Below are positions 1 through 64,000 of a stretch of DNA of 64,000 nucleotides, in pieces. The position numbers were made by a program, and so were the translations under genes. Origin of the DNA: Pedobacter sp. Leaf170 (lineage in GTDB: Bacteria > Bacteroidota > Bacteroidia > Sphingobacteriales > Sphingobacteriaceae); NCBI RefSeq assembly GCF_920984665.1, contig NZ_CAKLBP010000002.1, forward strand, positions 1 to 64,000, in the 5' to 3' direction. Numbering within the stretch: position 1 is the first letter of the stretch; every line of letters starts with the position of its first letter. The notes beneath the pieces are model-generated. The model did not search any database, was not told where the DNA came from, and worked only from the letters and a program-made list of their open reading frames with translations.

Positions 1-47
1 GACATCCGCCGTTCTGATTTTTTTACCCTTCCTTTCGGTTGGGAGTG

Positions 48-78
48 CAAAGGTAAGAATCTTTTTTTAACTTCCAAA
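48..78 (-). promoter_or_regulatory. rrn-type promoter, copy 1 (most downstream)
   Basis: Read on the minus strand, TTTG (78-75) is followed after exactly 19 bases by TACCTTTG (55-48), matching the Bacteroidota -33/-7 consensus TTTG...TAnnTTTG. The start site would lie near base 40, and transcription leaves the window at base 1. The sequence just after the -7 box (GCACTCCC) resembles the GCA-CCC-rich start region often seen at Bacteroidota rRNA and tRNA promoters. The gene served is outside the window; an rRNA operon or other stable RNA is inferred. Confidence 0.65.
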
Positions 79-176
79 TAAAATAAATTTTATTTCTTCG
101 TCGCCTTTTTCTTCTTAATCCCTCTTTTCAATATTTGTTCTTTTTCAGAACACCTGCTTCCTTCCGAAGTGGGTTG

Positions 177-207
177 CAAAAGTAGAAAACTTTTCTCAAT
201 CACCAAA
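177..207 (-). promoter_or_regulatory. rrn-type promoter, copy 2
   Basis: On the minus strand TTTG (207-204), 19 bases, then TACTTTTG (184-177), followed by CAACCCACTTCGGAAG. It has the same spacing, -7 box class and downstream GC-rich motif as the copies at 48-78 and 280-310, so the three behave as tandem promoters for one leftward transcript. Confidence 0.65.
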
Positions 208-279
208 TTTTATTTGAAAATAATTCCGGTAACCTTTTTTCATCTTTTCAACCTTTTCCTCTTCCTCCGAAGCGGGATG

Positions 280-310
280 CAAAAGTAGGAAAATTATCCG
301 CTTGCGCAAA
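280..310 (-). promoter_or_regulatory. rrn-type promoter, copy 3 (most upstream)
   Basis: On the minus strand TTTG (310-307), 19 bases, then TACTTTTG (287-280), followed by CATCCCGCTTCGGAGG. The downstream motif is nearly identical to copy 2 (CCCRCTTCGGARG), which suggests the promoters arose by duplication of a segment a little over 100 bp long. Confidence 0.65.
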
Positions 311-537
311 GCCAGGGCCGCTTTTATTTGGATGGACAGTGGTAACTGCATGGATTTCAGGGAGAAAAATTTGAAACTTTTTTGATTCTGGTTTGTTTAG
401 GGCGGGTTTCTGTGGTAAATTGATTGTTCAGGGTTGCAGGTGATTGCATAGGCGCCTATCATTTCCCGCTGACGTTCGCAGATAAAATAGCGCAGATTGA
501 ATAGGATTTTAAAGCTTAATGGATAAGTTTTCACTAC

Positions 538-1165
538 CTAAGGAATCTAAGATAATCCAAGTAGCGAGTGTAAGCTCCATGTCTTGATACTCGATACGAA
601 ATACTATATACTAAGTACTATCGACTTAAAACTAGTTCACCATCTAAGGAATCTAAGATCATCCAAGTAGCGAGTGTAAGCTCTATGTCTAAGTACTCTA
701 TAATTAAATACTATATACTAAGTACTATCGACTTAAGACTAGTTCACCATCTAAGGAATGTAAGGTCAACCAAGTAGCGAGTGTAAGCTCTATGTCTAAG
801 TACTCTATAATTAAATACTATATACTAAGTACTATCGACTAATGACTAAATCCACCATCTAAGGAATGTAAGGTCATCCAAGTAGCGAGAGTAAGCTCTA
901 TGTCTAAGTACTCTATAATTAAATACTATATACTAAGCATTATCGACTAAAGACTAGTTCACCATCTAAGGAATGTAAGGTCATCCAAGTAGCGAGTGTA
1001 AGCTCTATGCTTGATACTCGATACTTAATACTATATACTAAGCACTATCGACTTAAGACTAGTTCACCATCTAAGGAATGTAAGGCAATCTAAGTAGCGA
1101 GTGTAAGCTCTATGTCTTGATACTCGATACTTAATACTTGATACTAGCTTCTTAATACTTGATAC
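538..1165. repeat. Tandem repeat, six units of about 107 bp
   Basis: Units begin with CTAAGGAAT at 538, 644, 751, 859, 966 and 1071, giving periods of 106, 107, 108, 107 and 105. Each has a well-conserved first half (CTAAGGAATSTAAG, then CAAGTAGCGAG and GTAAGCTC) and a second half built of imperfect TACT-spaced words such as TTGATACTCGATACTTAAT and CTATATACTAAG. The last unit decays after about 1150. No long open frame or stable hairpin runs through it. Function is unknown. Confidence 0.9.
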
Positions 1166-1441
1166 TAACTACTGATTGGAAAACGGACAGATGTAAAATA
1201 AACCCGGGCGGAATGAAAAACCCGCAGGGAAGCGCAGCGAACCGAGGATTTGAAATGCAGAACGGGACGAACGTTAATTGGAAAACAGGAACATGCTTTT
1301 CAAAAAAAGATATTAATTATGTTTTAACTTATAAAGCAGATAAGAACATTTAAGATGTGTGTTCTGCTATTATTTACTGATACTTAGTTATTGTGTTTTG
1401 AAATTTGAATATTGAGAAATGCGCATTGGTTATTGTTACTT

Positions 1442-3022
1442 TTAAATAATTTTTAGTCGTTCTTCTTCTAAATCTATCTGGTATAATTGCTGGCGGATAA
1501 TTTCTTCGTTAATTTTTGGGTCTTTGTTTAACTCCGTAAGGTAATGCCGCTGGCTCTCTAGCATTTCTACGAAAATTGATTTGGTCTGCTCATTCATCCA
1601 ACTATCATCAGCGGCTTTAGAACGCTCTTCCCATTGCTTTAATATCCTTTCGATACCGGCATGACCCTGTAATTCGTTTTCATATTTAGTTTTAAGCTGC
1701 TCATAAACATGTTGCTTTAGTCCTTGTTTCATGGCCAGCCTGGTCGAATCTTCATTTTCTTCGCTAACGAGAGCATTAAGGAAGTGCATTCTTTTTATGA
1801 AATAGGGTAGGGTTAGGCCCTGTACCAAAAGTGTAAGCAATATAACCACAAAGGTGATAAACAGAATCAGGTTGCGATAGGGGAAAGGCTGATTATTTTC
1901 CATGGTAACGGGAATGGCTAAAGCCGCAGCGAGTGATACCACCCCCCTCATGCCCGTCCACCCGAGTAATAAAGGCATTAGCGCAAGCACCCGGCCAGAG
2001 GTTTTTGGCGCTGCACCCGGACGGAAGATTAAAGTTGCCAGCATTGCGGCATAAGAACTAATGATGCGGGCAGCCACTAAAACGCCGGTAACCAGAACGC
2101 CGTAACCAATAGCCGTACCCAAAGGAATGCCATCGGTTTTTAAACCATCTACAATTTCGGGAAGCTCTAAACCTATCAACAGGAAAACGATGCCGTTTAA
2201 GATAAAAACAAAGCTTTCCCACATGCTGTAGCCCATAATGCGACTGGCGCTGTTTAGGAAAATTAATCGCCTTGCCGACATAAATAAGCCACCGCTTACC
2301 ACGGCCATTACGCCTGAACTATGCAATTGTTCTGCCACCCAATACATAAAATAGGGCTCAATAAGGGTAAGTGCAACATCAGAAGAGGCCTCGGTTGGTA
2401 AGCGTTTATGTGCTTCTACAAAAATCCACCCGAGTAGTAAGCCAATGGCGGCGCCACCAAGTACCATCCATAAAAAACTGGTTGCGGCATCTTGCCAGAT
2501 AAACTGACCTGTACCTACCGCTACCAAACCAAAACGGAAGATAATAAGGGATGATGCATCATTCAAAAGACTTTCGCCCTCCAAAATCGCTGCCGTAGAT
2601 TTAGGAATTTTCACAAACTTCATAATCGCACCGGTACTTACTGCATCGGGTGGAGAAACAATACCTCCCAATAAAAAGCCCAGAGCAATTGTGAAACCAG
2701 GAATGTAATAATTGGCAACCAGTGCTACCGATAGTGCAGTAAAAAAAACCACCAGAAAGGCAAAACTGCCAATTATCCGCCACCATTTTTTCATCTCTTT
2801 AAAAGAGATTGACCAGGCGGCCTCGAATAATAAAGGTGGAAGGAAAATAAAGAAAATAAGATTTGGATCGACCTGAACCCTTGGCATACCCGGTATGAAG
2901 CTTATGAGCAGTCCGCCAGCCACCAATAAAATGGGGTAGGCGATTTTTAGTTTAACCGCCCACATGTTTAACAATACAATTATGGCAACCATCGCCAGGA
3001 AAAAAGGTAGTGTAGAATGCAT
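1442..3022 (-). CDS. Na+/H+ antiporter, CPA1 family
   Basis: This 526-residue inner-membrane protein is predicted to exchange Na+ (or K+) for protons, controlling cytoplasmic pH and sodium. About 12 hydrophobic segments fill residues 1-410. The family-typical motifs SPPDAVSTGAI and LEGESLLNDASSL are present; the acidic residues there belong to the ion-binding core of CPA1 exchangers. A soluble, charged, probably helical tail of about 110 residues follows, as in many NhaP/NHE-like proteins, and may sense the cytoplasm. Its start lies 27 bp after the stop of the bestrophin-like gene, so the two are probably one ion-transport operon. The ion preference cannot be read from sequence. Confidence 0.93.
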   Translation of the reverse strand: MHSTLPFFLAMVAIIVLLNMWAVKLKIAYPILLVAGGLLISFIPGMPRVQVDPNLIFFIFLPPLLFEAAWSISFKEMKKWWRIIGSFAFLVVFFTALSVALVANYYIPGFTIALGFLLGGIVSPPDAVSTGAIMKFVKIPKSTAAILEGESLLNDASSLIIFRFGLVAVGTGQFIWQDAATSFLWMVLGGAAIGLLLGWIFVEAHKRLPTEASSDVALTLIEPYFMYWVAEQLHSSGVMAVVSGGLFMSARRLIFLNSASRIMGYSMWESFVFILNGIVFLLIGLELPEIVDGLKTDGIPLGTAIGYGVLVTGVLVAARIISSYAAMLATLIFRPGAAPKTSGRVLALMPLLLGWTGMRGVVSLAAALAIPVTMENNQPFPYRNLILFITFVVILLTLLVQGLTLPYFIKRMHFLNALVSEENEDSTRLAMKQGLKQHVYEQLKTKYENELQGHAGIERILKQWEERSKAADDSWMNEQTKSIFVEMLESQRHYLTELNKDPKINEEIIRQQLYQIDLEEERLKII

Positions 3023-3049
3023 TTTAAAGCAGGAATATTTTTTAAAGGT

Positions 3050-4066
3050 TTACATCAAAACATCATTAACAGGCTGAATTGGCTTTGGCAATTCTGTTTC
3101 GCCTAAAATCTGCAGCATATCAATTTCGATGGTACGGCAAATAGACAGCATGGGCACATCTGTTGCTAAACCTTCGAAAGGGTTTTCAGAGTAATCGCCT
3201 ATCAGTTCCATCACTACATAAATCCAACCTACAATGGTGCCGAAGGGAATCATGAGCCACACCCCTGCATCGCCCAGCTTGGCAAACTCTGCCACAATGC
3301 CCAAAGGCAATAGAAAAATGAAAATACAATTAAAAACAAAACTCAGGTTGGCATATTGACGAGGCAATGGAAACTTCTTGATACGCTCGGCCCTGCCCTG
3401 GTGATCGTAAAAATCGTTCAGCACGTTCTGCATATCTAACTGCCTGCGCATGTGTAGAAATTTTTGTGCCTCCAGTTCTGCCAGGTGTTGGGCATTTAAG
3501 TTGATGATATAAGTAGCCTTATTTGCCGCATTAGCCCATTCTGCTTCTTGACCAAAATAGTTTTGCTGCTGTTTCTCACTTAAAAAATTTTGAAACTGCC
3601 CGATGCCGAAGCGCTCCTGGCGTTGGGCCGCCAGGCGACCAAAAACATGTTTTAAACTTACATGCTCCCATTGGGTGGGCACAAGCAACTGCTCACGGAG
3701 GGTGTAAAGCCATGCAATGTGTTTATAAATCAGCTTTGTTTTTATGGCTTTAATTTCTGCAGCCGAATGCCCATCCTTCTGTACATAAGCATTTACCATA
3801 ACCGCCCAGCTCCTGCTGCTGTTTACAATAGCACCCCAGATTTTGCGGGCTTCCCAAACCCTATCGTACGACTGGTTATTTTTAAAACCTACATAAAAAG
3901 CCACCGCGGTGCCTATTAAAGATACGGGCAACCAGGGGATAGAAATCCATTGCAAGCCAAGTTTATACAGCCAAGCGATGATAAACATGTAGGAAACCAA
4001 CCACCAGAAATGATGACCTGCAAATTCTAAAAGACCTTTAAGGGTGATGTTTTTTCTAACCAGCAT
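3050..4066 (-). CDS. Bestrophin-like ion channel (UPF0187 family)
   Basis: A 338-residue membrane protein of the bacterial bestrophin family, whose members form pentameric channels. Hydrophobic segments lie near residues 20-40, 43-62, 240-262 and 268-290. The conserved NNQSYDRVWEARKIWG stretch after the second segment and the SENPFEG-like motif near the end (GDYSENPFEGLATDVPM) are hallmarks of the family. It is the first gene of a likely operon with the antiporter downstream, fitting a shared role in ion homeostasis. Bacterial members include cation channels, so chloride should not be assumed. The start ATG is followed by MLVRKNITLKG, which is typical. Confidence 0.93.
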   Translation of the reverse strand: MLVRKNITLKGLLEFAGHHFWWLVSYMFIIAWLYKLGLQWISIPWLPVSLIGTAVAFYVGFKNNQSYDRVWEARKIWGAIVNSSRSWAVMVNAYVQKDGHSAAEIKAIKTKLIYKHIAWLYTLREQLLVPTQWEHVSLKHVFGRLAAQRQERFGIGQFQNFLSEKQQQNYFGQEAEWANAANKATYIINLNAQHLAELEAQKFLHMRRQLDMQNVLNDFYDHQGRAERIKKFPLPRQYANLSFVFNCIFIFLLPLGIVAEFAKLGDAGVWLMIPFGTIVGWIYVVMELIGDYSENPFEGLATDVPMLSICRTIEIDMLQILGETELPKPIQPVNDVLM

Positions 4067-4489
4067 GCTTTAAAAAAAAAATAATCTGAATGCTTTAGCG
4101 GAAAAACTGCTAGGAAGTGTAAAACGGTAAACGTCATCCAGATAATAAATAAATATAATGGTTGCTATCGGGATGACAAAAAGATAGCAGGTTTTTGAAT
4201 AGTTGTGCAAATATAGAATAGCTTTTTGAATATTTTAAATTGGATTTCAACATTGAATCTACAAGTTTCACAATTTCTTAATTGAGAAAGATATGCTGCA
4301 TAGCGGGCAGAAGCAATCTGTTCCGGTACATCGCTGCCTTTAAAAAGTTATAAGAGGCATCTTAAATTTTGAAAATATTGGATTATACAGGCCTATTTAT
4401 CCAATGATCAGCCTTCAAAATTTGTGCATCTAAGCAGGATTAAATACTTTAGCTTTGATAAAAAGAATTTAATAAAAATCCCCTAACCG
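4067..4489. other. Divergent intergenic region
   Basis: This region lies between the leftward bestrophin gene and the rightward HNH gene. A -7-like box TAGCTTTG sits at 4450-4457, about 33 bases before the HNH start, but no TTTG lies 19-21 bases upstream (the nearest is 25 away). Nothing else recognisable is seen. Confidence 0.5.
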
Positions 4490-5449
4490 TTGAGCTCGTT
4501 ATTTCAAAAATACCTTATTGCCTTTGGCAGATTGAAACGCGGTGTTACAAAGTACGGTTTAGCACCACATAAGCCTGTACTTTTATTAAGCTTAATAGAG
4601 CTGATGGAAAAAGGCTTAGTTACGAATAACCAATTTGAAGTAAATGCCGATTTAGTGGCCACCTTTAAAAAAAACTGGCTATTACTGGTGCCTACTTTAC
4701 ATCAACCCGATTTTACGCAACCTTTTTATTATTTACAGAGCGAGAAAATAAATGGTCAATCCTTCTGGCTTTTACAAGCTAATTTAGGGATGCAAATTAA
4801 TGCGCATGTTAAATCTGTTACCCGATTGAGCGAAATCTGTGCATTTGGTTATTTTGATGCTCCGCTATTTTTATTGATGAGCGATGCACAAAATAGGACC
4901 ATTGCCACCAACCTATTGCTTGATGTTTATTTTGCAGAAAGTAAGGCTGCCTTCAATATGGCAAAACAGCAGGGCAAAGGTTACCTACACGATCAGGAAG
5001 ATTTTGTATTAAATGAACCGGAGGCTAAATACAAAAGAGTAATTATAGATACTGAGGAAGATGTATTTGTAAGAAACGGACTGTTTAAAAAGCTGGTGCC
5101 AAAAATTTATGCAAACCAATGCAGTTTTACAGGCATGCAGCTCAGCAGTACATTCGGGCATAGTTTTGTTGATGCCTGCCACATTGTGCCTTTCAGCTTA
5201 ACCCACAATGATAAGGTGACCAATGGCCTAGCACTTTGCCCAAACCTGCATCGTGCTTTTGATAGAGGATTGGTTTCCATTTCTAATGAATACAGCATTA
5301 TGGTTTCTAAACACATTATCGAAAATGATAAACATACTTATGCTTTAGGTAATTTAGCCGGGCGAAAAATACTGTTACCGAATAAACACATTCATTTTCC
5401 TGAAATTGCAGCTGTGGAGTGGCATCGGGAAAATGTTTTTAAAGGTTAA
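4490..5449 (+). CDS. HNH endonuclease (HNH_2-like)
   Basis: A 319-residue predicted DNA endonuclease. Residues 1-160 form an N-terminal domain beginning with FGRLKRGVTKYGLAPHKP, common in this family. Residues 210-262 hold the HNH fold: DACHIVPFS (H231), TNGLALC (N245) and NLHRAFD (H254), the expected metal-binding and catalytic positions. The chosen start is a TTG; there is no upstream ATG in frame. The zinc-ribbon gene starts 7 bp after its stop, and the pair faces the Nudix-helicase operon. Such HNH proteins are often restriction-like or phage-defence nucleases; that role here is inferred from family and neighbours only. Confidence 0.85.
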   Translation: MSSLFQKYLIAFGRLKRGVTKYGLAPHKPVLLLSLIELMEKGLVTNNQFEVNADLVATFKKNWLLLVPTLHQPDFTQPFYYLQSEKINGQSFWLLQANLGMQINAHVKSVTRLSEICAFGYFDAPLFLLMSDAQNRTIATNLLLDVYFAESKAAFNMAKQQGKGYLHDQEDFVLNEPEAKYKRVIIDTEEDVFVRNGLFKKLVPKIYANQCSFTGMQLSSTFGHSFVDACHIVPFSLTHNDKVTNGLALCPNLHRAFDRGLVSISNEYSIMVSKHIIENDKHTYALGNLAGRKILLPNKHIHFPEIAAVEWHRENVFKG

Positions 5450-5456
5450 AATTACA

Positions 5457-5624
5457 ATGATGGAAAATACAGAAATATTCTTCGCATCCGAACAACCAAC
5501 AACTTGCCCGAAGTGTGGCGTAAGAACCGAAATCATAGAGGATAAATCAATAAAGCAAAAACACGTTTGCCTTAATGAAGCATGTAATTATCAATTCATT
5601 TTGGAGTTCGATATTACAATATGA
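5457..5624 (+). CDS. Small zinc-ribbon protein
   Basis: A 55-residue protein with one CPKC knuckle (C17, C20) and a second pair, CLNEAC (C38, C43), enough for a single zinc ribbon. It starts with two consecutive ATG codons 7 bp after the HNH stop. An open frame extends upstream to 5406, but that part overlaps the HNH gene and lacks sense. The gene ends 15 bp from the convergent helicase stop. Its function is unknown; such ribbons usually bind nucleic acid or proteins. Co-expression with the HNH nuclease is inferred from spacing. Confidence 0.65.
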   Translation: MMENTEIFFASEQPTTCPKCGVRTEIIEDKSIKQKHVCLNEACNYQFILEFDITI

Positions 5625-5639
5625 ATTGGGCAGCGCTCA

Positions 5640-8600
5640 TTAACCACTCACTAATTTGGCCGAATCCTTCCACAAGTAATTTGGAATAGGCTCTTGCAAT
5701 TCCCATGTGATAGACATGGGTTTTGAACCTTCATATTTAATGAAATTAGCATCTCCAATAAAAACATAACCTTGGGTATTACCATATTGGTTACTTTTAG
5801 CCTCTCTTACAAAAAGCAATATCTTTTTACCTAACTTCTGGTGATTAATATAAGTTAAGCCTTTGCCACTATCACTTCTGGTTTGATTTTGAGATTGCCA
5901 GTGAAATAAGATCTCGTTAATGGCATAATCATCATATAGCGTAGTGGGAGAGAAATCTTCTTCCGACTTAGTCAGGTCTATAAAAAGTAATTCAGTATTT
6001 AAATCTTTGTTTTCTGCTACACCCTCGTGGTTGCTCGATTGACTGCTTAAAGTACTTAATCTAAAAGCAGCTAATACTTGGTCTCTTGTATACCTAGCAT
6101 GACGTTTCAAAGGCTGTGCATAAGCTAGGTTAGTTAAATCATATTCCTCAAAATCTGTCTTGGCCAAACGATAGTTCAAATAGGAAATCATTTCAGCTAC
6201 ATAAGTTGCATTTCTACCAATTTCTTCAATGCTATCAATAAGGCTGCCGTCTGTATCTTTTTGCCAAAAATCATAGTGCAACATCAATAACATTAGTTCT
6301 TCGGTTTCGGAGAATTTTTTGCCTTTAATCACAAAATTCGCTTTAGCTAAATTAAGTAAAAAAGAAAAATAGCTGTGCGAACTTGTGCTTAACCACTTAT
6401 TCTTCAGCATGGCATAATATAATTTTTGGTTTAATGGATTATAGTTTGCTATTACGTTTGCCTCATCACATAATTTAGACCAGCTGTTTCTCGCATAAAC
6501 CAAATTGATATCTAGGTTATAGATATGCAGGAAATTAGCTAAAGTTAGTGGCAAATCGGTATGTTGCGCATAACTCTTAATTTTATGTATTAGGTTTTTT
6601 CTACTCAGATTAGTAGCCCGTTTAATATTGTCTAAAATAGTCTCTTTAGCCTGCTTCTCCAAAACTATTGCACAGCCCAAAGGCAAATGTGGAAAGTCGT
6701 TTTCAATCTCCTTTTGTACAGTAGTGTTTGTTTTACCTATTAGCGCCCTAAACTTTCCTTCAAAATCGTATTCGGAATGGGCATTACCTACAAAATCCAA
6801 TACAGTAAGTACATCCTTTCCTTCATGTAATCTTAGGCCTCTTCCAAGTTGCTGCAAAAAAATAGTTAAGCTTTCTGTAGGCCTTAAAAACAATAGCGTA
6901 TCTATCTCCGGAATATCTATGCCTTCATTTAAAATATCCACCACAAACAAGTAGTTTATCTGCTTGGTTCGCAAATGCATCAAAGCGAGGCTACGGTTTT
7001 CGCTACTGGTATCACTAATCAAAGCTTTAGATTTCAATCCGGCCTTATTAAATCGTTCGCTCATAAATACCGCATGGTCTTTAGATACACAAAAGCCTAT
7101 CGCGATCAAATCCTCAAAATCTTTAGTGTACTTTTGTAGATTTTTGATAATCTCACCCACTCGTCTATGATTAGCCGTATATACTTTGCTCAATTCACTA
7201 GCTACATATCTTCCTTTTTCCCATCTTACTTGCGATAAGTCTGTGCTATCAGCAATAGCAAAGTACTGAAAAGGTGTGAGCAGTTTCTGGTTTAATGCCT
7301 CCGGCAAACGTATTTCTGCAGCAATATGGTTATCAAAATATGGTAAAATGCTTTCGCCGTCCATACGCTCTGGCGTGGCGGTAAGCCCTAAAAGAATTTG
7401 CGGTGTAAAATACTTAAGCGCCTTTCGATAACTATTAGCGGTAGCGTGGTGCCCTTCATCTACAATAATATAATCGTAATAATCTGTACTTACTTTCATC
7501 AACTCCAACTGATTGTTGAGCGTTTGTACAGAGGCAAAAACGTGTCTCTTATCAGTAAACTCCAATCCATCCACCCAAAGTTCGGCAAAGTTGGCATCAC
7601 GTAAAATATTTCTGAAAGTATGGCGGGCTTGTAGAAGTATCTCTTTTCGATGTGCAATAAAAAGAAAAGTTGCATTAGGGTTTTGCTGCCTAAACCGCTT
7701 AAAATCAAAAGCCGAGATCATGGTCTTTCCAGTACCTGTTGCCGCTACAATAAGGTTTTTAAACCTACCATGAATATGGCGTTCTACTTGTAATTTCTCC
7801 AATACCTCCAATTGGTAATGGTAGGGTTTAATATCAAAAAAGTTAATGATGCCCTCTTCTGCTTTTCCAATCCGATTGTTTTTAATGGCACCGCTAAGCT
7901 TTTCGTAATGGAATTGATCATCGTAAAGTTCAAACTCTGCATGCTGCCAGTAAGATTCGAAAGTCTTCTGAAACTTTGCAATAATGTGGGGAATCTCTTT
8001 AGTCGTAATCTTCACATTCCATTCTAAGCCATCGGTTAAAGCAGACCTCGAAAAGTTGGAAGAGCCAATATAGCCTGTATGAAATCCAGAATTCCTGTAA
8101 AACAGATAAGCCTTAGCGTGCAACCGCTCTTTATCTACATTATAAGAAATCTTAATTTCCGTGTTGGGAAGTTTGGCTAATTCTCTAATCGCCTTCGCAT
8201 CCGTAGCCCCCATGTAGGTGGTAGTAATTACCCTTAACTGGCCACCATTGGCCGTAAAATCTTCAAATGCGGCTTTCAAAATTACTATGGCTTTCCATTT
8301 GATAAAGGAAACTAATAGATCAATGCGATTTGCTGAAGCTATTTCTTTTTTAAGTTCGCTTTCTAAAGACAAACCTACATTGCCACCAGTAAAAAGTTCA
8401 CTTTGTGTAAGTCTGGTCTGTGGAGTAATCTCCTTTAAGCGCAGGTCTAAATCACTATATTGATTGTCTATGGTGGTAAAAACGGCCTTTAGGATTGTTG
8501 CCTCAGCATCTATAATATCATCTTTGAAATCATATTGCGCTATCTCTTGCTGTAAAAGAATTATAATTTTATTCGCAATTTCAATCTGCTTAACAACATC

Positions 8601-8777
8601 TTTTTTAATTAAACTAAATGCCTGCTGCATGGCCGAACTTAAATGTTGGGCCAATATTCTTGAGGCTTCCTCTTTATCTATCGGGGCGGTATTAATATAA
8701 AATGATTGCCTGTCTAAGCTGTCAAGCTTAGCCTTAAGTACCCCTGTAATTAACTGTTCGTATATGCCTAAGTTCAT
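5640..8777 (-). CDS. PLD nuclease-SF2 helicase-DUF3427 fusion protein
   Basis: A 1045-residue protein combining three modules. Residues about 130-285 are a phospholipase-D-like nuclease with a single HKD motif (H220-A-K222, then GSSNFSRS with S239 and N241). Residues about 315-660 are a superfamily 2 helicase: Walker A ATGTGKT (346-352), Walker B DEGH (440-443), TAT (466-468) and QQLGRGLR (642-649). The remaining ~370 residues match the DUF3427 type, ending FVREAK...GYVFIGDANFIKYEGSKPM. The start at 8777 is chosen because its ATG overlaps the Nudix TGA stop (ATGA), although the frame stays open 51 bases further upstream. Single-HKD enzymes act as dimers. The role is probably DNA restriction or repair and is inferred. 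Confidence 0.92.
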   Translation of the reverse strand: MNLGIYEQLITGVLKAKLDSLDRQSFYINTAPIDKEEASRILAQHLSSAMQQAFSLIKKDVVKQIEIANKIIILLQQEIAQYDFKDDIIDAEATILKAVFTTIDNQYSDLDLRLKEITPQTRLTQSELFTGGNVGLSLESELKKEIASANRIDLLVSFIKWKAIVILKAAFEDFTANGGQLRVITTTYMGATDAKAIRELAKLPNTEIKISYNVDKERLHAKAYLFYRNSGFHTGYIGSSNFSRSALTDGLEWNVKITTKEIPHIIAKFQKTFESYWQHAEFELYDDQFHYEKLSGAIKNNRIGKAEEGIINFFDIKPYHYQLEVLEKLQVERHIHGRFKNLIVAATGTGKTMISAFDFKRFRQQNPNATFLFIAHRKEILLQARHTFRNILRDANFAELWVDGLEFTDKRHVFASVQTLNNQLELMKVSTDYYDYIIVDEGHHATANSYRKALKYFTPQILLGLTATPERMDGESILPYFDNHIAAEIRLPEALNQKLLTPFQYFAIADSTDLSQVRWEKGRYVASELSKVYTANHRRVGEIIKNLQKYTKDFEDLIAIGFCVSKDHAVFMSERFNKAGLKSKALISDTSSENRSLALMHLRTKQINYLFVVDILNEGIDIPEIDTLLFLRPTESLTIFLQQLGRGLRLHEGKDVLTVLDFVGNAHSEYDFEGKFRALIGKTNTTVQKEIENDFPHLPLGCAIVLEKQAKETILDNIKRATNLSRKNLIHKIKSYAQHTDLPLTLANFLHIYNLDINLVYARNSWSKLCDEANVIANYNPLNQKLYYAMLKNKWLSTSSHSYFSFLLNLAKANFVIKGKKFSETEELMLLMLHYDFWQKDTDGSLIDSIEEIGRNATYVAEMISYLNYRLAKTDFEEYDLTNLAYAQPLKRHARYTRDQVLAAFRLSTLSSQSSNHEGVAENKDLNTELLFIDLTKSEEDFSPTTLYDDYAINEILFHWQSQNQTRSDSGKGLTYINHQKLGKKILLFVREAKSNQYGNTQGYVFIGDANFIKYEGSKPMSITWELQEPIPNYLWKDSAKLVSG

Positions 8778-9160
8778 TGATATAATTCCATTAGCTCTTT
8801 CACTACGGGCACATCTGCCGCTGCCCAATCATACGCCATGAGGTTGGCTATCTTTTCCCATTTTACTTGCATGTGCTCTATGGCGTTAAGTTCACCACTC
8901 TCATACTCACAAATAAAAGGATAAAGACGCAACGAGAAATCTGAGTAGTGGTGTATAACATCCGTTAAACCTTTTCCAATGCTGATTTCTAGACTTAATT
9001 CTTCTTTAATTTCCCTCGCCAGGCAAGCTGCTTTACTTTCTCCCGCCTCTACCTTTCCGCCAGGAAATTCCCATTTCAAAGGTAATATCATATTTGCGCT
9101 ACGTTGCGCAATCAATACATGGTTATCCTTAAAAATGATGGCGCAAGTAACTTCGAGCAT
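8774..9160 (-). CDS. Nudix hydrolase, MutT-like (d)NTP pyrophosphohydrolase
   Basis: A 128-residue MutT-like enzyme. The Nudix box is complete: GKVEAGE, seven residues, then REIKEEL, giving the GX5EX7REUXEE pattern with its metal-binding glutamates. Length and the N-terminal VTCAIIFKDNHVLIAQR match the 8-oxo-dGTP/CTP pyrophosphohydrolase subgroup. It is the first gene of an operon: its TGA stop overlaps the start ATG of the PLD-helicase-DUF3427 gene, so translation is coupled. The coupling suggests a shared task, such as nucleotide hydrolysis tied to a helicase-nuclease response, rather than general pool cleaning. The true substrate cannot be told from the sequence. Confidence 0.92.
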   Translation of the reverse strand: MLEVTCAIIFKDNHVLIAQRSANMILPLKWEFPGGKVEAGESKAACLAREIKEELSLEISIGKGLTDVIHHYSDFSLRLYPFICEYESGELNAIEHMQVKWEKIANLMAYDWAAADVPVVKELMELYQ

Positions 9161-9178
9161 TAATTAGTTTTTGGTTTT

Positions 9179-9209
9179 CTAAAGTAAGATAAATTTGTGA
9201 AAAGGTAAA
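9179..9209 (-). promoter_or_regulatory. Probable promoter of the Nudix-helicase operon
   Basis: On the minus strand TTTA (9209-9206), 19 bases, then TACTTTAG (9186-9179), ending 18 bases before the Nudix ATG. Spacing matches the strong promoters at 48-310, with one mismatch in each box. Confidence 0.4.
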
Positions 9210-9695
9210 CCCAGTATTGGATTGAAGTAAGTGAGCGCCATTCCCGAAGGCGTGCTTTATAAAACATTGTCATTAATACTTGCTTTATCTAAAATATAGA
9301 AACACTAAAATTGGCTAAGGAAATTTTAATGATGATTCGGCACGCCCGGCAGGATAAAAATTTTAAATTTATTTGGCTACTTGTCTTGATTCAACCGGGA
9401 ATAAAGGAGTGAAGTATAAGCCACTCCCAACTCTCCAAATGGGATAGCGAGGCGAATTCTTTCATATCTAAAATAGTGTTGCCGAACTTTAGGGAACTGG
9501 GGGTGAAATTTAGCACCCTGTATACATTCCCAACTGGGGAACCCGTACAGATTTAGCTTTGGTGAAGGTGCGGCAGGCGGATTGGAGGCTTTAAGCATAA
9601 AAAATCTGAGATAGGAGATTCCAGAACAAGAAAACTAGCGAATACTTGGAACTTTGTTAGCCCTAGGCCAGCCGGTTAAGCTAAATCTAAAACAT
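9210..9695. other. Intergenic region with an orphan open frame
   Basis: About 490 bases with no supported gene. A 73-codon frame on the minus strand (9377-9598) encodes a proline- and aromatic-rich peptide with no signal, membrane segment or known motif. It has no recognisable promoter and could be a decayed interspersed repeat; it is not called as a gene. Confidence 0.5.
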
Positions 9696-9729
9696 AAAGA
9701 CCATCAACCTGATTGGATTGATGGTCTTT
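9696..9729 (-). terminator. Terminator of tRNA-Arg
   Basis: A perfect 12-bp stem, AAAGACCATCAA (9696-9707) with TTGATGGTCTTT (9718-9729), and a 10-base loop, six bases past the tRNA 3' end. On the minus strand the stem ends in TTT followed by ATGTTTT. Confidence 0.75.
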
Positions 9730-9734
9730 TAATG

Positions 9735-9806
9735 TAGCCCCGAGCAGAATCGAACTGCTATCTAAAGTTTAGGAAACTTCTATTCTATCCGTTGAACTAC
9801 GGGGCC
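9735..9806 (-). tRNA. tRNA-Arg (anticodon CCT)
   Basis: The 72-nt cloverleaf is complete on the minus strand. The acceptor stem is GGCCCCG with CGGGGCT (one G-U) and discriminator A; the D stem is GTTC/GAAT; the anticodon stem is GAAGT/ACTTT with loop TTCCTAA, giving anticodon CCT (reads AGG); the T arm is AGCAG-TTCGATT-CTGCT. CCA is not encoded. Its 5' half and 13 or so upstream bases are repeated at 10054-10154, and the GIY-YIG gene begins 8 bases upstream of the tRNA 5' end. Confidence 0.95.
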
Positions 9807-9814
9807 AAGCCGAT

Positions 9815-10054
9815 TTACAAAGATTTTAAAAATTCTTTACCTTTCCCAGACTTGTAATACTTTTCTTTATCTCTTGCAGCAATTCTGCCTTTAATCTGTT
9901 CTGTATAAATTAAAACCCAAGGCTTGTATCCCTTTGAAGACTTTGTTTTACCAACATTATGTTCATGTAACCGCTTTTCTACATCAGATGAAAAGCCAAC
10001 ATATATTCGTCCGTCTATTTCACTCTTTATTGCATAAACATAAAAAATATCCAT
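9815..10054 (-). CDS. Small GIY-YIG endonuclease (UPF0213/URI type)
   Basis: A 79-residue single-domain nuclease of the kind seen as stand-alone UvrC-N-like proteins. The motif runs FYVYAIKS...RIYVGFSSDVEKRLHEHN, giving VYA-YVG in place of GIY-YIG, then the catalytic arginine of KRLHEHN and the metal-binding glutamate near RDKEKYYKSGKG. The gene lies precisely between an intact tRNA-Arg and a truncated copy of its 5' half. The A of the start codon is the last base of the tRNA fragment, and the stop lies in the repeated tRNA flank. That arrangement suggests a homing-type or duplicating unit aimed at tRNA genes. No promoter of its own is evident. Confidence 0.85.
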   Translation of the reverse strand: MDIFYVYAIKSEIDGRIYVGFSSDVEKRLHEHNVGKTKSSKGYKPWVLIYTEQIKGRIAARDKEKYYKSGKGKEFLKSL

Positions 10055-10139
10055 ATCTAAAGTTTAGGAAACTTCCCTGCCTGCCGCAGGTAGGTATTCC
10101 CTACCAAAGGTAGGCAAGTATCCGTTGAACTACGGGGCC
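10054..10139 (-). pseudogene. Broken 5' half of tRNA-Arg(CCT)
   Basis: On the minus strand it begins like the intact tRNA (GGCCCCGTAGTTCAACGGATA). It then carries a 43-base hairpin insert in place of the GAATA of the D stem, resumes with the anticodon arm including CCT, and stops after AGATA at the variable loop. The T arm and 3' acceptor strand are missing, so it cannot fold as a tRNA. Confidence 0.9.
10076..10118. repeat. 43-base double-hairpin insert in the tRNA fragment
   Basis: The insert holds two adjacent small palindromes: CCTGCCTG/CAGGTAGG (one G-U) with a 3-base loop, and CCTACC-AAA-GGTAGG, a perfect 6-bp stem. It replaces five bases (9781-9785 in the intact copy). Its shape resembles REP/MITE-like elements. 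No second copy was noticed in the window. Confidence 0.75.
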
Positions 10140-10200
10140 AAACCGATTTACAAATTTGGATTTTAGATATAAATATTTCTACCGCAATCTTCAGCCTTTT

Positions 10201-12306
10201 CTATCGTATTACACTACCTTCTGTAAACTGTTCTGCAGGTGCGACAAAAGTAAGTTTTCCTGCTGAATTTTCAGCCATTAAAATCATGCCTTGCGATAAA
10301 ATGCCTTTAATTTCTCTGGGTGCCAGATTTACAATCATACTTACCTGTTTACCAACAATATCTTCAGGTTTATAATATTCGGCTATGCCTGATACTACGG
10401 TGCGCTCATCGATACCAGTATTTACCGTAAGTTTCAAAAGCTTTTTAGTTTTTTCTACCTTTTCGGCAGCAATAATGGTTGCTACACGTATATCCATTTT
10501 AGAAAAATCATCAAACTGGATGTTTTCTTTAGCTAGCAATGCTTGCGCTGGTACCGCATTAGCTGTTTTACTCTGGTTAAGTTTTTCAATCTGGAAGTCG
10601 ATTGCTGCATCTTCAATTTTCTCAAATAAAAGTACCGCTTCATTGATGGTATGACCACGTTTAATCAATGTTGAAGAACCGGCTTCAGACCACTCCTGCC
10701 TACCATTGTTTAGCATCTTCATTAATTTATCAGACGTGAAGGGCATAAATGGTTCAATCAAAAGCTGCAGGTTGGCACAAATTTGCAAAGAAATATTAAG
10801 AATGGTACGAACCCTGTCCTCATCCGTTTTAATTAATTTCCATGGCTCGGTTTCGGCTAAATATTTATTTCCTAAACGGGCAACATTCATCACTTCTGAT
10901 AGCGCTTCTCTAAAACGATAGTTTTCGATAGACGCAGATATTTTACCCGGGAAAGTTGCCAGTTCGTCAATAACAGCCTGATCTTGCGGAGTAACCTGCA
11001 TTAAGGTGGGCACAATACCATTAAAATATTTATGTGTAAGTACGGTAACACGATTTACAAAATTCCCTAAAATTGCAACCAGTTCGTTATTGTTTCTGGC
11101 CTGAAAATCTTTCCAGGTAAAATCGTTGTCTTTAGTTTCTGGTGCCGTAGCGGTTAATACATATCGCAAAACATCCTGCTTGCCTTCAAACTCTCTCAAA
11201 TATTCATTTAACCAAACTGCCCAGTTTTTTGAAGTCGAGATTTTTTGTCCTTCGAGATTTAGAAATTCGTTAGCAGGTACATTATCGGCTAAGGTATAAT
11301 CGCCATGCGCCATTAACATTGCAGGGAAAATGATACAGTGGAATACGATATTATCCTTACCGATGAAGTGAACTAACTTTGTTTCATCGCTCTTCCAGTA
11401 TTCTTCCCATCCGCATTTATCACTTTCATAATTATTGATGTAATATTCTTCAGCTTTTGGATTCCATACATCAAGCTTTGCGTAATTACAAAGTTCTTTA
11501 GTGGCAGAAATATATCCGATAGGTGCATCAAACCAAACATACAATACTTTGCCTTCTGCACCACGAACAGGTACACGGATGCCCCAATCTAAATCGCGGG
11601 TCATGGCACGGGGTTGTAAACCGGCATTTAACCAGCTCTGGCATTGGCCGTAAACATTTGGCCGCCATTCTTTATGGCTTTCTATATAAGCCCTTAAGCG
11701 TTCTTCATATTTATCAAGTGGCAAAAACCAGTTTTTAGTTTCCTTTAAAATGGGTTTATTGCCCGATAAGGTAGATTTTGGATTGATTAAATCTGTTGCA
11801 TTAAGCGTTGAGCCACAGTTTTCGCATTGGTCGCCATAAGCATTTTCATTGCCACAATTCGGGCAGGTTCCGGTAATATATCTATCGGCTAAAAATTGTT
11901 TGGCCGTTTCATCATAGTATTGTTCGGTTACTTCTTCGGTAAAAACACCTTTATTGTAAAGCGTTTCAAAAAAATCGGCAGCCGTTTGGTGGTGTGTTGA
12001 AGATGATGTACGGTGGTAAATATCAAAAGAAACTCCAAATTCTTTAAAAGAATCGCCAATAATTTTATGGTATTTATCCACAACTTCTTGCGGCGTAATG
12101 CCTTCTCTTTTTGCCTTTAACGTTATCGGAACACCATTTTCATCAGAGCCACATACAAATTTTACATCTCTTTTGTTGGAGCGAAGGTATCTCGCATATA
12201 TATCTGCCGGTATGTAAACACCCGCCAAATGACCAATATGAACCGGCCCGTTGGTGTAAGGGAGTGCTGCCGTAACCGTATATCTTTTTATTTTACTATT
12301 ATCCAA
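10201..12306 (-). CDS. metG: Methionyl-tRNA synthetase
   Basis: A 701-residue cytoplasmic enzyme that charges tRNA-Met. The class I signature HIGH is at 23-26 ([11 protein letters not shown]) and the KMSKS loop appears as KISTS at 355-359. The connective domain has a four-cysteine zinc knuckle (C148, C151, C161, C164), which places it in the MetG1 subgroup. Residues from about 595 form the C-terminal EMAPII/Trbp111-like tRNA-binding OB fold ([11 protein letters not shown]...LAPREIKG), used for dimerisation and tRNA binding. The length is normal for Bacteroidota. Divergent from the LD-carboxypeptidase gene with only 39 bp between the starts. Confidence 0.98.
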
Positions 12307-12325
12307 AACAAATTATTTATTTTGG

Positions 12326-12333
12326 CAAAGATA
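12326..12333 (-). promoter_or_regulatory. Possible -7 box for metG
   Basis: TATCTTTG on the minus strand fits TAnnTTTG and ends 19 bases before the metG ATG. There is no TTTG at the expected distance, because that position falls inside the divergent gene. Confidence 0.35.
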
Positions 12334-12345
12334 AGTGTTTTGAAC

Positions 12346-13245
12346 ATGATAAAGCAGCCCCCATATTTAAAAAAAGGTGATAAGATTGCCATTGTTTGTC
12401 CGGCGAAGAAATTACCAAAACCAATTGACTATGCCATAGCGCTTTTAGAGCGTTGGGGCCTTGAAGTGGTAATTGGTAAAAGTGTTTATGCAGAATCCCA
12501 TCAGTTTGCCGGCACAGATGAGTTGAGGGCAGCAGATATACAGCAATTTCTGGATGATAAAGAGATTAAAGCCATAATTGCCGGCAGGGGTGGTTATGGC
12601 AGCATCCGTATTATTGATGAACTGGATTTCTCTACATTCGAAAAAAGCCCGAAATGGATTATTGGCTTTAGCGACATTACGGTTTTGTTGTCTCATATAT
12701 TTGCAAAATATGAAACACAGTCGATGCACGCACAAATGCCTTATACATTTGAAGAGGCAACGCCAGAATCTTTGCTTTCTTTGAGAAAGGCAATTTTTGG
12801 AGAAACGCAGTCCTACGAATACGAAAGTAGCTTTCAAAACAGAGCTGGAGCAAGTACCGGCGTATTAATTGGCGGAAACCTTACATTGCTTTGCTTTCTG
12901 GCGGGTTCTGCCTCTGAGATAGATTATGATGGTAAAATTCTTTTTATTGAAGATGTTGGAGAGCAGGAATATTCGATAGACAGAATGTTAAGAATGCTTA
13001 AACGGGCAGGTAAATTAGCAAAGCTTAAGGGCTTAATAATTGGTGCTTTTAATGAGATATCAGAAGAAAAGATACCATTCGGGCAAACGGCCGACGAGGT
13101 AATTTGGGATATTGTAAAAGATTACGATTATCCGGTATGTTTTAATTTCCCGAGCGGGCATATAGATAATAACTTAACAATGATAGTTGGTGCAAAAGTT
13201 AAGCTAGATGTAGAAAACAACAAAGTAAAATTTAAATATATATAA
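12346..13245 (+). CDS. LD-carboxypeptidase (S66 family)
   Basis: A 299-residue serine peptidase related to LdcA, which removes the terminal D-alanine from muropeptide tetrapeptides during cell-wall recycling. Family blocks are visible: GRGGYGSIRIIDELDF, GFSDIT with the nucleophile serine, EDVGEQEYSIDRML near the catalytic glutamate, and FPSGHIDNN with the catalytic histidine near the C terminus. The start at 12346 (MIKQPPYLKKGDKIAIV) fits the family; the frame is open further upstream, but that part lies inside metG on the other strand. No signal peptide is seen, so cytoplasmic action is likely. DoxX follows 3 bp after its stop. Confidence 0.93.
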   Translation: MIKQPPYLKKGDKIAIVCPAKKLPKPIDYAIALLERWGLEVVIGKSVYAESHQFAGTDELRAADIQQFLDDKEIKAIIAGRGGYGSIRIIDELDFSTFEKSPKWIIGFSDITVLLSHIFAKYETQSMHAQMPYTFEEATPESLLSLRKAIFGETQSYEYESSFQNRAGASTGVLIGGNLTLLCFLAGSASEIDYDGKILFIEDVGEQEYSIDRMLRMLKRAGKLAKLKGLIIGAFNEISEEKIPFGQTADEVIWDIVKDYDYPVCFNFPSGHIDNNLTMIVGAKVKLDVENNKVKFKYI

Positions 13246-13248
13246 GCT

Positions 13249-13656
13249 ATGGCGATATTAGATAATTTAGGAAAATACAGAAATACGGGTTTATTACTGC
13301 TGAGGATAGGCATAGGCATTATGTTTATTGTTCATGGTTTCCCGAAACTAGCCGGCGGACCGCAAGGTTGGGAAAGCCTGGGTGGAAGTATGAAAGTAAT
13401 CGGCATTAATTTTATGCCTGTATTTTGGGGATTTATGGCAGCCGTTACCGAAACTTTTGGTGGCTTTTTATTAATTGTTGGCTTGTTTTATCGTCCTGCT
13501 TGTATTTTATTGGTTTTTACGATGATTATTGCCGCATTGGTTCATTTTGGCAAAGGTGATGGCTTGGGCGGAGCAAGCCATGCAATAGAAATGGCGATAG
13601 TATTTTTCAGTTTGATTTTTATTGGCCCGGGTAAATATAGTGTAGATAAAAAATAG
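13249..13656 (+). CDS. DoxX family membrane protein
   Basis: A 135-residue inner-membrane protein with four hydrophobic segments, starting GLLLLRIGIGIMFIVHGFPKLAGG, the usual DoxX N-terminal signature. Members are often linked to redox stress or act as accessory subunits of membrane oxidoreductases, but most have no proven role. It lies 3 bp after the LD-carboxypeptidase stop, so they share a transcript that ends at the strong hairpin at 13670-13714. Confidence 0.88.
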   Translation: MAILDNLGKYRNTGLLLLRIGIGIMFIVHGFPKLAGGPQGWESLGGSMKVIGINFMPVFWGFMAAVTETFGGFLLIVGLFYRPACILLVFTMIIAALVHFGKGDGLGGASHAIEMAIVFFSLIFIGPGKYSVDKK

Positions 13657-13669
13657 GTAGATTTTTGAT

Positions 13670-13714
13670 AAACAATAAAGGGTCGGCAAATAGATTGCCG
13701 ACCCTTTATTGTTT
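13670..13714. terminator. Bidirectional terminator between doxX and susD
   Basis: A perfect 20-bp stem (13670-13689 with 13695-13714) and a 5-base loop. The GC-rich core GGGTCGGCAA is flanked by AAACAATAAA and its complement, giving T-rich tails in both directions. It lies between two convergent genes and can serve both. Confidence 0.9.
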
Positions 13715-13729
13715 AAATGATCTTTCAGA

Positions 13730-15187
13730 TTAATTCTGAACTATTAATTTATTGTTTTGGACTTCCAAAGAAGCTATTGGCCAGATGTAGCCTGCAGTAT
13801 TAAAAGGAATAGCAGGAGCTGTTCCTTGAGAACCGCTTTTAGCCACAAATCCTAAACCTAAACGCATCACATCAGGCGAACGTAAACCTTCACCTAATAA
13901 TTCAATTCTTCTTTCTGTTAGGATTGTATTTTTAAGGTTTGTCGGTAGTAAATCTGCTGCCGGGAATACGTATGATGGATTAGATCTCTGTCTTACCGCA
14001 GTTAAAAGTGCGATTGCTCTGGTTGGATCTGTTGCAGCACTTGCCTCAGCTAAGTTTAATAATACCTCCGCATAACGAATTACTGGAACGTAATCTGTAT
14101 AAGGTGAAGGACGTTTAAATTTGGTTAAATAAGTATTCGCTCCAGAAATTAAAGTTAAACCCTTTCTTGCATCGGTAGATCCTGTAGCAAAGGCTGCATT
14201 TCCAAAAATACCGCTTGGATTTAAGAAAAATTCCTGATTACCTCCAGCACTATTAATTTCGACATTGTAGTAGTAAGCTAACTGATTTTGAGTGCCTGGC
14301 GCATCTAGGTCAGCCATTGGAAAAGTTAACATAACCTCATCGCCAGTATAGTTACCACCAAAAACTGTAGCAATGTTAGCTTCTAATTTATTGGTTCTAC
14401 CGGTAGTTGCAGTAAATGGAAATGTTGTGCTTACAATTTTATTTGCTTCTGAAATTACAGAAGGTAAATTTCCCATGGATAGATAAACCCTTGTTTTCAA
14501 TGCAATTGCTGTATTTCTGGTTGCCTTTGTAGCCGCGCCAGTTAATGCTAAATCTGGTTCTGCTTCATCTAAATCTTTTAAGACTTGAGTATAAACTTCA
14601 GCAACGGTACTACGCTTTAGATCATTACCTGTTAAATCTTTTTCAGCTTTTAATCTCAATGGCACACCTAAACTTGCACCATTATCTGTGATGAAAGGTT
14701 TTGCATACAATTGCAATAAGCTATAATAAGATAAAGCTCTTAAAAACTTAGCTTCAGCAATATATTGTTTAGATAATGCAGGAGTTAACAAAGAAGCATT
14801 CGCGGTTACCCCCTCAATTACCAGATTTGCCCGGTTAATTGCTGCATAAACTGCTCCCCACAGATTATTTACCTCATTTGTTTGAGAAGTGAGGTTAAAC
14901 CTCCACGTATCTAAACCTGTAACACCATTTGGTTTATTTACAACAAATTCTTCTCCCCGTATATCATTGTAAATTAGATATCTGCCACCGTAAAAGTTAC
15001 CGTTCTTTACGCCAGCATAAATACCATTTACTTGCGATAAAATTCTAGCTGGATTAGAGAAAGCTTCCTCAATCGGTAATGCTGTATCAGGTGCTGTATT
15101 TAAAAAATCTTTCTTGCATGAGGTGGCAAACAATATGGGTGCCGCAACAAAGAGATATTTTATATTGTTATTTAATTTAATTTTCAT
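13730..15187 (-). CDS. SusD/RagB outer-membrane lipoprotein, pair 1
   Basis: A 485-residue surface lipoprotein that binds nutrient at the mouth of its SusC partner. The signal peptide ends in the lipobox FATSC, followed by KKDFLNTAPDTALPIEEAF, a standard SusD N terminus. TPR-like helical repeats follow (LRALSYYSLLQLYAKPF), and the SusD C-terminal block includes RYAEVLLNLAEA and ERRIELLGEGLRSPDVMRLG. It starts 12 bp after the SusC stop and ends at the 13670-13714 terminator. No CAZyme or sensor gene lies alongside, so the ligand is unknown. Confidence 0.95.
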   Translation of the reverse strand: MKIKLNNNIKYLFVAAPILFATSCKKDFLNTAPDTALPIEEAFSNPARILSQVNGIYAGVKNGNFYGGRYLIYNDIRGEEFVVNKPNGVTGLDTWRFNLTSQTNEVNNLWGAVYAAINRANLVIEGVTANASLLTPALSKQYIAEAKFLRALSYYSLLQLYAKPFITDNGASLGVPLRLKAEKDLTGNDLKRSTVAEVYTQVLKDLDEAEPDLALTGAATKATRNTAIALKTRVYLSMGNLPSVISEANKIVSTTFPFTATTGRTNKLEANIATVFGGNYTGDEVMLTFPMADLDAPGTQNQLAYYYNVEINSAGGNQEFFLNPSGIFGNAAFATGSTDARKGLTLISGANTYLTKFKRPSPYTDYVPVIRYAEVLLNLAEASAATDPTRAIALLTAVRQRSNPSYVFPAADLLPTNLKNTILTERRIELLGEGLRSPDVMRLGLGFVAKSGSQGTAPAIPFNTAGYIWPIASLEVQNNKLIVQN

Positions 15188-15199
15188 AATCGCTAATTT

Positions 15200-18100
15200 T
15201 TAAAATCCAACATTAAGCCCAAAAGTGAATGTTCTGCCAGAAGGCACTGAGTTTCTATCAACACCCGGAGCAAGGTTTCCACTATTACCCGTAGCCGTTG
15301 AGTTTCCATTAACTGAAACCTCTGGGTCAGGACCTGGGTAATTAGAAATTATCCAAAGGTTGCTTGATTGTGCATATACTCTAACACTTGAAATACCATA
15401 TTTTGATAAGAAGTTTTGAGGTAAGGTATAACCTAAAGCAAGGTTACGCACTTTCAAGAAATTACCTGAGAATACGTTTTGAGATTGAGCAAAGGCCGAC
15501 CCATTTGATGTATTATCTCCATAAACTAAACGAGGAATATCGGTTACTTGTCCTGGAGTTGTCCATCTGTTCAACACATCTTTTTCATTATTCCAGAAAC
15601 GTTGATCGCGAAGGCCTGCTAATGAACCGTAATAGATTTTATTTCCACCAGAGAAAGTTAGACCTAAGGTTAAATCAAAGTCTTTGTACCTAAAGTTATT
15701 ATCTAAACCACCAAACCATTTTGGTATTGATGGGCCGATGATTTGAGCATCTAAAGCAGCATCAATAGCTGGTGCATTTTGCCCTGCTTTAGCGCCGTCT
15801 AAATATTGATAACGGGCAGCAGTTGCTCTCTGGAAGCTAAATCTCAATCTTTCTCCGTTTCTATTGATGAAAATGCGCTCACCAGTAGCCGGGTCAACAC
15901 CATCAGTTTTTACTGTATAAATAGATCCGATTGGATAACCTACACGGGTAATGTTTGCAGTTTCTAACTGAGTTGCACCAAACAAATCCGCGTTATTATT
16001 ACCTAAAGCAGTAACCTCATTTTTTAAGGTACTAAAAGTAAGTGTTGTATTCCAACTAAAATTATCAGTATTGATGTTCTTCGAGTTAAAGGTAAACTCA
16101 AAACCTTTGTTATACATTGCACCTACGTTTGTTGTAATCGCATTACCCGGTACACCTTTTGAAGGCGCCTGAGGAGCAAATTGAACAAGATTATTTATGT
16201 CATTATGATAATAATCTACATCTAATGAGAAGCGACCGCTTAAAAACTCTAAGCTTAAACCAATATCAGTTTTTTTACTGGTTTCCCATTGTAGGCTTGG
16301 ATTACCTGCCTGAGAGAAAGATAAAGCCGGATCAGCACCATATAAACCTGGGCTATATAAAAATAATGCAGGATAATTACCGATGTTAATGTTACCTACT
16401 TCCCCATAACTTCCACGTAATTTAATACGGCTAACTACTTTACTAAACCCTGAATCTTTATAGAAGTTTTCTTCAGAAATTGCCCATCCAGCAGAAGCAC
16501 CACCAAAGTTACCGTATTTATTACCAGCAGATAAACCAGAATAACCATCACGGCGAAACGAACCTGTTAAGTAATATCGTTTTTTATAATCATAATTAAC
16601 GTTAGCAAAATACGAACGGAAAGTATTATCTCCTTGAACCAATCCCGCAGGTGTAATAATTCCGAAAGCACCCTGGTAAACCTGAATAAATGGATCAATC
16701 ACATTTTGTCTAGTAGCTCCATATCCTTTTGATGATGTAGATTGGTCTTCTGCTCCAACAAGTAAACCTAAGCTATGATCTCCAAATGTATTGTTATAAT
16801 TTAAAGTGTTTGCCCAGTTCCATCTGTTATTTCTAACAAAATTACTTGTAGCGCCACCATTGTAGGCAACACCATCACCTTGCAAACGGTTAACGAATGA
16901 GTTGTTATCAATTTTTAAATTATCTAAACCATAAGTGGTTTTGAAAGTTAAACCTTTTGCTAACTGAATGGATGCATAAACGTTTGCAATGATACGGTCG
17001 CTTTCTGAGGTATTGTAATCTTCATTAACCAATACTGCAGCATTTGGAAAATTTGATGCAATTGTATTTGCGCCTAAACCTACTGCAGAACCATTCATAT
17101 TGTAAGAACCATCCTCATTAAATGGCGAAACGTTTGGAGGCAATACTATAGCTAAACGACCTAAACCTACTGTAGAGAAGGTTTGACCCGGTAAAGAGCC
17201 TGTATTAGGCGCCTTATTAAAAGTATTACTGTAAGAGAAATTAGTTCCAATCGTTACTCCTTTAAATAACTTGTGGTCTAAATTAACACGGCCACTTTTG
17301 CGATCAAATGAGTTGGCTTGAATAAAACCTTCTTGTTTACTATAACCAAGAGATACATAATATGATGTCTTTTCAGTTGCACCAGAAAAATTTAATGCAT
17401 GGTTTTGTGAAGTTGCTGTTCTATAAGCATAATCATACCAGTCTGTATCAACCTGAGTACCATCAGATTTAGTTTGCAGAAAAAAAGCTGGCGCTAGACC
17501 AATATTTGTTCTTGCTTCATTTTTAATTTGCACATATTCAGCTGCATTTAACAAAGGAGTTAAATTTTGGGCTTTAGTAGAACCTACCCAGCCTTCATAA
17601 TTAACACGTGTATTGCCTTGCTTACCTTTTTTAGTGGTTATAACAACAACACCGTTTGCCGCTCTTGAACCATAAATTGCTGAGGAAGCGGCATCCTTTA
17701 AAATGTCTATACTTTCAATATCAGCCGGGTTAATATCTCCTAATGCGTTGCCTGCCGCACTATTGCCAGATTGATCACCAGTAAAAACCGGGATACCATC
17801 AACAATAACTAATGGATATGAACTTAATGAGATTGAGTTAAAACCACGAACCCTAAATACTGGTGGATTATTTAATACACCATTTGGTTGAATGATGTTA
17901 ACACCTGCGGCCTTGCCGGCCAAAGCTTGTTCAAAACTCTGAATTGGTTGGTTTTTTAGTTTTTCTGCACCAACACTGGCGATTGAACCTGTTACATCTC
18001 TTTTAGATTGAGTGGTGTAACCAGTTACAACTACATCTGTTAAAGTTTTAGCATCTGTATCTAATATTATATTAATTGAAGATGAAGCTAAGCTTCTGCT

Positions 18101-18343
18101 TTGTGTTAGGTAGCCAATTGATGAGAACTCAATTGTACCTGTTTTTAAGGAAGTTTTTAAAGCATACTTTCCATCTGCTCCAGTAGTGGTACCAATATTG
18201 GTTCCTTTAATTTTTACACTTACTCCAGGTATTGGTTGCCCATCATCCTTTCCGGTAACTGTTCCTGTAATTGTTCTTTCCTGCCCAAAAGCGCTTATTG
18301 CGATTAAGAGCATTATGAACAAACTTTGTAGTCGTTTTTTCAT
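15200..18343 (-). CDS. SusC/RagA TonB-dependent transporter, pair 1
   Basis: A 1047-residue outer-membrane transporter that imports the ligand captured by its SusD partner with TonB energy. A signal peptide (1-20, cleavage after AFG) precedes a carboxypeptidase-regulatory-like beta domain (about 23-105, ITGTVTGKDDGQPIPGVSVKIKG). The TonB box region is DVVVTGYTTQSKRDVTGS, the plug includes KDAASSAIYGSRAANGVVVITTKKG, and the C-terminal barrel ends FGLNVGF with a terminal aromatic. The first codons match the other three susC genes except at AAACGACTA, where they read AAACTTCTA. A promoter is seen at 18375-18406. Confidence 0.96.
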   Translation of the reverse strand: MKKRLQSLFIMLLIAISAFGQERTITGTVTGKDDGQPIPGVSVKIKGTNIGTTTGADGKYALKTSLKTGTIEFSSIGYLTQSRSLASSSINIILDTDAKTLTDVVVTGYTTQSKRDVTGSIASVGAEKLKNQPIQSFEQALAGKAAGVNIIQPNGVLNNPPVFRVRGFNSISLSSYPLVIVDGIPVFTGDQSGNSAAGNALGDINPADIESIDILKDAASSAIYGSRAANGVVVITTKKGKQGNTRVNYEGWVGSTKAQNLTPLLNAAEYVQIKNEARTNIGLAPAFFLQTKSDGTQVDTDWYDYAYRTATSQNHALNFSGATEKTSYYVSLGYSKQEGFIQANSFDRKSGRVNLDHKLFKGVTIGTNFSYSNTFNKAPNTGSLPGQTFSTVGLGRLAIVLPPNVSPFNEDGSYNMNGSAVGLGANTIASNFPNAAVLVNEDYNTSESDRIIANVYASIQLAKGLTFKTTYGLDNLKIDNNSFVNRLQGDGVAYNGGATSNFVRNNRWNWANTLNYNNTFGDHSLGLLVGAEDQSTSSKGYGATRQNVIDPFIQVYQGAFGIITPAGLVQGDNTFRSYFANVNYDYKKRYYLTGSFRRDGYSGLSAGNKYGNFGGASAGWAISEENFYKDSGFSKVVSRIKLRGSYGEVGNINIGNYPALFLYSPGLYGADPALSFSQAGNPSLQWETSKKTDIGLSLEFLSGRFSLDVDYYHNDINNLVQFAPQAPSKGVPGNAITTNVGAMYNKGFEFTFNSKNINTDNFSWNTTLTFSTLKNEVTALGNNNADLFGATQLETANITRVGYPIGSIYTVKTDGVDPATGERIFINRNGERLRFSFQRATAARYQYLDGAKAGQNAPAIDAALDAQIIGPSIPKWFGGLDNNFRYKDFDLTLGLTFSGGNKIYYGSLAGLRDQRFWNNEKDVLNRWTTPGQVTDIPRLVYGDNTSNGSAFAQSQNVFSGNFLKVRNLALGYTLPQNFLSKYGISSVRVYAQSSNLWIISNYPGPDPEVSVNGNSTATGNSGNLAPGVDRNSVPSGRTFTFGLNVGF

Positions 18344-18374
18344 AAAGTTTAAGTTTAGTCTGATTAATTAAATC

Positions 18375-18406
18375 CTAATATAGAGGAAATTACAATGTAA
18401 TGCAAT
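18375..18406 (-). promoter_or_regulatory. Promoter of susC pair 1
   Basis: On the minus strand ATTG (18406-18403), 20 bases, then TATATTAG (18382-18375), ending 31 bases before the ATG. The CTCTATATT core also occurs upstream of the susC at 28021. Confidence 0.5.
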
Positions 18407-18511
18407 TATTACCCAAAAAATGTATAGTGTTTAAGTAGACTTAATTTTTATGTAAAACGATTTAGAGTGAATTAGAACTATTAAAAACTACAAGTGCCAA
18501 TTTTTTTTCAA

Positions 18512-18546
18512 AAAAAAAAGGAGGCAAAATTTGCCTCCTTTTTTTT
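18512..18546 (-). terminator. Terminator after susD pair 2
   Basis: Stem GGAGGCAAA/TTTGCCTCC extended by eight A-T pairs on each side, lying 12 bp after the susD stop at 18558. The run of A on the plus strand becomes the U tail of the minus-strand transcript. Confidence 0.9.
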
Positions 18547-18557
18547 GAAACTACTGT

Positions 18558-20066
18558 TTAAGGATTTTGATTACCAGGTCCGATTGCCGGATTTGAATCA
18601 ATTTCGGCTTGTGGAATAGCCCACTGCCATTCCGGTCCTCCGGCAGGAACTGATAAAACTCCTGATAAAGCAACTGTTGCATTACCACCATTTCTATCTA
18701 AAGGTGCATTCATTCTTTTTAAATCAAAAAATCTGAATCCTTCGCCCCATAGTTCAACCCTACGCTGAACTAAAATTTCGTTTAAAAGTGCTACACCAGT
18801 ATTTGTTGAAAGTACATAATTAGCGTCTCTATTTTTAGCCAATGTAAACAATACATTTTTAGCTGTCGCTTCTTCTGCAGTCGCACCGGCAATAGCTAAT
18901 CTTTGTCTTGCTTCTGCTTCAATTAAAAACATTTCTGCAACACGCATATTTACAACATCACCTACACTCGTTGTACCTGCAACAGCAAATTTTCTTTGTC
19001 TGTAACTTGCAGTTGCATTAGTAACTACACCAACTGGTAAAGAAAAAGCAGTGTTTGTTCCTGTTGGGTCCCATAAACCTTTACGAACATCTGTTGACGT
19101 AATTTGATTATACAATGCTGAATTGATTCGCTTAGGGTTAGTTCTGTTAGCTGTTGAGTTAAAAGTACCTAAGTAAGCAAAAAATGAATAAAAGTAAGTG
19201 GTTTGGTCTTCTTGCTGCTTACTTCCCCACATCCATTCCTGATTTGTATAACTATTAAAGCCAGATAAGTACTCAGCATTTGTCATTAAAGTTAAGCCAG
19301 TTCTAGCTTCCAAAGCATTTTGAGCCGCGATAGCCCATTTACCCTGCGTTAATGCTACTCTTGCTTTTATCCCTTTAGCAACATTGATGTTGAAATGTGA
19401 TTTATTTGGTCTAACGGTTGCGCCTGCAAAACTTGCAATAGCTGCATCCAAATCAGCGTTAATTTGTGCATAAACGGCTTCAACACTCGCCCTTGGTTTT
19501 CCTGGTTTTTCATCAACTTTAGAGGTATTTGAAATAGGCACGCCAGCCTGAGTGTTGTTTCCAGCAGCATCATATCGTTTACCAAAAACCTGAACCAAAA
19601 CAAAATGAGCCCATGCCCTGTAAGTTAGTGCCTCTCCTTTAATTGCCTTTTTATCAGCATCACTACCATCAGCAGCATCGATATTATCAATAATTAAGTT
19701 TGCATTAGTAATGATTCTATAATAAAATGTATAAATGAACGAGTTATTACCATTTGTAGCACTTCTGTGTGTAACCCACTTGTGAACACCGAAGGCAGTA
19801 GTACTTACTGTATTTACAATATCCTCACCCATATAATCAATATTTAGGTTCACGGCACCCTGTCCACCTTCCTCTTGTCTTGAATATTGAATGTATAATG
19901 AACGGTGAATTCCGTTCAAAGCAGCCATTGCATTTGTTGTTGTAGTAAAAACGGCATCACTAGATACTGCATCAGTTGGTGCAGTTACCAGATAGTCCTT
20001 TTTACACGCACCCATTGTCAGTGTAAAAACCGCCAACGGAAAAAGTATTTTATTTAAATTTTTCAT
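18558..20066 (-). CDS. SusD/RagB outer-membrane lipoprotein, pair 2
   Basis: A 502-residue SusD-type surface lipoprotein. The signal peptide ends in the lipobox MGAC, followed by KKDYLVTAPTDAVSSDAVF. TPR-like helices (ALTYRAWAHFVLVQVFGKRYD) and the C-terminal SusD block (RVAEMFLIEAEARQRL, LNEILVQRRVELWGEGFRFFDLKRM) are clear. It starts 11 bp after the stop of the SusC at 20078 and is followed by its own strong terminator, so the pair forms a closed two-gene unit. The substrate is unknown. Confidence 0.95.
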   Translation of the reverse strand: MKNLNKILFPLAVFTLTMGACKKDYLVTAPTDAVSSDAVFTTTTNAMAALNGIHRSLYIQYSRQEEGGQGAVNLNIDYMGEDIVNTVSTTAFGVHKWVTHRSATNGNNSFIYTFYYRIITNANLIIDNIDAADGSDADKKAIKGEALTYRAWAHFVLVQVFGKRYDAAGNNTQAGVPISNTSKVDEKPGKPRASVEAVYAQINADLDAAIASFAGATVRPNKSHFNINVAKGIKARVALTQGKWAIAAQNALEARTGLTLMTNAEYLSGFNSYTNQEWMWGSKQQEDQTTYFYSFFAYLGTFNSTANRTNPKRINSALYNQITSTDVRKGLWDPTGTNTAFSLPVGVVTNATASYRQRKFAVAGTTSVGDVVNMRVAEMFLIEAEARQRLAIAGATAEEATAKNVLFTLAKNRDANYVLSTNTGVALLNEILVQRRVELWGEGFRFFDLKRMNAPLDRNGGNATVALSGVLSVPAGGPEWQWAIPQAEIDSNPAIGPGNQNP

Positions 20067-20077
20067 GAGTTTTTGTT

Positions 20078-23000
20078 TTAAAATGACGCGTTAATACCAA
20101 AACTAAAAATGCGTGTTGGTGTATATGTATTACTATTAACACCAGTAAAACTTTCAGAGGTATCTAATCCTTTACGTTTAGATAAAAGGAATAAATTCTC
20201 GCCTGATGCGTAAACATTCGCTTTGCTTAATCCAATTTTACCTATAAATGTTTTTGGTAAATTATAACCCAATACTGCTGATCTCATGTTTAAATAAGAT
20301 GCATCAATAAGAAATCTGGTCGATGTTGCATTATTGAAAGTAGAACGACCTATATCCAATCTAGGTACATCTGTTACGTCGCCAATTTGTTTCCATGAAT
20401 TTAACGCATCTACGTGTAAAGAGCCTCCGTAACCAGCATATGACATTAATGATTGGTATGTTGAATCATAAAATTTACCGCCAACCTGATAGTTCATTAT
20501 TACAGATAGAGAGAATGCCTTATATGTAAAGCTGTTGGTAAAACTACCAAAATAGCTTGGCAATGCAGCGCCTGAGTAAGCATATAGCGCATTATTTGAG
20601 TTTATTGTATAACTCTGACCGTTTACTGTTCTGGTATCGGCAGCTGCACTCGGGTTAAGAGGATTGATCAAATAAAGTGAAGCTCCGTCTGTTGGATCAA
20701 CACCAGCCCATTGACGTAACCAAAATTCATATCTCGAATAACCCACTGACAATTGCTTAGTTCCATCAATAATCGTTGGTGTTTCATCAGGCATTTTAGT
20801 AATTCTGTTTTTTACTTTTGACCAGTTGATATCTAATGCCCATTTAAAATCATCTGTTTTAATTACATCACCACCAATGTTAATCTCTAAACCTCTGTTC
20901 CACATTTTACCGATGTTCTTTTGGAATGTACCAGTACCGCTACCAATCCCTAAACCTGAAGATAATGGAAGGGGAACATTGAATAATAAATCGCTTGATT
21001 GTTTGCTAAAAACTTCAAAAGTACCATGCAATCTGTTTTTAAATAAACCAAATTCTAGCGCAGCATCGATTTGAGTTTGAGTTTCCCAAGTAATATTTGG
21101 GTTTGCAAGGCTTTGTAATAAAATACCTGGTTCAGCAGAGTTATTGTAATCCAACGAATATAATGATCTTTCAAGATTTAAACCCGGTAAGCCATCATTA
21201 CCTAATGAACCATAAGATGTTCTTAGTTTTAAATAATTAACCCAACTTACAGGTTTTAAGAAATTTTCTTCACTGATAATCCAGCCAGCACTACCCGAAT
21301 AGAAATTACCCCATCTTAAACCAGGACCCCATTTAGAAGAACCATCACGACGGAATGAACCAGAAAGAAAATATTTCGAATCGTAATCATAATTTACTCT
21401 AGTAAATACGGCTTCCTTACGATAATCATTTAAATATGAGTTTAAATCACTTGTTGTTGCAAAATTTATTAACTCGCTGTTACCATCTAAAATTTGAGTA
21501 TTACGAGCACCAGTTAAATACTTGTAAGCATAATCATAGTTATTATGTGCTAACAAAACATCGAATGTGCTTTTACCTACTTTTTTGTTATATGTTAATA
21601 ATTGCTCAATGGTGTATGTTGTAGTTGTAGTAGAAGTATTTCTTGCTCTACCATTAGGAGCACCATCACCAACGATTTTGTTTTGATAATCAGCAAAGCT
21701 GTAGTTAGTAATATCAACACCTAAATTAGCTCTTAACTTGAAATCCTTAAGAAAAGAAACTTCACCGTAAGTTCTTGCACCCAATACGTTTCTCTTAATT
21801 TGAGTTGAATTTAATAGTGTTTCTTGCAAAATATGTCTACCTGCGTAAGCTCCTGAAGGACGATTTGGAATACCTAAAACAGTTAACAAATTACCTGTAT
21901 CATAAATACGTCCACCTTTAGCATCCAACAAAAACTCACCTGTTGTTTGGTTATGCGCATATAACGGATAAATTGGCCCTATATAACGAGAAAAATTAAA
22001 TGGATTTACAATACTGCCACTTCCATCAGCATCTGCCTGATTAGATTTAGTAATATTAGCGGTTATGTTTAATCCCGTTTTAAACCAACTCATTGGTCTT
22101 GAATTAATTGTTACACGACCATTAATTCTATTAAAATCTGATCTGACGATATAGCCTTTTTCGGTTAAGTAACCTAAGGATGCATAAAAATCAGATTTCT
22201 CAGTTGCGCCACTGTAAGATAATGAATAATCACCTCTTGTGCCTGTTCTCAATAACGGCGATCTCCAGTCTAAATCATCACCATAAAGTAATGAAGCATT
22301 TGGATTAATTAACCCATCATTACCAACTATTGCATTATCGGCAACATTAAATGGATTGTTTAGTAATAGCCCTTTGATATCATTTGTTGCTCTGGTATTT
22401 GCTGTTGCTAACGGAATTCCGGTGCCTGTTACCGGGTAAACTAAGCTATTACGATAAGCTTGCCACGCTAATGGATAATATTGATAAGCATCAACCGTTT
22501 CATACTCCGGAATACCACGTGAAGTTACACCTTGAATAACTCTAAAATCCAATTGTTCTTTACCTTTTCTTCCTTTTTTGGTAGTGATTAACACAACACC
22601 ATTACCGGCGCTTGAACCGTATAAAGCAGAAGAAGCAGCATCCTTCAATACAGAAATACTTTCCACATCATCTGCACTGATGTTACTTATATTTCCAGAA
22701 TACTGAATACCATCCACGATATATAATGGATCGTTTGATGCAGAGATTGAGCCAAAGCCCCTGATTCTAATGGTTGGTCCAGAACCTGGTTGGCCACTAC
22801 CTGCATTTAATTGAACACCCGGAGCAGCACCTGCTAGTGCACTATTGATGTTTGTAATTGGTCTCTCAGCGATTTTTTCACCTCCAACTGTAGAAACCGA
22901 ACCTGTGTTTTTACCTTTAGTTGTTGTTCCATAAGCAACGTTAATAACAACATCCTGAAGATTCGTTGCGTCGCCATCAAGGCTTACATTTGAAATGTTA

Positions 23001-23263
23001 GATGAAGTTAAAGCTACAGTTTTAGTAACATAACCAATAAAAGTAAATTGAAGGCTTTTTGTAGATGATGAAATTCTTAAAGAATATTTACCATCATTTC
23101 CAGTTACGGCACCAGTTTGGGCGCCAACTGCTTTTACACTAACTCCCGGGATTGGATTTCCATCCTCTGTTGACGTTACTGTACCAGTAATCGTTCGGTC
23201 TTGAGCCATTGCATTAAATGCAACAAACAAAAGCACGAACAAACTTTGTAGAAGTTTTTTCAT
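20078..23263 (-). CDS. SusC/RagA TonB-dependent transporter, pair 2
   Basis: A 1061-residue SusC-type transporter with signal peptide (cleavage after AMA), regulatory-like domain (ITGTVTSTEDGNPIPGVSVKA), plug (KDAASSALYGSSAGNGVVLITTKKG) and barrel ending FSFGINASF. The TonB box region reads DVVINVAYGTTTKGKNTGS instead of the usual DVVVTGYG type seen in pairs 1 and 3, a variant that may affect TonB contact. Its first nine codons are identical to those of the susC genes at 28021 and 33746. A TATATTGT -7-like box lies at 23295-23302, but no convincing -33 element is seen. Confidence 0.95.
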   Translation of the reverse strand: MKKLLQSLFVLLFVAFNAMAQDRTITGTVTSTEDGNPIPGVSVKAVGAQTGAVTGNDGKYSLRISSSTKSLQFTFIGYVTKTVALTSSNISNVSLDGDATNLQDVVINVAYGTTTKGKNTGSVSTVGGEKIAERPITNINSALAGAAPGVQLNAGSGQPGSGPTIRIRGFGSISASNDPLYIVDGIQYSGNISNISADDVESISVLKDAASSALYGSSAGNGVVLITTKKGRKGKEQLDFRVIQGVTSRGIPEYETVDAYQYYPLAWQAYRNSLVYPVTGTGIPLATANTRATNDIKGLLLNNPFNVADNAIVGNDGLINPNASLLYGDDLDWRSPLLRTGTRGDYSLSYSGATEKSDFYASLGYLTEKGYIVRSDFNRINGRVTINSRPMSWFKTGLNITANITKSNQADADGSGSIVNPFNFSRYIGPIYPLYAHNQTTGEFLLDAKGGRIYDTGNLLTVLGIPNRPSGAYAGRHILQETLLNSTQIKRNVLGARTYGEVSFLKDFKLRANLGVDITNYSFADYQNKIVGDGAPNGRARNTSTTTTTYTIEQLLTYNKKVGKSTFDVLLAHNNYDYAYKYLTGARNTQILDGNSELINFATTSDLNSYLNDYRKEAVFTRVNYDYDSKYFLSGSFRRDGSSKWGPGLRWGNFYSGSAGWIISEENFLKPVSWVNYLKLRTSYGSLGNDGLPGLNLERSLYSLDYNNSAEPGILLQSLANPNITWETQTQIDAALEFGLFKNRLHGTFEVFSKQSSDLLFNVPLPLSSGLGIGSGTGTFQKNIGKMWNRGLEINIGGDVIKTDDFKWALDINWSKVKNRITKMPDETPTIIDGTKQLSVGYSRYEFWLRQWAGVDPTDGASLYLINPLNPSAAADTRTVNGQSYTINSNNALYAYSGAALPSYFGSFTNSFTYKAFSLSVIMNYQVGGKFYDSTYQSLMSYAGYGGSLHVDALNSWKQIGDVTDVPRLDIGRSTFNNATSTRFLIDASYLNMRSAVLGYNLPKTFIGKIGLSKANVYASGENLFLLSKRKGLDTSESFTGVNSNTYTPTRIFSFGINASF

Positions 23264-23450
23264 GAAATTTAAATTAGTTGTTTGATTTTGGGCGACAATA
23301 TAAGGATAATATTGCCCTCAGAAGGTTTTTAATTGTAAAAAAGTGATTTTAGCATATAGTAACCACTAAAATATAATTTTAGTGTAATTCTAGAAATTAA
23401 TTACGGATAAAATAGACAGTATTCTAATTAGTTTATTGTTATAATATTCA

Positions 23451-23492
23451 TTAACAAAAAATGGAGCAATTAATTGCTCCATTTTTTGTTAA
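23451..23492 (-). terminator. Terminator after susD pair 3
   Basis: A perfect 20-bp inverted repeat (23451-23470 with 23473-23492) centred on AATTAATT, with core TGGAGCAAT and a run of six A or T on each arm. It lies 39 bp after the susD stop at 23532. Confidence 0.88.
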
Positions 23493-23531
23493 TTATAGGC
23501 TAAATAAATGGCCCAATATTTATCCTCTAAA

Positions 23532-25010
23532 TTACCATCCTGGGTTTTGAACGATATTTGGATTTAGAATTAAATCATTTGTAGGGAATCCCCAAACAAA
23601 CTTAGGATCTGTTGCAGAGATAGTTAGACCAGTAAAACCAGTTCCTTGTACAACAGCGCCGGCTACCTGAGCAGCACCTCTGGTAAAACCTAGACCCCAA
23701 CGTTTTAAGTCCCAAAGATGAAAACCATCGAAATTTAATTCACGTGTGCGCTCTGCCCTAACTTCTGTTGTTAATGCAGCTCCAGTAAGACCAGACAAAG
23801 CGCCTAAGCCACGAGCTGTACGTAATCCGTTCAATGCCGTTAAGGCATCAGAAGCATTAAGATTTGAAGCGGCTTCAGCAGCAATCGTGTAAACTTCCCC
23901 AATACGGAAGACCTTATTGGCATTTTGATAGTTTGTAAATGTAGTAGTAAATAAACCCGGATTACCTGGAAACTTATTAACTAACCACACATTGTTATAT
24001 CTAACGCCCTGAATTTGAATTAACTTTTGTTCAAAATACACATTCTTGCGTAAATCTGCAGCATCATAACTATCAACGACAGGCTGAGTTGGAATAAAAT
24101 CTGGTTGGAAGAAACCACCAGCTCCATTTAAGCCTAAATAAATTGCATTAGTATTAACTGTTTCAGTAAGGGTTGCATTAATACGCATAATATCTTCCTG
24201 AGTTGCATCAGTTGCCCAATAAGATTTTAAACCAGCAGCTGTGTTGTAAAGTGGATATCTGCCAGATGTTATCAAGGTATTTGCGGCAGCATAAGCACCA
24301 GCCCAATCTTGAATAGCAAGTTTAACTCTAGCCTCAAAAGCCAAAACAGCATCAGGAGTAAAATATCTTGCCCCTCTTACGTTTGCTCTTTTGTTCAAGC
24401 TTTTCGCAATCGCTAAATCTGACAATATAAGATCATAAACAGCTTTTAAGCTTGCTCTTGCTGGTTTAGCGTTCAAATCAAATTCTGTAACTAATGGAAC
24501 ACCTAAATCATTAGCTGCAGTTGCTGGATTATATGCTTTTGCAAATCTACTAGCTAATTCATGATAATAATAAGCTCTCATCATACGTGCGTCTGCTTTA
24601 TACGTATTCAAGCTATCTGTTTGTGCGCCTGCAGTTGCCTGAATTTGCTCAAAACCTTTTATCATTACATTTATATTTGATAGACCACTGTAATAAGATG
24701 CATAAACACCAGAGAAGTCATCAGCATTTAAAAAAGTACCCCAACGATGAAAAGAGCCATTTCTATTACCAAAATCACCGGATGCATTTAACTGATCTCC
24801 TTGAACCTCTTGCGGAATATTAAATGTTCCATATGTACGAGCCCTGAAGGCACTGTATAGGCCAGTATTCCAATATTTTGCATCTTGAACAGTATTGAAG
24901 CCTGTTGTAATATCAATAGCATCATACGGCTTTAAATCCAGCTTTTTACAAGAAGTAATAGCCGTTAAAATCATTGCCGCGCCAACTAATCCTAAAATTA
25001 TTTTTTTCAT
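23532..25010 (-). CDS. SusD/RagB outer-membrane lipoprotein, pair 3
   Basis: A 492-residue SusD-type lipoprotein. The signal peptide ends in lipobox ITSC, followed by KKLDLKPYDAIDITTGFNTVQDAKYWNTGLYS. Helical TPR-like region DARMMRAYYYHELASRFAKAY and the C-terminal block RIGEVYTIAAEAASNL and ERTRELNFDGFHLWDLKRWG confirm the family. It starts 35 bp after its SusC partner, a wider gap than the 11-12 bp in the other pairs. It ends before the perfect hairpin at 23451-23492. Confidence 0.95.
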   Translation of the reverse strand: MKKIILGLVGAAMILTAITSCKKLDLKPYDAIDITTGFNTVQDAKYWNTGLYSAFRARTYGTFNIPQEVQGDQLNASGDFGNRNGSFHRWGTFLNADDFSGVYASYYSGLSNINVMIKGFEQIQATAGAQTDSLNTYKADARMMRAYYYHELASRFAKAYNPATAANDLGVPLVTEFDLNAKPARASLKAVYDLILSDLAIAKSLNKRANVRGARYFTPDAVLAFEARVKLAIQDWAGAYAAANTLITSGRYPLYNTAAGLKSYWATDATQEDIMRINATLTETVNTNAIYLGLNGAGGFFQPDFIPTQPVVDSYDAADLRKNVYFEQKLIQIQGVRYNNVWLVNKFPGNPGLFTTTFTNYQNANKVFRIGEVYTIAAEAASNLNASDALTALNGLRTARGLGALSGLTGAALTTEVRAERTRELNFDGFHLWDLKRWGLGFTRGAAQVAGAVVQGTGFTGLTISATDPKFVWGFPTNDLILNPNIVQNPGW

Positions 25011-25045
25011 AACTTTATTTATCTTAAAGTATATTTCTTTATTTA

Positions 25046-28021
25046 TTAAAACGTCAATTGTAAACCAAAACCAACTTGCCTTGTATTAGGATAAGCACCT
25101 AGAGTTACGTTTGTATCAATCTCCGGATCTGGACCTGTATATTCTGTAAAAGTTAATAAGTTACGAGCAAGAAAGAAAAGTTTTGCGCCTTTAAGAGCTT
25201 TAGTTTTATCTAAAATCGATTTTGGCAAGTTGTAACCAAATTGCAAATTTTTCAATCTAATGAATGAAGCATCTTCGATCAATCTGCTGTCGAACTGAGT
25301 AAACTGTTGTGTTAAGTTAGGAAAGGTTGCATTTTGTCCCGGCGTTTTCCAATAGTCCAATACTGTTGTAGATTGGTTAAATCCAGGGAATGATGTTGGA
25401 TTTTCAAAGAAATATCTATCATTATTGATCATATATTTACCTTTTGAATATGTGAAATCGACATTCAGATAAAAACCTTCATAGCCTGATGCAAATCCAA
25501 AACCACCATTTAACCAAGCATAACGCTGAATACCAGTATTCTGTTGTAAGCCAGCTGCAGAAAAACTACTGGTTACAGCATTAGGATCAGTTCTAGTAAC
25601 TATACTTGCATCACCTGCATTAGGCACATACCATTGAGGTAAGCCATTTGCTGAGTTTACACCTGCCCACATTGGATAAACATAAGAAACAGGTTCACCA
25701 ATTGCCCATAATACACCCGTTCCAGGATTCACGTAAAAGTTTTTACCTTGAAACAAATCAGTAATTTTATTTCTGTTCATATTACCATTGATGTATGGTG
25801 TTATGAAGGCTCTGTGCTCATCATTCGTGTAAACATCAAAATCTAATGTAATATCTACACCTTTGTTTTGAATAGCACCAACATTGGTTCTAACTAAAGA
25901 ATAACCAGTTGTAAATACCTGAGGCACATTGATTAATTGGTTGCTAGTTTCACGATAATAAAATTCTACATCCAATCTAATGCGATTTAAGAACGATGCT
26001 TTGAATCCAGCACTTGTTTTTTGTTGTCTTTCCCATCCTAAATCTGGATTACCTGGAGCGCTTTGAATTACGCCTGGCAAACCATTATAGTTTGAACTTC
26101 CAGCAGCGGTAGCTAAACTTTCATAATTACCAATTGCAGAGTTACCACTTGTACCAGTACTGGCTCTAACAGTAAGGTCATTTAACCAGCTAAGGTCTCT
26201 CAAGAAATTTTCTTGTTTAGCTCTCCACATACCACCAACAGACCAAAAAGTTGCAGATTGTTTGTTTGCACCAAAACGAGACGACTTATCTTCACGGATT
26301 GAAGCATCTAAGAAATATTTACTACTAAAGTTATATTCTAAACGACCGAATAAAGATTTAAATGAATATTCAGACTTGAATGAACTCACTCCTCTATTAG
26401 AAGCATCACCGTTTTGAAGGATAAATAAGCCATCATTTGCCAATCTGCTTGTATTTGCACCAAAGTCCTGAGTAATACCATCTACATATTCCTGACCACC
26501 TAAAACAGTAAAATTGTGCCTATCCAACGAGAATCTATATTCAATAGTATTGGTTACTGTTTTATTCAACCTTCTTGAATAGGATTCAGATAATGTTCCA
26601 GCACCAGGAAAACGAACATCTGATGCCAATCTTGCACTAGTTTCTCTATCAATATAACCATCAATACCACCTTGAGATTTAATGGTTAAGTTTTTAAATG
26701 GTGTAATTTCAACAAATCCAGTCGGATTAAACGTTAATCTGTTTCTATTAAATGGTGTATTATCAGCGATGTATCTAGGGCTATATCTACCCCATCCTGG
26801 TATAATTGTACCATAATATTCGTTTCCATTTGCATCATATGGCGAAAACCATGGCTGAGCTAATAAAGCCAATGGGCCGTTAGTATCATTACCAGCTAAT
26901 CCATTAGTTTCGGTATTTGATGTACCTGCAGCCAGGTTCAACCCAATTTTAATATACGGATTTAGGGTTGATGTTAAGTTTGAACGAAGTGTATATCTAT
27001 CAAAGCCAGAACGAAATCTGTTACCTTCCCCTTCAAAGAAACTACCAGAAAGGTAATAAGCAGTTTTACCACCACCACCAGAAACGGTTACATCTGTTTG
27101 ATATGTTGGCACGTCTTTTTTATAATAATAGTCATACCATTTCGTATCATTTGGATACTGCGCTAATAATGCCGCAGTTGCCGCAGGGGTTCTTAAACCT
27201 TGCTCAATTTGTAACTGACTTAACTGTGCAGTGTTTAGCATGCTTCGATAAAATTTATCACTAGCAGGATTAGCTACAGAATATTGTCCTAAAACAGAAA
27301 TCGTAGCATCAGTAGCTACTTTACCCCTTTTGGTACTTACGTAAACTACACCATTTGCTGCACGAGCCCCATAAATAGATGTTGAAGACGCATCTTTTAA
27401 TACAGAAACTGTCTCAATATCATTTGGGTTCATGTTGGTAATTGTAGTTTCATCAACTTGGATACCATCTAATAAAAATAATGGTGCATTACTTGCACCT
27501 AATGAACCAACACCATGTAATCTTAAAGAAGAAGTTGAAGAAGGCTCACCAGATGAGGTGAAGACAGTTAGACCTGCGACTTTACCTTGCATAGCATCGA
27601 GGGCATTAGCAACTGGTTTATTTTCAACAGTTTTAGCGCTAACAGTTGCAACTGATCCAACTGTACCTGATAATCTCCTCCCTGATCCATAACCTGTTAC
27701 AACAACTTCATCTAAAACTCTGTTATCATTTTCTAACACAGCATTTAGTGTATTACTACCAGCAGATAATGCCTTTGTAACGGTGTTATAACCAATAGAT
27801 GAGAAGTCAAATTGAGCAGCGCCAGATGGAGCTTTAATTGTATACTGACCATTTGCATTTGTAGTCGTACCAACATTTGAGTTCTTAATTCGTACAGTGG
27901 CACCTGGAATTGGTAATCCATCTTCCTTTGCAGTAACCGTACCAGTGATTGTTCGTTCCTGAGCAAACGCAGAAACTGCGAATAGCATCAACACGAACAA
28001 ACTTTGTAGAAGTTTTTTCAT
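25046..28021 (-). CDS. SusC/RagA TonB-dependent transporter, pair 3
   Basis: A 991-residue SusC-type transporter, the shortest of the four. It has a signal peptide (cleavage after AFA), a regulatory-like domain (ITGTVTAKEDGLPIPGATVRIK), TonB box region DEVVVTGYGSGRRLSGTVGS, plug (KDASSTSIYGARAANGVVYVSTKRG) and a barrel ending VGFGLQLTF. A promoter with good spacing is at 28066-28098. The start codon context and first nine codons are identical to the susC genes at 23263 and 33746. Ligand unknown. Confidence 0.95.
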   Translation of the reverse strand: MKKLLQSLFVLMLFAVSAFAQERTITGTVTAKEDGLPIPGATVRIKNSNVGTTTNANGQYTIKAPSGAAQFDFSSIGYNTVTKALSAGSNTLNAVLENDNRVLDEVVVTGYGSGRRLSGTVGSVATVSAKTVENKPVANALDAMQGKVAGLTVFTSSGEPSSTSSLRLHGVGSLGASNAPLFLLDGIQVDETTITNMNPNDIETVSVLKDASSTSIYGARAANGVVYVSTKRGKVATDATISVLGQYSVANPASDKFYRSMLNTAQLSQLQIEQGLRTPAATAALLAQYPNDTKWYDYYYKKDVPTYQTDVTVSGGGGKTAYYLSGSFFEGEGNRFRSGFDRYTLRSNLTSTLNPYIKIGLNLAAGTSNTETNGLAGNDTNGPLALLAQPWFSPYDANGNEYYGTIIPGWGRYSPRYIADNTPFNRNRLTFNPTGFVEITPFKNLTIKSQGGIDGYIDRETSARLASDVRFPGAGTLSESYSRRLNKTVTNTIEYRFSLDRHNFTVLGGQEYVDGITQDFGANTSRLANDGLFILQNGDASNRGVSSFKSEYSFKSLFGRLEYNFSSKYFLDASIREDKSSRFGANKQSATFWSVGGMWRAKQENFLRDLSWLNDLTVRASTGTSGNSAIGNYESLATAAGSSNYNGLPGVIQSAPGNPDLGWERQQKTSAGFKASFLNRIRLDVEFYYRETSNQLINVPQVFTTGYSLVRTNVGAIQNKGVDITLDFDVYTNDEHRAFITPYINGNMNRNKITDLFQGKNFYVNPGTGVLWAIGEPVSYVYPMWAGVNSANGLPQWYVPNAGDASIVTRTDPNAVTSSFSAAGLQQNTGIQRYAWLNGGFGFASGYEGFYLNVDFTYSKGKYMINNDRYFFENPTSFPGFNQSTTVLDYWKTPGQNATFPNLTQQFTQFDSRLIEDASFIRLKNLQFGYNLPKSILDKTKALKGAKLFFLARNLLTFTEYTGPDPEIDTNVTLGAYPNTRQVGFGLQLTF

Positions 28022-28065
28022 GAAATTTTAGTTAGTTAAATATTAATTAGTTCAATTTTGAATTC

Positions 28066-28098
28066 TAAATATAGAGCTCAAATGAATTTTTTAACAAA
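28066..28098 (-). promoter_or_regulatory. Promoter of susC pair 3
   Basis: On the minus strand TTTG (28098-28095), 21 bases, then TATATTTA (28073-28066), 44 bases before the ATG. This is the best match among the susC promoters to the first half of the consensus. The rest of the gap to 28327 shows nothing else. Confidence 0.55.
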
Positions 28099-28327
28099 TT
28101 TTAACTAAAATTCGAAGCTTTATGATTTTTAGATGACAAACAACACCACAAAAACATCTTATTTGCTCATTTACAAGAACTTACCGGCGTATAAGCAATG
28201 CTCATTAAATGTAAACTTCCATATACATCGGCAACGACTAATCATTTACAAATTATATCTAACATCTCAGTTGTGAACAAAGTAGAATTCCTAATATTCG
28301 AAAAATATTCTTATAATATTATATGGC

Positions 28328-29008
28328 TTACAAAGTTTCGTAAAATGCAAAAACCTTTATTAAATCATTATCCTTTTTAAAATCTAAATTATTCTTGGTG
28401 ATATAATCAAGAACTGACACTGATTTCTCGCCAAATACTTGTTGAATAGATTTATTGTCTCTTTTAAATTCTGTTAAAACATTATTGATAATAGTATAGT
28501 ATTTTATCCTTTCAATAACCGATTTAGTTGTACTAGCAGAATTGTATTCTCGATATTGCTCAATCCTTTTTACATTTTTCTTCGCCAGCTTTATTCGCCC
28601 ATCATGTAAAATTTCGTAATAGTTTTTTTCTGTAGACCCTTTAAACGGTGCGAAGCCATTTCTGAATAGTGATGTTTTTGGTAAGCCATCGAGGGTATAA
28701 TTTAATTTAAATTCAACAACGGGTATCGCAAAGCCAAGTTCTTCTCCTTTCGAATCTTTAAAAATTAACTCGTCTTCAAGCTGATCATACTTAAGTTTCA
28801 TGTCTTTATAAATCTTACCGTCAGCTTGTTTGACTTCTCCGGCACTCCAATCAGTTAAAAAATATGGTGTTCCTTTTGTATATATGTAATTTCTTGATCT
28901 CAATGGCATGCCAATAGATTCTTTCAATCTAAAAAATTCTTGAGCAGAGGCAATATTTCCTGACGTCATTATTAAAATAAAAACCAAGCACTTAAATATA
29001 TTCTTCAT
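28328..29008 (-). CDS. Secreted protein of unknown function
   Basis: A 226-residue protein I do not recognise. Residues 1-22 are a signal peptide (hydrophobic core CLVFILIMTSG, cleavage after ASA) without a lipobox cysteine, so it is exported to the periplasm or surface. The mature part is rich in lysine, beta-prone and has no membrane segment or catalytic signature; the C-terminal third (SIQQVFGEKSVSVLDYITKNNLDFKKDNDL) looks helical. It sits between susCD pairs 4 and 3, separated from pair 4 by the hairpin at 29027-29053, so it may rely on readthrough or its own weak promoter. A link to the transporters is possible but unproven. Confidence 0.75.
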   Translation of the reverse strand: MKNIFKCLVFILIMTSGNIASAQEFFRLKESIGMPLRSRNYIYTKGTPYFLTDWSAGEVKQADGKIYKDMKLKYDQLEDELIFKDSKGEELGFAIPVVEFKLNYTLDGLPKTSLFRNGFAPFKGSTEKNYYEILHDGRIKLAKKNVKRIEQYREYNSASTTKSVIERIKYYTIINNVLTEFKRDNKSIQQVFGEKSVSVLDYITKNNLDFKKDNDLIKVFAFYETL

Positions 29009-29026
29009 AATATCTAATTTAACAAA

Positions 29027-29053
29027 AAAGGAGCCTTGAAATAAGGCTCCTTT
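29027..29053 (-). terminator. Terminator after susD pair 4
   Basis: Stem AAAGGAGCCTT (29027-29037) with AAGGCTCCTTT (29043-29053) and loop GAAAT, with further A residues at 29024-29026 giving a U tail on the minus strand. It lies 20 bp after the susD stop. Confidence 0.85.
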
Positions 29054-29073
29054 AAATTTAACATATTCTTAGA

Positions 29074-30564
29074 TTATGGTTTATCCCACCACATTCTATT
29101 GTTGATACTGTTAGTAGTCCAACCTTGCTGAGCCAAAGCAGCAGCGTAATTTGCACTATTTGTAGTTTGATCTGCAGTTGGATAACCTACACGTCTTGGA
29201 ATTACTGTACCATTTTGAGAATTTGGTCCTGGTACTAAAGCAGGGAATCCCGTTCTTCTAAATTCAGACCATGCTTCCCATCCATCTAAGTATAAAGCAA
29301 TCCATCTTTGAGTTCCAATTTGCTGTAAAGCTGTTGCCGGATTATAAAGGATTCCTGTAGCAGTTTTAAATGCAGGGTTAGCTACACCATATTGCGTTAA
29401 TGAAGCATCAATACCTGCATTGTAATAATTTGCAGCTGTTGCATCTCCACCAGCAATCCAACCTCTCTTAGCACCTTCTGCTAATGCAAACTGAACTTGC
29501 GCTCCGGTAAAGATATACGCCGGAGAACCTGCGCCACGCAAAGCTGTACCAATACGGCTATAACTATTAGGGATATTAACCTGAGTTTGAACGCCAAATA
29601 GTAAACCAACAACCTGGTTGCCTGCCAAAACCTCACCATAAACAGGTAATCTTGGATCGGTACCAGTACCGTTATTTTTCATGATATCCACTATAGTTTT
29701 GCTAATTGCAAAGTCATTACGGTTAGAAATGCTATAGTTATTATACCAAGGGTTTAAATTGTTCGGATCTCCTGCAAGGAAAGTGTATTTCAAAGTTTCT
29801 CCCGAAGCTAAAGGTGTTGCAGTTATTGCCGAAGCAAATTCTGTTGCAGCAAATTCACCCGCATTAGGATAAACTTTAGATAATCTTAACGCCATTAGTA
29901 ACCTTTGTGTAGCAGCAAATTTTTTCCATGAATCCATATCACCACCAAACATAATGTCGCCGGTTGGACCAGCACCAGCATCAATTTGCGCTACAGCTTC
30001 TTTAAGTTCTTTAAAAAGATCTTTATAAATTTCTTCTTGTTTTGTGAACTTAGGTGTAATGTTAGCACTATTTAATGCTTCAGTATAAGGAACATCACCC
30101 CATCTATCAGTTATTTTCCAAAAGATGTATGCCTTCATGATTCTGGCTACAGCAATTTGATTGTTGATAGAACCATTGGCGGCAGGATCTGCTTCAGGAG
30201 CGCCTGCTCTAGCAAAAGTAATTACCTGGTTAAGGTTTTTTAATACTTCAGAATAAAAACCATAATAACTAGGGTTTAACGTACTTCCGGCATCATTAAA
30301 CGGAGAAACCGTTAAATATGGACCTTCTGAAATATGCTGCCCAAAAATTGCCCCTGTTGTAGATAAGGTTGTAGTAGCATTTGTATTTGTTGCTCCGTTA
30401 ACCTGGCTTTTCTGCATGGCAAAAGTAAGCAATGCTTTTGTAGCTGCTTTAGCTACTCTGGTTTGATCGACATTTGTATCGCCAAACTCACGAAATTTAT
30501 TACAGCCAGAAGCAAGAATACCCACCCCAACAGCTAGAAATATATATTTTTTTATATTTTTCAT
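29074..30564 (-). CDS. SusD-like lipoprotein (SusD_2 type), pair 4
   Basis: A 496-residue surface lipoprotein of the second SusD subgroup. The signal peptide ends in lipobox LASGC, followed by NKFREFGDTNVDQ, where this subgroup typically has a DTNV(D/N)P-like motif. The helical region includes ARIMKAYIFWKITDRWGDVPYTEAL, and the C-terminal part has QRWIALYLDGWEAWSEFRRTGFP, both standard for the subgroup. It follows its SusC by 11 bp. The division from the other three SusD proteins suggests a different ligand class. Confidence 0.94.
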   Translation of the reverse strand: MKNIKKYIFLAVGVGILASGCNKFREFGDTNVDQTRVAKAATKALLTFAMQKSQVNGATNTNATTTLSTTGAIFGQHISEGPYLTVSPFNDAGSTLNPSYYGFYSEVLKNLNQVITFARAGAPEADPAANGSINNQIAVARIMKAYIFWKITDRWGDVPYTEALNSANITPKFTKQEEIYKDLFKELKEAVAQIDAGAGPTGDIMFGGDMDSWKKFAATQRLLMALRLSKVYPNAGEFAATEFASAITATPLASGETLKYTFLAGDPNNLNPWYNNYSISNRNDFAISKTIVDIMKNNGTGTDPRLPVYGEVLAGNQVVGLLFGVQTQVNIPNSYSRIGTALRGAGSPAYIFTGAQVQFALAEGAKRGWIAGGDATAANYYNAGIDASLTQYGVANPAFKTATGILYNPATALQQIGTQRWIALYLDGWEAWSEFRRTGFPALVPGPNSQNGTVIPRRVGYPTADQTTNSANYAAALAQQGWTTNSINNRMWWDKP

Positions 30565-30575
30565 ATCCTTATAAA

Positions 30576-33500
30576 TTAAAGTCCAATTCTTAAATTAAGA
30601 CCAAATGTACGAGACGATGGCAACTGCCCGCCTTCTTGCCAGAAATTTTCAATCTCTGATGGATCAACACCATATTTTTTACCAGGAGCAGAAATTAACC
30701 ATGCGTTACCAACAACTAAGCCTAAATTAGCTGATTTTAAGAAACCAGTTCTCGCTAATACTTTGCTTGGTAAGTTATAACCTAATCTAACCTCTCTTAG
30801 TTTTAAATATGATGCACTGATCATGAATAACTCACCTGAACCAGTTTGCATACCATTGTAAAATGCTGTACTTGCATCTACATATCTGGTATTTGGTTGA
30901 CCATTAGCCAGTACACCAGCAAATTTATAACCACCACCTTGAGCTACAGGTAATCTCCAATCAATTCCTTTATCATTAACACCAACAGTTTCTTGTGATA
31001 AACCACTACCCATATTGAATGCACGAGTTGTAGAGTTAAATAAACCTCCTTTTTGGAAATCAACAGAGAATGCTAAATCGAAATTGAACACTTTTAATGA
31101 TGAGTAAGCACCACCATTAAATTTAGGACGAGCATAACCTATAAATTGGTTTGGCGTAGATGTTGGTAAACCGCTTGCCGCGATAATCACATTACCATTT
31201 GCGTCACGATTCCAGGTACGACCTAAAATGTAACCCCATTCCTGACCTTCACGTAAGTTTAATGTGTTATTAAAGAAAGTACTTGTTTGATAAATTACGT
31301 TAGTTTGTTGGTCTGTAATTTTGTTAACAATTGTTTTTGATTTACTAAAGTTAACTGTTAAATCCCAACTAACATTTTTCGATTGAACAGGAGAACCTGT
31401 TAAGCTAAACTCGAAACCTCTGTTTGTTAAATCTCCGGCGTTAATTAAGTTACTTGTATAACCAGTAGCACCGTTTAATGTTACGCCCAAAATTTGGTTT
31501 TTGTTTTTGTTTACATAGTATGCGAAATCTAAACCAATTCTATTTTTCAAGAATTTCAATTCTGTACCAATCTCAAATGAATTTGTTTTAGCTGGAACAA
31601 TTCTACCATCTCTAAATTCGTTACCAATCGCTAATGAAGGATTAGATCCATAAGCTGGAGAGGTATTGTATTGAAGATTTACACGATATGGATCCACGTC
31701 AGAACCAACCTGTGCGTATGCTAATCTCAATTTACCGAATGATAAGGTGTTTTTTATACCTGCAGGTAAGAACTCGGAGAAAACGAATGATGTTGAAACA
31801 GATGGGTAGAAATATGAGTTTAAGTCAGGAGCAAATACTGATGACCAGTCATTTCTAGCTGTAATATCTAAATAAAGAAAGTTTTTATATGCTAATGATG
31901 CTTTACCAAAAATACTTCTTACTTCTTTCTCGAAATAATCATTTGAAACTGTAGGACGAGCCAAAGAAGCTGCAATATTGAAATAGTTAGGGAAACTTAA
32001 ACCACCAGCTGTTTCCATGTTGATTCTTTCTCTTTTCTCATGACGGATGTTTCCGGCAGCCAAAGCGTTTAAAGTAAAATCACCGAAAGTTTTATTGTAA
32101 GTTAAGTTTAACTCGTAGTTGAATTCCGAATCTGTCCAGTTTCTCGTTTTAAAATAATCTTGTTGTAAACCGCCTGTTGCCATGCGCTCATCTCCAGATT
32201 CATTATTAATATTTCCTCTTAAGAAACCCGCTAATGCTAAACCACTGCCTAAATCATATTTTAAGCCTAAGTTACCAACTATACGGTTGTTTCTTTGCGT
32301 TCTGTAGTTGTTTTTAACTACCCAGAAAGGGTTATCCCAATATTGAGGAGTTGTAATTTCAGATAAATCGCCAGTTCCGTTTGGATTACCAATATTCCAA
32401 GAGGTAACGGTTCCATCAGCTAAAACCTGGTTATCTCTCATATAGTTCATATCTAATTGACGTTGGAACCACTGGTTAAATCCTTGAACAACGTTTAACC
32501 CATCATTACGATAAGTTTCGTAAGGTTGACCGATTCTGTTTTCTTTTGCAAATTGAAAATCGGTTGATACCGTTAATCTCTTACTTACATCGTAAGAACC
32601 GTTAACGTTTAAAATGTTCATAGAACGATTAGCATTATCCTGTACAAGAGATCTGGTTTGATTTGTGTAACCTACACGAAGGTTATAACCTTCACCGCCA
32701 GTTGTAAAAGCAATACTATTGTTATAACTACCACCTGTTTTTAAATAATCTTTAATGTTATTTGGCTGAGCAGTTAGCGGAACTAATTTTCCGAAATCCT
32801 GACCTGGGTACCAGCTATAATAAGGACGGTACAAAGTGGTGCCGTCGATTTTTGGACCAAAACTCGCATCTGCACCATAATCTAACATGTTTTGACCATT
32901 AAAAGCTGCCCATGCCGCAGGGTGAATTGCAGGATTGTAAACAAATTTTTCGAATTGACCGCTGTAACCACCTGCATATTCGTTTTGATAATCAGGCAAT
33001 AAAGATGTTTTTTCGATAGCTAATCCAGAATTGATTTCGATTGAAGTACCACCATTTCTAGCTCCTTTTTTACTTGTAATGATTACCACACCATTGTAGG
33101 CACGCTGACCATATAATGCGGTCGCAGCAGCACCTTTAAGTACAGTAATACTTTCAATGTTATCCATGTTTACGTTAGCTTGATCAGCAGGCGTTCCATC
33201 AACAACAAATAAAGGTGAACCTACAGTAAAACCGTTAATACCACGTACAATTACAGAAGCATTATCAAATGAAGAACTTGGAGAACCGTTTAATTGTACA
33301 CCGGCTACTTTTCCTGCCAATGCAGTACTAATATCAGTGTTTTTTGCAACGGTTAGAACTTCGCTTTTAAGAGTAGTTGCAGCATATCCTAATGCTCTTG
33401 CCTCTCTTTTTTCGCCTAATGCAGTTACAACAACTTCTGATAACATTGTTGCGTCTTCTGCTAAAACGACATTGATTGTAGTTGCAGAACCTAAAGTTCT

Positions 33501-33746
33501 AGTTTGTGATGTAAAGCCAATAGAGCTGAACACTAATGAAGTTGCTGATGAAGGAACTCTTAATGAGTATTTTCCGTCTGCACCAGTTACAGCGCCACCA
33601 GAGGCACCAGGGATTTTCACACTTACTCCAGGAATCGGCAATTTATCTGCCGATGAAGTAACCGTACCTGAGATTGTTCGATCTTGTGCCATTGCTGTTA
33701 CAGCAACGAACATAAGTATGAACAAACTTTGTAGAAGTTTTTTCAT
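30576..33746 (-). CDS. SusC/RagA TonB-dependent transporter, pair 4
   Basis: A 1056-residue SusC-type transporter: signal peptide (cleavage after AMA), regulatory-like domain (ISGTVTSSADKLPIPGVSVKIPG), TonB box region EVVVTALGEKREARALGYA, plug (KGAAATALYGQRAYNGVVIITSKKG) and a barrel ending FGLNLRIGL. The VVVTALGxKRExRALGYA signature marks the SusC subgroup that usually pairs with SusD_2-type lipoproteins, which agrees with its partner. Its promoter is at 33786-33817. First codons are identical to two of the other susC genes. Confidence 0.95.
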   Translation of the reverse strand: MKKLLQSLFILMFVAVTAMAQDRTISGTVTSSADKLPIPGVSVKIPGASGGAVTGADGKYSLRVPSSATSLVFSSIGFTSQTRTLGSATTINVVLAEDATMLSEVVVTALGEKREARALGYAATTLKSEVLTVAKNTDISTALAGKVAGVQLNGSPSSSFDNASVIVRGINGFTVGSPLFVVDGTPADQANVNMDNIESITVLKGAAATALYGQRAYNGVVIITSKKGARNGGTSIEINSGLAIEKTSLLPDYQNEYAGGYSGQFEKFVYNPAIHPAAWAAFNGQNMLDYGADASFGPKIDGTTLYRPYYSWYPGQDFGKLVPLTAQPNNIKDYLKTGGSYNNSIAFTTGGEGYNLRVGYTNQTRSLVQDNANRSMNILNVNGSYDVSKRLTVSTDFQFAKENRIGQPYETYRNDGLNVVQGFNQWFQRQLDMNYMRDNQVLADGTVTSWNIGNPNGTGDLSEITTPQYWDNPFWVVKNNYRTQRNNRIVGNLGLKYDLGSGLALAGFLRGNINNESGDERMATGGLQQDYFKTRNWTDSEFNYELNLTYNKTFGDFTLNALAAGNIRHEKRERINMETAGGLSFPNYFNIAASLARPTVSNDYFEKEVRSIFGKASLAYKNFLYLDITARNDWSSVFAPDLNSYFYPSVSTSFVFSEFLPAGIKNTLSFGKLRLAYAQVGSDVDPYRVNLQYNTSPAYGSNPSLAIGNEFRDGRIVPAKTNSFEIGTELKFLKNRIGLDFAYYVNKNKNQILGVTLNGATGYTSNLINAGDLTNRGFEFSLTGSPVQSKNVSWDLTVNFSKSKTIVNKITDQQTNVIYQTSTFFNNTLNLREGQEWGYILGRTWNRDANGNVIIAASGLPTSTPNQFIGYARPKFNGGAYSSLKVFNFDLAFSVDFQKGGLFNSTTRAFNMGSGLSQETVGVNDKGIDWRLPVAQGGGYKFAGVLANGQPNTRYVDASTAFYNGMQTGSGELFMISASYLKLREVRLGYNLPSKVLARTGFLKSANLGLVVGNAWLISAPGKKYGVDPSEIENFWQEGGQLPSSRTFGLNLRIGL

Positions 33747-33785
33747 AATTTGAAAATAGGTTAGTTAATGATAGTTAATAAAGTG

Positions 33786-33817
33786 CTAATGTATAGTTAC
33801 TTGGCAAAAACACCAAA
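33786..33817 (-). promoter_or_regulatory. Promoter of susC pair 4
   Basis: On the minus strand TTTG (33817-33814), 20 bases, then TACATTAG (33793-33786), 39 bases before the ATG. The TAYATTAG form of the -7 box also occurs in the susC promoter at 18375. Confidence 0.6.
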
Positions 33818-33918
33818 TTTATCTTTAACATTTTTTAACATTTAACATTTCAAATTATAATGCTAGCCTAATCTCAACATTAAAGTTACATTAAAATCAA
33901 AAGTGATTAATAAAACTA

Positions 33919-33961
33919 TAGCCTATTTAAAATGATGCAACTATTCATTTCAAATAGGCTA
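33919..33961 (-). terminator. Inverted repeat, possible terminator of the M14 gene
   Basis: A 10-bp stem TAGCCTATTT/AAATAGGCTA (33919-33928 with 33952-33961) with an inner AAATG/CATTT stem, 38 bp after the peptidase stop. There is no strong U tail, so termination is only possible. Confidence 0.4.
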
Positions 33962-33998
33962 GAAGCAGGTAATTAGTTAAAGCAGAAAAGGTTGCCTT

Positions 33999-36494
33999 TT
34001 AATAAGTGCAAAAAATTATATTACCAAAAAGCGTTTTGCCACCTTCCCAAAAGTTTCTGAATAAAGGGTCGTTGGCCAAATAAACAATATTACCTCTTCC
34101 TGATTCCTGAATGCCAATCATCAAGCCTGTTTTTAAATCTTCCCTAACTTTTTTGCCAACAACGCCAGCCATTAAGCTTTTATCAGCTAATTGCCCTACA
34201 TTCCAGCCTTTGGTTAAAGGTTCGTAAATTTTACGATCTGTTTTTAATGAATAATAGAATTTGCCTAAACCATATGCAAATGGATGTGAGGCATCCATAT
34301 TTACTTTATATATCGCTCCGGGGATGCTGTTTTCGTAATCATCTCTGTCTTTATCTTTAAAAAGGAGTTTACTCGGTTCAGGTTTTTCATCCTTTTTAAC
34401 AATAGCATCTTTCTTTTTAATGTCGAAACCTTTTTTATCTATTACGCTTTCTATGGCATCTTCCATTAAAATAAGTTTACCACCCTTACTAATCCAACCT
34501 TTTAAGCCTTCATCCACAAAAGTTCCATAATTTCCATCCGGTAGGATAACTGTATTAATTTTGTTGATATCGAGATTATTTAAATCTCTGGAATTAATAA
34601 TTACCGGTGATAAGCCCAAATCGTGCTCAATATAATACCAAACTTCGCCGAAGGCTAAAGAAGAAACTTCATTACCTGATACTATTGCAATTTTTGGTTG
34701 TTTTAAAATCGGATAAACCGAAGAGCCGAAATCTTTCCCTTTATCAACAAATCCGCTGGTTATGGCTTGTACGGGTTTGCCCGCGGTCTTAGCAACTTTA
34801 ATAACTTTATCTCTTAATGCCTTAACTGTTTTTTCATTCTCCATCCTAAGCACAATTAATGTTCCGGCGCTATATTCCTTGCCGGCAACGGTAAAGGCCT
34901 GGTCTGCTTGTCGCACTTTAATATTTTCTTTCTGCAATTCGCTTAAAACCTGTGCATCTTCACTTGTTCCCCAACTAAATAACCAGGCTAATGGTTTTTC
35001 CAAATCATTAGAAACAATTTCACTCTCTTGCATTGCACTGTACTTACCTTTAATATTTTCTTTACTTGCATAAGCTTTCAATCCGTATACATAAGGCAAT
35101 GCCCATGCAGTAATATCATAAGTATTTGAATCTGTTACAACCGTTTTCGGTTCTAAAAGGACATTTGCCAAAACTGCTCGCGATTGCTGAAGACTAACAA
35201 TTAAATCATTACGGCCCAAGGTAAAATTCTCTTCCTTTTGTGTATCATAATCAAAACCTCTCCCGCCTTTATCGCCACCAAAAGCAAATTCAATTTTGTT
35301 TTTAGTTAAAAGTTCAGCTAGCTTTTTTAAGCGAGATAAATTTGTTGCTTTAATAATATAACTTTTGTAAACGCCTGGAGAAGTGCTCAGTTCTTGCTGG
35401 AAATATTTCTTGTACTCATCCAAAAGCTTTGTATGATTTAAGGAAGTAACCTCTAAGGTAGACATCCCTGTTGTAAAATGGTGAGCAATTCTATCTTTAA
35501 GCGTTAAGGTATCTCCATCATTAGTAACAACCGATAAACCAGCCCTGATGCCACCCTGCTCGTAAGTCATACCAATTGCACCATTATATAAAGGATAGGT
35601 ATCGCCATAAGATGGATAAAGTAAATCGAACCGTTCCTTAGTAAAATACTGCCAGCCTTCAGCATCAAAGTATTTAGCATTATTTTTACCAACCACAACC
35701 TGAAAACTTCTTTGCCAAGGCGTAATATTCTGATGAACCGGTTCTGCGGCAGGTGCAAAATAATAAGGCTCGTTGTAACTTTGCTCATGAAAATCTACAT
35801 GAACCTGAGGCATCCATTGGTTATATAAATTTAACCTTTGCTTGCTTTCAAGCTGAGTTTGCCATGCCCAATCTCTATTTAAATCGAAATAATAATGGTT
35901 TGGCCTTCCGCCTGGCCAAGGCTCAATGTGCTCTCTAGAGGTAGGATCGGAGTTTGGTGTTTTACCAACAACGCTGTTAAAATAATTTACGTAGCGGTCT
36001 CTTCCATCTGGGTTTAAGCACGGATCAATAATCACAACCGTATTTTTTAACCATCCATTGGCGGGCTGATTGGTACCTGAAACAAGGTTGTAAAGCATTT
36101 TCATTGAGGTTTCTGTTGAGTTTGCCTCGTTTCCATGCACATTATAGCTTAACCATAATATACCAGGCTGATTTGCTAAATCAATACCTGCGGATTTGCC
36201 TGTTGCTATTGCAAGATTATTACTTCGAATTTGTTCAATTTTTGATATATTTTCTGGCGATGAAATAACAGCCACCATTAAAGGCCTTCCCTCATTGGTT
36301 TTACCATATTCAATCAATTTTACATTTTTTGAAGAAGCAGATGCTGTTTGCCTGAAATAATCTGCTACCTTATAGTGGGGCGTAAAATACGTGCCCAGTT
36401 CATAACCTAAAAATTCATCAGGCGATTTTACCTGAGCAGACACAAATAAAATAGAATTCAGCAAAAACAAGCAAAGCGTTAGGGTTTTCTTCAT
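33999..36494 (-). CDS. Secreted M14-family zinc carboxypeptidase
   Basis: An 831-residue exported metallopeptidase. The signal peptide (1-20, cleavage after VSA) is followed by the M14 domain: HGNE supplies the first two zinc ligands (H120, E123), DPCLNPDGRDRYVNYFN the substrate-binding arginine region, and VDFHEQ (H236) the probable third ligand. The catalytic glutamate may be in TYEQGG. The remaining ~450 residues form a long C-terminal region with an alpha/beta glutaminase-amidotransferase-like look (IAIVSGNEV, VILPDGNYG), common in large Bacteroidota M14 proteins. It removes amino acids from peptides, possibly feeding a neighbouring SusCD system; that link is inferred. Confidence 0.9.
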   Translation of the reverse strand: MKKTLTLCLFLLNSILFVSAQVKSPDEFLGYELGTYFTPHYKVADYFRQTASASSKNVKLIEYGKTNEGRPLMVAVISSPENISKIEQIRSNNLAIATGKSAGIDLANQPGILWLSYNVHGNEANSTETSMKMLYNLVSGTNQPANGWLKNTVVIIDPCLNPDGRDRYVNYFNSVVGKTPNSDPTSREHIEPWPGGRPNHYYFDLNRDWAWQTQLESKQRLNLYNQWMPQVHVDFHEQSYNEPYYFAPAAEPVHQNITPWQRSFQVVVGKNNAKYFDAEGWQYFTKERFDLLYPSYGDTYPLYNGAIGMTYEQGGIRAGLSVVTNDGDTLTLKDRIAHHFTTGMSTLEVTSLNHTKLLDEYKKYFQQELSTSPGVYKSYIIKATNLSRLKKLAELLTKNKIEFAFGGDKGGRGFDYDTQKEENFTLGRNDLIVSLQQSRAVLANVLLEPKTVVTDSNTYDITAWALPYVYGLKAYASKENIKGKYSAMQESEIVSNDLEKPLAWLFSWGTSEDAQVLSELQKENIKVRQADQAFTVAGKEYSAGTLIVLRMENEKTVKALRDKVIKVAKTAGKPVQAITSGFVDKGKDFGSSVYPILKQPKIAIVSGNEVSSLAFGEVWYYIEHDLGLSPVIINSRDLNNLDINKINTVILPDGNYGTFVDEGLKGWISKGGKLILMEDAIESVIDKKGFDIKKKDAIVKKDEKPEPSKLLFKDKDRDDYENSIPGAIYKVNMDASHPFAYGLGKFYYSLKTDRKIYEPLTKGWNVGQLADKSLMAGVVGKKVREDLKTGLMIGIQESGRGNIVYLANDPLFRNFWEGGKTLFGNIIFCTY

Positions 36495-36573
36495 TTTAAA
36501 ATAAAATTTACCTAATGTACAAATTTTGTTTTTTGTTGATGCTAAAGCTTAATTTTACAGCACATTTTTTACG

Positions 36574-37878
36574 ATGGATATGTTAACAACCGAAAATCTA
36601 TACAATTTATTTCAGGCAAACCCTTCAATATCAACCGATACAAGAAGCATCACTAAAAACAGCATCTTTTTTGCGCTAAAAGGCGACAATTTCAATGCAA
36701 ATGAATTTGCACAGCAAGCTATTGAAAAAGGTGCATCGTATGCTATAGTTGATGAGGAGAAATACGCCAATGATAACTGTTTACTGGTTGAGGATGTACT
36801 ATCTGCCTTGCAGGATTTAGCCCGCCACCATCGTAAGCAATTAAAAATTCCGGTACTTGGTTTAACCGGCAGCAATGGTAAAACAACCAGTAAAGAACTT
36901 GTAAATGCCGTTTTAGCAGAGCGATATAAAACCTTTGCCACTTTCGGCAATTTGAATAATCACATTGGTGTGCCGCTTTCTATTCTTTCTATAACTAACA
37001 ATGTAGAGGTTGCCATTATCGAAATGGGCGCCAATCATCAAAAAGAAATTGAGCTGCTTTGTACCATTGCACAACCTACACATGGCATTATAACAAATGT
37101 AGGCATGGCGCATTTAGATGGTTTTGGTGGATTTGAAGGTGTAAAAAAAGGTAAGGCCGAACTTTATGCCTATCTCAAAGAAACAAATGGTTACACATTT
37201 ATTAACAGAGATAATAAACATTTGCTAGAAATGTGTGCAACTGCAGGTTTAAGCAAACTCATTTATTATGGCACTGAAAACGGTAACACAATTAAAGGTA
37301 GCTTAAAAAACAGCGACCCGTTTATCGAGGTAGAATGGACAAATCACGAAGTTTCATCAACAGTAAAAACAAACCTGACTGGAAGTTACAACTTCGAGAA
37401 TATTTTAGCTGCCATTTGCATTGGCGATTTCTTTGACATGGATGCAGAAGCGATAAACCAAGGCCTTTCCAATTACCAACCTAAAAATAACCGCTCACAA
37501 TTAACCAAAACTGAAACCAATACGGTAATTTGTGATTTTTACAACGCAAACCCAAGCAGCATGAGCGCTGCTTTAAGCAATATATCAACATTATCTGCTG
37601 AACAAAAAACGGTGATTTTAGGCGACATGTTCGAGTTAGGACCGGAATCTGCTGCGCAACACGAAATTATTGCAAAGCAAGCCGAACAAAGCAGACTGGA
37701 TAAAATTATCCTGATAGGAAAGTATTTTTATGTTTTGAAAGATGAAATAGATGCATTATTCTTCGAAACACCTGCTGAAGCCGCCCATTTTTTGCAGGAA
37801 AATCCTGTAAATAACAATCTTGTTTTATTAAAAGGTTCCAGAGGGATGAAACTGGAAAGTTTGCTACAGTATTTATAA
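36574..37878 (+). CDS. murF: UDP-MurNAc-tripeptide:D-Ala-D-Ala ligase
   Basis: A 434-residue cytoplasmic Mur ligase that adds D-Ala-D-Ala to UDP-MurNAc-tripeptide, the last soluble step of peptidoglycan precursor synthesis. The N-terminal MurF domain has STDTRSI and FFALKGDNFNANEF; the ATP loop GLTGSNGKTT is at 96-105, followed by KTFATFGNLNNHIGVPLS and IEMGANHQKEI; the C-terminal domain starts near KNNRSQLTKT and includes DFYNANPSSM and GDMFELG. It is a lone plus-strand gene divergent from the peptidase and convergent with gldH, with no gap at its 3' end. Confidence 0.97.
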   Translation: MDMLTTENLYNLFQANPSISTDTRSITKNSIFFALKGDNFNANEFAQQAIEKGASYAIVDEEKYANDNCLLVEDVLSALQDLARHHRKQLKIPVLGLTGSNGKTTSKELVNAVLAERYKTFATFGNLNNHIGVPLSILSITNNVEVAIIEMGANHQKEIELLCTIAQPTHGIITNVGMAHLDGFGGFEGVKKGKAELYAYLKETNGYTFINRDNKHLLEMCATAGLSKLIYYGTENGNTIKGSLKNSDPFIEVEWTNHEVSSTVKTNLTGSYNFENILAAICIGDFFDMDAEAINQGLSNYQPKNNRSQLTKTETNTVICDFYNANPSSMSAALSNISTLSAEQKTVILGDMFELGPESAAQHEIIAKQAEQSRLDKIILIGKYFYVLKDEIDALFFETPAEAAHFLQENPVNNNLVLLKGSRGMKLESLLQYL

Positions 37879-38370
37879 TTATTCCACCTCTTCGACCAAA
37901 ATACCTGCATCGGTGATTTCCAATAATGGATTATCACGCATGTTTTGTTCAATTTCTATAGAATACTTCCCGTTTTTTGGAAAACGATGCTTAGTTAAAA
38001 GCGGTAATCTGTAATTAAAAATATTACCTGAGCCGCTTCCAAGCCATTCGCCATCATTTTTAGCAAGCTTATACTGGTATCTTTTAGTTACAATATTTTT
38101 ACCATCGATGAAGTGAGCAAGGATGAAAATGTTCGAATATTTATAATCTGCTGTATGCCTTAATTTGAAATATAAATTATAGCTTTTGGCATAATCTTTT
38201 ACTTCGAACGAAGTGATTATTCGATTTCTATAAGTCCATTTGCGATCGGTGATTTCATTATTACTATCAACAACGGCAGGTTTACACCCGGAAAAAAATA
38301 TAACAATTAATAAAAAGCAGAATAAGATTGGAAATTTTCTATTCAGCAGCTGGTTTGTTATCTGAGCCAT
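37879..38370 (-). CDS. gldH: Gliding motility lipoprotein GldH
   Basis: A 163-residue lipoprotein matching GldH, which in gliding Bacteroidota is needed for motility and stability of the gliding machinery; homologues also occur in non-gliding species. The signal peptide ends in lipobox FFSGC (C29), and the mature part is all-beta. The start at 38370 gives a proper signal peptide; an open frame extends to 38478 but lacks one. The gene overlaps the 3' end of ricT by 32 bases in another frame, and holB-ricT-gldH is a conserved Bacteroidota order, supporting the call. It ends against the murF stop. Confidence 0.82.
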   Translation of the reverse strand: MAQITNQLLNRKFPILFCFLLIVIFFSGCKPAVVDSNNEITDRKWTYRNRIITSFEVKDYAKSYNLYFKLRHTADYKYSNIFILAHFIDGKNIVTKRYQYKLAKNDGEWLGSGSGNIFNYRLPLLTKHRFPKNGKYSIEIEQNMRDNPLLEITDAGILVEEVE

Positions 38371-39838
38371 TTTCCTTGCGGCGATTATTGTTTTTCCTTC
38401 TATTATTTCTATTACTGTTTTTATTTTGCTCAGCTTTAACACCGTCAACCTGAGCCGTTTCATCTGCGCCAGCAACAATCGGTTTCTGTTCTGCTTGGGG
38501 CTTTTGACTTTTCTGCTGAGGTTTTGGACCGTTTACATAAGCAGGCTTAGGCACAGCCTGTTGTGGAGCTCTCTGTGCTTGATTAGGCTGTTGCTTTTGA
38601 ACATTTTGTGGCTTATTCCCACCCTGTTTTTGCTCTGAATTTTGGGGGCGCTGATTAGGATTTACACCCGGACTCTTATCTCCTCTGTTTTGACTGTTTT
38701 TATTCTTTTTATTTTTGTTGTTGTTTTTACTTCTAGTACGTTCGTCTAATCTGGTTAAACTATCCTGCCCAACAACATTCTCATAATCGAAAGATTTCTC
38801 TACAATTACCGGCGCAGCAATTTTTACCGCTTCTTCTTTTAAGTTTGGCGCTTTTTTACCGGCTTTATTCATCGCCATGATTTCCTTAACCCTTGCCGCA
38901 GCTACGGGAATCCAGTTTTCATCGCCCTGATAACTAAACCACATTACCTTTTTAAAGATATCCGTTTTTTGATGACGGGCATAACCTGCCTCTGTATCTA
39001 GGTTCTCAATTCTATCCGGAATATCTTTTAAGGCATCCAAATAAGTATCCAACTCATAGTTTAAGCAGCATTTTAATTTACCGCATTGGCCGGCAAGTTT
39101 TAAAGTATTTAGAGATAGATTTTGGTAACGTGCCGCAGCTGTAGAAACCGTTTTAAAATTAGTTAACCAGGTAGAACAGCATAACTCGCGACCGCAAGAG
39201 CCAATTCCACCTAACCGCCCGGCTTCCTGACGCATACCAATCTGGCGCATTTCTATACGAATACGGAAACTTTCGGCCATCTTTTTAATTAACTCTCTAA
39301 AATCTACACGTCCATCGGCAGTGTAAAAAAATGTTGCTTTTGTTTTATCAGCCTGATAATCTACATCGCTAATTTTCATCGATAAACGTAAATCCAAAGC
39401 CAGTTTACGGGCTTTATGCATGGTTTCCCATTCCATTCCCTTGGCTGCATTCCATTTTTCAACATCAGCTTCTGTAGCTTTTCTGTATATTTTTTTAGTA
39501 ACCTGATCCATACTGGTTTTACGGCGTTTCATTTGCACCCGAACCAGTTCTCCGGTTAAAGAAACGTGCCCTACATCGAAACCACCTGTTGGACCTTCAA
39601 CGGCAACAAGCTCTCCAATTTCCAGATAAATGTTATCCGTATTAAGGAAAAATTCTTTGCGAGAACCTTTAAATTTTATTTCTGTAACCTGAAAAGGTTT
39701 ATAGTTTGAAGGCATATCCAAGTTGGATAGCCAATCGTGAACTTCCATTGTTTGGCACCCACCGGTACCGCAAGAGCCATTACTTTTGCATCCATTAGGG
39801 GTGCAACCACCACCAGTAGAACAACTTCCACATCCCAT
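38339..39838 (-). CDS. ricT: PSP1-domain protein, RicT/YaaT family
   Basis: A 499-residue protein. Residues 1-30 are a cysteine- and glycine-rich leader (MGCGSC, TGGGC, GTGGC). Residues about 50-290 are the PSP1 core, with conserved cysteine clusters CGRELCC (215-221) and CGKLKCC (252-258); in the Bacillus RicAFT complex the homologous protein takes part in iron-sulphur cluster binding and RNase Y control. The last 140 residues are low complexity, rich in Asn, Lys, Gln and Pro, and probably disordered. It starts 2 bp after holB and overlaps gldH, so the three genes are one operon. The role in Bacteroidota is not established. Confidence 0.92.
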   Translation of the reverse strand: MGCGSCSTGGGCTPNGCKSNGSCGTGGCQTMEVHDWLSNLDMPSNYKPFQVTEIKFKGSRKEFFLNTDNIYLEIGELVAVEGPTGGFDVGHVSLTGELVRVQMKRRKTSMDQVTKKIYRKATEADVEKWNAAKGMEWETMHKARKLALDLRLSMKISDVDYQADKTKATFFYTADGRVDFRELIKKMAESFRIRIEMRQIGMRQEAGRLGGIGSCGRELCCSTWLTNFKTVSTAAARYQNLSLNTLKLAGQCGKLKCCLNYELDTYLDALKDIPDRIENLDTEAGYARHQKTDIFKKVMWFSYQGDENWIPVAAARVKEIMAMNKAGKKAPNLKEEAVKIAAPVIVEKSFDYENVVGQDSLTRLDERTRSKNNNKNKKNKNSQNRGDKSPGVNPNQRPQNSEQKQGGNKPQNVQKQQPNQAQRAPQQAVPKPAYVNGPKPQQKSQKPQAEQKPIVAGADETAQVDGVKAEQNKNSNRNNRRKNNNRRKENGSDNKPAAE

Positions 39839-39840
39839 AG

Positions 39841-40989
39841 CTAATTGTATATATATTGAGTCCCCGTAGGGAGCGTTTTAAACCTGATAATTTTTACCAA
39901 TTGTAAAGATACATCTAAAAAGAGAATTTTTGGGTTTGCATTTCTTTCAATATGGTAATGTGCCTTTTCTAATTCGGCTATAATGGCTTCAGCCATTGGT
40001 AAGGTAAGCACATGGGTGCTTAACTTTTTCGCTGTTTCGAGCGTGAGTGGAGGTAGTTTTACCAATGCCTCAGCTCCGCTGATAATTAAGCAACATTCTC
40101 TCAAATAATTAATTCCGTATTTTAAAAAGTTCTTCTGATTTTCCCGGCCCCATTTTGCCGCTTCATCTGTAAATTCAATTAAATCGGGCACTTTATTGCT
40201 ATAACCATTTCTTAGCCATGAAGCAAAAATTCCGGAGCTATCATTCTGCATATCGGCCGCCAAAGCCTTTGCTTCAATAAGATTTCCATCTGCTAAAAAA
40301 GCATAATCTATTGCCTGATTTTCGCTAAAACTAGTGTTTTGTAACAAATAATTTGAAACCTCATGATTGGTCAGTTTTGGAATTTTAACGATTTGCGTAC
40401 GCGAAAGTATTGTAGTTAAAATTTGCTCCTGATTTTGAGCAATTAAGATAAATAATGTATTTGCAGGCGGTTCTTCAATTAATTTTAACAGTGCATTACC
40501 GGCTTTATCCAAATATTCTGGTAACCACATAATTAAAACCTTGGTTTCGGCTTCAAAAGCTTTGTAGCTTAATTTTTTGATAATATCGTGGCTTTCTGAA
40601 ATTGGAATATTTGGCTGTTTATTACCTGCATCTAATTTTGAGCGCCAAACATCCATGTCAAAATAAGCATCACTCAAAACCATACTTCGCCATTCTTCCA
40701 AAACATCAACAGCTGTTTTTATACTTGTTGAAGCAAAAAAAGGATATGAAAAATGTAAATCCGGGTGAATAAGCCGTTCATATTTGCGGCAATTGCCACA
40801 CAAACCACAGCTATCTTGTTCGGTTCTATCTAAGCAATTTATGTACTGAGCATAGGCAATGGCAAGTGGCACAGCGCCAGCACCTTGAGGCGATAAAAAC
40901 AACTGGGCATGACTTATCCGGTTTTCTTTTACCGTCTGCGTCAATTGTTGTTTAATCCGCTCTTGTCCTATTATTTCTTTAAACTGCAT
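39841..40989 (-). CDS. holB: DNA polymerase III delta' subunit
   Basis: A 382-residue clamp-loader subunit. The opening FKEIIGQERIKQQLTQTVKENRISHAQLF is typical of delta'. The P-loop position reads SPQGAGAVPLA and lacks the Walker A lysine, as expected for a non-hydrolysing delta'. A zinc module (CGLCGNCRKY) follows. The SRC-like position reads LSRTQIVKIP. The start at 40989 (MQFKEIIGQ) is chosen because the 20 residues further upstream in the open frame are hydrophobic and not family-like. It is the first gene of holB-ricT-gldH. Confidence 0.93.
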   Translation of the reverse strand: MQFKEIIGQERIKQQLTQTVKENRISHAQLFLSPQGAGAVPLAIAYAQYINCLDRTEQDSCGLCGNCRKYERLIHPDLHFSYPFFASTSIKTAVDVLEEWRSMVLSDAYFDMDVWRSKLDAGNKQPNIPISESHDIIKKLSYKAFEAETKVLIMWLPEYLDKAGNALLKLIEEPPANTLFILIAQNQEQILTTILSRTQIVKIPKLTNHEVSNYLLQNTSFSENQAIDYAFLADGNLIEAKALAADMQNDSSGIFASWLRNGYSNKVPDLIEFTDEAAKWGRENQKNFLKYGINYLRECCLIISGAEALVKLPPLTLETAKKLSTHVLTLPMAEAIIAELEKAHYHIERNANPKILFLDVSLQLVKIIRFKTLPTGTQYIYN

Positions 40990-41461
40990 TTGGTGCAAAA
41001 TAAGAATTTGAATTGAAATAAGGTAAATTCCACTTAGATTTTGACCCAAACAAAACCTATCCGATTCTATATCATTACAGATGAGCCATTTAAGTTATCG
41101 AAAAACGATGGTATAATTATTTGCAAACAGACCAGCAAATATCAAAAGTTAATCAGCATTTAGATTTTAATTTACCAATAAAAAAATACCCAACTTGAAA
41201 AGCAATGATTTAAAATTTTAAAATTGGCTTAATGTTTGATAATTCTCACTCTAAATAAGAGTAAAACTACTGCCTAAATAAACAATAGTTTGCTTCATCC
41301 TAAGATACCATCCCAATTTTTTAGCATTAAAAATTAAGATTTATGAAAATAATGAAAGGGAAATCTGTGGCATATAAATTCTACCGTGTAACATGAGTGT
41401 GACTAAATTTTTTCTATATTTGACACCCAACCGTTACGCTCAACTAACTTTTGTCATCAGA
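40990..41461. other. Divergent intergenic region, holB / TonB-dependent protein
   Basis: About 470 AT-rich bases. Apart from the -7 box at 41415-41422, nothing recognisable is seen on either strand. Confidence 0.6.
41415..41422 (+). promoter_or_regulatory. -7 box for the OMP beta-barrel gene
   Basis: TATATTTG matches TAnnTTTG exactly and lies 39 bases before the ATG at 41462. No TTTG occurs 19-21 bases upstream. The box overlaps the open frame upstream of 41462, which supports the later start. Confidence 0.45.
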
Positions 41462-43882
41462 ATGAACCGCTTAAAGTCTTTATTATGGCTATTTTTATTG
41501 CTATTTACGATGGCGAGCGCTGCTCAAAATAAATCCAAGTTAATTCGGGTTGTTGTATTTAATGAGAAAAATCTTCCGTTTGAGAATGTTACCGTACAGC
41601 TTTTATCTGCTAAAAATGTGCTTGTAAAATCTGGGAGAACAGATAAAAAAGGTACTGTGTTATTTAGCGAACCCGTTAAAGGAAACTATTATTTTTTAGC
41701 AAAGGTTATTGGTTACGAGAATGGAAAATCAATACAAATTAAATCGCCTTTCGTACTAAATACCATAAATATAAAAATTCTTCCAAGTAGTCAGGTACTT
41801 AAAGATGTTGTTGTTGAAGGGAAAAAACCGCCAATACAGCACATTCAGGGCAAAATTGTAATAAATGTTGATGCCGGCATTACCAATACAGGTGTATCCG
41901 TTTTAGAGTTGCTTGAAAAATCTCCAGGAGTTATGGTTGATAAAGACGGAGCAATTAGTTTACAAGGCAAACCGAATGTTTTGGTAATGATTGATGGTAA
42001 ACCAACATATTTATCGGGCGGAGAATTAACCAATCTATTAGCTGGTATGAATTCATCTCAGGTTAATCAAATCGAATTGATGACCAATCCTTCAGCAAAA
42101 TATGATGCCAGCGGCAATGGCGGAATTATAAATATTAAAACCAAAAAACTTAATCAGGATGGTTTCAATGGCTCTGTAAGTATTGTAGGCGGCTGGAGCC
42201 GAGATTATAAAAATAATAATGGGTTGTTGCTAAATTTCAAAAAGGGCAAATTAAACGCTTTTGCAGCTGCAAATTTTAATATAGGCAACAGCTTTACTGA
42301 TATTTACGCAAACCGTAATTACTTAGATCAAAATAAGAATACAACTGCTGTTTTAGAACAAAATACTGCAATTGCCAACCTCATGCGGTATAAATTTTTA
42401 AAAGCGGGTGTTGATTTTTACGCTTCAAAAACTACTACTATCGGTTTTTCGGCAAGTGGAACTTTAATTAATAGAGATGGGAAAAGTGATGCTGTTGCTA
42501 TGTGGAAAAAACCAAATGGTGTTTTAGATTCAGCAATATCAACGGTAAGTAATTCTTTTTATAAGTTAAAAAATGGTGCTGCAAATCTTAATTTTAAACA
42601 ATTAATTGGAAAAAATCATGAATTATCGGTTGATGTTGACTTGCTAAGGTATAACATGAACAACAACCAGCAATTTACAAACAGATTAATTTTAGCAAAT
42701 AGTTATACCCAAGGTACAGATATTCAAAGCCCATCCAATTTAAAAATATTTTCTGCTAAAGCTGATTATACCATTCGCCTTGGCAAAAACAACACTTTAG
42801 AATCTGGTTTCAAATCATCATCCATAACAACAGATAATAAAGCAGATTTTATAAGTATTAATGGATTAATAAGAACACCTGATTTAAACCGGAGCAATCA
42901 TTTCAAGTACAAAGAAAACATTAATGCTTTGTACACCAGTTTTGAACATAAAACCAGCAAATTTAATGCGCAAATAGGTATGCGTTTCGAAAACACCGAT
43001 TATGATGCGAATCAGTTAGGCAATAGCGCTAAACCCGATTCTTCATTTTCAAGAAGTTATGCCAATTTATTCCCTTCAGGTTACTTAAGTTATCAGGCCG
43101 ATTCTTTAAACATGTTTACCTTAACGGCTAGCCGTAGAATAGACAGGCCGCCGTACCAAAAGTTAAATCCATTTACTTTTATTATTAACAAATACACTAT
43201 TCAAAGGGGTAATCCGTACATATTGCCCCAAAACAGCTGGAATTTAGAATTAAGCCATCGCTACAATCAACTCCTAACTACAACTGTATCTTATAGTGTA
43301 ATTAATAATTATTTTTCTCAGTTATTTTTATCCGAAGGCTCGGATATTTTAATCTACACAGATGGCAATGTAGGCAAAATGAAAAATTTAGGATTATCAG
43401 CATCATTACAAATCTCTCCGTTAAAATGGTGGTTAGTTAATGGTCAAGGTAATTTTAATTATAAGCAACTCGATGGTTATCAAAACGTAAACTATCAATC
43501 ATCGGTAAACCAGTTTCAATTTAATCTGAGCAATCAATTTACAATTACCAAAACATTAAATGCAGAGCTTTCTGGTTTTTACATAACAAAGGCACGTAAC
43601 GATTTACAAGAATTACTTTATCCAACAGGGCAAATTTCGGGGGCCATTTCTAAAAGCATTTTTAAGGGCAAAGGTTCGCTGAAGTTTAATGCCAGAGATA
43701 TTTTCTTTACGCAGGCGATGGAAGGCCTAACCGATTTTCCGCAAGCGCAAGAATATTTTAAACTAACCCGCGATAGCCGTTTGTTTTTCTTAAGTTTTAG
43801 TTACCGTTTTGGCAAACCTTTGAAATTACCTAAACGCTCTACCGGCAGTGCTAATGAAGAAATGAAGAGAGCAGGCTCATAG
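41462..43882 (+). CDS. TonB-dependent receptor-like outer-membrane beta-barrel protein
   Basis: An 806-residue outer-membrane protein. The signal peptide (MNRLKSLLWLFLLLFTMASA) is followed by a carboxypeptidase-regulatory-like domain (about 25-110), a plug-like region (DVVVEGKKPPIQHIQGKIVINVD, SVLELLEKSPGVMVDKDG, SGNGGIINIKTKK) and a barrel of the OMP_b-brl_3 type. It is not a SusC protein and has no SusD partner. The C terminus carries a short charged tail after SYRFGKPLKLP. Such proteins are common in Bacteroidota with unassigned substrates, often peptides or metal chelates. The start is chosen for the signal peptide. Confidence 0.9.
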   Translation: MNRLKSLLWLFLLLFTMASAAQNKSKLIRVVVFNEKNLPFENVTVQLLSAKNVLVKSGRTDKKGTVLFSEPVKGNYYFLAKVIGYENGKSIQIKSPFVLNTINIKILPSSQVLKDVVVEGKKPPIQHIQGKIVINVDAGITNTGVSVLELLEKSPGVMVDKDGAISLQGKPNVLVMIDGKPTYLSGGELTNLLAGMNSSQVNQIELMTNPSAKYDASGNGGIINIKTKKLNQDGFNGSVSIVGGWSRDYKNNNGLLLNFKKGKLNAFAAANFNIGNSFTDIYANRNYLDQNKNTTAVLEQNTAIANLMRYKFLKAGVDFYASKTTTIGFSASGTLINRDGKSDAVAMWKKPNGVLDSAISTVSNSFYKLKNGAANLNFKQLIGKNHELSVDVDLLRYNMNNNQQFTNRLILANSYTQGTDIQSPSNLKIFSAKADYTIRLGKNNTLESGFKSSSITTDNKADFISINGLIRTPDLNRSNHFKYKENINALYTSFEHKTSKFNAQIGMRFENTDYDANQLGNSAKPDSSFSRSYANLFPSGYLSYQADSLNMFTLTASRRIDRPPYQKLNPFTFIINKYTIQRGNPYILPQNSWNLELSHRYNQLLTTTVSYSVINNYFSQLFLSEGSDILIYTDGNVGKMKNLGLSASLQISPLKWWLVNGQGNFNYKQLDGYQNVNYQSSVNQFQFNLSNQFTITKTLNAELSGFYITKARNDLQELLYPTGQISGAISKSIFKGKGSLKFNARDIFFTQAMEGLTDFPQAQEYFKLTRDSRLFFLSFSYRFGKPLKLPKRSTGSANEEMKRAGS

Positions 43883-43930
43883 ATAGTAAGCCGTTATTGC
43901 TATGCGAAACACCTATTTATTAAAAAACCT

Positions 43931-43938
43931 TACCTTTG
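43931..43938 (+). promoter_or_regulatory. -7 box for the ruvX operon
   Basis: TACCTTTG matches TAnnTTTG and lies 50 bases before the ruvX ATG. No good -33 element is seen at 19-21 bases. Confidence 0.4.
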
Positions 43939-43988
43939 ATGCTTTTTAACAAGCCCGGTTGATTACAATTTGGGTTTTAGATTTTGAT

Positions 43989-44405
43989 ATGCCCAGAATC
44001 CTTGCCTTCGATTACGGAACAAAACGCATCGGCATTGCCGTTACCGATCCATTGCAAATTATTGCTACAGGTTTAGATACCATTCACCCTAAAGATGCGA
44101 TAGAATACATCAAAAAATATTTATCTATTGAGCAGGTAGAGGCATTTGTATTGGGCGATCCAAAGCAAATGGATGGATCAGATTCTGATTCAAAACAACA
44201 TGCTAAAGGTTTTGCTACTTCGTTAAAAAAGGCTTTTCCCACCATTCCGCAGTATTGGGTAGACGAGCGTTTTACCTCAAAAATGGCCCATCAAACCATT
44301 ATGCAAAGTGGTTTAAAAAAATCAGACAGGAGAAATAAGGAAAGGGTTGATACCGTTGCAGCAACCATCATTTTACAATATTTTATGGAAACTAACCGTT
44401 TATAA
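43989..44405 (+). CDS. ruvX: Putative pre-16S rRNA nuclease / Holliday junction resolvase, YqgF family
   Basis: A 138-residue RNase H-fold protein. The N-terminal ILAFDYGTKRIGIAV holds the first catalytic aspartate (D7), VLGDPKQMDGSDSD lies in the middle, and DERFTSKMA and RVDTVAATIILQYFM provide the conserved C-terminal acidic residues. The family is implicated in 16S rRNA 5' maturation and, less certainly, in junction resolution. The start at 43989 (MPRILAFDYG) fits the family; the open frame begins with an upstream TTG that adds non-conserved residues. The O-methyltransferase follows after 9 bp. Confidence 0.93.
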   Translation: MPRILAFDYGTKRIGIAVTDPLQIIATGLDTIHPKDAIEYIKKYLSIEQVEAFVLGDPKQMDGSDSDSKQHAKGFATSLKKAFPTIPQYWVDERFTSKMAHQTIMQSGLKKSDRRNKERVDTVAATIILQYFMETNRL

Positions 44406-44414
44406 CCAAACAAA

Positions 44415-45050
44415 ATGAGCCTGATAAACGAAGATTTACAAAACTTACTTACCGATTATTGCGAGCCTGAAAGCGAATTGCTACAGCAAATTGATAGAGA
44501 AACAAATTTAAAAGTTTTAATGCCCCGCATGTTATCCGGACACTACCAAGGTAGGGTTTTGAGTATGCTGAGCAAAATGATATCGCCAAACAGAATTTTA
44601 GAAATTGGAACCTTTACGGGCTATGCTACACTTTGTTTGGCAGAAGGTTTAACAGAAAATGGCATTATTTACACACTCGATATTAATGTAGAGCTTGAAG
44701 AAATGGTTCGCCGAAACTTCTCAAAATCGCCCTACCACAACAAAATCAACTATATTTTAGGCGATGCCACAGAAACAGTAAACCAATTAGAGGAGGTTTT
44801 TGATATCGTTTTTATTGATGCAGATAAGAAAAACAACGGCACATATTACGATTTGATTTTTGAACGCGTTCGCCCGGGAGGAATTATTATTGTGGATAAT
44901 GTGTTGTGGAGTGGAAAAGTACTGCAACAAAAGCAAGATAAAGACACGCAGAATATAACTAGCTTTAATGATAAAATAGCTGAAGATAAAAGAGTTGAGA
45001 AATTAATTTTACCGGTTAGGGATGGCCTTTTTGTGATAAGGAAGAAATAA
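44415..45050 (+). CDS. Class I SAM-dependent O-methyltransferase
   Basis: A 211-residue cytoplasmic methyltransferase of the family-3 O-methyltransferase type (caffeoyl-CoA OMT-like). The SAM-binding signature ILEIGTFTGYATLCLAEGL, the acidic YTLDIN strand, GDATE, the metal-site motif FIDADKKNN and IIIVDNVLWSGKV are all present. Bacterial relatives include TrmR, which modifies wobble uridine in tRNA, and enzymes acting on catechols; sequence alone does not decide between them. It lies 9 bp after ruvX and probably shares its transcript. Confidence 0.92.
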   Translation: MSLINEDLQNLLTDYCEPESELLQQIDRETNLKVLMPRMLSGHYQGRVLSMLSKMISPNRILEIGTFTGYATLCLAEGLTENGIIYTLDINVELEEMVRRNFSKSPYHNKINYILGDATETVNQLEEVFDIVFIDADKKNNGTYYDLIFERVRPGGIIIVDNVLWSGKVLQQKQDKDTQNITSFNDKIAEDKRVEKLILPVRDGLFVIRKK

Positions 45051-45100
45051 AAATATTCGTTATTGCGATTGATGAAGCAATGACGGCAATAGAAATAAGA

Positions 45101-45775
45101 ATGAAAAATATTTTTACTTTTTGGATTTTACTTTTAAGTGTAATAACGCTAAAAGCACAAAATACCGAAGATTATATAACCGAACATGCAACTATTGCGC
45201 AAACGCTGATGCATGAACATAAAATACCGGCAAGTTTAATACTGGCTGTCGCGATACATGAATCTGCATCTGGCAATAGCAGAATTGCCCAATATTTAAA
45301 TAATCACTTTGGAGTTAAAGGTCCAAATAACAACAGCGAAATTCGTTCTTCCTATCGGGATTATTTAAGTGCTGAAGAATCTTATAACCATTTTGTAGAG
45401 ATTATGGAAACCCGTTCTCCGTTTAATAACCTTTTTGGAAAGTATGACCAATATGATTATAAAGGTTGGGCAAGAGGTATACAGCGCTCGGGTTATGCAC
45501 ACAGCAGAAGTTGGGCAAGCCAGGTAATTGCATTGGTTAAAAAGCATGAGCTTTACCAATATGATGAACGTCCGGAAGGTTATGAAGAGCCTGTTTATAA
45601 ATCTGCTTACAAAAAGAAAAGTTCCAAAAGCCGTCTTACAAAAACATATACAGTAAAACCCGGCGATAATTTAAGCGTTATTGCTAAAAAGAAAGGTGTA
45701 ACTGTTAAATCGTTAATGATTAAAAATGGTTTGAAAAAAGCTAACCTTAAACCTGGTCAAAAAATTAAACTGTAA
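45101..45775 (+). CDS. Secreted glucosaminidase with LysM domain
   Basis: A 224-residue exported peptidoglycan hydrolase. The signal peptide (cleavage after LKA) is followed by a glucosaminidase domain (about 25-165) with IPASLILAVAIHESASGNS, whose glutamate is the likely catalytic acid, and NNHFGVKG. A lysine-rich linker leads to a C-terminal LysM (YTVKPGDNLSVIAKKKGV...LKPGQKIKL) that binds glycan. The start at 45101 gives the signal peptide; seven in-frame codons upstream do not. The next gene encodes a paralogue with the same architecture but lipid-anchored, 20 bp away. Confidence 0.92.
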   Translation: MKNIFTFWILLLSVITLKAQNTEDYITEHATIAQTLMHEHKIPASLILAVAIHESASGNSRIAQYLNNHFGVKGPNNNSEIRSSYRDYLSAEESYNHFVEIMETRSPFNNLFGKYDQYDYKGWARGIQRSGYAHSRSWASQVIALVKKHELYQYDERPEGYEEPVYKSAYKKKSSKSRLTKTYTVKPGDNLSVIAKKKGVTVKSLMIKNGLKKANLKPGQKIKL

Positions 45776-45795
45776 AAATATACCTAAAGAGATAC

Positions 45796-46632
45796 ATGAA
45801 AATCAAATACCTGTTCTTTGCCCTAATTATATTGTTTTTAAGTTCTTGTTCATCAAGAAAATTTAGCAAAAACAATAAACAGATTGAAAAAGCTGCAAAT
45901 AAGGCGAACAATAACACCTATAAAAGCTATAACACATTAAGTTATATTGATGAATTTAAGGCCGTGGCTATCGAAGAAATGAATGCCTACGGTATTCCCG
46001 CAAGTATAACATTGGCGCAAGGTATTCTCGAATCGGGCAGTGGTAACAGCGATTTGGCAAAGTATGCAAATAACCATTTTGGCATTAAATGTACATCCGA
46101 TTGGAAAGGGAAAAATTATTTCAGAGATGACGACCAAAAAAACGATTGTTTTAGAGTTTACAAAGATGCCCACGAATCTTTTAAAGACCATTCAGAATTT
46201 TTAAAACGCAAGCGCTACAGTGCATTATTCCAATTAGATAAAAACGACTATAAAAGCTGGGCATTAGGTTTAAAACAAGCAGGTTATGCAACAAACCCAA
46301 AATATCCTGATTTACTGATTAACACCATTGAAAAATATCAACTGTATCAATACGACCAATCGGAAACGGAGAAACAAAAAATTGCAAGAGAAGATCGGGT
46401 TTTCTCAGAAATAAATGAAAACATCCCGTTGGAAAAGAAGAAATTTACACCTGTAGAAATGCCGCCACCTGGTGCAAAACCTATTGTAGCCGATGGAACT
46501 TACACCGTTGTTAAAGGCGATACACTTTATAACATAGCCAAAAGGTTTAACCTAAGCGTAGAAGATTTAAAAACTTTAAACAATATCACTACAGATGGCA
46601 TTAAACTTGGACAAGTATTGAAGGTTAAATAA
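45796..46632 (+). CDS. Glucosaminidase-LysM lipoprotein
   Basis: A 278-residue paralogue of the preceding enzyme. The signal peptide ends in lipobox LSSC followed by SSRKFSKN, so it is anchored in a membrane. The glucosaminidase domain (about 50-200) has IPASITLAQGILESGSGNS with the probable catalytic glutamate, NNHFGIKC and YKSWALGLKQAGYATNPKYP. A proline-containing linker precedes a C-terminal LysM (YTVVKGDTLYNIAKRFNLSVEDLK...IKLGQVLKVK). The pair probably cleaves peptidoglycan during growth or division, one enzyme soluble in the periplasm and one anchored. Confidence 0.93.
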   Translation: MKIKYLFFALIILFLSSCSSRKFSKNNKQIEKAANKANNNTYKSYNTLSYIDEFKAVAIEEMNAYGIPASITLAQGILESGSGNSDLAKYANNHFGIKCTSDWKGKNYFRDDDQKNDCFRVYKDAHESFKDHSEFLKRKRYSALFQLDKNDYKSWALGLKQAGYATNPKYPDLLINTIEKYQLYQYDQSETEKQKIAREDRVFSEINENIPLEKKKFTPVEMPPPGAKPIVADGTYTVVKGDTLYNIAKRFNLSVEDLKTLNNITTDGIKLGQVLKVK

Positions 46633-46680
46633 TGTTAATCGGCCAATAACTGTCTGCTTTAATTGTAGTTTTGTTTTTCA

Positions 46681-47433
46681 ATGAGATTTTTAATTGCCTT
46701 AGTTTTTTTTATTAGCCTTTCGGCGATGCTCTTTGCACAAACTAAACCTGTGCAGGGTGTGGTTATTGATAAAGAAACCAAACAAAGGCTCGCTAAAGTT
46801 TATATTTACAATACGCGTAGCGGCGATGGTTTGTACAATACCACCAAAGGAGAATTTAGCACATTCGCCATTCCGGGAGATACATTAGTTGCAGCACTTG
46901 GTGGTTATGGTGTAGATACTGTAATTTTTAAAGGTCAATCTGCGGCTTATTTCCAATTAAAGCCATTAGGTATTCGATTAAGAGATGTATTAATTCAGCA
47001 GAAAAGGTTAACACCGCAACAGCAATACGAAAAATCGGTTAAAGAATTTCGATATGCCACACAAAGGGGCAGCAGCAAAGATTTGCTGAATTTTGGTAAC
47101 GGGGGAGTTGGTTTAGGTATAGATGCCATTTATAATTTACTAAGCAGACAAGGGAAAAACGCCCGACATTTACAAAAAATATTAGAAAAAGATTATCGCG
47201 AGGATTTGATTGATTATCGGTTCACTGCAAATCTTGTTCAGCAAATTCTGGGTATTAAAGAGCCAGAAATAACCGATTTTATGCAGCAATACCGTCCAAC
47301 ATACCAGTTTGTTTTGGAGGCTACGGATTACTCTTTTAACATGTTTGTTAGAAATGCTTATAAAAGTTACAGGGCAAATCCACAAGCGTTAAGATTACCA
47401 CAATTGCCACAATTAACTATTGATAAGCTTTGA
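46681..47433 (+). CDS. Secreted carboxypeptidase-regulatory-like domain protein
   Basis: A 250-residue exported protein. After the signal peptide (cleavage after LFA), residues about 24-100 form a regulatory-like beta-sandwich (VQGVVIDKETKQRLAKVYIYNTRSGDG...). The rest is helical and charged (LTPQQQYEKSVKEFRYA, LLSRQGKNARHLQKIL), with no catalytic motif. Proteins of this layout are widespread in Bacteroidota, often as partners of outer-membrane systems, but have no known role. Its TGA stop overlaps the TTG start of the next small gene, so the two are translationally linked. Confidence 0.82.
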   Translation: MRFLIALVFFISLSAMLFAQTKPVQGVVIDKETKQRLAKVYIYNTRSGDGLYNTTKGEFSTFAIPGDTLVAALGGYGVDTVIFKGQSAAYFQLKPLGIRLRDVLIQQKRLTPQQQYEKSVKEFRYATQRGSSKDLLNFGNGGVGLGIDAIYNLLSRQGKNARHLQKILEKDYREDLIDYRFTANLVQQILGIKEPEITDFMQQYRPTYQFVLEATDYSFNMFVRNAYKSYRANPQALRLPQLPQLTIDKL

Positions 47434-47771
47434 GAGCGCCAGTTTTAGTTTTTAAAAAATTGCCGGCTAATGGAATGGCTGTTTTTCCATTCATTTTAGT
47501 AAAGCAAAAAATGGATAAGAAAAATCCGCTCTTAATTAATCACGAAAAAATCCACCTCAGGCAGCAGCTCGAATTATTAATTTTACCATTCTACATCATC
47601 TATTTAGCCAATTATTTAATTAATCTGCTGGTTTACAAACAACACCATCTGGCCTATATGAAAATTGTTTTCGAGCAGGAAGCTTATGATAATGAAAAGG
47701 ATTTGGCCTACCTTAAAAACAATAATTGGTTCGGGTGGATTAAATATGTTAAGGCCTTAAAACTACCCTAA
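47430..47771 (+). CDS. Mini HEXXH putative membrane metallopeptidase-like protein
   Basis: A 113-residue protein of unknown function. HEKIH at 38-42 matches the zinc-peptidase HEXXH signature, a hydrophobic segment spans about 49-68, and FEQEAYDNE follows at 81-89, where E84 could be the third zinc ligand (an HEXXH...E gluzincin-like layout). This resembles the core of M48/M56-type membrane peptidases in a very short form. The start is a TTG overlapping the stop of the upstream gene (TTGA), with no better ATG before the conserved part. Proteolytic activity is inferred from the motif only. Confidence 0.65.
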   Translation: MRAPVLVFKKLPANGMAVFPFILVKQKMDKKNPLLINHEKIHLRQQLELLILPFYIIYLANYLINLLVYKQHHLAYMKIVFEQEAYDNEKDLAYLKNNNWFGWIKYVKALKLP

Positions 47772-47866
47772 AACTTTGTAAATATGTTGTAGTTAAAGGC
47801 TTTAATTTATCATATTGATAGTAAAACCTTTTAATGTGTAATAAATTTTCTTTTTCTTTGTAGGCA

Positions 47867-48871
47867 ATGAAGAATTATTTAGCCGTCATAGTCATCTTTT
47901 TAAGCCTTGGTTTTACGAAGTTACACGCTCAGGAAGTTGATACCATTCCTATCGACACTAAAGATTTGAACATTAAGTTAAAGCGAAGTCCGTTACCAAG
48001 CAGGCTTTTGCCACTATCTTTCGAACCGGTTAAACTTCGCCCGGCAGTTGTAAACGCAAAAGTTAATTACTGGAAAACCAAAACATCAATAGGCATTAAT
48101 GTAAACCAGGCACAGTTTAGTAATAACTGGAAAGGTGGTGGTGTTAATTCGATTGCAGTTGGTGGCTTACTAAACTGGAAAGCTGAATACAGCAAAAACA
48201 GTTATAGCTATGTTAGTGAGGTAATTTTGCAATACGGGAAGATTAAAAACAAAGACCAGCTGCAAAAGAAAACTAACGACAGGATTTTCTGGGATAACAA
48301 AGCTTCGTTTCAATTATCAAAAAACTGGTATTTCTTCGGTTCATTAAACTTTGAGTCTCAGTTTGATAACGGCTATTCTTATGCAAATGTAAATGGTACA
48401 GAAGTAGCCACTTTAATCTCAAAATTTATGGGGCCGGGTTATTTAACTGAATCTATAGGTTTTGAATACAAGCCAAACAAATATTTTTCGACCCGTTTTG
48501 GTACAGGAACCGCCCGCCAAACCTTTGTTTTAGATAAGAATTTAGCTAATGGCGATATAAAGAAAAATTACGGTGTGCCAATTGGCAAAACTTTCAGAAA
48601 TGAATTGGCTTTTCAGGTGGTAAGTGCGTTTGACAAGGATATTTTCACAAATACAAACTTGAAAGCCAGGTACGCCATGTTAATTCCGTATGAAAATTTT
48701 AGATTTTCGAGAATTGACCACCGCTTGGATATTGCTCTTACGGCAAAAATTAACCGTTTTATGAATACAAGTTTAACCGGTATTGGTTTGTTTGATAGAG
48801 ATACCGGAACGGATAACATTCAAGGTAGCCAAACTTTAGCTTTAGGTTTCGTATTTGTATTTCCGAGATAG
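47867..48871 (+). CDS. DUF3078 outer-membrane beta-barrel protein
   Basis: A 334-residue exported protein. The signal peptide (cleavage after LHA) is followed by a proline-rich stretch and the DUF3078 body, with WKTKTSIGINVNQAQFSNNWKGGGVNSIAVGGLLNWKAEY as the signature (alternating beta strands, SNNWKGGG turn). The C terminus FVFVFPR resembles an outer-membrane strand ending. Function is unknown; it is probably an outer-membrane barrel of Bacteroidota. No strong terminator follows, but an inverted repeat lies 75 bp downstream. Confidence 0.88.
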   Translation: MKNYLAVIVIFLSLGFTKLHAQEVDTIPIDTKDLNIKLKRSPLPSRLLPLSFEPVKLRPAVVNAKVNYWKTKTSIGINVNQAQFSNNWKGGGVNSIAVGGLLNWKAEYSKNSYSYVSEVILQYGKIKNKDQLQKKTNDRIFWDNKASFQLSKNWYFFGSLNFESQFDNGYSYANVNGTEVATLISKFMGPGYLTESIGFEYKPNKYFSTRFGTGTARQTFVLDKNLANGDIKKNYGVPIGKTFRNELAFQVVSAFDKDIFTNTNLKARYAMLIPYENFRFSRIDHRLDIALTAKINRFMNTSLTGIGLFDRDTGTDNIQGSQTLALGFVFVFPR

Positions 48872-48945
48872 TTTTGCTGTTGCAGGCGCTGCCTTTTGTT
48901 AATAAACCTGATTAAACGGAAATCCTTTTTGTTTTCCCTGGCACG

Positions 48946-48994
48946 CTGAGCTTGTCGAAGCGTTTTTGCTAGAAGTTTCCATCGACAAGCTCAG
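48946..48994. repeat. Interspersed inverted repeat (TGAGCTTGTCGA type)
   Basis: CTGAGCTTGTCGA (48946-48958) and its perfect complement (48982-48994) flank 23 bases. CATCCTGAGCTTGTCGA-like palindromes are frequent intergenic repeats in many bacteria. About 50 bases further (49042-49066) a minus-strand ATGGCGGTCTTCAGTCCTGC matches another repeat at 53399. Confidence 0.7.
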
Positions 48995-49086
48995 GATGAC
49001 AGGTGTGAGTAGCACTAACAATAACAAAAAGATTGCAGTGAAAGCAGGACTGAAGACCGCCATTGCCCCATACCAAACATTTTCAG

Positions 49087-51510
49087 TTAAATTTTCTTGT
49101 GCTTTTTCTTTAAATCAAGATAATCTACAAAATACAAAACCTTAACCGATAAGCTATTATTTTGCGGGGCTGATAAAATTCCGCTCAAATTGCGGTTATA
49201 TCTTTCCATATAATAGGTTTGATAAGTTTCTGCTGCATCTTTATACGATAAGGTTAACGTACTGCCCGGCGCAAATTGCCAGGTATAAATTAAATCGATA
49301 TTGAAAACGTTATAATTTCTATCGGTTTCGGTGGGGTTTGTGCCCTGGTAATCCGTTAAATTTCCATCAGGTTTCAACAAATAAAATTCTTTATTTCGGC
49401 GGTCGCTCCAATAATGACGAAGCACAACCGCAACACCCATTAAATTTGTGAAAGTGTATTTAGCATCGAAAGAATTTTCTACCGTTCGGCGATCGTATTT
49501 TGAAAAAATAGATTGAGCACCTTGCATGGTTGCCCAGTTTACATAATTATAGCTGGGATTAAAGTATAAATCTAAACCAAAAGCTACCTTATCATTTAAT
49601 CTGTAATTTTGGAATAAATAATAATGATAAGATTTTCCTTTAAACAATTGCTGCTCTCTAAAACGGATATTCCCGCCAAAATTATAGGCTTTTGCACGAT
49701 TGGGATTTATAAACAAACCTACTTGATAGCTTTCCGGAGCCTTGTAAACCTGTCCGTTTCTGGCTTCGTAAAAATCGTTTCCTTTTGCGTTATAATTGGC
49801 ATTAACCTCGGCCGACCATAAGTTTTTAAAACGAACATAAGAACCGGTTTCTATTTCGAGGTTTTGGTAATCTCCTGGATTTACCCTTCTGGAATAAGAT
49901 AGATTGAACCAACTTTGCCATTCGTTATACCATTTGCTCGGTTTGAAAATATTGTAACCAAAGCCAATTCGCTGGTCTAAAAAGTTGTTATTGGTAAAGA
50001 AGCCCATATCTGATGGGTCGAATTTATTATCGGCGTAAACCTGGTTGTAACTCCAGGTAAAATTTCCGCTTTGCTTGCCAAAACGCAATATATAGCTGTA
50101 ACCGGTACTTGTTTCTTCGCCTCTTAAATAGCTCATTTTACCACCACCATTAACAAAATATTTATTGCTTTTATTATTAAGATTAAAAAGCAGGGCCGAA
50201 ACGTTCGCATCGTAAGCACTTCCTTGTCTTAAAACATTGGTATTTATAAACGTAGCCGAGCTATTGTTTTTTAAAGATTGGTCGAAAACGAGGATATTGT
50301 AATTGGTTAATGGCTGGGTTTCTACTTCACGCAGGTTGCCGTTTGCGTCTTCCACTTCAGTTTGCATGCTATTGGTTATGGCATTAAAAATACCAACGCC
50401 TAAGCCTTTTGCCGTTCTACCAGAAATTTTTGTTGCATTTAGCACCTTAGCCTCTGTTTGGTCTTTGATAATTTTATCGCCTGCGCCAATTTCGCTGTAA
50501 TTATAATAGGAAGGAATTGAGCCAATGCGTTTCGAATAAAATAAATCGCCTTTGTTAAACAGTTCTGTTCCTTCGGTAAAAAACTGACGGTTTTCGTTAA
50601 ATTTTACCTCAAACGGGGTAAGGTTTAATATTCGGTTATCAGATTGCACCTGACCAAAATCGGGCACTAAAGTCATATCTAAAGTAAAGCTATTATTAAT
50701 GCCGTATTTAACATCCATACCACCGTTAAACCTTGCTGTAGTGTTTTTAACACCGGGTAAATTTGCCGGATAATGGTTAACATAGGCCGAAAGATATGGA
50801 GAAAACGATAATCTTAAAGGTGCTTTAATGTTTGCAATTCCGGTCCATAAACCTTCCTGATTGATAAACCCATTAACTTTTGGGTCTACAAAGTTCCAAA
50901 AGGTTTGTGTATTGCTACGCTGTGTTCTGCGGCTAAAATTTAAGCCCCAATTCTGGATATCTTTACTAGAAAAGCGCAAGGCAGAATAAGGAATTTTCAT
51001 TTCACATGTCCAGCCTTTATCATCAAGTTTTACGGCGCTTTCCCAAACTGCATTCCAATTTGGATCTTCATCGCCAACCTGCGAATATTTAGCATCAAAC
51101 TGAACACCTGCAGCCGTAACAAAAAAACCATTACCATTCATTTTATCGTAAAATGGGTCGACAATTATGGAAATAAAATCTGCGTTACCAATGTTATCAC
51201 GAGAAACCAACTCATGCGATACGCTATCAGCAGCATCATACATACGGGCGTATACGTAAATCGCCACATCATCATACAAAACCTTCATTTCTGTTCGTCT
51301 ATCTTGCTTTTCAACTCTTCCGGGTACAGGTCTTAATTCGAAAAAATCTGTTGCAATTGGCACATTCACCCAGCAAGCATCGTCTAAAACGCCATCAATT
51401 TTAGGCGTTTCTGCTGTTCTTACCGCTTTAAGTTCTCTTTGTTTAGATGGATCTTGGGCAAAAATAAGGCTCACAGAAAGTGCGAATAACAGCGTAAAAT
51501 AGAATTTCAT
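49087..51510 (-). CDS. DUF5916 protein with CBM9-like N-terminal domain
   Basis: An 807-residue exported protein. The signal peptide (MKFYFTLLFALSVSLIFA) is followed by a carbohydrate-binding family 9-like domain (about 28-215; PKIDGVLDDACW, EMKVLYDDVAIYVYARMYD, WTCEMKIPYSALRF). The remaining ~590 residues, beta-rich with aromatic belts (FSRRTQRSNTQTFWNFVDP, DFGQVQSDNRILNLTPFE), match DUF5916 and look like an outer-membrane barrel. The start at 51510 gives the signal peptide; the open frame runs 51 bases further upstream. Members are common in Bacteroidota; ligand unknown. The last residues are a lysine-rich tail. Confidence 0.9.
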   Translation of the reverse strand: MKFYFTLLFALSVSLIFAQDPSKQRELKAVRTAETPKIDGVLDDACWVNVPIATDFFELRPVPGRVEKQDRRTEMKVLYDDVAIYVYARMYDAADSVSHELVSRDNIGNADFISIIVDPFYDKMNGNGFFVTAAGVQFDAKYSQVGDEDPNWNAVWESAVKLDDKGWTCEMKIPYSALRFSSKDIQNWGLNFSRRTQRSNTQTFWNFVDPKVNGFINQEGLWTGIANIKAPLRLSFSPYLSAYVNHYPANLPGVKNTTARFNGGMDVKYGINNSFTLDMTLVPDFGQVQSDNRILNLTPFEVKFNENRQFFTEGTELFNKGDLFYSKRIGSIPSYYNYSEIGAGDKIIKDQTEAKVLNATKISGRTAKGLGVGIFNAITNSMQTEVEDANGNLREVETQPLTNYNILVFDQSLKNNSSATFINTNVLRQGSAYDANVSALLFNLNNKSNKYFVNGGGKMSYLRGEETSTGYSYILRFGKQSGNFTWSYNQVYADNKFDPSDMGFFTNNNFLDQRIGFGYNIFKPSKWYNEWQSWFNLSYSRRVNPGDYQNLEIETGSYVRFKNLWSAEVNANYNAKGNDFYEARNGQVYKAPESYQVGLFINPNRAKAYNFGGNIRFREQQLFKGKSYHYYLFQNYRLNDKVAFGLDLYFNPSYNYVNWATMQGAQSIFSKYDRRTVENSFDAKYTFTNLMGVAVVLRHYWSDRRNKEFYLLKPDGNLTDYQGTNPTETDRNYNVFNIDLIYTWQFAPGSTLTLSYKDAAETYQTYYMERYNRNLSGILSAPQNNSLSVKVLYFVDYLDLKKKHKKI

Positions 51511-51639
51511 AAGTTTGGTTTGGTAGCCATAAGACTCACAAACTTTACAAATGTTGCACAATAAATTATTAATTTAATGCCAAATGCTTCTGCAACACCA
51601 CGGGCTGCCTTTTTTGAACGCTTTGCAACAAGCACTTGT

Positions 51640-51750
51640 GCCTAAACCCAACAGCAACGGAAATACTTTTGATTAAACCTAAAAGGTTGAAAAACCTTAT
51701 AGGTTTGAAAAAGATTGTAGTGTATGGCGGGGCTACTGCCTGCCAAATGA
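51640..51750. repeat. Degenerate interspersed repeat, copy A
   Basis: The stretch CCTAAACCCAACAGCAACGG (from about 51640), the near-palindrome AACCTAAAAGGTT / AACCTTATAGGTT (51677-51708), then TGGCGGGGCTACTGCCTGCC. The TAAACCC-ACA and GGCGGGRCTRMTGMCTGCC parts recur in the same order at 62304-62370. Confidence 0.5.
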
Positions 51751-51841
51751 GCTGAACGGCAATTTTCAAAAAAGGATTAAAACGCATTGTAAATAATTCA
51801 TTTTTGACTTTGGTTAGCAAAGATTTACAACCAAAAATTGA

Positions 51842-51849
51842 TACATTTG
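51842..51849 (+). promoter_or_regulatory. Possible -7 box for ffh
   Basis: TACATTTG fits TAnnTTTG and lies 58 bases before the ffh ATG. No TTTG is found at the proper distance. Confidence 0.35.
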
Positions 51850-51907
51850 CGTTTCATTAAAATCATTGGCTTTTTGCTTTGGCAACAAGCTTTTAGCTTA
51901 TATAAAG

Positions 51908-53248
51908 ATGTTTGATAATTTACAGGACAAGCTAGACAGAGCGTTTAAAGTATTAAAAGGACAAGGCAGCATTACGGAGATTAACGTGGCGGAAACCATG
52001 AAAGAGATTCGTAAAGCATTATTGGATGCCGACGTTAACTATAAAACTGCCAAATCTTTTACAGATGAGGTTAGGCAAAAAGCATTAGGGCAAAACGTAT
52101 TAACGGCGGTTTCTCCGGGCCAATTGCTAACTAAAATAATGAACGATGAACTTGCTGCCTTAATGGGTGGTGAAGTTACTGAGTTAGAAACGAAAGCAAA
52201 CCCAACCATTATTTTAATTGCAGGTTTAAACGGTGCGGGTAAAACTACTTTTGCCGGTAAACTGGCTTTGCATTTAAAAGGCAAGGGTAAAAAACCTTTA
52301 TTGGTTGCTGGTGATATGTATCGCCCTGCGGCGGTAGACCAATTAGAGGTTTTAGGAACTTCGGTTGGGGTTTCTGTTTATGCAAACCGCGATTCTAAAG
52401 ACCCGGTTGGCATTGCGTTAGAAGGTATTGAGCATGGTAAACAAAACGGAAATAACGTAATTATTATCGATACTGCCGGTCGTTTAGCGATTGATGAATC
52501 TTTAATGAACGAGATTTCGGAAGTTAAAGCCAAAACACAACCACACGAAATTTTATTCGTAGTGGATTCGATGACCGGACAGGATGCAGTAAATACTGCA
52601 AAAGTATTTAACGATAGATTAGATTTTACCGGTGTTGTTTTAACCAAATTAGATGGCGATACCCGCGGTGGTGCTGCCCTTTCTATTAAATCGGTTGTTA
52701 ATAAACCGATTAAATTTATAGGTACCGGCGAGAAAATGGAAGCACTTGATGTTTTCTATCCAGACCGTATGGCATCGCGTATTTTAGGTATGGGTGATGT
52801 GGTTTCGCTTGTTGAACGTGCTCAAATGCAGTTTGATGAAAAGGAAGCTGCAGAATTACAGAAGAAAATCCGCAAGAATAAATTCGATTTCAACGATTTC
52901 TATAACCAGATTCAACAGATTAAGAAGATGGGTAACATGAAAGATTTGATGGGTATGATTCCAGGTGTTGGCAAAATGATGAAAAATGTTGACATTCAGG
53001 ATGATGCTTTTAAATCTATCGAGGCGATTATTAACTCGATGACTCCATTTGAAAAGGAAAATCCGGATGCGATTCAACAAAGTCGACGTTTACGCATTGC
53101 AAAAGGTTCTGGTAGCAAGGTTGAAGAGGTTACTAAGTTAATTAAGCAGTTTGAAGATATGCGTAAAATGATGAAGCAATTTTCGAACCCGGCAGCCGCA
53201 GCAGCAATGATGAAAGGTATGCCGAAAATGCCAATGGGCAGAAGGTAG
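51908..53248 (+). CDS. ffh: Signal recognition particle protein Ffh
   Basis: A 446-residue GTPase that, with 4.5S RNA, brings ribosomes making membrane proteins to FtsY. The N domain is residues 1-90. The G domain contains GLNGAGKTT (106-114), DTAGR (188-192) and TKLDGDTRGG (246-255). The methionine-rich M domain (about 325-440) has KKMGNMKDLMGMIPGVGKMM and the RNA-binding SRRLRIAKGSG. The start at 51908 (MFDNLQDKLD) is standard; 14 upstream in-frame codons are not conserved-looking. A terminator lies at 53335-53365. Confidence 0.98.
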   Translation: MFDNLQDKLDRAFKVLKGQGSITEINVAETMKEIRKALLDADVNYKTAKSFTDEVRQKALGQNVLTAVSPGQLLTKIMNDELAALMGGEVTELETKANPTIILIAGLNGAGKTTFAGKLALHLKGKGKKPLLVAGDMYRPAAVDQLEVLGTSVGVSVYANRDSKDPVGIALEGIEHGKQNGNNVIIIDTAGRLAIDESLMNEISEVKAKTQPHEILFVVDSMTGQDAVNTAKVFNDRLDFTGVVLTKLDGDTRGGAALSIKSVVNKPIKFIGTGEKMEALDVFYPDRMASRILGMGDVVSLVERAQMQFDEKEAAELQKKIRKNKFDFNDFYNQIQQIKKMGNMKDLMGMIPGVGKMMKNVDIQDDAFKSIEAIINSMTPFEKENPDAIQQSRRLRIAKGSGSKVEEVTKLIKQFEDMRKMMKQFSNPAAAAAMMKGMPKMPMGRR

Positions 53249-53265
53249 ATGTTCAAGAGTAGAAA

Positions 53266-53314
53266 GTTAAAAGTGAAAAGTTGAAAGTGAAAAGTTGAAA
53301 GTGAAAAGTTAAAA
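53266..53314. repeat. Three-unit 14-bp tandem repeat
   Basis: GTTRAAAGTGAAAA is repeated three times (53266, 53280, 53294), followed by a partial GTTAAAAT. It lies between the ffh stop and its terminator. Slippage-prone microsatellite; no function seen. Confidence 0.85.
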
Positions 53315-53334
53315 TAGCTTGAAGCAAATATTTA

Positions 53335-53365
53335 AATCCCGATCAGAAATGATTGGGATTTTTTT
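53335..53365 (+). terminator. Terminator of ffh
   Basis: Stem AATCCCGATCA/TGATTGGGATT (one G-U) with GAAA loop, followed by seven T. Confidence 0.88.
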
Positions 53366-53395
53366 ATTGAATTGGAAATGAACGGTTTCCTTCTA

Positions 53396-53457
53396 TGGCG
53401 GTTTGCAGCCCCGCTTTCCCTACTCCCGATGAAAAATCGGGATTCGTGCAATCGGGT
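53396..53457. repeat. Interspersed repeat fragment
   Basis: TATGGCGGTTTGCAGCCCCG is a close match (four differences in 24) to the minus strand at 49042-49066. It continues into a small hairpin TCCCGAT-GAAAA-ATCGGGA (53424-53442) without a T tail. Confidence 0.55.
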
Positions 53458-53510
53458 TTAGCAACAAAGTTAGTTTAAACATAAAAATTAAAAACTAAAG
53501 CTTTGTGTTC

Positions 53511-53541
53511 TTTGTGGCTTTGCGGTTAAATGCTATCTTAG
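53511..53541 (+). promoter_or_regulatory. Probable promoter of the YifB-family gene
   Basis: TTTG (53511-53514), exactly 19 bases, then TATCTTAG (53534-53541), 60 bases before the ATG. The -33 element lies in a CTTTGTGTTCTTTGTGGCTTTG direct-repeat stretch. Confidence 0.5.
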
Positions 53542-53601
53542 TCATTCTCAATTTATTCGTCCCCGAATAACGCTACATCCCGAAAATTTTACTCAAAATT
53601 A

Positions 53602-55140
53602 ATGCTTGTAAAAACATACGGGAGTGCAGTTTATGGCGTAAATGCTTTAACCATAACTATTGAGGTAAGCATCAGCGCCGGTAATAAATATTTTATGGTT
53701 GGTTTACCCGACAATGCCGTTAAAGAAAGTTTGCAACGGGTAGAAAGTGCAATACATGTGGCTGGTTATAGAATGCCCCGCCAAAAAATAGTGGTTAACC
53801 TGGCCCCTGCAGATATTAGAAAAGAAGGTTCTGCTTACGATTTACCAATTGCGATAGGAATTTTAGCTGCTTCGGGACAAATTCCAGCTGATGAGTTGGA
53901 CAAATTTTTCATCATGGGCGAACTCTCGCTCGATGGTGCGATACAACCCATAAAAGGCGCATTACCAATTGCCATACAAGCGCAGCAAGATGGTTTTAAA
54001 GGCTTTATTTTACCAAAGCAAAACGTACGCGAAGCGGCCATTGTTGATGGGCTAATTGCTTATGGCGTAGAAACATTAGCACAGGTAATATCATTCTTTA
54101 ATAAAAGCGAACCGTTAGAACAAGTAAAAATTAATACACGGGAAGAATTTTTAAAAAATATTGGCAATTATGAACATGATTTTGCGGATGTAAAAGGGCA
54201 GGAAAATATAAAACGTGCTTTGGAAATTGCCGCCGCAGGCGGGCACAATGTGATTTTGATTGGTCCACCAGGTGCCGGAAAAACCATGTTAGCGAAACGT
54301 TTACCAACTATATTGCCGCCTTTAAATTTATATGAAGCTTTAGAAACAACAAAAATTCATTCAGTTGCAGGTAAGCTTTCTGCTGCCGATGCTCTAATGA
54401 CGGTTAGACCTTACCGCTCGCCGCACCATACAATTTCTGATGTAGCTTTGGTTGGCGGCGGCATGAATCCCGCACCTGGAGAAATATCTTTGGCGCATAA
54501 TGGCGTTTTATTTTTGGATGAATTACCTGAGTTTAAACGAACGGTTTTAGAGGTAATGCGACAGCCTTTGGAAGATAGAAAAGTAGCGATTTCGAGGGCG
54601 AGATTTTCTGTTGAATACCCGGCCAGTTTTATGCTGGTAGCATCGATGAATCCCTGCCCTTGCGGGTTTTACAATCACCCAGAAAAGGAATGTGTTTGCG
54701 CACCGGGTGTTGTACAAAAATACCTGAGTAAAATATCAGGACCGCTTTTAGATAGAATTGATTTGCATGTTGAAGTTACACCTGTTAATTTCTCGGAACT
54801 GGCATCATCCCGCGAAGCGGAAAAAAGTGAGTTAATAAGAGCCCGAGTAATAAAAGCGAGGGAAATTCAAGACCTTCGGTTTACGGGCAAAGATGACTTG
54901 CATTACAATGCGCAAATGAGTCCGAAAATGGTAAGAAAAGTATGCCAAATCAGCGAAGCTGGTACTAATTTACTTAAATCGGCGATGGAGCGTTTGGGTT
55001 TATCTGCCCGTGCCTACGATAGAATTTTAAAAGTTGCCAGAACAATTGCCGATTTAGATGGAAGTGAAAATGTGGAGATGGAACATTTGGCCGAATCAAT
55101 AAATTACAGAAGTTTAGATAGAGATGGTTGGGCTGGCTAA
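53602..55140 (+). CDS. YifB/ComM family magnesium chelatase-like AAA ATPase
   Basis: A 512-residue cytoplasmic protein. Residues 1-170 form the N-terminal Lon-protease-like fold (VYGVNALTITIEVSISAG, GLPDNAVKESLQRV, MGELSLDGAIQPIKGALP). The AAA+ module has Walker A GPPGAGKT (221-228), HSVAGKL, RPYRSPHHTISDVALVGGG, Walker B VLFLDELPEF and a zinc-like CPCGFYNHPEKECVC. The C-terminal Mg-chelatase helical domain ends the protein. ComM in competent bacteria is a branch-migration helicase for integrating transformed DNA; a related role is plausible here, but competence in this organism is not shown. Confidence 0.95.
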   Translation: MLVKTYGSAVYGVNALTITIEVSISAGNKYFMVGLPDNAVKESLQRVESAIHVAGYRMPRQKIVVNLAPADIRKEGSAYDLPIAIGILAASGQIPADELDKFFIMGELSLDGAIQPIKGALPIAIQAQQDGFKGFILPKQNVREAAIVDGLIAYGVETLAQVISFFNKSEPLEQVKINTREEFLKNIGNYEHDFADVKGQENIKRALEIAAAGGHNVILIGPPGAGKTMLAKRLPTILPPLNLYEALETTKIHSVAGKLSAADALMTVRPYRSPHHTISDVALVGGGMNPAPGEISLAHNGVLFLDELPEFKRTVLEVMRQPLEDRKVAISRARFSVEYPASFMLVASMNPCPCGFYNHPEKECVCAPGVVQKYLSKISGPLLDRIDLHVEVTPVNFSELASSREAEKSELIRARVIKAREIQDLRFTGKDDLHYNAQMSPKMVRKVCQISEAGTNLLKSAMERLGLSARAYDRILKVARTIADLDGSENVEMEHLAESINYRSLDRDGWAG

Positions 55141-55212
55141 ATACGAACCAGATAATAACACAGGTAACTCAACATACAATTAACTGTATTTTAGATTAAC
55201 TTAATTACTAAC

Positions 55213-55686
55213 ATGCAAAGCAAAGTCATTAAATTTCAACATCCTTTTCGCGAGCTGGAAGAAACAATTTCTTACAGTAGCCCGGCCCAAACAGTTCAAT
55301 CGTTTTTAGAAATAAATTGGGAGCAATTAAATATCGACATTTATGAAAAGCATGATGAAGTAATACATGATTACTATTTTTTCGAGGTAAGTTATATGGA
55401 TTTGTCAAATCATAAGCATACTTTAAACATTGGTGGTGCATACACCCATGGTAAAAATCTTGAAATAAATGGCCCGCAATTCGATGTTCGATATAGCCGG
55501 CCAATTGAAAAAACGAATAGAGGATTTTTAGGATTAGGTGCTTTGAAAACTAAAACCATGATAGATGAAATGTGGATGGAAGAGTGTAATAAATCTTTTG
55601 TGGTTAAATGCCTGGAGGCATTTTTAAAACACGATAAACAATTTTTAGAATCTGAAATTATTAACAATGGCGTATCGAGCTTTTAA
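55213..55686 (+). CDS. Hypothetical protein, 157 residues
   Basis: Not recognised. The protein has no signal peptide or membrane segment. The middle is beta-prone (YYFFEVSYMDL, HTLNIGGAYTHGKNLEING), then comes a short glycine turn (GFLGLGALKTKT), and the C-terminal quarter looks helical (MWMEECNKSFVVKCLEAFLKHDKQF). It stands alone between the YifB-family gene and a frameshifted MORN-type gene. Codon use does not differ obviously from its neighbours. Confidence 0.65.
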   Translation: MQSKVIKFQHPFRELEETISYSSPAQTVQSFLEINWEQLNIDIYEKHDEVIHDYYFFEVSYMDLSNHKHTLNIGGAYTHGKNLEINGPQFDVRYSRPIEKTNRGFLGLGALKTKTMIDEMWMEECNKSFVVKCLEAFLKHDKQFLESEIINNGVSSF

Positions 55687-55729
55687 TATTTTAACCATTG
55701 CAGATAGTTGTAGAAATTAACCTTAAATA

Positions 55730-55989
55730 ATGGAATCTAATAGGCAGACTATAACAGAAAATTATTATAAAAAAGATTTACAGAATGGCCTATCAACTAT
55801 GTTTGCACAAGGAAAAAAGAATATGGATGCAGAATTTTAAATGGTAAGCGACATGGCCTTTGCCAAATGTACAGACCAGATGGCACTATACTTTCTACAC
55901 GTTACTATTTTAATGGAGAAAAAGTAAGGGCAGCGATTTTTAAGCAAGCCCAAATCAGATGTGTTGAGAGGAAAATTGGATTGTTTTAA
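55730..55989 (+). pseudogene. Frameshifted MORN_2-type repeat gene
   Basis: The frame from 55730 encodes 36 residues ending DAEF then stops at 55838-55840. Shifting by one base at the TTTT run (55835-55838) opens a second frame of 50 codons ending at 55989. That second part reads LNGKRHGLCQMYRPDG and then YYFNGEKV, the spacing of MORN_2/YwqK-like repeats, and the first part reads LQNGLSTMFAQGKKN. One missing T would join them into a protein of about 87 residues. It is either a recent loss or a sequencing error in the homopolymer. Confidence 0.55.
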
Positions 55990-56082
55990 TATTTCTACCG
56001 AGAACAAAGGAATCATTAATTTATCTTTTATAATTTTTTATGCACCAAATAATTAATGCAGATAATATTTAAAAATTACAAA

Positions 56083-56090
56083 TAACTTTG
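56083..56090 (+). promoter_or_regulatory. -7 box for the MBL-fold gene
   Basis: TAACTTTG matches TAnnTTTG and ends 14 bases before the ATG at 56105. It overlaps the upstream GTG at 56090, which argues against that GTG as start codon. No -33 match at 19-21 bases. Confidence 0.4.
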
Positions 56091-56104
56091 TGCGTATCAT
56101 ACAG

Positions 56105-57238
56105 ATGAAAAGCAAAATTTATAAAATTATTAAATGGGGCCTGATTACAATTATTTCATTAATTGCAATCCTTTTTTTAGTAACCTATTTTTACATGAAG
56201 AAACCTTTATTCGGTAAAGCTGCTGAAGGTGTAAGATTAGAACGGATGAAAAAGTCACCACATTTTAAAGATGGTATTTTTGAAAACATCCATGCAACTC
56301 CAGCTGTAACCGAAGGTTATAGTACTATGGGTATCATTATTGATAAACTATTTACAAAATATCCCAGATTAACTCCTGTAGATAGTATTCCATCCAAAAA
56401 AGTAGATTTATTGAATTTACCAATTGACCAGGATATTTTGGTTTGGTTTGGGCATTCATCTTATTTTATACAATTAGATGGTAAAAGAATATTAGTCGAC
56501 CCGGTTTTTAGTGGTAATGCTTCTCCAATTCCGGGAACGGTGGTAGCCTTTAAAGGTACCGAAAGATACAAGGTAGAAGATTTACCCGATATCGATTATT
56601 TAATTATCTCTCACGACCACTACGACCATGTAGATTACCAAAGCTTAGTCGAGTTAAAATCAAAAACTAAGAAGGTGATTTGTGGTTTGGGCGTTGGTGC
56701 CGATTTTGAGGAATGGGGTTATAACTTAAATGATATTTTAGAAAAAGACTGGAATGAAACCATCGATTTAGGCGATAACTTTTTCGTGCATACCACACCG
56801 GCACGCCACTTTTCGGGACGGGGATTTACCAGAAATAATACGTTATGGATGTCATACGTTTTCCAAAGCCCAACAATGAAAATTTACATCGGCGGTGATA
56901 GCGGCTATGATACACACTATGCAGAAATTGGAAAGAAATTCGGCCCTATTGATTTGGCGATTTTAGAAGATGGTCAGTACGATAAAAAATGGAAGTACAT
57001 CCATTTAATGCCTGAGCAAGGTTTGCAAGCAGCAAAAGATTTGAAAGCTAAAAGACTATTTCCGGTACATTCTTCAAAATTTGTTTTGGCAAATCATCCC
57101 TGGGACGAACCTTTGGTAAAAATTACAGAACTAAATAAGAAAGCTCAAATCCCATTGGTAACGCCAATGATTGGCGAATTTGTTTATCTAAAAAACGAAA
57201 GGCAGATTTTTAATCAATGGTGGATTGGCGTGAAGTAA
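56105..57238 (+). CDS. Membrane-anchored MBL-fold hydrolase (NAPE-PLD/UlaG-like)
   Basis: A 377-residue metallo-beta-lactamase-fold enzyme. One membrane segment (about 10-30) tethers it, with the catalytic domain outside the cytoplasm if orientation is as usual. Zinc motifs are WFGHSSYFIQLDGKRILVDPV, SHDHYDHVD (HxHxDH), TPARHFSGRG, GGDSGYDTHY and FPVHSSKF. The layout with VDPVFSG and HFSGRG matches the N-acyl-phosphatidylethanolamine phospholipase D/RomA-like group, so a phospholipid or lipid substrate is possible but not proven. The start at 56105 is preferred over the GTG at 56090, which lies in the -7 box. Confidence 0.9.
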   Translation: MKSKIYKIIKWGLITIISLIAILFLVTYFYMKKPLFGKAAEGVRLERMKKSPHFKDGIFENIHATPAVTEGYSTMGIIIDKLFTKYPRLTPVDSIPSKKVDLLNLPIDQDILVWFGHSSYFIQLDGKRILVDPVFSGNASPIPGTVVAFKGTERYKVEDLPDIDYLIISHDHYDHVDYQSLVELKSKTKKVICGLGVGADFEEWGYNLNDILEKDWNETIDLGDNFFVHTTPARHFSGRGFTRNNTLWMSYVFQSPTMKIYIGGDSGYDTHYAEIGKKFGPIDLAILEDGQYDKKWKYIHLMPEQGLQAAKDLKAKRLFPVHSSKFVLANHPWDEPLVKITELNKKAQIPLVTPMIGEFVYLKNERQIFNQWWIGVK

Positions 57239-57503
57239 GTATTTCCGAAAATCATCTATAAAACCGAACACTATTAGCCATCCAACTAATTAAGTCTGGA
57301 TTTTATTTGTCATGAAAAAAATCGTTATAATCATTTACGTAAGGCTTTGATTTTTAGATGCTTAAAATAAGACACAAATCAAATAATGGCAGCTGAATTT
57401 AGCTGATTAGATTCTCTTTGGCATAGTCGTTGTAATGATGCCCATACATTTACTAATCCAATCTGCTAACTACCTTGGCAGATTGAAAATTGAAAAACAT
57501 ATC

Positions 57504-57875
57504 ATGAAAAAGACTATTCAAATTTTCAGCATGCTATTAATAGCATTAACCGTAATGTCATCTTGTAAAAAAGATACTGACCCTGCAGACCACGATTTTT
57601 TCGTAGGTACTTACAGAGGAACTGTTTCATACAGTAAAGGCGATACTCAAATCAACAGTACTGATGGTAAAGTTACCGTAACCAAAGTTAGTGATACGTA
57701 TAGCTTCTTCTTTGGCAATAACATTCCTGATATTACAGGTGTGAAATTCCAAGAAAGCGGAAACACTTACATTAGCGTTGGTACTGGCGTTGTAGGTATT
57801 ACAATTGATGCCAACAATTTAAAAATTGGCGTGTCAAATACCAATGGAACCTGGACGGCCAATTGCACCAGATAA
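57504..57875 (+). CDS. Small lipoprotein of unknown function
   Basis: A 123-residue lipoprotein. The signal peptide (MKKTIQIFSMLLIALTVMSSC) ends in lipobox MSSC, then an acidic linker KKDTDPADHDFF. The mature part is all-beta with repeating polar strands (FVGTYRGTVSYSKGD, GKVTVTKVSDTYSFFF, GVVGITIDANN) and resembles small lipocalin-like calycin barrels in Bacteroidota, though no decisive motif is seen. The start at 57504 gives the signal peptide; the frame runs open further upstream. Followed within 10 bp by a bidirectional terminator. Confidence 0.8.
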   Translation: MKKTIQIFSMLLIALTVMSSCKKDTDPADHDFFVGTYRGTVSYSKGDTQINSTDGKVTVTKVSDTYSFFFGNNIPDITGVKFQESGNTYISVGTGVVGITIDANNLKIGVSNTNGTWTANCTR

Positions 57876-57884
57876 TTTAAAAGC

Positions 57885-57915
57885 AAAAAAGTCCTGAATT
57901 AGTCAGGACTTTTTT
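57885..57915. terminator. Bidirectional terminator
   Basis: A perfect 13-bp stem AAAAAAGTCCTGA/TCAGGACTTTTTT with loop ATTAG between two convergent genes. The A and T arms give U tails in both directions. Confidence 0.9.
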
Positions 57916-57917
57916 CG

Positions 57918-58169
57918 TTACAATTCTTCCTCTTCATCGTCCTCTTCCGGCGCATATTTTTCAATTGCCGCTCCAATTGCATTAACCTCTTCATCTTCCT
58001 CAAAAATCGGAAGTTCTGTTTTATAATCCATTTTTAACCAGATGGATGAAGTATCTTTTAAAATCTGAATGTATTCTCTACCATCTTTAAAAATGGTGTA
58101 CATATCATTTCCTTCCGGGAAAACCGAATAATTTATCGGACCAATTTCTACATCAAATGGTTCTTGCAT
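57918..58169 (-). CDS. Small acidic protein of unknown function
   Basis: An 83-residue, strongly acidic soluble protein. The first half looks beta-rich (FDVEIGPINYSVFPEGNDMYTIF, REYIQILKD, WLKMDY); the tail is EEDDEEEEL. There is no known motif. It starts with MQEPFDVEIG and ends against the 57885-57915 terminator. It reads as a genuine short gene because its composition is coherent and it has its own terminator, but no function can be proposed. Confidence 0.7.
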   Translation of the reverse strand: MQEPFDVEIGPINYSVFPEGNDMYTIFKDGREYIQILKDTSSIWLKMDYKTELPIFEEDEEVNAIGAAIEKYAPEEDDEEEEL

Positions 58170-58315
58170 GGCTGTCTTTTTTCACAAAGATAAGGCTTTA
58201 AGCTTTTCCAAAAGGTAAAATAGATAATCAGACAGCAAAAAAATTACGGCGAGTTGTTTAAAAACTTAATCAATTGTACTACTTTGCACTAAACAATTTA
58301 CGGAAAGATTAGAAG

Positions 58316-59698
58316 ATGAAGTTAACGTTTTGGGGTGCTGCACAACAGGTAACAGGTAGTATGCACCTGCTCGAAGTTGGGCATTATAAAATACTGATAG
58401 ATTGCGGTTTGGATTATGAAAAAGAAACCTATCAGGAAGAAAACCAACAATTTCCCTTCTATCCATCGGATATAAATCTGGTTATACTTACCCATGCCCA
58501 TATCGACCATTCGGGCAATTTACCAACGCTTGTGCGCTTGGGTTTTGATGGGCAAGTGCTATGTACGCCTCCAACTGCAGATTTAACTTCTATCCTTTTA
58601 TTTGATTCTGTTGAGCTTTTTTTACGTAAACAAAGTAGAAAACCCCGTACCAAAAGGGGCAATTTCAGTGGACCAAAACCTTTGTATCTGCACAAGCATG
58701 TAATGGATACCATAGACCGTTTTGTAACGATTGCATTTAACAAACCGTTCAAAATTAATGGTGATATCAGCTTAACATTTATCCCGGTAGGGCACTTACT
58801 TGGCGCTGCGGCAGCTGTATTAACCATTAACGATAATGGCGAAGAAAAGCGTATTGCTTTCTCGGGCGATATTGGTCGCGAAAATTATCCGGTTCTGGTG
58901 AAACCTGAACCCATACCTGAAGTTGATTATTTTGTTTGCGAAGCCACTTATGGCGGTCGATACCACACAAAAGACCAAACTTTAGGAGAAAGACTAGTTA
59001 AAGAGATTGAGGAAGCTTGTATTAAAACTCCGGGGCGTTTAATTATTCCAGCCTTTAGCATTGGCCGAACACAATCTTTGGTTTTTGCTTTGAATCAAAT
59101 TTTTACAAAAAAGTTATTGCCGCCTGTTCAAATTTTTGTTGATAGCCCGATGGCAATACAAGCTACAGATGTTTATCGCAAACACCATAATTTGGTTAAT
59201 CAAGAGGCAAAAGATTTTTATAAAACCATGGGCGATGAGTTTGAATTTGAGCATTTGGCTTATGTGCAAACCATGAAAGAAAGTAAAGATGTTTCAAATT
59301 ATTTCGACCCATGCATCATCATTTCTTCTGCAGGTATGTTAGAAGGCGGGCGAATTCAAGATCATCTTTATTACAACATACAAAACTATTATTGCACAAT
59401 TTTATTTATTGGCTATTGCGCAAAAGGAACATTGGGCTATAAGCTATTAAGCGGTGCACCTATTGTTAGAATAAAAGACAGAGAAATGATGGTTTATGCT
59501 ACTATTCGCCAAACCGATTTATTGAGTGGCCATGGCGACCATGATGATTTAATGCGAACCGTAAAGCAAACCGGCCAGCCTAAAAAGGTATTTTTGGTAC
59601 ATGGGGAAGACAGGAGTTTACAAAGCTTAACTGCCTCATTGCAAGCAGATGGTTTTAATGTTGTTGCGCCACAAAGGGGAGAGGTTTTTGAAATTTAA
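58316..59698 (+). CDS. MBL-fold beta-CASP RNA-processing nuclease
   Basis: A 460-residue metallo-beta-lactamase/beta-CASP protein, a family that includes CPSF73-like RNA nucleases. The zinc motif THAHIDHSGNLP, IPVGHLLGAAAAVL, SGDIGRENYP and EATYGGRYH define the MBL core. The beta-CASP cap holds IPAFSIGRTQSLVFALNQI and IISSAGMLEGGRIQDHL. The C-terminal RMMBL-like part has LSGHGDHDDLM and VFLVHGE. Bacteroidota homologues are cytoplasmic, probably RNA exo/endonucleases; the substrate is unknown. It is a single gene with no close partner. Confidence 0.93.
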   Translation: MKLTFWGAAQQVTGSMHLLEVGHYKILIDCGLDYEKETYQEENQQFPFYPSDINLVILTHAHIDHSGNLPTLVRLGFDGQVLCTPPTADLTSILLFDSVELFLRKQSRKPRTKRGNFSGPKPLYLHKHVMDTIDRFVTIAFNKPFKINGDISLTFIPVGHLLGAAAAVLTINDNGEEKRIAFSGDIGRENYPVLVKPEPIPEVDYFVCEATYGGRYHTKDQTLGERLVKEIEEACIKTPGRLIIPAFSIGRTQSLVFALNQIFTKKLLPPVQIFVDSPMAIQATDVYRKHHNLVNQEAKDFYKTMGDEFEFEHLAYVQTMKESKDVSNYFDPCIIISSAGMLEGGRIQDHLYYNIQNYYCTILFIGYCAKGTLGYKLLSGAPIVRIKDREMMVYATIRQTDLLSGHGDHDDLMRTVKQTGQPKKVFLVHGEDRSLQSLTASLQADGFNVVAPQRGEVFEI

Positions 59699-59740
59699 TT
59701 GGTTCAATGGTTCATTAGTGTTTATAATCCAAATTGTAAG

Positions 59741-59764
59741 ATTGCTTCGTGCCTCGCAATGACG
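59741..59764. repeat. Short palindromic interspersed repeat
   Basis: ATTGCTTCGTGCCTCGCAAT with GACG downstream: the ends ATTGC/GCAAT pair. A similar ATTGC...GAAGCAATGACGG remnant lies at 45062-45088, before the first glucosaminidase gene. These are common REP-like sequences. Confidence 0.55.
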
Positions 59765-59770
59765 TCACGT

Positions 59771-61018
59771 CTATCCCCTCACCTGTCCGTCACCACGCAC
59801 AACCCATTTATAACTTGTAAGTTCTTCTAAACCCATTGGTCCGCGGGCATGAAGTTTTTGAGTGCTAATACCAATTTCTGCACCTAAGCCAAACTGTGCG
59901 CCATCTGTAAATCCTGTCGATGCATTTGCATAAACCGCAGCCGCATCCACTTCATTTAAAAAGCGGGTAATATTTTCGGCCTCCTCAGATATAATAGCTT
60001 CGCTATGCTTGGAGCTATATTTTGCAATGTGATTTAAAGCAGCATCTAAATCCTGCACTACTTTAACGGCTATTTTTAACGATAAAAACTCTGTACCGAA
60101 ATGTTCATCCTGTGCCTGGTGTAATAATTCACCTGGATAAGATGGTTGTAAAACACCATAACTTATTTCATCGGCAAAAATTTCAACTTTTGCATCCGCC
60201 AAAGGCGATAAAAGATTACATAATTCAGCTAATTTATTTTGGTGAACCAATACGCAATCTAAGCTATTACAAACGCTTACCCTTCGGGTTTTTGCGTTGA
60301 AAATAATGGCTTTACCTTTTTCTAAATCTCCAGTCGCATCAAAATAAGTATGCACAATACCGGCTCCGGTTTCAATTACAGGAATTTTACTGTTTTCCCT
60401 TACATAATTAATTAAAGATTGGCTGCCGCGGGGAATGAGCACATCTACAAAATTTCTGGCATTTAGTAGGGCTTCAGTTGCCGCTCTTTCTGCAGGTAAA
60501 AGCGTTAAAACATCGGGATTTATATCGTGTTTTTTTAGTACACCTTGAATAACCTTCGCTATGGCTAAGTTTGAAAATTCAGCATCGCTCCCGCCTTTTA
60601 ACACAGCCACATTACCCGTTTTAAAGCACAGCGAAAATACATCGGCGGTAACATTTGGCCGGGCTTCGTAAATTACACCAACAACACCTAATGGCACTCT
60701 TACTTTTTGAATTTGTAATTGATTATCAAGGATTTTATCTGATAAAATTTCGCCTAGTGGACTTGATAAATTACTAACATTCTTAACATCACTTGCAATA
60801 TCTGCGATGCGCTGCTCGGTTAGCTTAAGCCTGTCGTATTTTGGATCTTCAATCGGCATTTTAGCTAAATCTTTTGCGTTTTCTGCTAAAATTTCTGCTG
60901 AATGCAAAACCAAAGCATCGGCTAAATCTGCCAATACTGCATTCGTTGTATTTTTGTTTAAGCCTACCAATGTCCGGCTTGCTTGCTGAGAATTTTCAAA
61001 ATATTGTTTGTAGTTCAT
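59771..61018 (-). CDS. proA: Glutamate-5-semialdehyde dehydrogenase (gamma-glutamyl phosphate reductase)
   Basis: A 415-residue cytoplasmic NADPH-dependent enzyme making glutamate semialdehyde, the second step of proline synthesis. The N-terminal NAD(P) fold (VRVPLGVVGVIYEARPNVT, LKGGSDAEFSNLAI), the ETGAGIVHTYFD region and the catalytic cysteine in RRVSVCNSLDCVLVH are visible, with the C-terminal ASTGFTDGAQFGLGAEIGISTQKLHARGPMG closing the family. It lies 39 bp after proB on the same strand, forming a proBA operon. The gap contains a short TATCAAG repeat. Confidence 0.97.
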   Translation of the reverse strand: MNYKQYFENSQQASRTLVGLNKNTTNAVLADLADALVLHSAEILAENAKDLAKMPIEDPKYDRLKLTEQRIADIASDVKNVSNLSSPLGEILSDKILDNQLQIQKVRVPLGVVGVIYEARPNVTADVFSLCFKTGNVAVLKGGSDAEFSNLAIAKVIQGVLKKHDINPDVLTLLPAERAATEALLNARNFVDVLIPRGSQSLINYVRENSKIPVIETGAGIVHTYFDATGDLEKGKAIIFNAKTRRVSVCNSLDCVLVHQNKLAELCNLLSPLADAKVEIFADEISYGVLQPSYPGELLHQAQDEHFGTEFLSLKIAVKVVQDLDAALNHIAKYSSKHSEAIISEEAENITRFLNEVDAAAVYANASTGFTDGAQFGLGAEIGISTQKLHARGPMGLEELTSYKWVVRGDGQVRG

Positions 61019-61020
61019 TT

Positions 61021-61043
61021 CTTAGTATCAAGTATCAAGACTA
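61021..61043. repeat. TATCAAGTATCAAG microrepeat in the proBA gap
   Basis: CTTAGTATCAAGTATCAAG; its complement reads CTTGATACTTGATACTAAG, the same words that build the second half of the tandem repeat at 538-1165 (TCTTGATACTCGATACTTAA). Confidence 0.6.
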
Positions 61044-61057
61044 ACTGGATTTTAAAC

Positions 61058-62158
61058 TTATATCGCTGAATAAAAGTAATCGTAATGCACTAAAGCCTTT
61101 TGCTTTTTCTGCCCGATTCTCTCCTTTGCTTTATCAGAGCCATATTCTGCAATCCCTAGCCCGATAAGCTGGTTATTTTCATCTATAATTTTGATGATAT
61201 CGCCTTTCAAAAAATCTGATTGAATTTCGATAATACCAATTGGCAATAAGCTCGTGGCTTTACCTGAGGTTAAGACTTCTTTTGCACCATTATTTAACTT
61301 CACAATTCCTTTTGCTGATGTTTCTGAATGCGCAATCCATTTTTTCTTGCCAGATTTTATTTTCTCGGGGATGAAACGGGTGTGAACCAATTGATTGTTT
61401 AACAAAGTGCTTAGTACATTATCTGTAGTTCCGTTAGCAATGTGCACCGCAATACCCAATTTTGCCACTTTTTGAGCCATTGTAGATTTTGTTACCATAC
61501 CACCACGACCAAATTGCGATTTACCCGTTTGGATAAAAGATGCCAGATTTGAAACCGAACCTGAAATTTCTTCAATAACTTTTGAACCTTCCAACTTTGG
61601 GTCGCCGTTGTAAATACCATTTACGTTTGATAGTATAATTAACGCATCTGCATTTAGCATTGAAGCAATTAAACCTGCTAATTCATCGTTATCGGTAAAC
61701 ATTAGCTCGGTTACCGAAACTACATCGTTCTCATTTACAACAGGAATAACATCATTTTGCAGCAAAATTTGCATGCAATTTTTCATATTTAAATAGTGTG
61801 CCCTATCTCTAAAATCTTCTTTAGTAACTAAAACCTGTGCACATTTTATTTTATGCGGTTCAAAAAAGTTTGAGTAGGTATTAATCAGTTTTACCTGGCC
61901 AATTGCTGCAAGAAGTTGTCTGGTTGTTACGGCATCTTGCTTTTCTGCAACAGTAATTAAGCTTCTACCTGAGGCTACGGCGCCAGACGAAACTAAGATT
62001 ACTTCGATGCCCTGCTTTTTAATCTCAGCCAACTGATTTACCAAATGTTTAATTCGCCCTTCATCGGGTAAACCGTTTGCCTGTGTAATTACATTAGACC
62101 CAACTTTAACAATAATTTTTTTGTACCCTAATTTCATTGGCTGCTCCAAACCCTTCAT
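61058..62158 (-). CDS. proB: Glutamate 5-kinase
   Basis: A 366-residue cytoplasmic kinase phosphorylating glutamate, the first and normally proline-inhibited step of proline synthesis. The amino-acid kinase domain spans about 8-265 (KIIVKVGSNVITQANG, VSSGAVASGR, NENDVV, FTDNDELAGLIASML, KSQFGRGGMVTKS). A C-terminal PUA domain (about 285-366, GIVKLNNGAKEVLTSGKATSLLPIGI) is present. The start at 62158 is the longest; an ATG seven codons later (62137, MKLGYKKIIVKVG) fits the family equally well. It is the first gene of proBA. Confidence 0.96.
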   Translation of the reverse strand: MKGLEQPMKLGYKKIIVKVGSNVITQANGLPDEGRIKHLVNQLAEIKKQGIEVILVSSGAVASGRSLITVAEKQDAVTTRQLLAAIGQVKLINTYSNFFEPHKIKCAQVLVTKEDFRDRAHYLNMKNCMQILLQNDVIPVVNENDVVSVTELMFTDNDELAGLIASMLNADALIILSNVNGIYNGDPKLEGSKVIEEISGSVSNLASFIQTGKSQFGRGGMVTKSTMAQKVAKLGIAVHIANGTTDNVLSTLLNNQLVHTRFIPEKIKSGKKKWIAHSETSAKGIVKLNNGAKEVLTSGKATSLLPIGIIEIQSDFLKGDIIKIIDENNQLIGLGIAEYGSDKAKERIGQKKQKALVHYDYFYSAI

Positions 62159-62303
62159 AGCACAAAGGGCGTTTTGTAAAATTAATGCGGCAATTTAACA
62201 TCTATTTTTTCAATTTAAATGATAATTATCCAGAACTAAAATTTTTGCGAAAATGATAAAATTTTCCCACCTGCATTTTGGCCAAAGGCAGGATACTTTG
62301 TTC

Positions 62304-62375
62304 ATAAACCCGACATAAGCGAGCACGGAGTGAAACGTAGTAAAGCTATTGGCGGGACTGATGACTGCCATAAAA
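62304..62375. repeat. Degenerate interspersed repeat, copy B
   Basis: ATAAACCCGACATAAGCGAG, then TAGTAAAGCTATTGGCGGGACTGATGACTGCC. The order and words match copy A at 51640-51750. The rest of the 62159-62446 gap shows nothing recognisable. Confidence 0.5.
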
Positions 62376-62446
62376 TGCCGAAGCCTTCATTTTCAAATTA
62401 ATAGTTTAAATTTTATTAAATTGCCAATACCTAAATCAAACCAACC

Positions 62447-64000
62447 ATGAAACGTATTTTACCTTCGCTAATTTTGCTTGGTGCAATTTCAGCGTGTAAT
62501 AATCCCCAAAAGAAAGAAATGGAACCTATAAAATGGCCTGATGCTAAAGCGCCAATAGCCGAAATAAAACCGCATAAAAGAATTATTCATGGCGATACCG
62601 TTGTAGATAATTATTACTGGATGATTGATTATTTTAAAAAAGGACCCGACAGCACAAAAGTTGTAGATTATTTGAAAGCTGAAAATGCTTATCTCGACAC
62701 GATGATGAAAGGAACGGATAAATTTCAGGCAGATTTATTTACTGAAATGAAAAGCAGGATTAAAGAGAAAGATGAATCTGTACCGGTTTTTAAGAATGGT
62801 TATTTCTATTATACCAGAACAGAAGATGGTAAACAATATTATAAGTATTGCCGTAAAAAAGGTAGTTTAACCGCTAAAGAAGAAATTTTATTAGATGTTG
62901 ATGATTTAGCAAAAGGGCACCCATATTACAGTGCTTCGGGCTTTAGTATTAGTCCGGATAACAAGTTATTAGCTTATGGTGTAGATAAAGTTTCGCGTAG
63001 ACAATACACCATAAATATTAAGAATTTGGAAACTGGAGAAATTTATAAAGATGCCATTCCGAATACGCAAGGAGGTGTTGCTTGGGCAAATGATAATAAA
63101 ACTTTCTTTTACACATCTAAAAACCCGGTTACCTTATTAAGCGAAAAAATTAAAAAGCATGTTCTTGGTGCCGACCCAAAAGCCGATGCCGTTGTTTATG
63201 ATGAAAAAGACAATACAAATTACATCGGGGTTGGTAAATCAAAGAATGGTAAATATATTTTAATATCATCGGCTGGTACTTTAACAAATGAGATGAGCAT
63301 GATTGATGCGGACAAACCTGAATCTGCATTTAAGGTTTTTTCGGCCCGCTCGAAAGACGTTTTGTACGATGTTTTGCCGGTTGATAACAAATTTTATATT
63401 GTAACGAACTGGAATGCAAAAAATTTCCGTTTAATGGAATGCCCTTTAGATAAAACCGCCAAAGAAAACTGGAAGGAAGTGATACCGAACCGTAAGGATG
63501 TTTTACTGGAATATGGCGAAGAATTTAAAGATTATTTAGTGCTTTCTGAACGTAAAAATGGTTTAACGGAACTTAGAGTATTAAAAAATGATGGAAGCGA
63601 TTATTACATAAAATTTGATGAGCCTGTGTATTCTGCCGGCGCTGGTTCAAACCTTGAATATAATAGCAAAACATTGCGTTATTCTTACACCTCGTTAACT
63701 ACGCCAAACTCTACATTTGATTACGATTTAGAGAAAAAAGAGAAGAAGTTAATGAAACAGCAGGAAGTTGTGGGAGGTTACAAACCTGAGGATTACGCAA
63801 CTGAACGTGTTTTTGCAACCGCAAAAGATGGAACAAAAATTCCAATTGCTTTGGTTTACAAAAAAGGCTTTGAGAAAAATGGCAACGCACCATTATTGCT
63901 TTATGCTTATGGTTCTTATGGCTCGAGCACCGACGCCACATTTTCTTCGCCGAGATTGAGTTTATTAAATAGAGGTTTTGTTTTTGCCATTGCTAATATA
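62447..64000 (+). CDS. Prolyl oligopeptidase family (S9A) lipoprotein, 3' end missing
   Basis: The gene is open for 518 codons and runs off the window. It starts with a lipoprotein signal peptide (MKRILPSLILLGAISAC, lipobox ISAC). The oligopeptidase B/prolyl oligopeptidase opening follows (HGDTVVDNYYWMIDYF, VVDYLKAENAYLDTMM, MKSRIKEKDESVPVFKNGYFYYTRTEDGKQY), then the beta-propeller region. The hydrolase domain begins with IPIALVYKKGF, LLYAYGSYGSS and LLNRGFVFAIANI, just before the expected RGG and the nucleophile serine, which lie outside. It cleaves short peptides at prolyl or basic sites in the cell envelope; the specificity is not decided. Confidence 0.93.
   Translation, partial: MKRILPSLILLGAISACNNPQKKEMEPIKWPDAKAPIAEIKPHKRIIHGDTVVDNYYWMIDYFKKGPDSTKVVDYLKAENAYLDTMMKGTDKFQADLFTEMKSRIKEKDESVPVFKNGYFYYTRTEDGKQYYKYCRKKGSLTAKEEILLDVDDLAKGHPYYSASGFSISPDNKLLAYGVDKVSRRQYTINIKNLETGEIYKDAIPNTQGGVAWANDNKTFFYTSKNPVTLLSEKIKKHVLGADPKADAVVYDEKDNTNYIGVGKSKNGKYILISSAGTLTNEMSMIDADKPESAFKVFSARSKDVLYDVLPVDNKFYIVTNWNAKNFRLMECPLDKTAKENWKEVIPNRKDVLLEYGEEFKDYLVLSERKNGLTELRVLKNDGSDYYIKFDEPVYSAGAGSNLEYNSKTLRYSYTSLTTPNSTFDYDLEKKEKKLMKQQEVVGGYKPEDYATERVFATAKDGTKIPIALVYKKGFEKNGNAPLLLYAYGSYGSSTDATFSSPRLSLLNRGFVFAIANI

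Follow-up and report, generated by a model that had tools for sequence, protein, structure and literature searches.

The split tRNA-Arg locus of Pedobacter sp. Leaf170

We analysed a 64,000-nt stretch of the Pedobacter sp. Leaf170 genome (contig NZ_CAKLBP010000002.1, positions 1 to 64,000; here called the window). On its minus strand a host flank is followed by tRNA-Arg(CCT) positions 1-21, a palindrome, positions 22-26, a second palindrome, positions 27-48, a GIY-YIG ORF, a spacer, a whole tRNA-Arg(CCT) gene and a hairpin (Table 1). The intact tRNA-Arg(CCT) gene is the sole full match genome-wide, and the runner-up matches at 75% over 65 nt. An earlier sequence-only reading had reported that the 5' half of this tRNA and its upstream flank occur twice, 295 nt apart. 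Two repeat pairs bear this out (36 nt at 97% identity, 9786-9821 and 10119-10154; 22 nt at 100% identity, 9759-9780 and 10054-10075, 295 nt apart). It was also right that the ORF starts on the tRNA fragment (the A of its ATG is tRNA position 48, the last base of the inner piece), that the TAA lies within the repeated flank and that the DNA between the copies is almost only the 79-codon GIY-YIG gene, as no other ORF fills the space. The half-tRNA copy is present as described but is not contiguous: two 19-nt GC palindromes had been overlooked, and the partial copy is an exact match to tRNA positions 1-48 once both are removed. In the window the palindrome pattern (up to 3 mismatches) gave two matches, which are one site read on both strands, against 0.01 in shuffles. 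DNA folding of the split tRNA copy gave a z score of -3.4 (intact tRNA, -2.8).

The two upstream flank copies agree in 14 of the 15 bases before tRNA position 1. At a related locus (L007) the upstream flank clearly represents the 3' end of a further copy of the ORF, so the duplicated flank in the window is probably the remnant of a tandem unit. Two other identities were rejected for the locus: a group I intron in the tRNA gene or another known RNA family, since a complete tRNA is present and Rfam searching at 8800-10400 (up to E 0.1) gives tRNA only, and a tRNA-targeting integrative element, since no integrase is found between the repeats and the 79-aa GIY-YIG ORF alone fills the space.

Table 1. 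Features of the split tRNA-Arg(CCT) locus, with positions in the window.
Feature	Position	Strand	Evidence
Terminator-like hairpin downstream of intact tRNA	9696..9729	(-)	Inverted repeat
Intact tRNA-Arg(CCT), restored copy	9734..9806	(-)	ARAGORN; Rfam RF00005, 62.9 bits at 9735-9806
Flank between ORF end and intact tRNA (same as 10140..10154), holds the TAA of the ORF	9807..9821	(-)	
GIY-YIG nuclease ORF, 79 aa	9815..10054	(-)	ORF list, Pfam, alignment, Ka/Ks
Inner tRNA piece, positions 27-48	10054..10075	(-)	Repeat search; insert-tolerant tRNA scan
Palindrome 2, 19 nt, at GAATA^GAAGT	10076..10094	(-)	Pattern scan, insert-tolerant tRNA scan, hairpin on folding
tRNA positions 22-26	10095..10099	(-)	Sequence
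Palindrome 1, 19 nt, imperfect, at GGATA^GAATA	10100..10118	(-)	Sequence; hairpin on folding
Severed 5' piece, tRNA positions 1-21	10119..10139	(-)	Repeat search, insert-tolerant tRNA scan
Flank repeat upstream of severed piece, probably left over from the 3' end of a further ORF	10140..10154	(-)	

The nuclease protein

The 79-aa protein has a single Pfam match, GIY-YIG (54 bits, cut-off 22.6), spanning residues 4-72, i.e., the catalytic domain alone, and its fold was assigned from Pfam. In an alignment of 12 relatives Y7, Y18, G20, R28, H32 and E64 are invariant and residues of catalytic type are conserved. The Ka/Ks ratio of the window ORF against five relatives is 0.04-0.24, and 13 of 15 ORF pairs have a finite Ks and a ratio of 0.04-0.26 (Ks was saturated in the other 2). 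These ratios indicate that the nuclease ORF is under purifying selection. Among solved structures the relatives are 1ywl (E 6.3e-5) and 1zg2 (E 7.5e-4), both UPF0213 GIY-YIG proteins, and 1mk0 (E 0.19), the I-TevI catalytic domain; to our knowledge, neither the UPF0213 proteins nor the I-TevI domain are tRNA-linked elements. NCBIfam offered no specific family, only a sub-threshold match to a group I intron endonuclease. PHROG homing-endonuclease families gave only weak matches to the window protein, at E 7e-4 to 3e-3, and no match at E 0.01 to three of its relatives. No relative was found in one scan of viral contigs, and thus no phage vector was found.

The Leaf170 genome has three other GIY-YIG matches, none with a tRNA within about 1.5 kb. 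A second small GIY-YIG gene (L001, C1:709542-709763) has no tRNA within 1.5 kb, and an intergenic repeat, CTTCAGTCGAGATGACG, flanks it on either side. Not every small GIY-YIG gene therefore belongs to the tRNA-linked family.

Relatives of the nuclease lie beside tRNA genes

Relatives were collected from three sources. Of 145 Pedobacter genomes, 57 carry a match to the window protein (30 matches were used as loci and 20 more were hand-picked as weaker paralogues). A scan of prokaryote contigs gave 28 loci. A 12-sequence profile of tRNA-linked relatives (E ≤1e-12) was run against 296 Bacteroidota genomes of at least 90% completeness, where it found a relative in 163 genomes and 91 of 140 genera. 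The resulting 164 loci (window included) were picked for the similarity of their protein to that of the window or to the 12-relative profile; 55 come from Pedobacter and the prokaryote contigs and 109 from the best matches listed in the Bacteroidota profile search, with one place taken per array or contig. Two loci stand twice in the set (L044/L157 and L175/L263), and L035-L037 were dropped as copies of L006-L008.

A tRNA or tmRNA lies within 400 nt at 150/164 loci, and it is on the same strand as the ORF in all 150. The associated genes comprise 25 tRNA labels plus tmRNA. Among the 20 hand-picked weaker paralogues, 19 adjoin tRNA-Asn, -Val or -Asp, again on the same strand. Relatives beside tRNAs were found in Bacteroidota, Chlorobiota and candidate phyla, and the window locus is one member of a large GIY-YIG/tRNA family. 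In candidate phyla (Uhrbacteria among them) a related nuclease and the same palindrome occur at tRNA-Asn (L057, L059), and at a tRNA-Asn-like sequence, as judged by eye, in Woykebacteria (L062). Tandem arrays of nuclease and split tRNA were seen at L017 (genome G123, spacing about 399 nt, at least 8 ORFs) and L196 (G379, spacing about 450 nt, at least 5 ORFs); arrays also occur at L041 and in G309.

Split tRNA copies in two mirror forms

The sequence-only reading had proposed a search for GIY-YIG genes flanked by tRNA halves elsewhere. By BLAST, tRNA pieces outside intact genes occur at 126/164 loci (opposite-strand control, 2/164). An insert-tolerant scan found a second, insert-split copy of the same tRNA at 110/147 loci with an intact tRNA nearby (reversed-tRNA control, 0/147), and several loci missed by both scans show the split layout on reading. 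The net insert length is 10-64 nt (n = 110), with modes at 19-20 and 22. The inserts include single palindromes (CCTGCCTGCCGGCAGGCAGG), double hairpins (TGCCGAAGGCATCCCTTCGGGA) and TCC...GGA palindromes that replace a few bases. Taken singly, only 50 of the 110 score as better hairpins than their composition shuffles do (at most 1 of 100). They interrupt the D arm (63), the T arm (33), the anticodon arm (10) or the variable region (4), and GA directly follows 62 of the 110 (6.9% of dinucleotides in the same tRNAs).

In 62/110 loci a severed 5' piece precedes a downstream intact tRNA, as in the window; 35/110 show the mirror form, a severed 3' piece with the intact tRNA upstream, and 13 match neither rule. 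Restoration of the 5' half is therefore the commoner form and not unusual as first thought. The variable-loop/T-stem border, taken earlier for the insertion point, is the ORF junction only; the recurrent interruption is the palindrome, which in the window lies in the D arm. The side of the tRNA (up- or downstream) follows the protein weakly (65/95 against 54.4 in shuffles; 59 of 2000). A near-whole tRNA-Arg copy at one locus, L050, is interrupted in three separate places, each time by a palindrome.

Identity to the intact copy is 99% for the outer, severed piece against 74% and 71% for the inner piece on the far side of the palindrome, a comparison in which match extension favours the outer piece. 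Severed outer pieces are identical to the restored ones in 60/63 and 32/34 cases. Such identity is as compatible with local duplication or gene conversion as with foreign import, a point against homing. The flank upstream of tRNA position 1 is shared (at least 11 of 15 bases) in 15/62 comparable loci, window included, as scored by agreeing bases (a count of exact runs scored the window low and was replaced); in 47/62 the homology does not clearly reach the upstream flank. Upstream-flank duplication was thus ruled out as a general rule. For inserts beyond tRNA position 45 the severed 3' piece begins directly after GTTC in 22/37 cases, and where the tRNA holds GTTCSAWTY it begins exactly after GTTC in 16/22.

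Empty, occupied and former sites in Pedobacter

Matches to tRNA-Arg(CCT) were found in 144 of the 145 Pedobacter genomes, and 78 loci were read and counted by hand (80 minus L090 and L111, which repeat L008 and L012). A 5' fragment is present in 10/12 loci with a nuclease or remnant and in 1/66 without, where offsets of 1 at L084 and L122 are the tRNA itself and were left uncounted, and L094 went into the class without nuclease despite the remnant of an ORF 3' end in its flank. The one exception, L123, whose close sister L010 is occupied, has fragments split by palindromes but no ORF. The flanks before the severed piece in L011, L012, L119 and L008 align with L144, L149, L132 and L106 (77-86%, 238-252 nt), where the aligned flanks abut, or nearly abut, an intact tRNA. 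Empty sites in related genomes, as the sequence-only reading had called for, were thus found, with the half tRNA nearly absent where there is no nuclease; and the same promoter flank directly before an intact tRNA supports insertion into the tRNA with a working tRNA restored. Half tRNAs in relatives lacking the nuclease, and nuclease homologues free of tRNA halves, were not seen as a rule, since the fragment goes with the nuclease and the homologues are strongly tied to tRNA pieces.

The motif TAnnTTTG, which we take to be a Bacteroidota-type promoter motif, stands upstream of the severed piece in 8/10 occupied sites and before the intact tRNA in 0/10; it is found in 34/65 empty sites. Two occupied sites lack the motif, the window among them. 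In the 5' form the promoter of the host tRNA comes to lie ahead of the severed piece, from where it would probably transcribe the tRNA together with the ORF. L130 and L094 look like former sites in which only the ORF 3' end is left (L094 by eye), and remnants occur at L119, L130 and L094. In the occupied allele the severed tRNA copy is interrupted, yet the adjacent intact tRNA can equal the empty-site tRNA (100% for G057, G082, G108, G130 and G137). A nuclease specific for that sequence should therefore cut its own carrier.

Target fidelity and host descent

Target fidelity was examined in the Bacteroidota sample, in which 95 of 108 loci have a tRNA label. The nearest protein in a different host family (median identity 59%) lies at a tRNA for the same amino acid in 69/95 cases; the shuffled mean was 13.5 and 0/2000 shuffles reached 69. 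This cross-family match argues for spread between hosts with the target kept, i.e., for horizontal transfer with target fidelity. Over all hosts, the closest relative comes from the same host family in 47/95 cases (shuffled, 9.9), so host descent also shapes the pattern. The palindrome class follows the nuclease across host families as well (31/49 against 18.2; 1 of 2000), where classes were set by our own patterns and 26/110 inserts that fit none were excluded. When the tRNA amino acid was forced to differ, palindrome-class agreement was 41/110 against 27.8 (15 of 2000). The tRNA identity is the stronger correlate of nuclease clade.

Dispersed palindromes and sites outside tRNA genes

With up to 1 mismatch on a strand, the palindrome pattern occurs at 29 places in the Leaf170 genome, palindrome 2 among them (26 forward and 23 reverse matches; reversed-pattern control, 0). 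Several dispersed 19-nt palindromes in this genome (L063-L083) seem by eye to be nested in other intergenic repeats, e.g. near GTCATTCTGAGGAACGAAGAATC. The nuclease is present in 37/41 Bacteroidota genomes with the 20-nt palindrome against 126/255, a comparison from which genome kinship is only partly removed; without host family f17 the figures are 36/40 and 107/191. In Pedobacter the palindrome-nuclease link gave 4/5 against 35/140 for carriers of close relatives. At the genome level this link is circular in part, since palindromes inside the elements' own tRNA copies were counted (for example those of G412, G260 and G151, five of seven in G379, and in Pedobacter those of G036 and G057). In each of G066 and G076 the palindrome pattern gives 9 forward matches, although the Pedobacter search found no relative there; G028 has 32 matches and distant relatives only. 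Dispersed copies read by eye showed no obvious shared GA rule.

Some relatives sit elsewhere than at tRNA genes. At L248 (minus strand, 2100-1100) the ORF has a truncated start of an rmlB-like gene (named by eye from VTGGAGFIG) on one side and a complete start on the other. The complete and the severed copy have different 5' ends, which is what one would expect had the restoring piece arrived with the element. L248 is the tRNA-type layout repeated at a protein gene. In L184, L199, L223 and L257 the ORF is enclosed by a long palindrome of the CCCCGTGAGATA...TATCTCACGGGG type with no tRNA nearby; some of these sit, as seen by eye, within recombinase-like coding sequence. L228 has a similar long palindrome with both arms just upstream of the ORF.

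Comparison with known systems

Among the closest known systems is SegB, a GIY-YIG homing endonuclease of T-even phages. As described in sections of Chihara et al. 2026 (PMC13096335), SegB lies near tRNAs of many isotypes, its mapped cut sites fall within tRNA genes and it prefers RAWTSGAAC (23 of 83 sites, not strictly required). The same sections report that in phage T6 SegB causes a tRNA-Tyr/segB unit to be amplified in tandem and that there is microhomology between the tRNA 5' end and the segB 3' end. The family described here is likewise found near many tRNA isotypes and forms tandem units of tRNA plus nuclease. The T-loop sequence GTTCSAWTY, interrupted in our family, is the reverse complement of the SegB motif (PMC13096335), and since severed 3' pieces start after GTTC, many palindromes sit where SegB, an enzyme studied independently, prefers to cut. 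SegB is a phage gene, whereas the family here is found in bacterial genomes and the window protein, at 79 aa, is the catalytic domain only; the sections of the SegB paper considered here (PMC13096335) describe no palindromes and no severed/restored tRNA pair. In intronless homing, as presented in part of PMC3984707, free-standing nuclease genes spread into conserved genes that lack them. Our elements differ from those genes in duplicating a large part of the target, which thereby stays functional, and in leaving a target copy that contains palindromes. Mobile palindromic GC clusters or double-hairpin elements of mitochondria are short GC-rich hairpins inserted genome-wide, according to part of PMC4478555. 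The palindromes here are also short GC-rich hairpins at many genome places, but they are bacterial and tied to a GIY-YIG gene and tRNA loops.

The titles and abstract starts returned by our searches of open-licence PubMed Central papers do not describe the arrangement (subscription journals and preprints lie outside this scope), and a search for the palindrome strings gave 0 papers in the same collection. Within that open-licence scope we did not find the widespread tRNA-linked GIY-YIG family in print.

REP elements with RAYT transposases are short dispersed palindromes that go with a small enzyme of mobilising type, and the RAYT enzyme is an HUH/Y1 tyrosine transposase. The palindromes and the small enzyme are alike here, but the enzyme is GIY-YIG, and a true REP/RAYT system was rejected on this ground.

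Interpretation

On balance we think it probable that the locus represents a minimal, free-standing homing element, one of a large GIY-YIG family that targets tRNA genes, with cleavage and mobility inferred from the comparisons. The sequence-only reading had suggested a minimal homing-type element, and the empty sites, the link between fragment and nuclease and the homologues at tRNA pieces lend it support. Among the marks of a free-standing homing endonuclease gene, the following were found at the sequence level: a GIY-YIG domain with conserved residues, an empty allele and apparent spread with target fidelity. From the insertion, target fidelity and layout seen by comparison we infer a cut, a repair step and a role of the palindrome. 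The small nuclease would cleave its own kind of tRNA gene within the D, anticodon or T loop, and repair that uses a carrier copy would bring in the ORF and the missing tRNA part. One working tRNA would be re-formed on one side while the severed piece stays on the other, so that elements would exist in 5'- and 3'-restoring forms, and the palindrome would mark the presumed cut site. Self-cutting of the carrier, the chief difficulty for this reading, may be avoided by tightly limited expression, by a real substrate that is structured or by a role of the palindrome in recognition.

The last two options lead to a rival in which the palindrome itself is the mobile unit, recognised and moved by the GIY-YIG protein in the manner of REP/RAYT, and the tRNA pieces are favoured landing sites and homology arms. 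Palindromes are indeed dispersed in the Leaf170 genome while the reversed pattern is absent, genomes with the 20-nt palindrome mostly carry the nuclease, palindrome class tracks the nuclease across host families, GA follows the insert far above background, and at four loci that lack a tRNA a long palindrome encloses the ORF. On the other side, the link across genomes is circular in part, nuclease clade is tied more closely to the tRNA than to palindrome class, G066 and G076 are rich in palindromes without a relative (G028 with distant relatives only), and the dispersed copies read show no obvious GA rule. We consider this rival unlikely. A broader proposal along the same line, possible but doubtful to us, is that in Bacteroidota and other phyla the family is a GIY-YIG counterpart of REP/RAYT: the nuclease would open tRNA genes and some protein genes before GA, a hairpin placed at the cut would later disperse, duplication of the tRNA would keep the host alive, and the system would be a main source of the dispersed GC palindromes of these genomes.

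Local tandem duplication would account for the layout by recombination that amplifies a tRNA-ORF segment, with no mover between genomes. The tandem arrays (L041, G123, G379 and G309), the identity of outer and restored pieces and the SegB-driven segmental amplification of the tRNA-Tyr/segB unit in phage T6 (sections of PMC13096335) agree with it. Single-unit occupied sites beside empty sites, an upstream flank not clearly duplicated in 47/62 loci and relatives that share a tRNA target although their hosts belong to different families and phyla speak against it, and we regard it as improbable. Least credible, with only a slight chance of being correct, is a host-serving RNA device in which the pseudo-tRNA, split by hairpins, would serve as a regulator or decoy and the nuclease would act on or regulate tRNA. 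Same-strand coupling, purifying selection and the structure in the split copy would suit such a device; patchy presence, remnants and loss, the decay of the inner piece to 71-74% identity and the use of many unrelated tRNAs would not.

If the homing reading is true, tRNA genes, some of them single-copy as in the window, would be under recurrent attack across the phylum by units of about 300 bp, which is very small for homing elements. The nuclease would then be a candidate agent for the short palindromes scattered through Bacteroidota genomes. The family may also supply a panel of compact nucleases, with a single kind of tRNA gene as the partner of each, for testing how a selfish nuclease spreads without the death of its carrier.
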